Source of the DNA: a virus
DNA length: 36,903 nucleotides
Virus record (IMG/VR): IMGVR_UViG_3300006736_000025
Span: 1-36,903 of that record
Direction: 5' to 3' (one strand)
A model generated the notes under the pieces. It saw only the letters and a program-made list of their open reading frames with translations. It made no database searches and was not told where the DNA came from. Positions within the stretch are counted from its first letter, which is position 1. Every line of letters starts with the position of its first letter. Made by a program: the position numbers and the translations under genes. Shown one piece after another: positions 1-36,903 of this stretch.

Positions 1-999
1 AAGACTATCGCTCTCTCTTTCTTCTTCAGATATTATGTTGTCAAGATAACTATGTATGTGATGCTCTTCTCCTGTGTATACTTTGAGCAGTTCCCCTATT
101 GTCATTTTATCATCGTCAATAGGAACAGACATATTTTGAACACCGCAGTCATCCCAATACATTGATAATACCAAGTACCTATCGCCAGGCATTTCGTAAT
201 TAACAACAGCACCCTCTCCAAACTTTGCCCTAATACTTTCGTTTTCCATGAGGTTCACTATTACATGGCTAACTTCAGAACCCGCCGAGTTCACCCAACC
301 ACACCCCTTGGGCATAACCAAAAGAAAAGATGGGTGGGTTGTTTTAATGTCTTTGCCCATCACACTTGACATAGCATCAGTGTTCTTACACGCCTCAACA
401 ATCTCTGGTGTAGGGTAGATAATTTTATGACCGTTCTTTACCCACCTTTGACAAGACGCAATCTGCCAAACAGCAAGTTGTTGTTCTCCATCAGGCAGAG
501 CGTACAAACACTGAAGGTGCATTCCTATTAGTGGATTGATTTTCTCTCTACCCATCATCCGTTCATAGTCTGCTCCCGCAACAGACAGTGCGGAGTTTAG
601 TTGTGGATACCCTTTTGGTTCTTTGGGTAACAGCATATTCCTCTGTTTAGAAACATCTTCAAGGCATAAAAGTTCTTTCACTGTCCCGTCTGGCAAAACT
701 TCTTTTTCGATAAGACTAGAGTTAGTGCGGAGCATTTCCAATTGTTCTTGTGTTAAGTTATCCGCATTAACAGAAGGCATACCCATACTGCGATTCATAG
801 TCTTGCCTATATTATTAAAGTTGTTGTGGGCAGGTATTCCAAATCCTCTATTGTCCTTGTACCTACCACCTCTGCAAGTGCGGTTAGCCTTTGCAAATGC
901 CTCATCCATGCCACCCTCTTCTTTGAGTTTGTCATTGTACTTTCTTTGCTCTTTAAGAAATGCTTCTTCGCGCTTTGCTTGCCTACTCTTTCTTTTCAT
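1..999 (-). CDS. Unidentified phage protein, C-terminus beyond the left edge
   Basis: An uninterrupted minus-strand frame of 333 codons starts at the ATG at 999 and runs off the left edge, so the C-terminus is missing. The N-terminus is very basic (MKRKSRQAKREEAFLKEQRK) and likely helical. Later segments such as GCGWVNSAGSEVSHVIVN look like an ordinary globular protein. No signal peptide or membrane segment is seen. The start overlaps the stop of the 58-residue gene upstream (ATGA), and AAGGCGG lies about 7 bases before the ATG, which supports coupled translation. It is the third gene of a unit that begins at the promoter at 1354-1382. I do not recognise the family. A role in host takeover or DNA metabolism would be only a guess from position. 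Confidence 0.8.
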   Translation of the reverse strand, partial: MKRKSRQAKREEAFLKEQRKYNDKLKEEGGMDEAFAKANRTCRGGRYKDNRGFGIPAHNNFNNIGKTMNRSMGMPSVNADNLTQEQLEMLRTNSSLIEKEVLPDGTVKELLCLEDVSKQRNMLLPKEPKGYPQLNSALSVAGADYERMMGREKINPLIGMHLQCLYALPDGEQQLAVWQIASCQRWVKNGHKIIYPTPEIVEACKNTDAMSSVMGKDIKTTHPSFLLVMPKGCGWVNSAGSEVSHVIVNLMENESIRAKFGEGAVVNYEMPGDRYLVLSMYWDDCGVQNMSVPIDDDKMTIGELLKVYTGEEHHIHSYLDNIISEEERESDSL

Positions 1000-1172
1000 C
1001 TTATCCGCCTTGCTTCGTAGAGACTTTTCCTGCCTCTCCACATATTGTTAAAGTCTTCAGCATCTTTTACCGCTTCACGGCGAAACTGGTATCGTGCTTT
1101 TCGTCTGTTGTTACCTTCCATCCATTGTTTAGATGTTGTAACCCAAATGCCCCAATGTTTTTTAATCTTCAT
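996..1172 (-). CDS. Small basic hypothetical protein, 58 aa
   Basis: A 58-codon minus-strand gene starts at ATG 1172, with AAGGAG 7 bases upstream, and stops inside the start codon of the next gene (ATGA overlap). The product begins MKIKKHWGIWVTTSKQW and is rich in Arg and Lys (RRKARYQFRREAVKD). It has no membrane segment and no recognised domain. Its start lies inside the last codons of the lipoprotein gene upstream. The strong ribosome site, the tight overlaps on both sides and the consistent frame make it very likely real. The charge would suit nucleic-acid or protein binding, but no function can be assigned. Confidence 0.75.
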   Translation of the reverse strand: MKIKKHWGIWVTTSKQWMEGNNRRKARYQFRREAVKDAEDFNNMWRGRKSLYEARRIR

Positions 1173-1326
1173 CACAGCACTCCTTGTCTGCGATTCTTTT
1201 TAAGGACTCTTGGACAGGGGGTAGTGATGCTTGATACCAACTATCATAGCCATCAGGAAGTCTTGCTCCTCCACTTGTGCAGGACTGCATCATCAGGAAG
1301 ATTAGTACAATAAAGTTTTTGGTCAT
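1162..1326 (-). CDS. Putative small lipoprotein, 54 aa
   Basis: This 54-codon gene starts at ATG 1326 with AAGGAG 7 bases upstream, about 20 bases from the predicted transcription start of the promoter at 1354-1382. The N-terminus MTKNFIVLIFLMMQSC has a Lys, a hydrophobic stretch and a Cys at position 16 preceded by Ser, which resembles a lipoprotein signal with a loose lipobox (Met at -3). The mature part would be only 39 residues, with LPDGYDSWYQ and a C-terminal KECCDED. Small phage lipoproteins include outer spanins (Rz1) and superinfection-exclusion proteins such as T5 Llp. The absence of lysis neighbours and of a proline-rich body argues against Rz1. As first gene behind a strong promoter, an exclusion-type role is possible but unproven. 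Confidence 0.7.
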   Translation of the reverse strand: MTKNFIVLIFLMMQSCTSGGARLPDGYDSWYQASLPPVQESLKRIADKECCDED

Positions 1327-1353
1327 TGGGGTTCTCCTTGTTGAGTTATAGGT

Positions 1354-1382
1354 ATTATACCATATAATATACTTCTTGTCAA
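1354..1382 (-). promoter_or_regulatory. Consensus sigma70 promoter, minus strand
   Basis: On the minus strand there is a perfect -35 TTGACA (1382-1377), a 17-base spacer and a perfect -10 TATAAT (1359-1354). TGG directly before the -10 gives an extended -10. Transcription would start near 1347 and read the lipoprotein gene at 1326 and the two genes after it. All 12 consensus bases match, so host RNA polymerase should read it without an activator. Confidence 0.85.
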
Positions 1383-1383
1383 G

Positions 1384-1743
1384 TCATGTTTTAAACTTTT
1401 TTCCTAACACCCCATTATCTTCGGGTTCTTGTTCTGGAACACCTGATTCTCCAAGAGCAAAATCTTCTTCTCCTCGCTCTCTGCACATAAGTCTCTTAAA
1501 ATCTTCGTCTTCAAGTTGGTGTATAACTACATCAATTGGCGGATGATGATTCCAAACGCCATCAGATTCTACTTTTACTCCGCCCCTAATTAAATCTACA
1601 ATCCAAATCTTAGCGGGGAGTATTTTTCCGTTAGCACAAAAACGCCTTGTTCCTCGTGGGTCGTCTTCTTGGTGACTATCTATTTCAACCGAAGAGTAAT
1701 CCTCTGGGTGTTTTTTTGAAAGAAACCACTTCTCATCCGACAT
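1384..1743 (-). CDS. Acidic hypothetical protein, 119 aa
   Basis: The start chosen is ATG 1743 (MSDEKWFLSKKHPEDY), which has AGAGGG about 8 bases upstream. An in-frame TTG at 1761 would add six residues but has no better ribosome site. The gene overlaps the end of the upstream gene by 11 bases. The product is hydrophilic and acidic, especially near the C-terminus (EPEDNGVLGKKFKT). A central segment ILPAKIWIVDLIRGGVKVE looks like beta strands of a small fold. No recognised domain. It ends just before the promoter of the next unit, and no hairpin terminator is seen between them. Confidence 0.7.
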   Translation of the reverse strand: MSDEKWFLSKKHPEDYSSVEIDSHQEDDPRGTRRFCANGKILPAKIWIVDLIRGGVKVESDGVWNHHPPIDVVIHQLEDEDFKRLMCRERGEEDFALGESGVPEQEPEDNGVLGKKFKT

Positions 1744-2164
1744 TGTGGTGTCCCTCTTCAATCTCTACAAGAGTGTTGATAGTAGAACCATTTAGAACCA
1801 CAGGCATTGTTGGTCGCTCGTCTTCAATACCAAATAATTTTTGCCACATGGGAGCATCCACAACAGCAGGAACAAGTAAACCTTTTATCGAGAATGGCTC
1901 TGCTTGGTGGTTTGTTGGAACTGCAATAATTTTATCGCCATCGTGTGTTGTTTCAAAAGAAAGTTTACCGTTGTGAACAGTTCCTATTCCCATTAACTTT
2001 CCATACCCACCCCAAGTAAGCCACGCCCATATATCTGTTTGTGATTCCTTTGCAAAAAGTAACCTACACTTACAAATACCCTTTGGTGTAGTTTCAGTTT
2101 TCATTACACTGCCCAATACATCACCCAATGAGTCGCCAAATATCTTCGTATATTCTTTTGCCAT
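1733..2164 (-). CDS. Hypothetical protein, 143 aa
   Basis: The gene starts at ATG 2164 with AGGAAAC a few bases upstream and lies 9 bases after the stop of the DNA polymerase gene, so both are likely on one transcript. The product (MAKEYTKIFGDSLGDVLGSV) is soluble, with repeated Trp and Gly-rich turns (DIWAWLTWGGYGKLMGIG). It has no signal peptide, no membrane segment and no motif I recognise. Position suggests a DNA-metabolism accessory, but that is inference only. Confidence 0.7.
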   Translation of the reverse strand: MAKEYTKIFGDSLGDVLGSVMKTETTPKGICKCRLLFAKESQTDIWAWLTWGGYGKLMGIGTVHNGKLSFETTHDGDKIIAVPTNHQAEPFSIKGLLVPAVVDAPMWQKLFGIEDERPTMPVVLNGSTINTLVEIEEGHHNVG

Positions 2165-2173
2165 TACTGTTTC

Positions 2174-3985
2174 CTATATGTTTGACCACGATGTTCTACT
2201 AATCCCGCCATCAACAAGAAGGGGGATTCCTAAGTCTAGTGTCGTGGATACCATTATGTTTTCTATATGTTCTCTGATGTCGGGGCTTTCAATCGCTTCG
2301 ATAGGACCTTCAAACAAGAACTCATCATGCACAACCGCCCTTACTGTAACACCTGCATTCCTTAACAGTTCGTCATTGTCTACCTCTATTAACCGTTCTT
2401 TTGCGATGTCTGCCGCAGTTCCTTGAACCGCAGTGTTAAATGCTTTGTGGGTGAAGTCCGAGTCTAAAGACCGCCTTCTTCCTGTTAGTGTTCTTATCCA
2501 CCCTCTTGATTTTGCTCTTTGCGTAGCCAAGGTTGCAACTTGTTTAATCTTGGGGAACTTTTTGTGGTAAGTATTAAGTATTTTTGCAGACTCTTGCTCT
2601 GCTTCTTTTCTACCCAACGATTCAGCGAGGGAACTAATAAGGGAGCGTTCCCCCATTCCAAAAGCAATTCCGAAGTTTACAGTCTTGGCGGGTTTTCTTT
2701 CAATTCCACAAAGTTTCGCAATGTAACTATGAAAATCTGTTGCGGGGTCTTTTTCATACACAGAGAAAATGTTTTCATCTCTTGTTAATGACGCAATAAC
2801 CCTGTACTCTATTTGTGAATAGTCTAGGGATAAGAAAGAATTACCAACGGCAGGAACAATAAACTCTTTTGCTTCTTTATTAAGTTGTTGCATATTTGGT
2901 TGCGCACAAGCCATTCTACCTGTTGCTACTGTTTGTCGGTACATTGGGTGCATCCGTTCATCTTCATCAATGTAGGACAACCAACCCTCTGCATATAGAC
3001 TTATAAATTGTGAGCGTTCTCGGTACTTATCTATTAAGTAGAAGAACCGAGATAGTTTTTTGTCTGCAATCACATCTTCTAATTCCATATACCCGTGTAC
3101 CGCTTCTGAGTTCATAGATATTGACCCTTTTTCAGTAACACTAATAACAGGAAGTTTAAGAACCTTAGTAACAAAAGTTGCAAGTGCGGATGGGGATGAT
3201 GGATTCACCTCCCCATAACCCAACCCGTTAATCTCTGTTTCAATCTTTGCCAGTTGTGTTTGCGAAGTTTCTCTCGCCATAGACATTGCTTCTGTATCAA
3301 CAACGATTCCTCTTTTTTCGATGTTGAATAGTGTTTGCGTTAGTTCTATCTCTAAGTCCCACACATTATCAATGCCCTCATACTTTCGCCTCTGTATCTC
3401 TTTCCACAGTTCACGGTTCATTCTTACATCAGCACAAGCGTACTCCCCCATAATGTCAGCAGGAACATCACCATAGTCTTTTGTTTGTCTGCTTTTTAGT
3501 TCTGCTTTTATAACTTCCTGCTCGTCTGCCTCTATTCCACACCACGCTTTTGCAAGTGGCTTCAACCCATAACCATAGTTCTTGGATTGCATATCTACAA
3601 GTTTGGCTAAGGTTAGCGAGTCTACCATTTTTGTGTTAATCTCAATACCCTCAACCGACAGGAAGTGGGCATCAAATTTTATGTTATGGTTTACCCACTG
3701 CTCACTTCTATCTATGAGAGTTTGTATAAAACCCACAACCATAGATACCTCAATGTTGCTTACTTCCCCACCAAACAACAAATCATTTGGTTTGTGACGA
3801 ACAGGTAGATACCAAGCATCATTACAATCATCATAGGTAAATGCTACCCCGCAGATTCTATCGCCCATGTAAGGTAGAGTAGCCCCCCTGTTTATATTGC
3901 CCGATACCGTTTCAACATCGAGATATAAGGTGTCTATTTTATCTGGTATTTTAGGGAAGATGTCTTTGGCTAAATGCTTAGGCAT
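2174..3985 (-). CDS. Family A DNA polymerase with 3'-5' exonuclease domain
   Basis: This is the replicative polymerase of the phage, related to E. coli Pol I Klenow and T7 gp5. Residues below are counted from ATG 3985. A DEDD exonuclease domain shows YLDVET (D23, E25), then NHNIKFDAHF and YACADVRMN. The polymerase domain shows motif A SLDYSQIEYR (D388), motif B RKPAKTVNFGIAFG (R430, K434, F438) and motif C VHDEF (D554, E555). All catalytic carboxylates are present. F438 matches E. coli Phe762, and F442 replaces Tyr766. At 603 residues it has no 5' nuclease domain and is shorter than T7 gp5 (704). An in-frame GTG at 3997 is an alternative start. The start overlaps the stop of the upstream gene by 8 bases. 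Confidence 0.95.
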   Translation of the reverse strand: MPKHLAKDIFPKIPDKIDTLYLDVETVSGNINRGATLPYMGDRICGVAFTYDDCNDAWYLPVRHKPNDLLFGGEVSNIEVSMVVGFIQTLIDRSEQWVNHNIKFDAHFLSVEGIEINTKMVDSLTLAKLVDMQSKNYGYGLKPLAKAWCGIEADEQEVIKAELKSRQTKDYGDVPADIMGEYACADVRMNRELWKEIQRRKYEGIDNVWDLEIELTQTLFNIEKRGIVVDTEAMSMARETSQTQLAKIETEINGLGYGEVNPSSPSALATFVTKVLKLPVISVTEKGSISMNSEAVHGYMELEDVIADKKLSRFFYLIDKYRERSQFISLYAEGWLSYIDEDERMHPMYRQTVATGRMACAQPNMQQLNKEAKEFIVPAVGNSFLSLDYSQIEYRVIASLTRDENIFSVYEKDPATDFHSYIAKLCGIERKPAKTVNFGIAFGMGERSLISSLAESLGRKEAEQESAKILNTYHKKFPKIKQVATLATQRAKSRGWIRTLTGRRRSLDSDFTHKAFNTAVQGTAADIAKERLIEVDNDELLRNAGVTVRAVVHDEFLFEGPIEAIESPDIREHIENIMVSTTLDLGIPLLVDGGISRTSWSNI

Positions 3986-4355
3986 ATTCGTATTCACTCG
4001 ATTCGTTATAGTGCTTTTGTAACCACCACTCTAGTATTGCATCAGACTCTTCTCTATCTAGTCTAGCACCCGACCTTCTTTTTGGGTTACTTTTTGTTCG
4101 TGAAACTATTTCCCCTACATATAAGTTTACATCATGGGGATGCGAGAATCCAAATGTGGTTTGAACAAACCCCAACTCTGGCTGTGTCTTAAAGGGTGTG
4201 AGGTCTGGCTTACCCAACCTAAACCACTCAGAAAATGCTTCTGAAATGATACCCCCAATAGAAGCGTTGTTTGTTCCCATTGCTCTTCTGTGTACAGACA
4301 AAACCTTCAGTTCTGTATGTAAATCTTCTCTCACCGACATTCTAAATGTCTTCAT
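3978..4355 (-). CDS. Putative ribbon-helix-helix-type DNA-binding protein, 125 aa
   Basis: The start at ATG 4355 has AAAGGAG 7-8 bases upstream. The N-terminus reads as a strand followed by two helices: FRMSVREDLHTELKVLSVHR, then SIGGIISEAFSEWFRLG. This spacing resembles CopG/Arc-type ribbon-helix-helix proteins, though it is not a clear family match. The rest has a basic stretch (RTKSNPKRRSGARLDREE) and no membrane segment. It sits between the repeat-rich non-coding region at 4533-4838 and the polymerase gene, with which it overlaps. That position fits a regulator or origin-binding protein, which is inference. Other readings, such as a generic phage protein with a chance RHH-like helix pair, remain possible. 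Confidence 0.6.
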   Translation of the reverse strand: MKTFRMSVREDLHTELKVLSVHRRAMGTNNASIGGIISEAFSEWFRLGKPDLTPFKTQPELGFVQTTFGFSHPHDVNLYVGEIVSRTKSNPKRRSGARLDREESDAILEWWLQKHYNESSEYEYA

Positions 4356-4394
4356 GTGTAACTCCTTTTATTTAGTGATTCGTATTTGTTTGTC

Positions 4395-4423
4395 ACTATA
4401 TCATACTATCGTCTTGTTGTCCT
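4395..4423 (-). promoter_or_regulatory. Possible sigma70 promoter upstream of the RHH-like gene
   Basis: On the minus strand AGGACA (4 of 6 matches to -35), a 17-base spacer and TATAGT (5 of 6 matches to -10) lie 40-68 bases before the ATG at 4355. It would transcribe the RHH-like and polymerase genes. The match is much weaker than the promoters at 1354, 5368 and 5432, which would fit regulated expression. Confidence 0.4.
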
Positions 4424-4532
4424 GCTTGTCGTTAATTTATCGAGATGTCAATAGGTGACGAGATGACAAGTTCCTATCATCTTGTACTTTCATCACCACT
4501 TTTCACTATTTTACCTCTTTTTTCTCCTAAAT

Positions 4533-4838
4533 GTGTGACCATAGAAGTATTTTCTAAAACCAACCTAGCAGAAGCAAAAACAATGATTAGGGGGGTGTTT
4601 TGAAAATGGTGTGACCATAGTGACCGTACCTCCTTATAGGCAGTTTACACAGCCCCTTGTGCCACAATGACAACATGACATTAGTTAGTTATTATTCTTA
4701 ATAAAAGGAAACATGGTCACTATGGTCACACAATAAGAAAAGGGTTAAAAAACAGGGTTCTTGGCATCATAAAGCAAGAAAAGTTGTGTGACCATAAAGC
4801 AAAATTTATCATCACACTCGGTCACACTCGGTCACACC
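4533..4838. repeat. TGTGACC repeat field with 17-base inverted repeat; candidate origin
   Basis: The non-coding stretch 4356-4866 holds many copies of one short motif. GTGTGACCATAG occurs at 4533-4544 and again at 4609, where it is followed by a second GTGACC (4609-4625). The exact reverse complement of that 17-mer, GGTCACTATGGTCACAC, is at 4715-4731. GTGTGACCATA recurs at 4786-4796. Two tandem 10-base units (GGTCACACTC type) at 4811-4838 give three closely spaced GTCACAC cores. GTGACC cores repeat with 9-10 base periods, as in iterons or operator arrays bound on one face of the helix. An AT-rich stretch lies at 4730-4755. The neighbours are the RHH-like gene and the polymerase. A replication origin or a multi-site operator are the two best readings. 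Confidence 0.6.
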
Positions 4839-4866
4839 AATATCACCATGTTTTTATAACCCCTCG

Positions 4867-5190
4867 TCATTCTGCCATCAAATCCCAATCTATATCGTCC
4901 TCCTCTGGGTCATCAAACCAATGGTCATACCAATCAGTTCCTTCTAGTTCAAGAGTCCCAATCTCCTTCCCGTCTTCTTTCATTATTACTACTGTGATTG
5001 TGGCACTTGTTACTTCAATTTCTGCACCACACGGAGGGTCGTTCGCCGCATCTTCCATCCTGCCCCCTTGATACCCGCCATAGGAAGGTGTACCTTCTAC
5101 CTCAATTTCTGCGGATACAACACAATCCCACTCTACACCTAGAATCGTGATTTTTGCATCATCTTTTTCTTTCGATATTGTTTGGCTCAT
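4867..5190 (-). CDS. Acidic hypothetical protein, 107 aa
   Basis: The start is set at ATG 5190 (MSQTISKEKDDAKITILG), which has AAAAAGGAAAC just upstream. Upstream in-frame ATGs lie inside the preceding zinc-ribbon gene and lack such a site. The body alternates hydrophobic residues in a beta-strand pattern (ITILGVEWDCVVSAEIEVEG; ATITVVIMKED), and the C-terminus is very acidic (WFDDPEEDDIDWDLMAE). That tail resembles DNA mimics or the C-terminal tips of ssDNA-binding proteins, but the family is not recognised. It overlaps the zinc-ribbon gene by 32 bases in another frame and is the last gene before the repeat field. Confidence 0.7.
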   Translation of the reverse strand: MSQTISKEKDDAKITILGVEWDCVVSAEIEVEGTPSYGGYQGGRMEDAANDPPCGAEIEVTSATITVVIMKEDGKEIGTLELEGTDWYDHWFDDPEEDDIDWDLMAE

Positions 5191-5329
5191 TTTCGTTTCC
5201 TTTTTGGTTTTCTTCATCACATTCTGTGCAGTAAAAGTCATCATCAATCATTACCCCAAAATCAACCGATTCTACCTTGAGGCATTTGTCACATATTCGG
5301 TGCATCATTAAGTACCACCATTCTTTCAT
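5159..5329 (-). CDS. Small zinc-ribbon-like protein, 56 aa
   Basis: A 56-codon gene reads MKEWWYLMMHRICDKCLKVE, with CDKC (C13, C16) and CTEC (C34, C37) about 17 residues apart. This is the spacing of a small treble-clef or ribbon zinc site. The tail is polar (NQKGNENEPNNIERKR). It is the first gene after the minus-strand promoter at 5368-5396, whose transcript would start about 30 bases upstream of the ATG. The ATG at 5329 has only a weak ribosome site. An internal ATG eight residues in (MMHRICDKC) is preceded by GGTGG and may be the true start. Small phage zinc ribbons often bind nucleic acid or host proteins; no specific role is visible. Confidence 0.65.
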   Translation of the reverse strand: MKEWWYLMMHRICDKCLKVESVDFGVMIDDDFYCTECDEENQKGNENEPNNIERKR

Positions 5330-5367
5330 TATCTTATTTTTTAGAGTTCATTTGTTCACGAATGCGT

Positions 5368-5396
5368 AGTATACCACAAAGTATATGTCTTGTCAA
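5368..5396 (-). promoter_or_regulatory. Strong sigma70 promoter, minus strand
   Basis: On the minus strand TTGACA (5396-5391), a 17-base spacer and TATACT (5373-5368), with TGG before the -10 giving an extended -10. It reads leftward into the zinc-ribbon gene and possibly through the repeat field to the polymerase. It lies 36 bases from the divergent plus-strand promoter. Confidence 0.8.
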
Positions 5397-5431
5397 CCCC
5401 TAGATAAAACAAAATTTTTTCTTCAACCCAC

Positions 5432-5460
5432 TTGACAGGGTATATTGATTAGTGTATAAT
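5432..5460 (+). promoter_or_regulatory. Consensus sigma70 promoter, plus strand
   Basis: Perfect TTGACA (5432-5437), a 17-base spacer and perfect TATAAT (5455-5460). Transcription would start near 5467 and read the gene at 5501, then the replication operon to the terminator at 11792-11831. The leader is about 34 bases and contains AAGGAG. Confidence 0.85.
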
Positions 5461-5500
5461 ACACCACGAGTACAACATAACTTTAACCAAGGAGTAAACA

Positions 5501-5650
5501 ATGACCGCCAAACCTAAAAGTAAGATATACGAAATAGCCTCACAGCAATCGAAGTTAATAGATGAGTTGATAGTTATGCTTAAAGACGCTCACGAAAAAT
5601 TAGAGTTACTAGGAACACAACTAAAAGAACAAAGGGAACAAAATGTCTGA
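5501..5650 (+). CDS. Small helical hypothetical protein, 49 aa
   Basis: A 49-codon gene starts at ATG 5501, with AAGGAG at 5489-5494 and a 6-base spacer, about 34 bases from the predicted start of the plus-strand promoter. The product begins MTAKPKSKIYEIASQQ and looks almost entirely alpha-helical, with heptad-like leucines (LIDELIVMLKDAHEKLELL), so a short coiled coil is likely. It overlaps the next gene by 8 bases. As first gene of the early plus-strand operon it may act on a host or phage regulator, but no family is recognised. Confidence 0.75.
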   Translation: MTAKPKSKIYEIASQQSKLIDELIVMLKDAHEKLELLGTQLKEQREQNV

Positions 5651-5996
5651 ACACAAAGAAAACCAAGAACCACTTCCATGTAGTAAGGAAGCGATTGCAC
5701 AAGCACAAAAAGATGACCAACTTGCAGAATCGTTGGGTAGTATGGCTGAAAAAATAAGCGAACACCTAGATGAACACAAAGCAAACCAAGAATCAAAAGC
5801 CCACGAACACGATAGGGCGGTGGAGTTCTTAGGTTCTCTGCGGGGTAGGTACATCATGGCACAAGCACTTCACTATGCCATCGAAGCATTAGATTCAGTA
5901 GAAGGCGTACATAAAGAAGTATCTAATCTTGATGATATGAGATACATTCGTGATGAACTTTTTAACTTTCCAATACAGATTCCACAAACACAATGA
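5643..5996 (+). CDS. Hypothetical helical protein, 117 aa
   Basis: It starts at ATG 5643 with AAAGGGAA just upstream, overlaps the 49-residue gene by 8 bases, and its end overlaps the next start by 4 bases (ATGA). The sequence is hydrophilic and rich in Glu, Gln, His and Lys. EHKENQE near the N-terminus and EHKANQE around residue 45 form an imperfect internal repeat. No membrane segment or known domain is visible. Its place in the early operon suggests an accessory role. Confidence 0.75.
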   Translation: MSEHKENQEPLPCSKEAIAQAQKDDQLAESLGSMAEKISEHLDEHKANQESKAHEHDRAVEFLGSLRGRYIMAQALHYAIEALDSVEGVHKEVSNLDDMRYIRDELFNFPIQIPQTQ

Positions 5997-6262
5997 CGAT
6001 GCAAGAATGGCAACAGCCACCCCCACACCCCGAAGATTCTCGATACCCCGAAGATGGCTTTACAACCAACACACCTTCTGAAGAAGGATACTGGCTCACA
6101 AACAGAGGACTCAAGAGAGTCAAACGAGCAAGCATTCGTGCAGGAATCAAGTGGGATAGAGTGGCTTCAGACCCAGAAGAAGCACTTATATTTGTGGAGA
6201 TGGTGGAGTGGGATGCAGAAAAATTAAATGATATGGGCGTAAACCACGATGACATACGATAG
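5993..6262 (+). CDS. Hypothetical protein, 89 aa
   Basis: The start at ATG 5993 overlaps the previous stop (ATGA). A second ATG two codons later is an alternative. The N-terminal third is low-complexity and Pro-rich (QQPPPHPEDSRYPEDGF), followed by a basic helix (LTNRGLKRVKRASIRAG) and an acidic C-terminus. No known motif. Translational coupling with its neighbour and the consistent coding pattern support it as a real gene. Confidence 0.7.
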   Translation: MTMQEWQQPPPHPEDSRYPEDGFTTNTPSEEGYWLTNRGLKRVKRASIRAGIKWDRVASDPEEALIFVEMVEWDAEKLNDMGVNHDDIR

Positions 6263-6313
6263 AGTATACTATTCACTAATAACAGAATCCAGAATCCAGA
6301 ATCGAGAAATAAA

Positions 6314-6748
6314 ATGACAGAACTATTAGATGTAAACCCAGACACATACCCCACTGATTTCACAATTTTGAATCAGGGGCAATTCCTCTCTACATTCAAA
6401 CAGTGTATTGATGACATTGATAAGATAAATGCTTTTGCAAAACGATTGTCAGGAATTAAACAGTCCTTACAACAAGAAGCAATTAAGCGTTGCAACTCAG
6501 AAGAAATATCGAAATTAGCAGGTGACGGAATCACTATTACAGTCAAGGAAATGCCTGTTGTGAAACTAGACCCTGAAACAGATTGGTCAAGCGTATTGAC
6601 AAAACTGTGTGACGATGGTTATGCTCACATGGTACAAAGAAGGTTGTCGGCAGGAAAACTCCGAGAAGAATCGGACGCAGGGTATCGTTTACCCGATGGC
6701 GTAACTATCGAGGAAATTCAAGTCGCTAACCACAGACGAAGTTCGTAA
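6314..6748 (+). CDS. Hypothetical early protein, 144 aa
   Basis: The gene starts at ATG 6314 after a 51-base gap that contains a short direct repeat (CAGAATC type, three near copies) and only a weak GAGAAA ribosome site. The product has an N-terminal half rich in helices (FKQCIDDIDKINAFAKRL) and a C-terminal half with beta-like stretches (DGITITVKEMPVVKL). It lies directly before the ssDNA-binding candidate, so a replication or recombination accessory role is plausible. No family is recognised. Confidence 0.7.
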   Translation: MTELLDVNPDTYPTDFTILNQGQFLSTFKQCIDDIDKINAFAKRLSGIKQSLQQEAIKRCNSEEISKLAGDGITITVKEMPVVKLDPETDWSSVLTKLCDDGYAHMVQRRLSAGKLREESDAGYRLPDGVTIEEIQVANHRRSS

Positions 6749-6772
6749 ATTTAGAAACAAGGAATCAGAACT

Positions 6773-7558
6773 ATGGCTAAGAAAACAGAAACAGAACTAG
6801 CAACATCAACAGACGCACCTATTGTTGTCCCAGATTGGATGCAACAAGAAGAGGTAAAGGGTTCGGATACACTCGGAGACTTTATGGTGACTCCTCGTAT
6901 GACTATTGTGCAAGCAATGTCAGACATTGAGCGCAAAGAAGCATTTGGTGAGGGTGGTGTTGCAATTATGCCTGACGGCATTAAAGTAGCGGGGATGGAT
7001 GAACCTTTCGTTGTTATTCCTCTTATCTTTTGGGCTTCATGGGAAGTTCGCTCTGACCTAAACGACAGTGCAACCCCCATGATTGAGAACAGTACACAAG
7101 ACCCCAATAGTGAAATTGCTCGTAAAGCCCGAAACAAAGACACTCGTGAAGAAACCTATGGCAACGGTTTTACTCGCAAGTATGTGGAAGCGTTAAACTT
7201 CATTGTTAAGATTGACTCTGGTGAAGCAAGCGGTGAATTAGCAACAATCTCATTCTCAGTTGGTGAACACCATACTGGCTCCCGTTTGTGTGGCTTGCTG
7301 AAACGCCGACCCTGTTCCATCTTTGCAAACCGCATTGAGTTGAAAACGGCTGTCCGTCAGCGCAATAATCGCTCGTGGTATGGTTTTGAGTTCAACAATC
7401 CAGTTGATACTCCAATCATTCAAGACAAAGATGTTTATATGGAACTTTCTAAGATGCACGATTCCCTAAAGGGGATTGTGGACAGTGGTGCATTCAAAGT
7501 TGCAGATGAAAGCGCGGCAATCGCTTCAACTGTAGACACCGAAGCACTACCTATCTAA
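6773..7558 (+). CDS. Putative phage ssDNA-binding protein, 261 aa
   Basis: The start at ATG 6773 has AAGGAATC upstream. The layout resembles a widespread phage protein family annotated as ssDNA-binding: an early segment TPRMTIVQAMSDIE, then EPFVVIPLIFWASWEVRS, and a late segment IFANRIELKT followed by RSWYGFEF. The alternating strands and aromatic residues suit an OB-like fold. The C-terminus is mildly acidic (STVDTEALPI), as in many such proteins. It is followed by the SNF2 helicase and primase-helicase, the expected partners of an SSB. The assignment rests on remembered family pattern and context, not on a catalytic motif. Confidence 0.55.
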   Translation: MAKKTETELATSTDAPIVVPDWMQQEEVKGSDTLGDFMVTPRMTIVQAMSDIERKEAFGEGGVAIMPDGIKVAGMDEPFVVIPLIFWASWEVRSDLNDSATPMIENSTQDPNSEIARKARNKDTREETYGNGFTRKYVEALNFIVKIDSGEASGELATISFSVGEHHTGSRLCGLLKRRPCSIFANRIELKTAVRQRNNRSWYGFEFNNPVDTPIIQDKDVYMELSKMHDSLKGIVDSGAFKVADESAAIASTVDTEALPI

Positions 7559-7564
7559 GTTCGT

Positions 7565-7608
7565 CCCCCGAAGGTTGGGGGGCGGTGCAATCCTATTCAT
7601 TCACCGCC
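7565..7608 (+). other. Two adjacent RNA hairpins between the SSB-like and helicase genes
   Basis: The 86-base gap contains CCCCC (7565-7569) pairing with GGGGG (7577-7581), then GGCGGTG (7581-7587) pairing perfectly with CACCGCC (7602-7608) over a 14-base loop. The stems share one base, so they are adjacent or mutually exclusive. No T-run follows, so they are not simple intrinsic terminators. An mRNA processing or stability element, or partial attenuation between two genes with different dose needs, would fit. Confidence 0.5.
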
Positions 7609-7644
7609 TCTCGACTTCTTCGCATAACTCAAGGAGAACCCGCA

Positions 7645-9030
7645 ATGTCTGAAATTACATTGTTCGACCATCAGCGCAAAGGCGTTGAATTAGCAAGAAC
7701 CCACCCCCGCTATGCTTTCTTTTGGCAGCCAGGCACAGGAAAGACAATAGCAATACTGGCAATTCAAAAAGAACGACCACTGCGCACTCTAGTTGTTGCA
7801 GCAAAATCAATTATCTGGTCGGCTTGGGAAAAAGATGCCAAGTTACTAGATGTAGATTTACGGGTTGTGCATCACACAAATAAAGCAAAACGAAGGGAAC
7901 TAATTCTTGAAAAAGGGAATCATATCCTCGTTACAAATTATGAGCAGTTCAGAATGAATGCCGAGTTGTTCATAGAGTCAGGCATACAGCGAATTGTGTT
8001 TGATGAGTCTAGCAAATTGAAGAATCGAAAAGCCAAAGTGACACAGGCGGCTATACAAGTTGCAGACTCCTGTAATGAAGTATATCTACTGTCAGGAACA
8101 CCATCACCCAACTGTGAAACCGAACTATGGAGTCAGTTGAGAGCAATATCTCCTGTTGCTTCTGGGTTGCAGTTTTTTAAGTGGGCATACAATTGGTTCA
8201 TGCCTATAACAGAAAATATACGGGGCAGGAATGTTATCGCTCGTTGGATTCCAAAGAATGATATGGTTATCCAATTCCACGAGTACCTAAAAAAGTGGAG
8301 TTGGGCGTTACGAAAAGAAGATTGTCTTGACCTACCAACCCAAATGGATGTTATCCGTGAGTTTGAATTGACAAAACCCGAACAAAAGACTTACAACCAA
8401 GTCATAGAGGAGTTACGGTTGTGCTGTAAGTCCAATGAAGGGGATTACAATACAACGGTTAGCGTTAAATCAGAAGCAGTTCTTATGAAACTTCGGCAAG
8501 TGGCAGGAGGAACTGTAAAGGTTGGAGGTGTTCCTACTGAGGTTGGTTCATCAAAACTTGATACACTTGTCGAGGTTTTGGCTGAAGTAGGTTCTGAACC
8601 CGCTATTGTGTGGGCTGAGTTCACCGCAGACATTGATAGGATTGCAAGAAGGCTCACAAAAGAAGGGAATAAGGTAGGAATCATTGATGGAAGAACCTCA
8701 AAACATGCCCAAGAGTACATCAATAAGTTCGTTAATGGGGAACTTGATAGACTTATTCTCCACCCAAAAGCCGCAGGTCATGGAACGGATGGGTTGCAGA
8801 AGGTCTGTCAATATGCTATTTACTATGGGCTGTCTTTCTCCGCAGAAGAACACATGCAAAGTCGTGATAGACTACACAGGTCTGGACAAAAAAGACCAGT
8901 AACTTATATTTACCTCATCGCCAAGGATTCGGTCGATGAATCATTGTTGTGGGTTGTTAGAAAAAAATCTAGCAAGCAACAAGCACTACTCAAGGAACTA
9001 GGAATACAAAAAACTGAGAGGCAAGGATGA
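7645..9030 (+). CDS. SNF2-type DEAD/DEAH helicase/ATPase
   Basis: An ATP-driven DNA translocase of superfamily 2. Counted from ATG 7645, Walker A is QPGTGKT (28-34), motif II is FDESSK (D120-E121, SNF2-like DExx rather than DEAH), motif III is SGTPSP (150-155), and motif VI is QSRDRLHRSGQ (405-415), which carries the arginine finger. The 461 residues cover both RecA-like lobes with little else, the usual compact phage form. The ATG at 7645 has AAGGAG 8 bases upstream. An in-frame GTG at 7585 would place the start inside the hairpin region and is rejected. The stop overlaps the next start (ATGA). It probably serves replication or recombination at forks. Confidence 0.9.
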   Translation: MSEITLFDHQRKGVELARTHPRYAFFWQPGTGKTIAILAIQKERPLRTLVVAAKSIIWSAWEKDAKLLDVDLRVVHHTNKAKRRELILEKGNHILVTNYEQFRMNAELFIESGIQRIVFDESSKLKNRKAKVTQAAIQVADSCNEVYLLSGTPSPNCETELWSQLRAISPVASGLQFFKWAYNWFMPITENIRGRNVIARWIPKNDMVIQFHEYLKKWSWALRKEDCLDLPTQMDVIREFELTKPEQKTYNQVIEELRLCCKSNEGDYNTTVSVKSEAVLMKLRQVAGGTVKVGGVPTEVGSSKLDTLVEVLAEVGSEPAIVWAEFTADIDRIARRLTKEGNKVGIIDGRTSKHAQEYINKFVNGELDRLILHPKAAGHGTDGLQKVCQYAIYYGLSFSAEEHMQSRDRLHRSGQKRPVTYIYLIAKDSVDESLLWVVRKKSSKQQALLKELGIQKTERQG

Positions 9031-11756
9031 CCAAAAACGAAAATGATTTTATCAACACCCCACCAAACAATCCAATTTTTTTCAGTTCAGCAGAGCAACA
9101 CATACGAACAGTATTTGATGATGGGGATTGGGTTGAGTTCAGAGCGTTGCGAGACAAGTCAACAGCATCAGGGAAAGTACACACCCTATACCGACAAGCC
9201 CCAATCAAAGAAGACGATAGTAGCCTCAACGAGTGGCTAATAGCACACAACGCAAAAGGTTGGTCATTATACATAGGGGCTAATCCTCGCAAGAGTAACA
9301 GGTGTTCGGGTTCATGCAATGCAGCCACGGATGGGGATGTGGAAAAGTTTAACACATTGTTTGTTGATTTTGATGACGCTGACCCAGAAGAAGCACTCAT
9401 TAGAATTGAATCAGCAAGTTTACCTGAACCCACACTTCTTGTAGCATCAGGTAGAGCAACAGGTACTCATGCGTATTGGAGATTCAATGAGCCAATCACC
9501 GACCCTGTTCTGTGGCGTTCCCTACAAATTGCAATGATTCGCTCCGTCAAGAGTGACAAAGCAATCAAGAACCCTTCTCGGATAATGCGACTGTGCGGAA
9601 CAGAAAACCACAAGAGGGGCGCACCTTGCCGTATCCTCAAGATTGGGGAAACATTCACTAAGTGGGAAGACCTGAAGATTAACCCTGCCGAAGAGGTTCA
9701 ATCATTCCAAACTAATCACGACCCAGACCGAGAGCCGTGTACCGAGAATCTCAATACAGTCACCCTCTCCTACCTACAAGAAGAAACAGAAGGCGGTGAA
9801 CGGAACAACAAACTCGTAGCCGCAGCCTTTGACTACAACGCTAATAATTATCCTATTAAACAAGCGATTCAAGAGTTGGCTATAGAGCGTGGTGTAGGTC
9901 GTGATGGTCTTTCTGAATCAGAGGCAGTACGAACTGTACGCAACGCTTACAAAAAGAAAGCAACACCCTCATTTACTAGGACATTAGTTGAAGAGACAAC
10001 CACCTCTGACCTACTCTCAGACCTCAATGAAACAAAAGGGATGGCTCCAGAGGGTTATTCCCCAGACAGTGCTTCTTCTGCCGTTGCTATAAAAATTTCC
10101 GAATCTGATACGGGGGTCGTTGGGGGTACTCCTGATGACGAGGGAAAAGACATAACGAGAGTGGACAACAGACCTGTTGACCCCCGTGATAGAGTTCTTG
10201 TGTCTAATGTATCTACCAAAGTAGTTATGGAGAATGGTAGGCGAAAAGTTGTAACGCTCTATAAGCCTGTTGATGAAATTGCTTTTGAGATGAGCGAGGC
10301 TCTTGGGGGATACCCAAGGCGTTCAACAGCGACAGGCGTGTTTGCAATTAAAGAAACAAAAAAAGAGAGGGTAGAGTTGTGGTCGATACTAGACACAAAC
10401 GACCTGTTTGCTTTACTCCATGACCGAGCGATTGTTCGTTGGGTTCGTGGAGAGTGTGAAACAATACAGGGTGATACTCTCTCTGCCATTACAAAAACAG
10501 AGTTCTTTCGTTGGGTAAAGGACAACATGGAACCCTCCTACGATGGTGTGAGCGAGTATCCCCATGTTCCACCAAGACGCTCAACATTTTACATTCCTAC
10601 AGAGTTACCAGAGCCAACAGGGGAGTGTCTCAATGAGTTTGTAAATGCCCTGAACCCCGCAACTGAGAACGATAGAAAACTTATGATGGCGGCGATGATG
10701 ACTCCTGGGTGGGGTGGGGCATCAGGGGCTAGACCTATGTTTGTATTCACTTCCGACTATGGGCAAGGTTCTGGTAAGACCGAAACTGCTAAGGCAATCG
10801 GGCGTATTTGGGGTGGCTCTGCAACACTAGACTACGAAGATAATTGGCAGAATATATCCAAGAGAATCATGTCCTCTGATGATTGGTTATCAAGGGTGTT
10901 CCTGTTTGACAACATTAAGGGCAAGTTCAGTGGCTCTGCTATAGAAGCGGCAGTAACAAGCGAGTTCTTAACAGGTCACAAGATGTTCGTTGGTACAGTC
11001 AAGCGACCCAATGATGCGACCTTCATGCTGACCTTCAACCTACCAGAAATGTCCCGTGACCTTGCTCAACGAGCCGTCATTGTCAAAGTAGGCAAACCCT
11101 TGGCAGGGGACTTTGTAGAGTGGGCTTGTCAGTTTGTAGAAGAACACCGATTGCAACTCATTTCTGATATATTACACCTCCTAAAACAAACAGCCAAAAA
11201 GGTAGTATCCACCAAATTTGCTGATAGGTGGAGGGCGTGGCAACGAGATGTTCTATCTAAAGTTCCTAACTGCGATGTAGACGAACTAGCAGCGGAAATC
11301 ATAGAACGCCGACCTGGAGCCGATGCTGACGCTGAGGAAGCATCCTCTATCGTTCAAGCCATATCCGACCACCTTATTCTGTACGCCCGTAGAAAGGATT
11401 CTGAGGACATTACAGAGGTAACAGGAGCAGAGATTGTCAAGGTTATGGAAGAGTCTGGTAACTGGAGGGCTAATGACTCCTTTAGTACCTCTGCTAACTC
11501 CAGAAAATGTATGTCTATTGTGAAGGGTAAACTCCTTGGCAGGGGTGTCTTAATGCCAATCGAAACAGAGGGTAAGGATGGACAAAAACGACCCAAGAAG
11601 GTACGAGTAAACGAGGATGGTAGACCCTCTGGCTCACGAAGTACAACTCAATCAATTGTATTTGGTTGGGTGTGGGATAAAGCAGAAGAAGTTCTTGGGT
11701 CATTCTCATCTCCCGAAGACCTTGAAGATGCACTAACTAACGATTTGCCTATCTGA
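9027..11756 (+). CDS. Bifunctional primase-helicase (AEP/RepB-like primase plus AAA/SF3-like helicase)
   Basis: A 909-residue fusion. The N-terminal domain has the archaeo-eukaryotic-primase pattern: LFVDFDDAD (D114, D116), SGRATGTHAYW (H148), and a later Arg/Asn segment MRLCGTENHKRG, as in RepB-like primases. The C-terminal half has Walker A GQGSGKTE (579-586), a Walker B-like FLFDN (625-629), and FMLTFNLPEMSRDLAQRAVIV, which resembles the sensor and arginine-finger region of D5/SF3-type phage helicases. About residues 300-420 are hydrophilic linker. It overlaps the SNF2 gene by 4 bases. It should open and prime the origin for the family A polymerase. No TOPRIM or zinc-finger primase is present, so this differs from T7 gp4. 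Confidence 0.85.
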   Translation: MTKNENDFINTPPNNPIFFSSAEQHIRTVFDDGDWVEFRALRDKSTASGKVHTLYRQAPIKEDDSSLNEWLIAHNAKGWSLYIGANPRKSNRCSGSCNAATDGDVEKFNTLFVDFDDADPEEALIRIESASLPEPTLLVASGRATGTHAYWRFNEPITDPVLWRSLQIAMIRSVKSDKAIKNPSRIMRLCGTENHKRGAPCRILKIGETFTKWEDLKINPAEEVQSFQTNHDPDREPCTENLNTVTLSYLQEETEGGERNNKLVAAAFDYNANNYPIKQAIQELAIERGVGRDGLSESEAVRTVRNAYKKKATPSFTRTLVEETTTSDLLSDLNETKGMAPEGYSPDSASSAVAIKISESDTGVVGGTPDDEGKDITRVDNRPVDPRDRVLVSNVSTKVVMENGRRKVVTLYKPVDEIAFEMSEALGGYPRRSTATGVFAIKETKKERVELWSILDTNDLFALLHDRAIVRWVRGECETIQGDTLSAITKTEFFRWVKDNMEPSYDGVSEYPHVPPRRSTFYIPTELPEPTGECLNEFVNALNPATENDRKLMMAAMMTPGWGGASGARPMFVFTSDYGQGSGKTETAKAIGRIWGGSATLDYEDNWQNISKRIMSSDDWLSRVFLFDNIKGKFSGSAIEAAVTSEFLTGHKMFVGTVKRPNDATFMLTFNLPEMSRDLAQRAVIVKVGKPLAGDFVEWACQFVEEHRLQLISDILHLLKQTAKKVVSTKFADRWRAWQRDVLSKVPNCDVDELAAEIIERRPGADADAEEASSIVQAISDHLILYARRKDSEDITEVTGAEIVKVMEESGNWRANDSFSTSANSRKCMSIVKGKLLGRGVLMPIETEGKDGQKRPKKVRVNEDGRPSGSRSTTQSIVFGWVWDKAEEVLGSFSSPEDLEDALTNDLPI

Positions 11757-11791
11757 CTTACAGGTGGTTTGGTCGCCACCTATCCTTGAGG

Positions 11792-11831
11792 CTCCCTCTA
11801 GTCCTGAAAAATGGGCTAGGGGGGGTTTTTT
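11792..11831 (+). terminator. Rho-independent terminator after the replication operon
   Basis: CCCTCTAG (11794-11801) pairs with CTAGGGGG (11816-11823) with one G-U wobble over a 14-base loop, followed by six T residues (11826-11831). A second hairpin just upstream, AGGTGG (11762-11767) with CCACCT (11776-11781), has no T-run. The pair closes the operon that begins at 5432. Confidence 0.8.
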
Positions 11832-11858
11832 GTTAGAAAAGGGCGATATACTAAACAC

Positions 11859-12371
11859 ATGGAACAAAAACCCATTCTTTTTTCTATCGACCCTGGCTCA
11901 AGAGTAACGGGTATTGCTGTTTTTGCAGGAGATACTCTTCTTGATTGGAAACTGATTAAAGTACCTACGAGCCGTGACCCTGTGGAAAGGTGTCTCAATA
12001 TGTGTTCTGCCGTTGAAACAGTAATAGGGGGAATCCTAGAGCAAATCGAGGGGCAAGACAGGACAGTTACCTTGGTTGTAGAAACGCCTGGTGGTCAAAA
12101 CAGACCCCATTCCCGTGGTCTTGTTACCCTTGGCATGGCAGTAGGTATGATTATCGCTTACATGACCGCCTTGGGATATAGGGTTGTGTCCGTAAACGCA
12201 GGGGAATGGACACGATTGGGGGGAGGAAAGTGTAAATCAAAAGCAGTTAGGGCTGAAAAGATTAGGGAGTTATACCCAGACACTTATGAATCCTCAAGGG
12301 ATAAATCCCTTGACGGTGCGGATGCAATAGGAATTGGTACATGGTTCCTTGGTCTATTTAATGAGGGGTAA
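11859..12371 (+). CDS. RuvC-like Holliday junction resolvase
   Basis: The protein has the RNase H-like core of RuvC nucleases: SIDPGSRVTGIAVF (D11), VVETPGG (E75) and LDGADAIGIG (D152, D155), which supply the four metal-binding acids. At 170 residues it matches E. coli RuvC (173). It would resolve recombination or replication junctions before packaging. It follows the terminator at 11792-11831, so it needs read-through or its own promoter. A TATACT lies 7 bases before the ATG, but no -35 is seen at proper spacing, and AAAAGGG is 13 bases or more upstream. The stop codon lies in the first copy of the tandem repeats at 12370. Confidence 0.85.
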   Translation: MEQKPILFSIDPGSRVTGIAVFAGDTLLDWKLIKVPTSRDPVERCLNMCSAVETVIGGILEQIEGQDRTVTLVVETPGGQNRPHSRGLVTLGMAVGMIIAYMTALGYRVVSVNAGEWTRLGGGKCKSKAVRAEKIRELYPDTYESSRDKSLDGADAIGIGTWFLGLFNEG

Positions 12372-12420
12372 TTTGCACATCTCATTATGCAATTTGCACA
12401 TCTCATTATGCAATTTGCAC
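12370..12420. repeat. 21-base tandem repeat, 2.4 copies
   Basis: The unit AATTTGCACATCTCATTATGC occurs at 12370-12390 and identically at 12391-12411, followed by AATTTGCAC at 12412-12420. Each unit can form a short hairpin (TTGCA with TGCAA). It fills most of the 59-base gap between the convergent resolvase gene and the membrane-protein gene. No T-run terminator is visible. Confidence 0.85.
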
Positions 12421-12430
12421 CCACTAACCA

Positions 12431-12754
12431 TCAATCCCTAGTTTCTAAATCACCCATTCTGCGTGTTAAATCTGATAGCAGTTGTTGAGTTTGGTCAATT
12501 CGCTTATCTCGCTTGCGGTCATATTGTGCAATCGTCCATGTGAAAAATGCCGTTGCAATAATCGAAGAGACAAAGACAGGAAGTGTTATAAGAATCTGGT
12601 CGTGAGTCAAAGCAGGATGCGGAGATTCAGTCATGTCTTGTGCGTATGATTGCCCACACAACAAGCCGACCACCGACCATGTAACGATGTTTGAGAGTAT
12701 CGCACCTAGACAGGCGTGGTGTTTGCTCGGCATTATTTTTTGTTCTTGCTTCAT
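12431..12754 (-). CDS. Small two-segment membrane protein (holin or lysis candidate), 107 aa
   Basis: The start at ATG 12754 (MKQEQKIMPSKHHACLG) has AAAGAGA directly upstream and follows the adhesin gene by 19 bases. A longer in-frame reading to 12880 would overlap that gene and is rejected. A first hydrophobic segment (LSNIVTWSVVGLLCGQSYA) ends like a signal peptide at A-Q. The second (ILITLPVFVSSIIATAFFTW) is a membrane span. A charged, coiled-coil-like tail follows (RIDQTQQLLSDLTRRMGDLE). Size and layout fit a holin or an XhlA-like or spanin-like protein at the end of a tail operon, but no endolysin is adjacent, so the function is open. Confidence 0.7.
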   Translation of the reverse strand: MKQEQKIMPSKHHACLGAILSNIVTWSVVGLLCGQSYAQDMTESPHPALTHDQILITLPVFVSSIIATAFFTWTIAQYDRKRDKRIDQTQQLLSDLTRRMGDLETRD

Positions 12755-12773
12755 AGTTCTCTTTCGGCTATTT

Positions 12774-13802
12774 TTATCTGTCAAACTTCGTTTTGAAGTA
12801 TTCAATAATCCTCGCTCGTAGGTATGTAGATATTGGGGCATCTGATTTGATGCAAACCATTTCTGCGATTCTTCCTTCAAAAGTTCTTACCGCAGGATAT
12901 ATACCTGCTCCGCCAGTAGCATCATCATCATTAGATGTCCCTACAGATAAGTATACAGTTCCACTGGCTGAACCACTTTGTAGTGTTCCAAAGTCCCCCG
13001 CCGAGTTACCGTTAGGCGCACAATCAACACACCAAGCATAATTAGGATTAGGTATAACATGAGAGTTGATGTTGGTTGTTGCGTACATCCCTTGACCTAC
13101 ATAAGAGCCATCAGTAATTTCATCATACGCACAACTACAAGTTATATTCCAATCATCCGCAGCACACAAATCACCCGAAGCCCCGCCACTACTATGTGAT
13201 ACACCAAAATAAACATTCCCAGAGATAGGGTGCTTATCGAATGCCATAGCGTATGTTCTTGATATATCCCAACTGGTAGAGCCATCATGCCCTAAAAATT
13301 CATTACCCACAACAGGATTATCCCAGGTTGCGCTTAGTGAATCTGGTTTAGATATAATTACCCACATAATGTGTTGTGGGTCGTCATCGGTTGTGTTGAC
13401 TTTAATACCAAAATCTACTGTGTTGCTAGGTAGGCATAGAAGTTTAAGGTCCTTTACATTTCCGCCAGAGTTAAAACTTGCTTGAAACCTAAGAACACTG
13501 TAGCCGTTTATTTCATCTGCACTGCTTCCATGTTCATTCGTTCCAGTGCCATACGCTTGTGGTCCTCCCCCCAACCAAGGGTCTATTAGGTGGTTTGAGT
13601 TACCGCTTGAATCATCCCACTGTGTAATGTAATACTCGTCATCACCACTGGTCTTGTCTGCTACCCACTGTTCAGTGGTGAAGTCTTCTGCTTTCCACCA
13701 CCCTGTTACATCCCCCTCTGCCCCAATTTCAGAAAGAAAATTGCCTTCTGTTAGTGCAGTGACTTCAAACTTATTGTCGGTTATCCAAGTTCTATTTGGC
13801 AT
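12774..13802 (-). CDS. Tail adhesin with a concanavalin A/LamG-like domain
   Basis: A 342-residue protein with the pattern of phage lectin-like adhesins: GWWKAEDF near residue 35, TQWDDSSGNSNHL near 60, NGYSVLRFQ near 100, and a closing EGRIAEMVCIKSDAPIS with a final YFKTKFDR helix. These match the start and end of a LamG/ConA-type jelly-roll in structural proteins. Cys-rich stretches (CSCAYDE, CVDCAPN) occur in the middle. Its ATG overlaps the upstream stop by one base (TAATG). As the last gene of the tail-tip set it likely contacts the host surface. Confidence 0.7.
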   Translation of the reverse strand: MPNRTWITDNKFEVTALTEGNFLSEIGAEGDVTGWWKAEDFTTEQWVADKTSGDDEYYITQWDDSSGNSNHLIDPWLGGGPQAYGTGTNEHGSSADEINGYSVLRFQASFNSGGNVKDLKLLCLPSNTVDFGIKVNTTDDDPQHIMWVIISKPDSLSATWDNPVVGNEFLGHDGSTSWDISRTYAMAFDKHPISGNVYFGVSHSSGGASGDLCAADDWNITCSCAYDEITDGSYVGQGMYATTNINSHVIPNPNYAWCVDCAPNGNSAGDFGTLQSGSASGTVYLSVGTSNDDDATGGAGIYPAVRTFEGRIAEMVCIKSDAPISTYLRARIIEYFKTKFDR

Positions 13803-14632
13803 TATGTTTGTACCTCTCTTATATGCACACTGAAGCCTAAGTTTACTGGCTCTCCGATTCCATTGTCTTCCATGTCATAAACCTTTAAGTCTAGTGTGTC
13901 CCCTGGCTCTATTAGTATGTTCAACCCAGTTTTAGAAACAAGTTTATAGGGGCGGTACGGGGCAGGACCTCCACCCATATTTTCAAAAAAGTCTGTATCT
14001 GAAATTCTTGTAGAGGAATCACCGCTACCATTTATTTCTAATATAGCCTTGGCTTTGAACATTTGTACATGTTGGGCGGGTAATATGGTGGGTGAAGTTT
14101 GTGTTCTAAATGTCGCATGAAAAGCAGTTACTTCAAATGTCTTAAAAACAGATGTGTCACTAACAGTTTGACTAGGATTGAGACACAAATTAAAAGTGTG
14201 TGCATCGGCTGATGAGCCTTCATGGGGTTCTAGTATATGCCCACTTATTTCAGAAGCATATTGGTAGTGCCAACCACCGCCACCAATGCCCGCAGTACCT
14301 TCCTTGTAAATTAACCACGCATCATCGCTTTCTAAAAAAACCTGCATGCCCTTTTTAGGTGCAACGAATATCCACTCAGCCCTAACCTCTGGGTCTGTTG
14401 AATTTATGTAATAAGCAATGTTGTCACCCTTGCCATTCCACTCTTGGGCTGCGGGTGTGTAATCAACTAAATAAATATCCCCATCTGAGGGTGAGGCAGG
14501 GTTCACATCTAGTATACTTATTACACTCATCTGAGCCAGTGCATCAAGTTGATACATTGCTGTATTAAAGTTAGTGTCGGCATCAGCAGCGTTCTCTGCT
14601 AATGTAGTTATGTTATTTATGTATGTAGCCAC
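13802..14632 (-). CDS. DUF2793-like tail-tip protein, paralogue B, 276 aa
   Basis: The first ~120 residues follow the DUF2793 pattern of alphaproteobacterial phage and GTA-like tails: FNTAMYQLDALAQMSV, then PSDGDIYLVDYT, then WIFVAPKKGMQVFLESDD. The C-terminal half is different from its neighbour, beta-rich (ILIEPGDTLDLKVYDMED), and probably a receptor or display domain. Start and stop overlap the neighbours by one base each. The same N-terminal block occurs in the gene directly upstream, so the pair arose by tandem duplication. Such proteins usually sit at the tail tip or fibre base. Confidence 0.75.
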   Translation of the reverse strand: MATYINNITTLAENAADADTNFNTAMYQLDALAQMSVISILDVNPASPSDGDIYLVDYTPAAQEWNGKGDNIAYYINSTDPEVRAEWIFVAPKKGMQVFLESDDAWLIYKEGTAGIGGGGWHYQYASEISGHILEPHEGSSADAHTFNLCLNPSQTVSDTSVFKTFEVTAFHATFRTQTSPTILPAQHVQMFKAKAILEINGSGDSSTRISDTDFFENMGGGPAPYRPYKLVSKTGLNILIEPGDTLDLKVYDMEDNGIGEPVNLGFSVHIREVQT

Positions 14633-15294
14633 TACAAAGTAGCCTTAGTAATTGCAATAGTGAATTGTAAATCTAAACAAGTAGTAACACTAGAAACAAC
14701 TAACTCTACTTTTTTCTCTGCGGGAACAGCGAGAGTTTGTGTGCCAACATCTGAATCAAAGTCAACGAGGTGTGCAATAGATGTAGTTACGGGTAAAGTA
14801 GTCTCTGGAGCAACCTCGTCTACACTTAATCCTAGAGTGCATGAACCAGTACCCGCAATGGCAGATAGTTTTGTAATGGTAAACGCTTCGGTTGTATAAA
14901 GAATTAAAGTATAGTCCATTGCAAGTGGGGTGACAATATGACCAGACAGACCATCCGAACTACCATACAAGTCTGTCCAAATCGTACCGTTGTAATAAAC
15001 ATACTCATCTGTGTCTTGCATGTAAGCCCTCATCCCATCTTTAGGGGGAATAAACTTCCACTGGTTATTTAAATAGTAAGCAATGTAATTATCGTAGCCC
15101 TCCCAATCACCAGTACCCGCCGTATCCACAAGGTAAACATTTCCATGTGTCTCCGTCCCAGGAGCATTTTGTTGGGCTAATGGGGACAAATGTATTAACG
15201 AGTCCAACTTGTACATGCTTTCGTTGAATGTAACTTCAGCACCGTATTGATTCTCGGCTAATAAATATAGACCCTTGTTTGCTGTTACTCCCAT
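14632..15294 (-). CDS. DUF2793-like tail-tip protein, paralogue A, 220 aa
   Basis: The N-terminal ~110 residues share the DUF2793 pattern with the next gene: FNESMYKLDSLIHLSPLA, GNVYLVDTAGTGDWEGYDN, and WKFIPPKDGMRAYMQDTDEY. The remaining ~100 residues form a beta-rich domain (ITKLSAIAGTGSCTLGLSVD) unlike that of the paralogue. The ATG at 15294 directly abuts the stop of the large tail-tip gene, and an AGG lies about 10 bases upstream. The two proteins may form a hetero-oligomeric collar or fibre base. That is inference from duplication and position. Confidence 0.75.
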   Translation of the reverse strand: MGVTANKGLYLLAENQYGAEVTFNESMYKLDSLIHLSPLAQQNAPGTETHGNVYLVDTAGTGDWEGYDNYIAYYLNNQWKFIPPKDGMRAYMQDTDEYVYYNGTIWTDLYGSSDGLSGHIVTPLAMDYTLILYTTEAFTITKLSAIAGTGSCTLGLSVDEVAPETTLPVTTSIAHLVDFDSDVGTQTLAVPAEKKVELVVSSVTTCLDLQFTIAITKATL

Positions 15295-18200
15295 TTAATA
15301 TAACCTTTCATCTGTAATTTCTACTAATTTATCAATCCCACTCATGTGTAAGCCTATTTTCTGGATTTCAATATGAATACTTGCCGAGCCGTATGCTCCA
15401 CCATTGTCTGTATCTATGTCTAATTTTTTATATGTTACACGAGGGAACTCGGATATAGTGCCGTCAGAATTATACTGTGTGATAGCAATACCAGAGCCAT
15501 TTGTTGTGTCTGCTGCACTAGACAAGGTTGTTAGTAGAGTATCTCCGTCTGCCTTGTAGATATTACACCGATACTCCTCATCAATACCGTCTGTGTCAGG
15601 ATTAGGTGCTTGTGAGAAAAGTTTGAAAACCGCCCTATCTGTTCTTGCAAAATCAATAATCCAATCACCCGCACCTGTAGCCCCAGTAGGAATCTCGTAT
15701 CCCCGAACTCCACCCACAGGAAACGGTCGTAACCTAGTATTACTTGCTTGTGCATAGGTTTGAGTTGCATCGGATACCTCTGCTCCTGAAGCAACAACCT
15801 TGTAGTATATAGAAACACCAAAGTCATCCTGTTGGTACTCGATGTTTGATACAGCACCCCCCTCATCATAAGAAACAATACCCGCAGTGTACCCCGATTC
15901 TGTGTGTGAACCAGTTCTGTCGCTAGTGCCTCTTCTTCCCCGTATAAGGTTTGTAAGTCTATATTGTCTACCGTCCCCCACCACTTCAGCAGTTTTAAAC
16001 GAAATGAGTTCTCCATTCACATACAGTAAATTACTGAAAGCAAATACATTTGGTTCAGTTTCAGTTGCGGGAGAATTTGTACTGACAGGACCTAAAATCG
16101 TTACCAGTATTTCTGCTTTTTCGTCCCAAACACCCACAGGTCCATCGGGGATAACTGAATCTGTTCTTACCAACATACTTTCAGACTGAATACTTGCTAT
16201 CTCAGTAAAAGTACCACTACCCCCTATTTTTCTCCAAATTTTTGCGCTTGTGAACTCTTGGTCTTCGTTTTCTGTACAAGACATAATATAATGTCCTTGA
16301 GCGTTTATTCCTCCAGTGTGCAAAGCAGGAGAATCAAACACCAAGGTTTTCATAGGTGGTGGCGAGTATGGAACATCAACAACTTGGTCTTCATCAGCAT
16401 CGCCCGTATAGTCACTTGTACCCGAACCTTCAATAAGACCTGTTATTTCGTGGGTATAGTCTGCACCCCTATTTAATTCTAGTACACGAACATTATATGT
16501 TTCAAACTCATCTGTTCCTGCTGTAACAGAAATCAAATCACCCGCTTCTATGTCAATAAAAGAGGGGGCTATATTAAGTTTACAGCGTTGTCTTTGTTCA
16601 TGTGATTTGTATAATAACCTGTTGCCAACTGTTTGTGCCTCTGATGCTTTTAGCCCCATTGGTATCTCTATCATTTTTGCTCTATTTATACCCGCAACAG
16701 GTAGCCTTGCTTTCTGGCTGCCTTTTTGGTAGTTATCGTTAATATCATAATAAGATACATTTATTTCATTAGGTAAATCACTGCTCTCTTTATCAGAAAG
16801 CGTAAATAAAGGTATATTGTCCTTTCCTTCTGGGTCGGCATACGAACCTAAATCTGGGGGTAAGAGTGTTTTTGTTGTTGTTGTTTCTCTATTTGTGAAA
16901 ACTAAGACACCCTGCCGTTCATTTAACATTAAATCAAAATATAGTACAAGTGTGTTTATTAGTTGTTGGGATGTTTTTGCGCCCTTAGCAGTGTAACCAC
17001 GGACTCTATTTGCCTCTGTTACTGTTTGTAGAACATCTGTATTAAAAGAATCTCCAGAGGTGTAGTCCCCGCCAACACCCTCTTCTTTTTTAAACCCACG
17101 ACCTATTAAAATACTATCTATAACCTGACCCACCGTTGCATAGTCTTGGGTTGGGGGGTTTCCTGTTAGTATTTCGTTTTCACGAGGTATTGATTGAACA
17201 GTAAAATTACACTGGGGTATTTGGTTTCCGAAGTCAGCAAGTTGCATCTCTTCAATTGCACAATATGCTATCCCTTTGTATTTGGGGGAGGGGTTTCTTA
17301 CATCTGTTAGTATTTGGTCTGCTGTGTTATTATTGTAATGGTCTTTAACAGTTACTTCCCCTGACCCATAATTAGCATTATCATAGTCTCCGTCATCCCC
17401 AATATAAAATCTAAACTCTTTAACTAAAGTAGTGTCGTGTGTGTTAGTTGATGCCGTGATTTTTGCACCACTTGTGTTTTCATTATATCCCGTGGCACCC
17501 CAACTTGAAGGTAGTGGATTCCAAGTGTTTGACATATTTCCTGGGTAAGTGGATTGAGTCCACGATTCTCCACCGTGATTAGTTAGTGTGTGAACATAAT
17601 GTTCACCACTTGATGTTACTGTTGCTGACACCTTAACAACAATATAGTCTGAACCAACCGATAGGATTTTATGTGAGCCGTGGTTACAATCCCAAGGACT
17701 ACCACCGCCTGTCATTGTGCAATACTGACCTGCTAGATAATCGGAAAAGTGACCGCTGCCTCCGTTTGCAGTAATTTTCATCTTGTGTAACCAAGAGTCA
17801 TAATCTGGACTGTTTACACCGCTAGTAGGTCCTGTCCACTCTGCACCAAAATCTACCGTAAAGGAAATGAGCGACCCCTCTCTCGTAACAGGGTAATCTA
17901 CACTTGTTCTATATTTCTTTTTCCCGTTAAAATAAACTTCACTTACATAGTTAATAGGACCTTCGCATAGTGCTGTAACAAAATCACAGTCATAGGTATA
18001 CCAAGTCGTTGTACCTCCTTGGTTTGTGGTGTTGCTGTCCTTCTTATTATGTACAAGAACGCCATCAGCAAAATAATTTTCATCATCTTTTACTGTTAAG
18101 TTGTAAGTGGGTGCTTTGATTTCAAACCTATCAATTGAGTCAACAGTAACCCAACCCTTTTCAGATAGTAATTTGTCACCCGACCTTAAACTATGTGCCT

Positions 18201-18819
18201 GAAACCAATGTGCTTCATGGTCTGGCTTTAATCCATATACCTCGTGTTCAGGAGTACAAGTAAAATCAAAACCCTCCCCTACTACACGCAATGCTTTTTC
18301 TGTTGTGCTTGCCCACCTTTTTGTTACTTCTTTATCCCTAAAACAAAGTTTACCTTTCCGTGTTTTTGAGAACCTAGCAGTCCTTACAATATCGCCTGGC
18401 ATAATTTTTTCTATTGCTTTATCTGTTCCGTCTGCCATACGAATTGGAGTGCCTTTTAGAAACGATTTTTTACCACCACCTCCTGTTGGGTTCTGTGATG
18501 TATGCTTTGTCTCGTGTACCCCACTACAAGCGATTAGTTGTCCCGCAACTCTTATTTGACTTCCATACGAAGCAACTATTCCTTCACCCTCTTGAACCCC
18601 CATTATGTTTATTTCTTCTATTTTTTGCCCCTCACTGTGGTGTGTTGGGAACTCCATTGGGTCAATAATGCCCCCCGCCAGACCCCCAATTGCACCGCCA
18701 ATCGCCGCCCCCGTCCACATTGCAGTAGACCACATAGCAACGCCCGCAGGACCCATCATTACAAAAGCCGCCCCAATAACGAAACCTATTATCATGCCCC
18801 AACTACTGCCACTACCCAT
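15295..18819 (-). CDS. Tail-tip/host-specificity hub (GTA gp15-like) with embedded Hint domain
   Basis: A 1174-residue baseplate-hub protein. It opens with a Gly-rich hydrophobic segment (residues ~8-52), then VASYGSQIRVAGQLIACSG (83-101) and YTYDCDFVTALCEGPI (274-289), the pattern of GTA gp15 and related tail hubs. The long C-terminal part is made of beta domains typical of gpJ-like proteins (RLTNLIRGRRGTSD near residue 950). Between the two N-terminal blocks, at residues 119-258, an intein-like Hint domain is inserted (separate entry). GAGGAC lies 6 bases before the ATG. It follows the NlpC/P60 gene as in GTA gene order (gp14-gp15). It should form the tip that contacts the cell surface and opens the DNA channel. 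Confidence 0.85.
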   Translation of the reverse strand: MGSGSSWGMIIGFVIGAAFVMMGPAGVAMWSTAMWTGAAIGGAIGGLAGGIIDPMEFPTHHSEGQKIEEINIMGVQEGEGIVASYGSQIRVAGQLIACSGVHETKHTSQNPTGGGGKKSFLKGTPIRMADGTDKAIEKIMPGDIVRTARFSKTRKGKLCFRDKEVTKRWASTTEKALRVVGEGFDFTCTPEHEVYGLKPDHEAHWFQAHSLRSGDKLLSEKGWVTVDSIDRFEIKAPTYNLTVKDDENYFADGVLVHNKKDSNTTNQGGTTTWYTYDCDFVTALCEGPINYVSEVYFNGKKKYRTSVDYPVTREGSLISFTVDFGAEWTGPTSGVNSPDYDSWLHKMKITANGGSGHFSDYLAGQYCTMTGGGSPWDCNHGSHKILSVGSDYIVVKVSATVTSSGEHYVHTLTNHGGESWTQSTYPGNMSNTWNPLPSSWGATGYNENTSGAKITASTNTHDTTLVKEFRFYIGDDGDYDNANYGSGEVTVKDHYNNNTADQILTDVRNPSPKYKGIAYCAIEEMQLADFGNQIPQCNFTVQSIPRENEILTGNPPTQDYATVGQVIDSILIGRGFKKEEGVGGDYTSGDSFNTDVLQTVTEANRVRGYTAKGAKTSQQLINTLVLYFDLMLNERQGVLVFTNRETTTTKTLLPPDLGSYADPEGKDNIPLFTLSDKESSDLPNEINVSYYDINDNYQKGSQKARLPVAGINRAKMIEIPMGLKASEAQTVGNRLLYKSHEQRQRCKLNIAPSFIDIEAGDLISVTAGTDEFETYNVRVLELNRGADYTHEITGLIEGSGTSDYTGDADEDQVVDVPYSPPPMKTLVFDSPALHTGGINAQGHYIMSCTENEDQEFTSAKIWRKIGGSGTFTEIASIQSESMLVRTDSVIPDGPVGVWDEKAEILVTILGPVSTNSPATETEPNVFAFSNLLYVNGELISFKTAEVVGDGRQYRLTNLIRGRRGTSDRTGSHTESGYTAGIVSYDEGGAVSNIEYQQDDFGVSIYYKVVASGAEVSDATQTYAQASNTRLRPFPVGGVRGYEIPTGATGAGDWIIDFARTDRAVFKLFSQAPNPDTDGIDEEYRCNIYKADGDTLLTTLSSAADTTNGSGIAITQYNSDGTISEFPRVTYKKLDIDTDNGGAYGSASIHIEIQKIGLHMSGIDKLVEITDERLY
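18046..18465 (-). other. Intein-like Hint domain, residues 119-258 of the tail-tip protein
   Basis: The block begins SFLKGTPIRMADGTDKAIE, the classical Hint N-terminal motif with Ser119 where Cys is usual. PGDIV (141-145) follows. Block B is TPEHEVYG (T189, H192), and the C-terminal block is NYFADGVLVHN (248-258). The 140 residues are the size of a mini-intein with no homing endonuclease. The next residues are KKDSN, so the +1 residue is Lys, not the Cys, Ser or Thr needed for normal splicing. It sits in the Gly/Lys-rich linker GGGGKK just before the conserved hub block. N- or C-terminal self-cleavage, bacterial-intein-like chemistry, or a degenerate domain are possible. Confidence 0.85.
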
Positions 18820-18822
18820 AAG

Positions 18823-19293
18823 TTAGTCCTCTATTCCTGCGAATCGGAATGCTCCTGTTACTCGCTTGTTCCAAAATCGGCATCTTGTCGTTTCAACAAC
18901 CTTACCAACACCCTCGTGCGTGTGTATAAAGCCCTTATCGGTCAGTATCGAACAATGACAAGAAACATTGCGGTCACGAAGGAAATACATCTCGCAGTCA
19001 CCAATCCCCGCTTCTTCTGGTGGTATTTCAATCCATGCTTTTGCTACAAGCCCATATAGACTCTTAATATCCTCGTCAGTAAACTTCATCATACCCTTGT
19101 CGCTTGTAATGTTGTAGTTGGGCATTAAGTCCTGAAGACCTAAATCTTCAAGAACTACTATCCACAACCCACCACAATCAAGACCAGTACCACCCCTACC
19201 TCTTCCGCCCCACACCCACGGATGACCGAGATACTTTCTCGCCGCTTCAACAACCGCCATTCTAGGCAATAGTTTTGTGGTTTCTTTAATCAT
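18823..19293 (-). CDS. NlpC/P60-family cysteine peptidase of the tail (GTA gp14-like)
   Basis: A 156-residue peptidoglycan peptidase of the type carried at the tail tip. YLGHPWVWGGRGRGGTGLDC places catalytic Cys40 in the LDCGGL motif. His113 in SCHCSIL and a following H-T-H (124-126) supply the rest of the Cys-His-His site. ATG 19293 is chosen over an in-frame TTG at 19299, with AGGG about 7 bases upstream. The gene lies between the DUF2163-like and hub genes, the same order as GTA gp13-gp14-gp15. It should cut peptide cross-links in the host wall during DNA entry. Confidence 0.85.
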   Translation of the reverse strand: MIKETTKLLPRMAVVEAARKYLGHPWVWGGRGRGGTGLDCGGLWIVVLEDLGLQDLMPNYNITSDKGMMKFTDEDIKSLYGLVAKAWIEIPPEEAGIGDCEMYFLRDRNVSCHCSILTDKGFIHTHEGVGKVVETTRCRFWNKRVTGAFRFAGIED

Positions 19294-19295
19294 GT

Positions 19296-20285
19296 TCAAA
19301 CCCTATCTGGTATGAACATGGCTCTATCCATACCAGGAATATCAGGAAACCCACCAAAATTGTCTAAATTACCAAACTTACCCGCACAAGCCGAGTGTGT
19401 TTTATTGCACCCAACAGTCATAAGACAAGTATCACCAACCTCTATATCGTATGGCGTATCAATGAAAAGAGTAATTTCACTGTGGTCATCAGCATCGCCC
19501 CCCCCAGTTGCTTGTGATGAGGACGCAATAGGAAATTCTTCTCCATCATTAAGCCCACTTGTGAATTTAATAGTTCCATATCTCCAAACTTGGGCAATGT
19601 AACCAGTAGCAACATCGTCCTCATCAACGCTAAATTTATTTCTTGCTAAGGTTACTTTTGTAACTGTTGTTGTTTGTTGTATTGCCAGACCGCCGTAACC
19701 TGTAATTTGCATATTCCCGCCCAAGTTTACCCCACAACCAGGATTAAACTTGGTTAATGTAGTACCATCAGATGCTCTATGGTGGTGTTCTTGACCCAAA
19801 TTGTGACGGCAATTTCTGTTGTAAATCTTCCCAACAGGAAGCCTTAAAAACTTTGCTTGTGAAATCAATTCTGCTTTCCAACCAAAACCATCATTTACAA
19901 TGTCTGCAAGAGTGTACCTCGTCATATATAACTCATTTAACCAAGGGTACTGCCAATCAATCAGTTTCTCCGTGATAGCGGCACTTCTATATTTACCCCC
20001 ACGAATATCTGACTCCGTAAACCCATCTACTTCAGTAACACCAACAGGAATAAGTATTCCTGTGCTTGTTTTATTTGATTCTGACATACCGCTAGTTAGT
20101 TGTGTTGCAGAAACAGCAAACCCTATAGCCGCTTTGTATAAATGACTCTTGTAAGTAATGTCTGTGTTGTGGTCTGTGAATCTAAAAATTGTTCCATCTT
20201 TTCTTATCAACCGCCAAATAACAGCATAACGATGAACAGTGTTCTCGTTAATTGTTTTTAATTGGGATGTAAAGGATACTGTCAT
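19296..20285 (-). CDS. DUF2163/BR0599-family minor tail protein (GTA gp13-like)
   Basis: A 329-residue tail-tip protein. The C-terminal block GCNKTHSACAGKFGNLDNF followed by GGFPDIPG matches the signature of the phage BR0599/DUF2163 family (the GTA gp13 equivalent). The N-terminal part (YAVIWRLIRKDGTIFRFTDHN) is also typical. His and Cys clusters (NRNCRHNLGQEHHH, NPGCG) could bind metal, as the GTA hub homologue binds iron-sulphur; that comparison is inference. ATG 20285 overlaps the stop of the glycosyltransferase gene (ATGA), with AAGGAG about 10 bases upstream. A longer in-frame start would lie inside that gene and is rejected. Confidence 0.85.
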   Translation of the reverse strand: MTVSFTSQLKTINENTVHRYAVIWRLIRKDGTIFRFTDHNTDITYKSHLYKAAIGFAVSATQLTSGMSESNKTSTGILIPVGVTEVDGFTESDIRGGKYRSAAITEKLIDWQYPWLNELYMTRYTLADIVNDGFGWKAELISQAKFLRLPVGKIYNRNCRHNLGQEHHHRASDGTTLTKFNPGCGVNLGGNMQITGYGGLAIQQTTTVTKVTLARNKFSVDEDDVATGYIAQVWRYGTIKFTSGLNDGEEFPIASSSQATGGGDADDHSEITLFIDTPYDIEVGDTCLMTVGCNKTHSACAGKFGNLDNFGGFPDIPGMDRAMFIPDRV

Positions 20286-21358
20286 GCTTTGACTACTCCT
20301 TGTTTTTCTTTCTCTTTGCAATCCTTGCAATTTCTGCTTTTTCTTCTACACTCTTTAGTTGATTCTCCCTTGTGCCTCATAATACAATCAACCATTTCCT
20401 GTTGCTCCCTTAGTGTTGGAAGTCGGAAGTTACAAAGTGCGGGTAAATCAGAATCGGAATACATTCGTTTGGCTTGGACAAAATCCCTAAATTGATTTAT
20501 TTCGTCAATAGCATCTTCAAACTGAACAATCGCATGGATAGGAGCAACTTGTTTAAAGAACGGGTAATAAAGTTTCTCAAACACACCGTCCTCAAAAATA
20601 CAAGATGCAACTGCCATAGCGTTGAAATCTGCGTATGTGTTTGGAAAGCCCTTTTTAGGTTCTTTTAGTTCTTTTTGGAATCGGTGCTGTATACCAATGC
20701 TATTTATTCTTCTTACCTCAAACCCCATCATATAAGCCCTTAAAGACAAGTCATGTTCTTCGTATCCCCAACCATAAAGCGAGGGGTTTAATCCTCCCAT
20801 GACTTCCCAGATATATCTAGGTATGAAATAGCAACCACCAAGCAAACTATCACAACGGTCTACTACATCGTGTTCCCCCCTATTCATCCATGATTGTTTC
20901 ATAAAAACATCTGATGATTTTTCTGTTGTAGCCCTGCTCCATTTTGCTCCGCTACCAACCCATTTACACCTGAAGTTTATACAAGCACAGCAAAAAATCG
21001 CTTGTGGATAACGGTCTAATGCTTCGTCCACTGTTAATAGCCAGTTGTATGGCATTCTCATGTGAGAATCCATTATTACAATAACATCACCCGTTGCTAA
21101 GTTTGCCCCGAATCGTTTAGCCCCGCCCGCACCCAATCGTTTAGGTGTTCTAACTACTTTGACATCAGGAAACGAACTTAATCTTTCTTTAACATCATCA
21201 TCCCCACAATCATCAACAACAATAATCTCAATAGGTCTTGGCTCACTAGCCCAAACCATTGCAACTGTTACCTCAAGGTCACGAATCTCGTTGTGCGTAG
21301 GGATAACAACGGAATAAGAGAATTGTGCATCGGCATTTATTAGTTCAATGTTACTCAT
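20282..21358 (-). CDS. Family 2 glycosyltransferase resembling polypeptide GalNAc transferases
   Basis: A 358-residue GT-A enzyme. It starts with YSVVIPTHNE (15-24) and IIVVDDCGDD (45-54, nucleotide binding). Then comes RLGAGGAKRFGANLATGD and MDSHMRM, where D97-S98-H99 is the DxH metal site used by polypeptide GalNAc transferases rather than the common DxD. A later GGLNPSLYGWGYEEHDLSLR (189-207) matches the acceptor-site block, and IQHRF gives a third metal ligand (H225). The C-terminus is Cys/Lys-rich (CRRKSRNCKDCKEKEKQ). It sits inside the tail-tip gene set, coupled by a 4-base overlap to the gp13-like gene and 2 bases after a Thr-rich tail protein. It probably modifies a virion protein, but DNA or host glycan targets cannot be excluded. 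Confidence 0.85.
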   Translation of the reverse strand: MSNIELINADAQFSYSVVIPTHNEIRDLEVTVAMVWASEPRPIEIIVVDDCGDDDVKERLSSFPDVKVVRTPKRLGAGGAKRFGANLATGDVIVIMDSHMRMPYNWLLTVDEALDRYPQAIFCCACINFRCKWVGSGAKWSRATTEKSSDVFMKQSWMNRGEHDVVDRCDSLLGGCYFIPRYIWEVMGGLNPSLYGWGYEEHDLSLRAYMMGFEVRRINSIGIQHRFQKELKEPKKGFPNTYADFNAMAVASCIFEDGVFEKLYYPFFKQVAPIHAIVQFEDAIDEINQFRDFVQAKRMYSDSDLPALCNFRLPTLREQQEMVDCIMRHKGESTKECRRKSRNCKDCKEKEKQGVVKA

Positions 21359-21360
21359 GC

Positions 21361-21843
21361 TTAATGTGCTTGGTGGTGATGCACATTTCCGTCATCGTCT
21401 GTTTCTGTAGTTGTTGTTGTTGTTTCGCAGTCTACACCTGGTATACAATCATCTGAGAATGTAGAGTCGGTTGTGGTTGAATCATGGGGGTCAACGCAAG
21501 TAGCACAATTTATATGCCACTCACCCGCTGCTGTAGATGAGTCTAATAAAAAAACATTTGTCCAACAAGCATCTACTCCTGTCGCCCCTGTGCCTTGAAT
21601 GCACCCAACACTACCACCCTGATTATCTTTTAAAAGTATATTGTGATACCCAACATTCCAAATTGTAAATATCGCACCACCCCTAATTATAGGAAGAACA
21701 TTGGCAGGGGGTAAGTACAGAGAACCCTCATGCTCAAATGAGCCAACTCTTAAAAATCGTTTTGATAGTGTGCCTAAATACCTATTTCCTGTCCACTGAA
21801 ACTTTTCGTACCCCCCATAAAATTTTGGAAGAGTAAGAGTCAT
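21361..21843 (-). CDS. Minor tail protein with Thr-rich, His-ended tail, 160 aa
   Basis: The start overlaps the stop of the DUF2460 gene (ATGA). The first ~110 residues form a compact beta-type domain (YLGTLSKRFLRVGSFEHEG, then GGAIFTIWNVGYHNILLKD). The last ~45 residues are low-complexity: ATCVDPHDSTTTDSTFSDD, two Cys pairs, a run of six Thr (ETTTTTTETDDD), and HHHQAH at the end. No family is recognised. The position between GTA gp12-like and gp13-like genes makes a virion location likely. The Thr run is a plausible O-glycosylation target for the enzyme encoded next door. This is inference. Confidence 0.7.
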   Translation of the reverse strand: MTLTLPKFYGGYEKFQWTGNRYLGTLSKRFLRVGSFEHEGSLYLPPANVLPIIRGGAIFTIWNVGYHNILLKDNQGGSVGCIQGTGATGVDACWTNVFLLDSSTAAGEWHINCATCVDPHDSTTTDSTFSDDCIPGVDCETTTTTTETDDDGNVHHHQAH

Positions 21844-22910
21844 GGGTTAGTATCCCACTTGTTCCACTGCCTTGAGCCATCTGAGAACTCGCTTATCCAC
21901 ATTGTCGTTGATGAATCTGCTGCAAGAGTACCACTTAGACCTACGGAACTATTACTATCATGACCACTCGCTTCTTCACGAGCATCACTTAATTCCATAG
22001 TATAAGAGGCGTGTCGGTTTAGTAGGTAAAAATAAGGTCCACCAGGAGGGAGCGACCACGGGTCGGGCAAAATAACTTTATCGCCCGATACGTTTTCAGG
22101 GTCTAACGCTATTACTCTGCCCTGCCCAAACGCTATTGTTATGTCCCCATTTACTGTAATTGTTGAAGAACCCCCATAAAAGTATTCATCAAAGTGTTCA
22201 CTGTGGTCAATTATTTCTACTAAACTAATTGCATCCGTATTCCCTGTATCAAAAGTGTCAATGGAAATAGATAGTAAATCATCCATATCTTTTGTAAATC
22301 TAACAGGAACATCGAACTCACAAGCACCATAAACTGTTTCGTCATCCTCAATAGCAGCACCAGAAGATACAGTAACAATACCTGTTGCAGGATTAACTGT
22401 CCACCCACTAAGCCCTTGGGTTATCTCAGTGAAAGTGCTTCCATTACTTGACCTAGCAATCTTAATTTTATCCTTAACTGGTTTTGTTAGATTTCGGATA
22501 ACAACAGGTGTATCACCACCATCAGCATCTACCACACTATATCGTTTAGTTAGTTGTAAGGATAGGCTGACCGCTATTGTATCCCCTGTGGTATTAGTGT
22601 ACAAAGGGACATAAGCAGAGTCATCTTCATAAGAAGAACGCCCATCAGTAGCCGTTGTAAAATCTATCCAATCTTTGTAGCGAAAACCATACGCCGCACC
22701 CTTAACAGACATATAAAACTCTAAGACATCTTGCAAGTCTTGAAAAGTTTTTACGCCATACGATACATCATATTGTCTTTTTGACTTACTCCATCTTGAT
22801 ACTCTTTGCTCTGCTCCTGTATCAAGACCTACAACAGTTGTAGAAAACCCAGGACCTCCTGCTGACCCGTAAGATATGTTGGTGGGAAACCGTATTTCAT
22901 AAAACGACAT
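21840..22910 (-). CDS. DUF2460 distal-tail protein (GTA gp12-like)
   Basis: The first 90 residues match DUF2460 closely: FPTNISYGSAGGPGFSTTVV, then YDVSYGVKTFQDLQDVLEFY, and GAAYGFRYKDWIDF. GTA gp12 is the distal tail protein that joins the tube to the hub. At 356 residues this one is longer than the ~210 residues usual for the family. The second half has a separate beta domain (SSTITVNGDITIAFGQGRV; GTLAADSSTTMWISEFSDGS) that may be a carbohydrate-binding or decoration module. GGAG lies 8 bases before the ATG. It follows the tape measure gene by 13 bases. Confidence 0.85.
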   Translation of the reverse strand: MSFYEIRFPTNISYGSAGGPGFSTTVVGLDTGAEQRVSRWSKSKRQYDVSYGVKTFQDLQDVLEFYMSVKGAAYGFRYKDWIDFTTATDGRSSYEDDSAYVPLYTNTTGDTIAVSLSLQLTKRYSVVDADGGDTPVVIRNLTKPVKDKIKIARSSNGSTFTEITQGLSGWTVNPATGIVTVSSGAAIEDDETVYGACEFDVPVRFTKDMDDLLSISIDTFDTGNTDAISLVEIIDHSEHFDEYFYGGSSTITVNGDITIAFGQGRVIALDPENVSGDKVILPDPWSLPPGGPYFYLLNRHASYTMELSDAREEASGHDSNSSVGLSGTLAADSSTTMWISEFSDGSRQWNKWDTNP

Positions 22911-22923
22911 TCATTAACTCCAT

Positions 22924-25900
22924 TTACATTTCTGCCCCTTTAATACCTCTTCCCATATCCCTTGCGATTTGTTTCTTTGATTTTCTGAATGAGTCTGCAT
23001 CTTGTGTGGTTATGTTCATGTTTACTATAACATTTTTTCCGCCCCCGCCCTGGGCTTTCACACCTAAATCTCCTGAAGGCATACGGGTGAGTGGCATAAT
23101 TGCTTCTGCTCCTGCTTCTCCCATCAAGCCTACACCTCCACTAGCCATTGGGAACATGGTAGGTCTATGGACTACACCACCTGTTGCGAAGTTTTGCATG
23201 TCTCCACCAGACATAACTGCCCCTTGCCTAGCAGCACCTATACCTCCGCCTGGGAATATACCGCCCATTGCCCCCATAATCATTTTGTATATAACTGCTT
23301 GAATAATCATTTCAACAAGTTGTAAGACTACGCCTACAAACGCTTCTTCCATTGACTTTGCACCTTTAACTACATCCATAATGCCTTGAGTCATTGCTTG
23401 AGCCATTTGTTCATTTGTAACAAGCATTTCCTCTTTTAAATCTTTTTCTTTTTGATAAGCGTCATATTTCTTCATTAAGAGGTCTAATTCTGCTTTCCCT
23501 TGCTCTTCCATCATCATTCCGTATTGTTCTTGCCACGCCATTCTTGCATCTTGTTCATATCTTACACGAGCAAACGCATCTGCCTCATCTTTAGGGGCTG
23601 CTTGTTCTCTCTTAATATCCATTGCCAGATTTAGTGCATCAAATGCCCCAATTGAGTCATCTTGTGCGGCTTTGAGTAGTTGTAATTTTTTAGTAAGTTC
23701 TACTACATGAGCCATATATGCCACCCTCAACAAGAAAGCCATATCTTCTGTTTTTATCCAAGCCTCTCTTGCTACTCTTTGCAAGTCAATAGCGTTCGCT
23801 GCTTCTGTCCCACCTGCTATTTGTTGTTGAAGAATCAAAATTTCTTCTTTCATAGACGCAATATGGTTTTTTGTTGCCTCTATTTGACTTTTTCTTGCTG
23901 TCTCTAGTTTTTGTGCCTCGGCTGTCGCTTTTCGTTGTTCTTCTGTTAATTTTGCTCTTGCTTCAATGCCGTCTTGGAGTATGAAGTTCTTTTTCATAAG
24001 CAACATAGCCTCATCCCAATGTAGCGAAGTTCCTGCTTTCGTTACTTCGTTCCATATCTTGTTGAAAGCAATTGCTCTTCGTTTCTCATCTCCAACTAAG
24101 TGCATTACCGCTATTTGTTCGTCCAGAGCCTCTATCATTTCAAATACTTTTTCTGCGGCTTCATCATCTCCAGTTGGCATACCTAATTGCCCCCGTGCTT
24201 TTCTTCTTGTATCCGCCAATTCGTTCAAGGATAGAATAAGTTTTTTAACAAAATCTGCATCATGCCCCAAGTTTTTTGCAATGTCTGATTTTGTCATTGC
24301 ATTTATGAACTTTATTAAGTTTGAAGTTGAATCAACAATTGCTTTCAATTCTGTTGTTGATGCTTTTGAGTAATCAGTCACAGCACTCGTGGCATCAGTA
24401 TATGCGCTCGTAAGTTTTTGCTCTAACAAACCATGTTCTGCTATCATTTCTGCTAAATACTTATTACCATTTTTTATAGCATCTATATAGTCTTGTAAAG
24501 CCTTGCTTGGTTTTACCCATCTATCCTCGCCTGAATAGACTTCTATCCAACCAATCTCAGCATTAGGGTCATCCTTAGTTGTCATGATTCTCTCTTTCCT
24601 ACCTGTGTAATTGACTATATCATCTCCCATATCCTCTATAATACGCATCTCCCTGGGATATATACTTTTGAAGGCTTCATTCTTTGCCAATTCAAACTTT
24701 TCCAAGGAATCTGATAAGTGTTGTATAGATTCTGTGGCAGTTTCCGCATCCTTAGCCATACCTACCCTATTCATCCCCGAAATCATTGCGTCATTTACTT
24801 TTTCTTGCTGTTTCTCTACTGCGGCTATACCCTCAGCCCACTCCCAATACATTGTGATAAGTATGGCAACTGCTGATGCTATTGCGCCAACGATAGTCAA
24901 TGACTGTGCTGCTGCTAATCCCTTAAAGCCTTTTGTTAGCATAACTACCACACTCAATAGACTGAAAAATAAACCAATAACCATTTTAATTACCATCATT
25001 GCAACGAATCTAGCAACAATGAATTTAAGAATTATACTAAGAGCCTTAGCCCACCCATAAAACTTTTCAACAGAATAGGACATACCCGCAAACATTCTTG
25101 CTGTACCTGTCATTACATCTACAAGCGCGCGCAACGCACCACCCAAACCAGTATCCCCAAGACTTAACCATGTTTCTTGGATAGCGGAGCGTAACATTTT
25201 TAATGAACCGAAAAAGGTATCGTCCATCATTGCAGCAGCCCTTGCAGTCTCTTCTGCCAAATCTCTTTGTCTCTGAACCGCCGTACCCATTTCTTCATTT
25301 AATTCTGCTAACGCCAATGCACCAGGAACAGGTCTACGAGCAAAAATCTGCAACATCAACGCTGCGAACTCAGTAGAATCGCCTAGTTTCTTACCTGCTT
25401 CATTGAGACTGTGAAACACTTCTTCTAATGTGTGTATGGCGGGGTTCACATCAGCAGCAGTTAGCCCAAGTCTTTTAATAGCCCTCATTGCTTTGTCTGT
25501 TGGTTTAATTAAAGCCGCAAAAACACCACGCAACGCCGTACCTGCCATTGATGATTTAATACCAGTGTTAGCCATAAGACCCAAGGCTACATTTGTCTCT
25601 TCAAGAGAAATACCTAAAGCACCTGCGAAAGTACCTGCATATTGCATAGCATTACCTAGTTGGAATACAGTTGTATTAAAACTATTTGCGGTAATCATCA
25701 AAGAATCTACTACACGCTCTGCATCACGACCCGTTAGGTTGAATTGGTGAATTGTATTAGCAACCATGTCACTCGCTGCGCCCAGTTCAATAACAGCGGC
25801 AGTAGCAAGGTTCAAAGTATGGGGAATCATTTCCATAACATCGTGTGTCTCAAAACCTGCTCTTGCGAGGAAAGCCATGCCCTCACCTGCTTCTGTTGCA

Positions 25901-26217
25901 GTGAACCTTGTTGTTGCTCCGAGTTCACGAGCAGTTTTGTTTAACCCCTTCATCTTTTCATCACTCAAGCCTACAACAACTTGCACACTACGCATGGTTT
26001 TTTCAAAGTCAACCATTGTCTTGATAGCATCACGAATCACATATAGACCAAGAAAACCGCCCACAAGCATACGGAGGTTTAAACCAAGTGTATTAACACT
26101 TTTACCTGCCGCTAAGGCAGACCCACTTACACCCGCAGCAGCACCTTGAAATTGTTTTGCACCACGCACAGCCAACGCTGCGTTGATTTTTAACATTAGT
26201 GTTTGACCAATAGTCAT
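22924..26217 (-). CDS. Tail tape measure protein, TP901 core type
   Basis: A 1097-residue tape measure. Residues ~65-235 form the TP901 core (FEKTMRSVQVVVGLSDEK; ARAGFETHDVMEMIPHTLNL; GTALRGVFAALI). A hydrophobic block around residues 390-460 (FVAMMVIKMVIGLFFSLLS; SAVAILITMYW) contains two or three membrane spans for channel formation. A long helical stretch follows to about 960. The end carries the FATGGVVHRPTMFP and GLMGEAGAEAIMPL repeats common in lambda-like tape measures. Its length predicts a tail of roughly 150-165 nm by the usual 1.5 angstrom per residue rule. It starts 3 bases after the chaperone extension, as expected. Confidence 0.95.
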   Translation of the reverse strand: MTIGQTLMLKINAALAVRGAKQFQGAAAGVSGSALAAGKSVNTLGLNLRMLVGGFLGLYVIRDAIKTMVDFEKTMRSVQVVVGLSDEKMKGLNKTARELGATTRFTATEAGEGMAFLARAGFETHDVMEMIPHTLNLATAAVIELGAASDMVANTIHQFNLTGRDAERVVDSLMITANSFNTTVFQLGNAMQYAGTFAGALGISLEETNVALGLMANTGIKSSMAGTALRGVFAALIKPTDKAMRAIKRLGLTAADVNPAIHTLEEVFHSLNEAGKKLGDSTEFAALMLQIFARRPVPGALALAELNEEMGTAVQRQRDLAEETARAAAMMDDTFFGSLKMLRSAIQETWLSLGDTGLGGALRALVDVMTGTARMFAGMSYSVEKFYGWAKALSIILKFIVARFVAMMVIKMVIGLFFSLLSVVVMLTKGFKGLAAAQSLTIVGAIASAVAILITMYWEWAEGIAAVEKQQEKVNDAMISGMNRVGMAKDAETATESIQHLSDSLEKFELAKNEAFKSIYPREMRIIEDMGDDIVNYTGRKERIMTTKDDPNAEIGWIEVYSGEDRWVKPSKALQDYIDAIKNGNKYLAEMIAEHGLLEQKLTSAYTDATSAVTDYSKASTTELKAIVDSTSNLIKFINAMTKSDIAKNLGHDADFVKKLILSLNELADTRRKARGQLGMPTGDDEAAEKVFEMIEALDEQIAVMHLVGDEKRRAIAFNKIWNEVTKAGTSLHWDEAMLLMKKNFILQDGIEARAKLTEEQRKATAEAQKLETARKSQIEATKNHIASMKEEILILQQQIAGGTEAANAIDLQRVAREAWIKTEDMAFLLRVAYMAHVVELTKKLQLLKAAQDDSIGAFDALNLAMDIKREQAAPKDEADAFARVRYEQDARMAWQEQYGMMMEEQGKAELDLLMKKYDAYQKEKDLKEEMLVTNEQMAQAMTQGIMDVVKGAKSMEEAFVGVVLQLVEMIIQAVIYKMIMGAMGGIFPGGGIGAARQGAVMSGGDMQNFATGGVVHRPTMFPMASGGVGLMGEAGAEAIMPLTRMPSGDLGVKAQGGGGKNVIVNMNITTQDADSFRKSKKQIARDMGRGIKGAEM

Positions 26218-26220
26218 GAG

Positions 26221-26601
26221 TTATCTTCGCTTTGCCTTATCTATTGACTGTTTGCTTTTCTCGTGTTGTTGGCTTAATTTTTCTGAGGTGTAGTTCAAGA
26301 ACTCGGCATCTAGTTGGCGAATGTAATACATATAATCTGACCTGCTTTCGTATTCATAAATGCCATTAAAATCTAGCCATGAACCTATCTCTGAAATAAG
26401 TATCGCTGATGCGCCTACTTGTGACATATTTCTTGTTGAACTTAAATCACTGAATGCCTTCCAATAACATATTAACCATTCGTATAACTCTGGTGCATTA
26501 TCTAACGCCGCTACTTGCTGTCCCGCTTCTTGTTGTCTGAGGAGGTGCTTTTCGTGCTTTCCCCAATCGAGTTGGAATCGCAAGTAGCCTCTGAGTTTCC
26601 C
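26221..26601 (-). CDS. Tail assembly chaperone extension (gpT-like, made by -1 frameshift)
   Basis: This frame has no ATG near its start and is entered from the upstream gene by a -1 shift at GGGAAAC (26595-26601). After the shift the product continues LRGYLRFQLDWGKHEKHLL to the end at 26221, about 125 residues, mostly helical (LDNAPELYEWLICYWKAF). An internal TTG at 26583 has no ribosome site. This is the G-GT arrangement of lambda-like phages, in which the long form brings tube subunits to the tape measure and is absent from the finished virion. The tape measure gene follows directly. Confidence 0.8.
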   Translation of the reverse strand, partial: GKLRGYLRFQLDWGKHEKHLLRQQEAGQQVAALDNAPELYEWLICYWKAFSDLSSTRNMSQVGASAILISEIGSWLDFNGIYEYESRSDYMYYIRQLDAEFLNYTSEKLSQQHEKSKQSIDKAKRR

Positions 26602-26981
26602 GCTGCTTCTTCCATTTCATCTTGTCTAAAAAGTTCTGATTCTCCAGAAACATCTTTAACTATGGAATAAAATTCGGGGTACTCTCTGAATATCTCAAGG
26701 GCTTTTTTAGATGAAAACTTAATAACAGTGCCATCATCTTCTTCAAGACCTTTCCAATCTTGCAAAACATGTTCAGCCACACATTTCATGGCTAACTTTT
26801 CCATGTCTTCTATTTTCATTGTGCCTAGACGCATTTGCCTCATAAAAGGCTTTCCTGCTTTTCTTAGTGCTTCCTCGTACTGAGGATTCCCCAATCGAGC
26901 GACTTTAAGATGCAAGTCTGCACCGCAATCTACCCATACACCTTCTGCTGAGGTTTTTAGTTGTGAAATTTTGAACGCCAT
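26511..26981 (-). CDS. Tail assembly chaperone, short form (gpG-like), 156 aa
   Basis: AAAAGGAG lies before ATG 26981. The product opens MAFKISQLKTSAEGVWVDCG, then has LHLKVARLGNPQYEEALRK, the pattern of gpG-type chaperones in many siphophages (N-terminal strand set followed by helices). The zero-frame C-terminus is an unstructured Ser-rich, charged tail (ESTKSTSSDNKKRDSK). It overlaps the -1 frame by about 85 bases after the slip site. Position between tail tube and tape measure is diagnostic. Most ribosomes should make this form, and a small share the fused form ending at 26221. Confidence 0.85.
   Translation of the reverse strand: MAFKISQLKTSAEGVWVDCGADLHLKVARLGNPQYEEALRKAGKPFMRQMRLGTMKIEDMEKLAMKCVAEHVLQDWKGLEEDDGTVIKFSSKKALEIFREYPEFYSIVKDVSGESELFRQDEMEEAAGNSEATCDSNSIGESTKSTSSDNKKRDSK
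26595..26601 (-). promoter_or_regulatory. Slippery heptamer GGGAAAC for -1 ribosomal frameshift
   Basis: In the zero frame of the chaperone gene the codons read GCG GGA AAC, which gives G GGA AAC, a canonical X XXY YYZ heptamer. A -1 slip re-pairs to GGG AAA and enters the frame that is open from just upstream of the site to 26221. The last -1 frame stop before it (TGA) lies about 20 bases upstream, so the window for slipping is short and this heptamer falls inside it. Confidence 0.85.
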
Positions 26982-27025
26982 AATACTGTTACTCCTTTTG
27001 AAATTGGGTTGGGTCTTAGTTTATA

Positions 27026-28282
27026 TTAACCAGATGAACCAAGTCCCGTCCATTTAGTTATACGAATTGTGCAACCTTCATCAACATCACCCGAACCATC
27101 GGCGGGGTTATACTGAGTATCACTTCTAACTGCTTCCCAAGACATATCAGCGATAAGGTCTTGGTTTTGTCCACCTGCAACACGCTGCGCAGATGTGTAA
27201 ATAATCTTAGGGAAGTCAAAACAATAAGCATTTCCATCTACATCATCAAAAACAATCGCTAATGCAGAATCATTAAAATTCAAATACTTGTCAATCATAG
27301 TAGAATCTGAGTAGTATCGTTGGAATGTACCGCTTACATTGCAAGTACCTGTACCAATTGCCACAGCACCCAGTGTACCTATTTCTAATCGAGGTCGTAG
27401 GTTATTGCCAAGAGCCATTGTAAACGCTGTGATATTTTGAGGGTCGTAATTTGCACCTTCCATTACACCATCAACATCATCAATGGAGTTCATAACATCG
27501 TTAGTGGTTGCATCAACATGGTCAGAGCCAAGTTCTGTATTATTTGATTCACCCTTTGCACCAATCCAAGAAAACGAGCCTGTTACAACTGCTTCTGTTG
27601 TGGCACTTAAAGTCATACCATCAATCATACAACCGTTGTATGCTGCTGAACGACCTGATGTTGCTGTATCAATGTCTTCATGTACTCTTTGTATTGTGTA
27701 GGAGCGTTGCTTTGCACCGTTTACAACTTGACCACCCTGTGTCATTGTGGGGGTAGTGCTAGCACTCTCATCCACCAAAGTACCATAAACTTCCATAACC
27801 ATTGATTCTGCGGTGCCTGTAATGGACTTGATTTTGAAGTAGCCATTGTTCGCAGCATCATTGAATCCTGCTGTCAGAATCCATTGTCCTGGTGACATTT
27901 CATCAAAGTTTCCACCAATTCCATCCTCGGTAAATTTGCTTCCTGATGCAGTAGCAATAAGTTCTGCTCCAGGTGTAAAGGTAATTGTGCCTGTAAAGGC
28001 TTGAGCCGCTTGGTCGGACATCACAGCCGCAAGCAGAAGTTCAGCGAAACTGTAAGACAGTTCAAAGCCAGTATCACCTGCAACACTGAGATTTGAACGG
28101 ACAACATCAGCAATCTGACGGTCTGCCCTAATTTCAGCAGAGGTGATAGTTGAGGTTTCTTGGTGCATGGACTCGCCAGTAAGACGAAGCGTGGAGTACG
28201 AGCCACTTCCTGTGGGAGAAGTACCGTAGGTCGATGCTCCTTCTATCCCATATAACATTTTTACTCTATTTGTATCAGACAT
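27026..28282 (-). CDS. Major tail tube protein, 418 aa
   Basis: The protein has the phage tail tube pattern: TLRLTGESMHQETSTITSAE and IRADRQIADVVRSNLSVAGD, then GFELSYSFAELLLAAVM, and later RSYTIQRVHEDI and MTLSATTEAVVTGSFSWIG. At 418 residues it is larger than the minimal ~200-residue tube proteins. An inserted segment (FTGTITFTPGAELIATASG to YFKIKSITGTAES, residues ~95-165) probably forms an extra surface beta domain. AAGGAT lies 6-7 bases before the ATG. It is between the tail terminator and chaperone genes. It polymerises around the tape measure. Confidence 0.85.
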   Translation of the reverse strand: MSDTNRVKMLYGIEGASTYGTSPTGSGSYSTLRLTGESMHQETSTITSAEIRADRQIADVVRSNLSVAGDTGFELSYSFAELLLAAVMSDQAAQAFTGTITFTPGAELIATASGSKFTEDGIGGNFDEMSPGQWILTAGFNDAANNGYFKIKSITGTAESMVMEVYGTLVDESASTTPTMTQGGQVVNGAKQRSYTIQRVHEDIDTATSGRSAAYNGCMIDGMTLSATTEAVVTGSFSWIGAKGESNNTELGSDHVDATTNDVMNSIDDVDGVMEGANYDPQNITAFTMALGNNLRPRLEIGTLGAVAIGTGTCNVSGTFQRYYSDSTMIDKYLNFNDSALAIVFDDVDGNAYCFDFPKIIYTSAQRVAGGQNQDLIADMSWEAVRSDTQYNPADGSGDVDEGCTIRITKWTGLGSSG

Positions 28283-28300
28283 AATTTGTATCCTTCATTA

Positions 28301-28729
28301 TTAGGAGATTTCATCCGCAAAATACGGACACGAGACATTGATTTGCCACCACTGACTGCCAGTTCTCCCAACATGCGTGATTGACGGGGTTCTAAACACT
28401 ACTGAGTTATTCGCCACAGATGTAGTATCTGATGTGGCTAGGAACTTCGCTACAATCCTATCGGCAAGGATTAGACCATCTCTCGTACCTTTCTCAAGTA
28501 CAGAGAAAATTTGGGCAACAGCAACACCATTGTGCCTGTACCTGCCCGTACTTCCACCTATATCGGCTTTAATGGTATTTCCAGAAAGCACTGACCACCT
28601 AATCCACATCTCGTCATCAGGTTGGTTAAAAGGGGCGTTATCGTATGCAATAAGGTACTCATCTCCGAACTCATCGGAGAATCGTTTTCTGATTACATCA
28701 TGTAATTTTTGTGCGGATTCAACGGTCAT
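28301..28729 (-). CDS. Tail terminator protein, 142 aa
   Basis: Size, position and sequence fit a tail terminator of the DUF4128/lambda gpU kind. A helix (TVESAQKLHDVIRKRFSDEF) is followed by a strand set (DEMWIRWSVLSGNTIKADIG), then a basic loop (GRYRHNGVAVAQIFSVLEKG) and a long helix (TRDGLILADRIVAKFLA). It overlaps the gp10-like gene by 4 bases (ATGA). It should cap the tube and attach it to the head. Confidence 0.75.
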   Translation of the reverse strand: MTVESAQKLHDVIRKRFSDEFGDEYLIAYDNAPFNQPDDEMWIRWSVLSGNTIKADIGGSTGRYRHNGVAVAQIFSVLEKGTRDGLILADRIVAKFLATSDTTSVANNSVVFRTPSITHVGRTGSQWWQINVSCPYFADEIS

Positions 28730-29154
28730 GCTTCGGTCACACTATGCTTTAAAGTTAATCTGTTCACAGTTACCCTTAACATTCCTTGTCTCCCGTGTTG
28801 TTTACTTTTGCCATTTTCAAGGTCTTCGATGTAATCCACATTGTTTGTTATATATACTGCTTTGGGGGTTTTATTATCTGCCGTGGCTTTTAGTATTTTT
28901 GCCGTCCCTCTTTCAATAGAGTTAGCACCTTTTTTATCCATTCTTGAATCTGTTGCTTTTGCCATTGAACGACCTGCGGTAGTAACATTCCAGTTACCTT
29001 TAGCACGACCAGTATCAACAGGAGTCATATCAACAAGACCCTCTAAAGCATCTAGGCTAAGTTTCTTTATGGCGTAAGAAAGTTGTTGCGCAGGAAGAGC
29101 CGCCCCTAAGTTTAGAACTGCTGTTGCAAATATCTTACTGTTACTTCCTATCAT
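28726..29154 (-). CDS. HK97 gp10-like neck/tail-completion protein, 142 aa
   Basis: The block DMTPVDTGRAKGNWNVT is the hallmark of the HK97 gp10 family, followed by AVYITNNVDYIEDLENGKSK and GMLRVTVNR, which are also typical. A leading helix lies at residues ~20-40 (AQQLSYAIKKLSLDALEGLV). It sits between head closure and tail terminator genes and overlaps both by 1-4 bases. It acts in joining the tail to the head. Confidence 0.8.
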   Translation of the reverse strand: MIGSNSKIFATAVLNLGAALPAQQLSYAIKKLSLDALEGLVDMTPVDTGRAKGNWNVTTAGRSMAKATDSRMDKKGANSIERGTAKILKATADNKTPKAVYITNNVDYIEDLENGKSKQHGRQGMLRVTVNRLTLKHSVTEA

Positions 29155-29525
29155 TATCGCCTCAATTGCATTTCATATATACCAATTTCATCACCAGTGT
29201 ACCCAGTTATTATATTCATAATACGCCAACTTTGATTATCGAAAGTGACTTCAAGACCATTTTCAGGAGTAAACAACAGACCAGAAGAAGATATAGATAT
29301 AGAACAATCATTGCTCTCTATAATATCACCATCAATCATGTCGGAACTGTAGTTAGCAGGTGGAGTAGACTTCACGGTGTACTTTTTCACACCAGACTCA
29401 ACGACAGAACCATCGTCAGGGTCATAAGAAGCAAGACCTGGTACAACAAAGACCACATTCTTACCATAGGTATCTATGATAGATTTAATCTTTGGTATTA
29501 GGGTTGTATCAAGTGCTGTTGCCAT
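29154..29525 (-). CDS. Head closure/head-tail joining protein, 123 aa
   Basis: A small beta-rich protein (VVFVVPGLASYDPDDGSVVE; GLEVTFDNQSWRIMNIITGY; IGIYEMQLRR) in the place of the head-tail stopper between adaptor and gp10-like genes. The closing segment, in which a strand meets WRI and a GxxGD turn, recalls the SPP1 gp16/HK97-type stoppers. The motif evidence alone is weak; order and size carry the call. It shares one base with each neighbour. Confidence 0.7.
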   Translation of the reverse strand: MATALDTTLIPKIKSIIDTYGKNVVFVVPGLASYDPDDGSVVESGVKKYTVKSTPPANYSSDMIDGDIIESNDCSISISSSGLLFTPENGLEVTFDNQSWRIMNIITGYTGDEIGIYEMQLRR

Positions 29526-30049
29526 TACCCTCTTTCCATAACTATTGTTCCTTGGTTTCTAAGCATTCCACGAAGTAGGGTTGTTACCTTTCGGTATGTC
29601 TTTATTTGGGACTTCCCGCCCTCATACTTCGTTGTTGAGGCTACTGACCCAACACTTACGCTTTCTTCTGAAATTATCCCCGTATTTACCAAGTCTGCCA
29701 ATAAATCTTCTGATAAAGCCAAAACCGCCGCTTCACAGCAAGCCTGTTCTAAATTTGTAGGTACATCATCATTACCAACAGCAAAGCCATCAATATCTAT
29801 AATGTCTGTGCGAGGAAAAGCAAGTGCTTGTTCCTTATACACCCTTCTACCTATCCAAATTCCGTTATACCTTCTATCTAAATAGGCAGTGGCGTTTCTT
29901 ATAGCCGCCTCTTTATCTGAAGTTGTTACAGCAGAATCGTTCCAAGCCGTTGAGCCTTGACGATTCGTGAAATAAGTGTTTGCAAAATCTACTGAAACAT
30001 AGGCTTCCGCATCACTTTTACCTGAGCCATCTTCAACAACAAGAGCCAT
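29525..30049 (-). CDS. Head-tail adaptor (DnaT-like/connector family), 174 aa
   Basis: The N-terminus MALVVEDGSGKSDAEAYVSV followed by DFANTYFTNRQGSTAW is the pattern of a phage family labelled 'putative DnaT-like ssDNA-binding protein', which in structural operons is the head-tail adaptor. Helices follow (AAIRNATAYLDRRYNGIWIG; LEQACCEAAVLALSEDLLAD), as in gp6-type adaptors. GAGG lies 9 bases before the ATG. Gene order (coat, small genes, adaptor, stopper, gp10, terminator) supports the connector role over DNA binding. Confidence 0.75.
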   Translation of the reverse strand: MALVVEDGSGKSDAEAYVSVDFANTYFTNRQGSTAWNDSAVTTSDKEAAIRNATAYLDRRYNGIWIGRRVYKEQALAFPRTDIIDIDGFAVGNDDVPTNLEQACCEAAVLALSEDLLADLVNTGIISEESVSVGSVASTTKYEGGKSQIKTYRKVTTLLRGMLRNQGTIVMERG

Positions 30050-30053
30050 TTAG

Positions 30054-30239
30054 TTAATCCTCATTATCATCTTTTGGTTCTGATTTTTTAGAAAAAACCT
30101 TCTTTTTGATTGGTTGCGCTGCTTTTTTGTTTCCGCCAGGGACACGGTATCCCCTAGCCAAATATGATTCAAGTTCAGACTTTAAGATAGTAAGACGACC
30201 TGAGCCATTTGCAACATCCATTGTTTCTGGATTATCCAT
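30054..30239 (-). CDS. Small Lys-tailed protein B, 61 aa
   Basis: The start chosen is ATG 30239 (MDNPETMDVANGSGRLTILK), which has GGGG 8 bases upstream. An ATG two codons earlier lies too close to that site. The gene overlaps its neighbour by 8 bases. The core LTILKSELESYLARGYRV is followed by a basic tail (KKAAQPIKKKVFSKKSE) and an acidic end. The core resembles the DRKNWEAKGYYV segment of the previous gene, so the two look like diverged paralogues. Position after the coat gene suggests a capsid accessory or DNA-contacting protein. Function unknown. Confidence 0.65.
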   Translation of the reverse strand: MDNPETMDVANGSGRLTILKSELESYLARGYRVPGGNKKAAQPIKKKVFSKKSEPKDDNED

Positions 30240-30432
30240 CGTCATTACCCCACTTCTTAGTAGTTTTCTTCTTGGTTGTCTTTTTAGGCGCAGGAGCAGG
30301 AGCAGGAGCAGGTTTACTACCTTCTACATAGTACCCTTTTGCTTCCCAGTTTTTTCTATCAGAAACATTGAAGGTTTTTTTCTTCCCTTCATTGTTTACC
30401 AATGTTATTGTTGGTACTCTTGAGTTATTCAT
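30232..30432 (-). CDS. Small Ala-Pro/Lys-rich protein A, 66 aa
   Basis: GGAATATAGGA precedes ATG 30432. The first ~37 residues are a small strand-helix unit (TITLVNNEGKKKTFNVSDR, then NWEAKGYYVEG). A PAPAPAPAP linker follows, encoded by tandem GCAGGA-type repeats, and a very basic tail (KKTTKKKTTKKWGNDDG). The layout is like histone-H1-type or linker peptides that touch DNA or acidic surfaces. It sits 75 bases after the coat gene, past a strong hairpin. No family is recognised. Confidence 0.65.
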   Translation of the reverse strand: MNNSRVPTITLVNNEGKKKTFNVSDRKNWEAKGYYVEGSKPAPAPAPAPKKTTKKKTTKKWGNDDG

Positions 30433-30457
30433 TCCTATATTCCTTCTTTATTGATGT

Positions 30458-30484
30458 TACCCCGCCCCCAGTGAGGGCGGGGTA
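30458..30484 (-). terminator. Strong GC hairpin after the coat gene (weak or partial terminator)
   Basis: TACCCCGCCC (30458-30467) pairs perfectly with GGGCGGGGTA (30475-30484) over a 7-base loop: ten pairs, very GC-rich in an AT-rich genome. On the minus strand the next bases are ACATCAATAAAG, so there is no U-run. It likely stabilises the 3' end of coat mRNA or reduces read-through into the connector genes, which are needed in smaller amounts. Confidence 0.65.
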
Positions 30485-30507
30485 TTATCAAATACTAACA
30501 ATTAAGA

Positions 30508-31680
30508 TTACGATGCAGATGTATAGACTTTACAAGCATATTCAGGACGAACACATTTTGTACCATAAAGAATATCAAATTCCCAAGTGGTTTGTTTGTA
30601 TTGTCGTTGAACTTCAAGTCGTAATGAAAGACCAGAAACAGGGTCAGTCATTGACAGCATGTTGCTACCCATTGCTAGGTCGCTTGCTGAAGCCATCAAA
30701 GGACGAGTTGCAAGAGCAAACGCATCACGGTGGAACGCAAGACCTACACGACCTGTATCACTAGCAGTATTTGGATGCCAAGTAATAGCAGCAGCACCTG
30801 CGGCAGTAACCGCAACTTTTAATGCAGGACTAATTGATATGGTTACATCACCTGCGATTAAAGAGGCATCAGCAGTCGCAGCATAATAGGTGCTATCACC
30901 TGCAATAGTGAACGAGTCACCTGCTTTTATGCTTTCAGACGCATCGTGAGTAATGCTTAATGTTCGACTTCCAATAGCAGTGTCCGCTGCACATTCTGAA
31001 GTCCCATCTATTGCCGTACCACCAGTGTGAAGAGGACAATCATCGTCTGCCCACCAGTTGAATCCGTACTTACGACCTATATCGCCTTCTCGTCTAGCCA
31101 GACCACCATCCGCATTTGTATTAGCGGCAGAGAAGTCTGATGTACCTAGAAGCGTTGCTTCGGCTTCGTGGTTTATTACAAAAGCACGATTGTCATTAGG
31201 ACAGCCACCCATGTTGAGCAATTTTCGTGCTTCCGTGATACCCGCTACACCAAAAGCAGCCGCATCTTCGTTAGCAAGATTACCAACATCTGTATATGTA
31301 GCAAAGATGTCTTGGTTCACTTGATTTGCAATACCACGAACTGCTTCTGAAACTTGCATTGGCATGAAATCACGATTTCTGTCAACTTCAGTAAGTTCTT
31401 TGTCAGTGAGGTGGAAAGGAGTATTTTTGTACCACTTGTCCAATGAAATTTGTACGAGGTCAGGAGTTGCGCCACCAGGAGCCTCAAAAGTGTTGCTTGG
31501 TGTAACTTCGGCAACTGCGATAGCCGTACTGATTGGCACATCAATTGTTGTGCCTTTTTGAGCGGCTTCATTCCCATAGTCCATATTTACTAGACGGGGT
31601 AGAACGCATCGCTCACGAAGAGCCAATAGACCTTTTGCAAGAATCTTCGGCATGATGTTAGAAAGTGTATTTGCAGCCAT
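30508..31680 (-). CDS. Major capsid protein, P22 coat-like, 390 aa
   Basis: The pattern follows the P22 coat family: PRLVNMDYGNEAAQKGTTID then VPISTAIAV, followed by LDKWYKNTPFHLTDKELTEV, and at the end LRLEVQRQYKQTTWEFDILY with RPEYACKV. An inserted beta domain around residues 235-305 (GSRTLSITHDASESIKAGDS) is in the place of the P22 I-domain. The HK97 fold is expected. AAAGGAAAG precedes the ATG. The 121-base leader to the scaffold gene holds a small stem (TACAAA-GGAG-TTTGTA, 31732-31747) and no clear promoter. A P22-type coat on a siphophage tail is a mosaic combination. Confidence 0.9.
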   Translation of the reverse strand: MAANTLSNIMPKILAKGLLALRERCVLPRLVNMDYGNEAAQKGTTIDVPISTAIAVAEVTPSNTFEAPGGATPDLVQISLDKWYKNTPFHLTDKELTEVDRNRDFMPMQVSEAVRGIANQVNQDIFATYTDVGNLANEDAAAFGVAGITEARKLLNMGGCPNDNRAFVINHEAEATLLGTSDFSAANTNADGGLARREGDIGRKYGFNWWADDDCPLHTGGTAIDGTSECAADTAIGSRTLSITHDASESIKAGDSFTIAGDSTYYAATADASLIAGDVTISISPALKVAVTAAGAAAITWHPNTASDTGRVGLAFHRDAFALATRPLMASASDLAMGSNMLSMTDPVSGLSLRLEVQRQYKQTTWEFDILYGTKCVRPEYACKVYTSAS

Positions 31681-31801
31681 TGGGCTTTCCTTTACTTTTT
31701 TCTATAATGTGAAACTAAAGAACAAACCCACTACAAAGGAGTTTGTAAAATTGTGTTCCGCATCATCCCGACACGGTGGCATCTCGCCGAAGTAAGGACA
31801 C

Positions 31802-32590
31802 TTAATCGTTTGTAACTATTGAGTCGCCTGAAGCGATTGCCTCAATGTTACTATTAAGTGACTCTTGGTCAAACCGACTAATACTTCGGCGACCTGCGCT
31901 TCCTGAACTGGAAGCATTATTTGTGTTCGTAGCCCCACTTCCTGTGGAACCTGAACCTTTAAATGCACGAGCAAATGCGTCACTCGTCTTCATTTCTTCT
32001 ACTAACTGAGATATTGTCATAGGCGAACCTTGTGCATCCCCAATACGAGGATTACCACTACTATCGACCACTTCTGCAATGAAAGAGCCATTTTCTGTTC
32101 TTCTCATCCTAGTTTGGCTCATTACATGCGGTAATAGCAAATCAACAGAGCCTTCGTTCTCTGCGAGGGCTTTTGTGGCGGAAGAAGTAATGAGGTTTTG
32201 CTCTAATTGACTAACAAGAGACTTATTTTCATCTGTCATTGTCACTAAAGCAGCCTGATGTTGCTTGATTAACTGTGCTTCTCTAACCTTTATTGCCTCT
32301 GCAACTTTTGCATCTGGGTCAAAATTTGCATATTCTTCAATTTTTTCTAGTGCTTCTCTTGCCTGTGTAGCATCTAAACCTTCAAATTGTTTAAGTGCTT
32401 TACTTGCGGTTTGAGCATTTGCTCGTTCTTTTCCTAGAGCCGATTTAAGGGCAGTTGTGTTTTCCAACTCGTACCCATTTGCTCCTGTTACATTCAATAG
32501 AAATGAGCCATCCTCTTGCTCATTGTAAAATGCTGCAACGGATTCGTCTAATCCCTCGGTTGTGCTTATGTGTGCTTGTAATTCTGTCAT
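31802..32590 (-). CDS. Capsid scaffolding protein, 262 aa
   Basis: An acidic, mostly helical protein directly upstream of the coat gene, the usual place of the scaffold. Helical heptads lie around residues 50-140 (LKSALGKERANAQTASKALK; AKVAEAIKVREAQLIKQHQ). A flexible Gly/Ser/Asn-rich stretch follows (GSGSTGSGATNTNNASSSG), then a short basic element (AGRRSISRF) that may bind coat subunits electrostatically, as in P22. AGGAG lies 10 bases before the ATG. No protease domain is seen, so it is probably released rather than cut by itself. Confidence 0.8.
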   Translation of the reverse strand: MTELQAHISTTEGLDESVAAFYNEQEDGSFLLNVTGANGYELENTTALKSALGKERANAQTASKALKQFEGLDATQAREALEKIEEYANFDPDAKVAEAIKVREAQLIKQHQAALVTMTDENKSLVSQLEQNLITSSATKALAENEGSVDLLLPHVMSQTRMRRTENGSFIAEVVDSSGNPRIGDAQGSPMTISQLVEEMKTSDAFARAFKGSGSTGSGATNTNNASSSGSAGRRSISRFDQESLNSNIEAIASGDSIVTND

Positions 32591-32681
32591 ACTGTCAGTT
32601 CTCCTGTTTTTCGGGCTTCTCGCCCATGCAATGTAGTAGTTCTATTTACTTCTTCGGCAATAACATTCTTGCTTCCGCACT

Positions 32682-32710
32682 ATTCTATCATTTTATCATT
32701 TCTTTTGCAA
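32682..32710 (-). promoter_or_regulatory. Candidate promoter for the scaffold-coat operon
   Basis: On the minus strand TTGCAA (4 of 6 to -35), a 17-base spacer and TAGAAT (5 of 6 to -10). It would start RNA near 32675, about 85 bases before the scaffold ATG. It lets the head-tail genes be read independently of the portal side, which is cut off by the plus-strand cassette. Confidence 0.45.
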
Positions 32711-32723
32711 TGCGTAGTGGACA

Positions 32724-32751
32724 CACGGCGGGCAGGAGGATACCCACCGTG
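32724..32751 (-). other. GC-rich hairpin upstream of the scaffold promoter
   Basis: On the minus strand CACGGTGGG (32751-32743) pairs with CCCGCCGTG (32732-32724), nine pairs with one G-U, over a 10-base loop. Pairing is better as minus-strand RNA than as plus-strand RNA (one C-A mismatch there). No T-run follows. It may be part of a small RNA or a terminator-like element for transcripts from the right. Confidence 0.45.
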
Positions 32752-32956
32752 CGCCCCATGCAGACCCAACCCAGGGCAGCAAGAACTTCTACACAAATGA
32801 CATCGGCGAAATAAGAACGACACAAACCCACTATCACTCTGTAATTAGTTTTTGCTTTTAACAAGCATCTCAATAAATGTGGTGTTTTTAGGTGCGTAAT
32901 CAATTCTTACTCTTTCACAACAATGTCCGATTAGTAATACAAGGCAATACACTTTT

Positions 32957-33751
32957 ATGAAAACCCATAAAACGGCGAAAATTGTGTGTATCTCTTGTAC
33001 ACATGCACCATTTACTCCTGCAAAAACAGAGGAGTGGATTCTTTCCACACTGTCTAACATAGATGGAATAACACACTTTGGGCATTTGGGCGACCTTTTT
33101 GAATCCACTGTAGCCTCGGTGCATCCTTCGGATGACACTGATACACATACATTGGAAGATGAATATGAACATGCCCATAACCTTTTGTCGGCAATACGAG
33201 GAACATTGAATCCCGACTGTGAACTTTGGATAAACAAGGGAAATCACGATGCCAATATCGAAGCCCGTGACCCCCGTAGAGTGCCATCACGACTTAGGAG
33301 TTTAGTGCATTGGAATATGCACCCCACTTTTAGAGAAGAGTTTAAGAGGTGGGAGTGGCTTCCTTATGAAAAATCTCAAAGAAGCATAAAGAGTATTGGT
33401 CAGTGTTGTTTCTACCACGGATTTGATGCAGGACTTGCAAGTGATGAACTTGAGGGCTTGCAAATGTTGAACTGTATGCCTGAACCACAACAACAAACAT
33501 TTAGGCTAATGGTTCGTGGACATACACATAGACCTGTGCCTCCAACTCAAATGTTTCGTACAAGAAAAGTTCCACTTCCGTTTTGGTATGCTAATGTAGG
33601 TACATGCGGTCCTCTCAAACCAGACTATATGATTCGTAAAGACTCTAGCCAGTGGGGGTCAGCAATACTTGTAGTGGAATGCCGAATAGACCGCCCATCC
33701 CGTCTTGTAGGTAAATGTTGGGATGCGGAACTAATTAGGATGCCTAAATAA
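32957..33751 (+). CDS. Calcineurin-like metallophosphoesterase, 264 aa
   Basis: A two-metal phosphoesterase with CISCTHAPF (motif I, C14-T15-H16), FGHLGDLFES (G45, D46), NKGNHDAN (N96, H97, D98), a later YHGFDAG, and VRGHTHRP near residue 180. Motif I is normally DxH; here Cys replaces Asp. The other ligands are intact. Related phage enzymes act on phosphodiesters, nucleotides or phosphoproteins; the substrate is not visible. The ATG at 32957 has AAGG about 12 bases upstream. It is first of three plus-strand genes inserted between the scaffold and gpF genes, and its stop overlaps the next start by one base. Confidence 0.85.
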   Translation: MKTHKTAKIVCISCTHAPFTPAKTEEWILSTLSNIDGITHFGHLGDLFESTVASVHPSDDTDTHTLEDEYEHAHNLLSAIRGTLNPDCELWINKGNHDANIEARDPRRVPSRLRSLVHWNMHPTFREEFKRWEWLPYEKSQRSIKSIGQCCFYHGFDAGLASDELEGLQMLNCMPEPQQQTFRLMVRGHTHRPVPPTQMFRTRKVPLPFWYANVGTCGPLKPDYMIRKDSSQWGSAILVVECRIDRPSRLVGKCWDAELIRMPK

Positions 33752-34017
33752 TGCGTGTTGAGATACGAGGTAAGAGGTGGAGTCTGGAGGTAGTAGATTA
33801 CCTGCAAGACGGTAGTTGTGGAAGCATAGACCCCCCTGACACTCCGAAAAAGCGTATTCTTATAGCCAGTAACCAGACCCCCATAGACCAACTTGATACT
33901 GTGTTGCACGAGTGTCTTCACGCCGCATTTCCCGATTTGGACGAGGAAGCCATAACCGAAAGCAGCACCGATATTACAAAAGTTTTGTTCCAATTAGGTT
34001 GTAGGGTTAATTTATAA
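33751..34017 (+). CDS. Minimal HExxH metallopeptidase-like protein, 88 aa
   Basis: The core is QLDTVLHECLHAAFPDLDEE: H53, E54 and H57 form an HExxH zinc motif, and E66 or E70 could be the third ligand. A beta-sheet half precedes it (VEIRGKRWSLEVVDYL; KKRILIASN). This is the minimal SprT/ImmA-like arrangement found in many small phage proteins. At 88 residues there is no room for extra domains. It overlaps both neighbours by one base. Cleavage of a phage or host protein is possible, but the target is unknown, and such small proteins may instead only bind zinc. Confidence 0.75.
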   Translation: MRVEIRGKRWSLEVVDYLQDGSCGSIDPPDTPKKRILIASNQTPIDQLDTVLHECLHAAFPDLDEEAITESSTDITKVLFQLGCRVNL

Positions 34018-34280
34018 TGGCAAAACTACACTCACCTTCTTGGCAGACAACAACAGAAGGCATGTCTGAAGATGAAGTAGTAAAACTACTTCAAGATACC
34101 CCAACAAAAAGACTACTAAGTTCTTTAAGGGGATTTCCGCGCATCCTTATGGAAATAGCAAATAGTGACAAAGTAAAAGAACCCGATAAAGGGGATATGA
34201 AGTGGATGGCAGATAGGTTACGGGTAATTGTTGTGGCACTAGAACAGCAATGGGAAATTGAAACTAACGAGAAAGCATAA
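34017..34280 (+). CDS. Hypothetical helical protein, 87 aa
   Basis: It starts on the last base of the peptidase-like gene's stop (TAATG) and ends 17 bases inside the convergent gpF-like gene. The product is helical and charged (MSEDEVVKLLQDTPTKRLL; DMKWMADRLRVIVVALEQQW) with no membrane segment or motif. The tight coupling suggests it works with the peptidase-like protein, perhaps as an adaptor or inhibitor, but that is only inference. Confidence 0.7.
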   Translation: MAKLHSPSWQTTTEGMSEDEVVKLLQDTPTKRLLSSLRGFPRILMEIANSDKVKEPDKGDMKWMADRLRVIVVALEQQWEIETNEKA

Positions 34281-35418
34281 GGTCTTCTAACTTAACTAAT
34301 TGGTCTAGTGTTAAGGGTCTATATTTGCTATCAATAAACTTATCCATAGGTACAACACCCCGTCTATATAATGCCGCCTTGCCTTTACCCATTACTTCAT
34401 TTTGAAACTCTATTGGTTGTCTTCTAATCCACTGAGCATAAGTTACATTTGCAGGAACTAACCCATTCATTGATGCTCGTGTACCCAATGGGGCTTCTTT
34501 TAGGTTAATGCCCAATTCTTTCCAACTCCTAGTTACTGCAACCGTTGTTGAACGACATTGATGGTGCATTGGTGGTCTAGGTCCTTCATAGATTCCAAAC
34601 ACTTGACCATCTAATGTTCTACAAATATCCGTTGTTCTCCCATCAAGAACAGCAACATATTTAACTCCTTTTATTACATCGCTATTCTCAGCCCAAAGCA
34701 TTTCTCTTGCTTGGGATGCTATATGGCTGATTGCAGTTCTAACTATTGTTGTTGTGTGTCGTCTTGTCGTGTGCAAAGCCCCATCAACAAAAGAAGTAGT
34801 CGATGTACCCATAACACGCCTAACAATTTTAGGCGTAGATTCACCAGTAGCAACACCAATGTTAATCTGACTTGAAATGGTCGCTTGTGCATTTCTCTCT
34901 AACCCCTTCCACCAATCTTTTAAAAACCTGCCCTCAAAAGGTTTGCTTGTCACAATAGAACGCAACATATTTGAACTAGGCAAAACAACTTCTGGAACTA
35001 AATGCAATACACCTGCTTGTTCAAGCGTATTACTTAACATAGCATGTTGGTATTGTGCTTCGTACACACCAATATCTGCAAGACGCTTTTTAACATCAGC
35101 ACTAACGCTAGACATACCTGCACTAATAAGTTCATTTATGCCTTTTAGCATCTCTATGTAGCGTTTTGTTTTCCAAACATTACTATCATACCCTCTAGCA
35201 GTTATACGAGAAAGTCTTTTCTCTAAAGTAGCAGCAACATCAGGGAACACCTCATCGTTTAAAAACGCAACTATTGCGTTGGCTTCATGGGTCTTCAATC
35301 TTTCCATGTAAACAGCGTGTAGGATAGACGCATCATGCAATGCTTCATTTACTGAGCCAACAAGCCCTAATGCTTTTTGTCTCTCTGAAAAACCTACAAA
35401 ATCAAGGTGAGGTGACAT
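34264..35418 (-). CDS. Mu gpF-like minor head protein, 384 aa
   Basis: The C-terminal third carries the Mu gpF/SPP1 gp7 head-morphogenesis signature: TTIVRTAISHIASQAREMLW, then YVAVLDGRTTDICRTLDGQ, then GPRPPMHHQCRSTTVAV. The Cys and His residues may bind zinc. The N-terminal two thirds are helical. It follows the portal and zinc-ribbon genes as usual and overlaps the latter by one base. It is present in a few copies on the inside of the head near the portal and may be injected with DNA. Confidence 0.85.
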   Translation of the reverse strand: MSPHLDFVGFSERQKALGLVGSVNEALHDASILHAVYMERLKTHEANAIVAFLNDEVFPDVAATLEKRLSRITARGYDSNVWKTKRYIEMLKGINELISAGMSSVSADVKKRLADIGVYEAQYQHAMLSNTLEQAGVLHLVPEVVLPSSNMLRSIVTSKPFEGRFLKDWWKGLERNAQATISSQINIGVATGESTPKIVRRVMGTSTTSFVDGALHTTRRHTTTIVRTAISHIASQAREMLWAENSDVIKGVKYVAVLDGRTTDICRTLDGQVFGIYEGPRPPMHHQCRSTTVAVTRSWKELGINLKEAPLGTRASMNGLVPANVTYAQWIRRQPIEFQNEVMGKGKAALYRRGVVPMDKFIDSKYRPLTLDQLVKLEDLMLSR

Positions 35419-35600
35419 TACTCTCCGTCATCTGGGTCAGATTCTTTTTGCTGACTTCCCTGACAACAATCACCCCCAACTTGTATCTGCCCACATAACG
35501 CACATTGTACATGACCGTGGCAAACAACTGGGCTAAATGGTCGCATACACCTATCACAAACAGGGGCAGTCTTTAAATTATTAGTATCAATGCTTGTCAT
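35418..35600 (-). CDS. Small zinc-ribbon protein, 60 aa
   Basis: VCDRCMRPF (C15, C18) and QCALCGQ (C33, C36) form a four-Cys zinc ribbon; C27, C45 and C46 are extra. The tail is acidic (QQKESDPDDGE). It lies between the portal (14-base overlap) and gpF-like gene (1-base overlap). Small zinc ribbons at this place occur in other phages, but their role in head assembly is unknown. Confidence 0.75.
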   Translation of the reverse strand: MTSIDTNNLKTAPVCDRCMRPFSPVVCHGHVQCALCGQIQVGGDCCQGSQQKESDPDDGE

Positions 35601-36903
35601 CTAATTTGGTTTCCTCTTTTTCTTTCGTTTCATTCTCATCTTCGTCTGTGTCCTCGGTAGGTGGGAATGAAAGCAATCCGAGTGGTGGACCTTCTTCTTC
35701 GATAGCGTCCAGTTCTGAGTCAATATCCACCACTTCTGACAGCAATCCACGCCTCTTAACTTCTCGCAAGAAGGTGTCGCCCGATAGCAACGCCGCTTTA
35801 CGCATTTCGATGAGGGAGCGAATATCATCACCAATGCGTTCGGAAAGACCAAAATCATTGTTAATATCAATCGAAAAAGTCTCAGGTAACTCGGTTTTTG
35901 TCCACTGTGTAGCCTTTTCAAACGCTTTGTGTAGTGTGTTTTCAAGTGCGCGAATCCATGCTTGTATAGATGTGTGTGTTCTACTTTCGTCAAGAACTCT
36001 TCCTGTTGCAGTCTGATTTCCTGAGCGTTGCACGATAGGTTGAAGACCAAGGACTTTCATTCTTTCTTCAAGTTTGTCTAAGTCTGCTTGCCCTGTTTCA
36101 ATTGCGTTACCATTGTGTTCTACATAACTAACCCTTGCATCTGCATTCGTTGAGCGAATAAGTTGATTAGGACCAATTGTAAGACCCTCTTCCATTTCTT
36201 CTTCTGAGAATCCTGCTGCAAATAACACGCCAACCCTTGCAAACCTTAAAATGTTTCGTTGGTCAGACATGCTTTGCCAGTGAGCAAGATTTAACCAAGC
36301 CAAATCCTCCATTGGCGGTGTAGAAGTCATCGTCCCTGTTCTTGCTACATAATAAGTAACAATAGGAATACTCCCAAACGAGTGTGTGTTAGAGTCAATC
36401 AGAGAGTAATCTGATTCTTTGTTTGATTCATCTTTTCTCCAGAGTTCCCAATTGTGAGGTGTGTACACCCTAATGTAGTCTACTTCTTTGTCACCAAACT
36501 CACCATCTGGCTCTGTTTTTTGTTCGTGTATTCTTACTTGTGTTAAAACCTCTTTACCATTACTTGCTATTTCAGTTCTCCAACCTATCACCTGTGTTGG
36601 ATTAACATGGATAAAAATAGGACGAACACCTGCTTCTTTTTCATCTGCGAGAGTTGCGGTAGGAGAGAACTGAGGAAAATCAATTAAAATGTGTGAACAC
36701 CCGTAAGTAACCCCTGCTGTAAAGACATCTCTTGCAAATTGCATGAGGTTTCTTCCATTCATATCCATGTCTTGAATCCACTCTTCTGTTTGGTCGGTCT
36801 TATCACCTAAACAAAGAACAGGTCTACTAAATGGCTTTGATACAAGTTTTTCTATTGTGTCTCGATAAGAGTTATACAAAAAAGAACGATTAAGTCTGTT
36901 TAT
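35587..36903 (-). CDS. Portal protein, DUF4055 type, N-terminus beyond the right edge
   Basis: The frame is open to the right edge (438 visible residues), beginning INRLNRSFLYNSYRDTIEKL and then VSKPFSRPVL, so the true start lies outside; an internal TTG at 36879 is not the start. DUF4055 portals share this N-terminal SYRDTI-VxKPF pattern. DLAWLNLAHWQSMSDQRNIL (residues ~205-225) and QSGNQTATGR-like RSGNQTATGRVLDESRTHT in the clip/stem region fit too. The C-terminus is a highly acidic tail (TEDTDEDENETKEKEE). It forms the 12-subunit ring through which DNA is packed. The terminase genes should lie to the right. Confidence 0.85.
   Translation of the reverse strand: MNRLNRSFLYNSYRDTIEKLVSKPFSRPVLCLGDKTDQTEEWIQDMDMNGRNLMQFARDVFTAGVTYGCSHILIDFPQFSPTATLADEKEAGVRPIFIHVNPTQVIGWRTEIASNGKEVLTQVRIHEQKTEPDGEFGDKEVDYIRVYTPHNWELWRKDESNKESDYSLIDSNTHSFGSIPIVTYYVARTGTMTSTPPMEDLAWLNLAHWQSMSDQRNILRFARVGVLFAAGFSEEEMEEGLTIGPNQLIRSTNADARVSYVEHNGNAIETGQADLDKLEERMKVLGLQPIVQRSGNQTATGRVLDESRTHTSIQAWIRALENTLHKAFEKATQWTKTELPETFSIDINNDFGLSERIGDDIRSLIEMRKAALLSGDTFLREVKRRGLLSEVVDIDSELDAIEEEGPPLGLLSFPPTEDTDEDENETKEKEETKLDDKH

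Follow-up and report, generated by a model that had tools for sequence, protein, structure and literature searches.

A type A BIL-like Hint domain in the Gly/Lys loop of a phage tail-tip megatron, a candidate self-cutting element of the tail tip

The stretch of DNA analysed here, the window, comprises 36,903 nucleotides (positions 1-36,903 of IMG/VR virus record IMGVR_UViG_3300006736_000025) and carries on its minus strand a tail module in which the GTA gene order is kept: tape measure, distal tail, hub, NlpC/P60 and megatron (Table 1). Two additional genes lie between the DUF2460 (distal-tail) and hub genes. One of them encodes a family 2 glycosyltransferase inside the tail module (20282-21358, minus strand; PF00535, E 3e-24), and downstream of the megatron gene lie two adjoining DUF2793 proteins (13802-15294, minus strand), probably from duplicated tail-fibre genes.

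Table 1. Features of the tail module and of the Hint-bearing gene, in window coordinates
Feature	Position	Strand	Evidence
Megatron-type tail-tip protein, 1174 aa, RcGTA g15 / Rcc01698 homologue	15295..18819	-	PF13550, PF23666, NF048004, phrog_4271
Residues 1-55, hydrophobic Gly-rich N-terminus matching RcGTA iris/penetration domain (1-46)	18655..18819	-	alignment, hydropathy
GGGGKK linker, residues 113-118, immediately N-terminal to Hint	18466..18483	-	sequence
Hint (BIL-like) domain, residues 119-258	18046..18465	-	translation, profiles, fold
Ser119, putative position 1 nucleophile	18463..18465	-	sequence, Hint alignment
Block B T-P-E-H, residues 189-192	18244..18255	-	Hint alignment
Terminal His257-Asn258, predicted C-cleavage by Asn cyclisation	18046..18051	-	sequence
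Lys259-Lys260, +1 and +2, no Cys/Ser/Thr nucleophile	18040..18045	-	sequence
Linker downstream half KKDSNTTNQGGTTT, ahead of conserved YTY strand	18004..18045	-	alignment, model
NlpC/P60-like cell-wall peptidase, RcGTA g14 position	18823..19299	-	PF00877 E 1.4e-4, slightly below cutoff
True baseplate hub protein, RcGTA g13 position	19296..20330	-	PF09931 + PF09356
DUF2460 protein, distal-tail position	21840..22910	-	profile search
Tape measure protein	22924..26217	-	profile search

The host open reading frame matches the megatrons of RcGTA (6tba, E 4e-113) and phage R4C (8gtc_M of 8gtc, E 3e-86) in profile searches, with homology to RcGTA g15 spanning the N-terminal and the central/C-terminal parts and C-terminal matches to Phage-tail_3, Rcc01698_C and phrog_4271. 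Its NF048004 score is 234 bits against a curated equivalog cutoff of 800, which makes it a distant member of the family. As judged from these profiles, the Hint-bearing protein is a GTA-type megatron and not the tail-tip hub named in the initial annotation; the hub proper (PF09931) is encoded by an adjacent gene. In RcGTA, residues 1-46 of the megatron form the iris/penetration domain, for which channel closure and entry into the outer membrane have been proposed (PMC7296036). In GTAs and roseophages alike, the tail channel is shut by the first part of the megatron, which is believed to penetrate the outer membrane. Residues 8-28 of the window protein are strongly hydrophobic, with a hydrophobic helix predicted, and by analogy its N-terminus probably has the same iris/penetration role.

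The Hint itself is a stop-free run of 140 codons reading SFLKGTPI...TPEH...ADGVLVHN and followed by KKDSNTTNQGG. PT-HINT (PF07591) is matched in the whole protein at E 3.8e-8 (34.1 bits, gathering cutoff 27.7), and within residues 119-258 lie a match to TIGR01443 (intein_Cterm) above its cutoff (E 4e-6) and matches to weaker intein models. Against solved structures, phmmer places Tetrahymena BIL2 at the top (E 2e-6). An AlphaFold model, built on an alignment of 33 phage Hints in which the Thr and His of block B are conserved at more than 90%, has a pLDDT of 95 and a pTM of 0.87 and shows the Hint horseshoe. Its best fold match is again Tetrahymena BIL2 (Z 20.8, rmsd 1.6 over 132 residues), followed by the C. 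thermocellum BIL (Z 20.5, rmsd 1.3 over 130 residues) and then by RecA and DnaB inteins and Hedgehog, all of which cover Hint residues 1-140. The domain has no endonuclease, frameshift or stop, and a close relative was not found among GenBank phages. The Hint and both its ends are real: the complete, mini-intein-sized domain first recognised from the sequence alone at residues 119-258 holds up in the Pfam/InterPro and BIL comparison (PF07591, TIGR01443, phmmer), in the predicted fold (Z about 20 to BILs and inteins) and in an independent contig, L001, whose Hint is identical at 138 of 140 positions, and the arithmetic of the proposed pieces (118, 140 and 916 aa) agrees. A chance motif is ruled out by the HMM matches and the fold, and an assembly artefact by the presence of the same insert in L001.

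When seven homologues are aligned, the Hint sits at the junction GKGG^TTxYTY, where it replaces nothing and leaves the neighbouring conserved blocks intact, a clean insertion in the Gly/Lys linker as originally described. The site aligns with the Gly/Lys loop of the R4C megatron, which is disordered over residues 95-113 (8gtc), and lies between the iris/penetration half of the megatron and the remainder. A full-length model (overall pLDDT 61), used solely for the strands around the loop, has the loop flanked by long strands at residues 94-108 and 271-286; over the Hint its pLDDT is below 40 because only two aligned rows cover that part. The Hint is thus placed in a non-conserved, variable region of its host protein, which fits a type A BIL.

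Hint-bearing megatrons are rare. By alignment, a Hint is present in only one of the best 80 IMG/VR megatron loci, the sister contig L001, and in none of the best 80 loci of GTDB bacterial genomes, so that one sister phage with a Hint stands against approximately 160 homologous megatrons of viral contigs and bacterial genomes without one; because these scans cover the best 80 loci, rare Hint-bearing megatrons could be missed. A search with two patterns, megatron IW and Hint block A within 45-75 bases, returned five loci, of which three were non-megatron ORFs and two were new, without adding an established Hint-bearing megatron. Searching with a neighbouring gene brought up one more near-identical contig, L287 (IMGVR_UViG_3300025078_000026), on which the hub gene is 100% identical to that of the window; it stops before the megatron and was therefore left out of the comparison. 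In the open-access literature, no report was found that places a Hint in either a tail tip or a megatron.

The sister megatron allows selection on the Hint to be gauged, from one pair only. Window and L001 megatrons are ~89% identical, and over 140 codons their Hints differ by 5 synonymous changes and by 2 amino-acid changes, both conservative. Nonsynonymous changes thus number 2 in the Hint and 152 elsewhere in the gene (density, Fisher 7e-7), while synonymous density does not differ significantly (p 0.14); the N:S contrast between Hint and rest (p 0.046) is weak alone, with two Hint carriers only. The dN/dS of the Hint, 0.11, is the lowest in the gene, against 0.27-0.97 elsewhere, and S1, TPEH, HN and KK are all kept. 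With the caution due to a single pair, this low ratio points to a maintained function rather than decay.

Phage Hints of this kind form a wider class. A pattern scan found at least 119 IMG/VR loci with F..GTP.. Hints, and clustering at 65% identity gave 28 groups among the matches listed. Position 1 in these 28 clusters is Cys in 25, Ser in 2 and Thr in 1, figures of which only the Cys:Ser:Thr ratio is meaningful because the pattern itself restricts that position. The +1 residue, among the same listed matches, is Lys in 16 clusters, Arg in 3 and Cys/Ser/Thr in only 3. From these counts, Lys at +1 is a habit of the class and Ser at position 1 a rare feature. In a tree of 82 phage Hints the window pair lies on a long branch, and its grouping with C-terminal tail-fibre Hints lacks support (0.395). 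The class also includes phage ORFs of 450-1200 aa and unassigned function in which two or three Hints follow one another in tandem (L026, L018, L120 and L021, for example); these Hints, within L005-L123, mostly have Lys at +1, and some of them come directly after poly-Gly. In L110, L012, L015, L030, L092 and L101 the Hint is at the extreme C-terminus of tail-fibre-like proteins of 1300-2700 aa, with only 4-8 residues beyond HN, and L110 also has Ser1. Hints within or ending phrog_358 proteins of about 2000 aa are found in L086:1-2748 and L019:2364-7343, two of them right ahead of the phrog_358 C-terminal part in L086.

The type A BILs end in HN without a +1 nucleophile; they mainly cleave and can splice by aminolysis (PMC4031507, PMC5874633). 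The window domain combines the Hint horseshoe fold, a Ser at position 1 and a C-terminal H257-N258 with Lys259 at +1. A class 1 intein has a nucleophile at +1 and a conserved functional insertion site; here the +1 residue is Lys259 and the site is a variable disordered loop, and these two features rule out a canonical intein. On sequence grounds, then, the window Hint is a type A BIL-like domain, a Ser1 variant, with a known class of chemistry in a new place, the tail-tip megatron. The expectation in the initial annotation that normal splicing would not occur thus stands in part: Lys+1 does exclude splicing by transesterification, but Ser1 is no reason for it, being a normal intein nucleophile, and aminolytic splicing is feasible without a +1 nucleophile (PMC4031507). 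Nor is Lys+1 an oddity, given its frequency among the listed phage Hints.

Based on the predicted fold, the active-site residues, the conservation and the insertion site, we propose that this type A BIL-like Hint, inserted in the megatron's disordered Gly/Lys loop at the tail channel's distal end, cuts itself out to leave a two-piece tail tip of 118 and 916 aa, a reading to which we assign a probability of about 0.5. After folding, the amide preceding Ser119 would shift to an ester and Asn258 would cyclise. Because Lys at +1 offers no thiol or hydroxyl, no branched intermediate would form, and hydrolysis and cleavage would dominate. Under the rule of type A BILs, self-excision of the Hint is expected, with a nicked megatron as the main outcome; the self-cleavage suggested at the outset would be the chemistry expected of such domains (PMC4031507). 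Residues 1-118, holding the iris/penetration helix and the beginning of the adhesin-like domain, would form one piece of the mature tip and residues 259-1174 the other; pairing of strands 94-108 and 271-286 would hold the two together, and the 16-kDa Hint would be shed. A block-F His common among relatives is replaced here by Glu (residue 247), which could make the C-terminal step slower. The analysis establishes the fold, the active-site residues, the insertion site and the conservation; Hint activity, the faster-cutting end, the product ratio, the staying together of the pieces and a role for the cut in iris opening we infer.

The main rival to autocleavage is aminolytic splicing, in which cyclisation of Asn258 frees the alpha-amine of Lys259, this amine attacks the ester at Ser119 and the excised Hint departs, giving a continuous 1034-aa megatron with the linker GGGGKKKKDSN. 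The Hint would then be a nearly harmless passenger in an ordinary tail tip. Hint-less homologues have a continuous G/K-rich loop, with KKKK in some, so a spliced product would look normal. Towards amines, nevertheless, an oxygen ester such as Ser1 would provide is less reactive as an acyl donor than the thioester of a Cys. The mechanism has been proposed for type A BILs, which have no +1 nucleophile, but cleavage products predominate in the BILs tested (PMC4031507), and we regard splicing as unlikely here. Somewhat less likely again is an uncut Hint that stays in the virion as an additional folded module of the tip, serving decoration or adhesion, or a Hint whose cutting is only slow or needs a trigger, for instance contact with a receptor. 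A disordered loop would tolerate a folded insert with adjacent termini, Ser1 is unusual (2 of the 28 clusters among the matches listed) and the block-F His is missing; all cleavage residues are strongly constrained, however, and plain decoration need not retain S1, TxxH and HN.

A further, improbable reading is an attack on the Ser ester by the epsilon-amine of Lys259 or Lys260, or by a lysine on an adjacent chain or on the host surface, so that an isopeptide bond cross-links or attaches the 118-residue N-terminal piece. Tetrahymena BIL2, the closest solved relative, forms Lys isopeptide bonds (PMC8616854), and this chemistry, with the Lys+1 habit of the phage Hints (16 of 28 clusters among the matches listed), makes the lysine route a long shot worth considering, although Lys+1 may be inherited or merely suit the loop and ester aminolysis is slow. 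Carried further, and on a highly speculative footing, the Hint could be a tail-tip acyl-transfer device that activates the end of the 118-residue iris/penetration piece and passes it to a lysine, be it its own Lys259/260, one of a neighbour subunit or an amine on the host surface; the phage would then covalently cross-link its tip or attach its membrane-entry peptide, and the Lys+1 found in many phage Hints would reflect such chemistry. A functionless intein in decay, its +1 nucleophile gone, would agree with the rarity of the element (two Hint megatrons among ~160), the lack of an endonuclease, and Ser1 and Lys+1 in place of the usual Cys and Cys/Ser/Thr. The lowest dN/dS in the gene and the intact reading frame speak against it, as does Lys+1 being the norm of its class and not a loss, and we consider decay very improbable.

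Autocleavage and these alternatives differ in their expected products. Calculated masses are 127.7 kDa for the intact chain, 11.9 for the N-piece, 15.9 for the Hint, 99.9 for the C-piece and 111.8 kDa for the spliced chain. Trypsin cannot reveal N-cleavage at S119, since it cuts K118|S119 in any case, and Glu-C is needed. The predicted Glu-C peptides are TKHTSQNPTGGGGKKSFLKGTPIRMADGTDKAIE and NYFADGVLVHNKKDSNTTNQGG...E for the uncut chain, the N-cleaved end TKHTSQNPTGGGGKK and the C-piece start KKDSNTTNQGG..., and, for the spliced chain, TKHTSQNPTGGGGKKKKDSNTTNQGGTTTWYTYDCDFVTALCE and TKHTSQNPTGGGGKKKKDSN....

If autocleavage is correct, a self-cutting domain placed exactly between the iris part and the rest would open the release step to genetics and biochemistry, and one residue change (S119A or N258A) should switch that step. 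BIL-type domains, whose bacterial function is mostly unknown, would also gain a structurally defined host protein.

The systems closest to this one each share part of it. Among megatrons, RcGTA g15 (6tba/6teh) and the R4C protein (8gtc) have the family, the iris/penetration N-terminus, the Gly/Lys loop and the gene order in common with the window, but their loop is without a Hint. In phiCbK-like phages both megatron homologues and Hint elements are present, yet the inteins are in TerL and ribonucleotide reductase rather than the tail tip (PMC3556154). The IMG/VR phage Hints (L005-L123) share the F..GTP.. block A, T..H, HN, often Lys+1 and often a position near Gly-rich stretches, whereas among the matches listed nearly all have Cys1, none has a megatron host, and identity is about 24-37%. 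BIL2 of Tetrahymena thermophila BUBL1 (6y75, 6tmm) is the best sequence and fold match, at 29% identity; it has Cys1 and is flanked by ubiquitin-like domains, whereas the flanks of the window Hint are two parts of one structural protein. The C. thermocellum BIL (PDB 2lwy) is alike in its Hint fold, HN end, lack of a +1 nucleophile and variable-region insertion, and from such type A BILs, of which the structures found have Cys1, the window Hint differs in its Ser1 and its phage tail-tip host.
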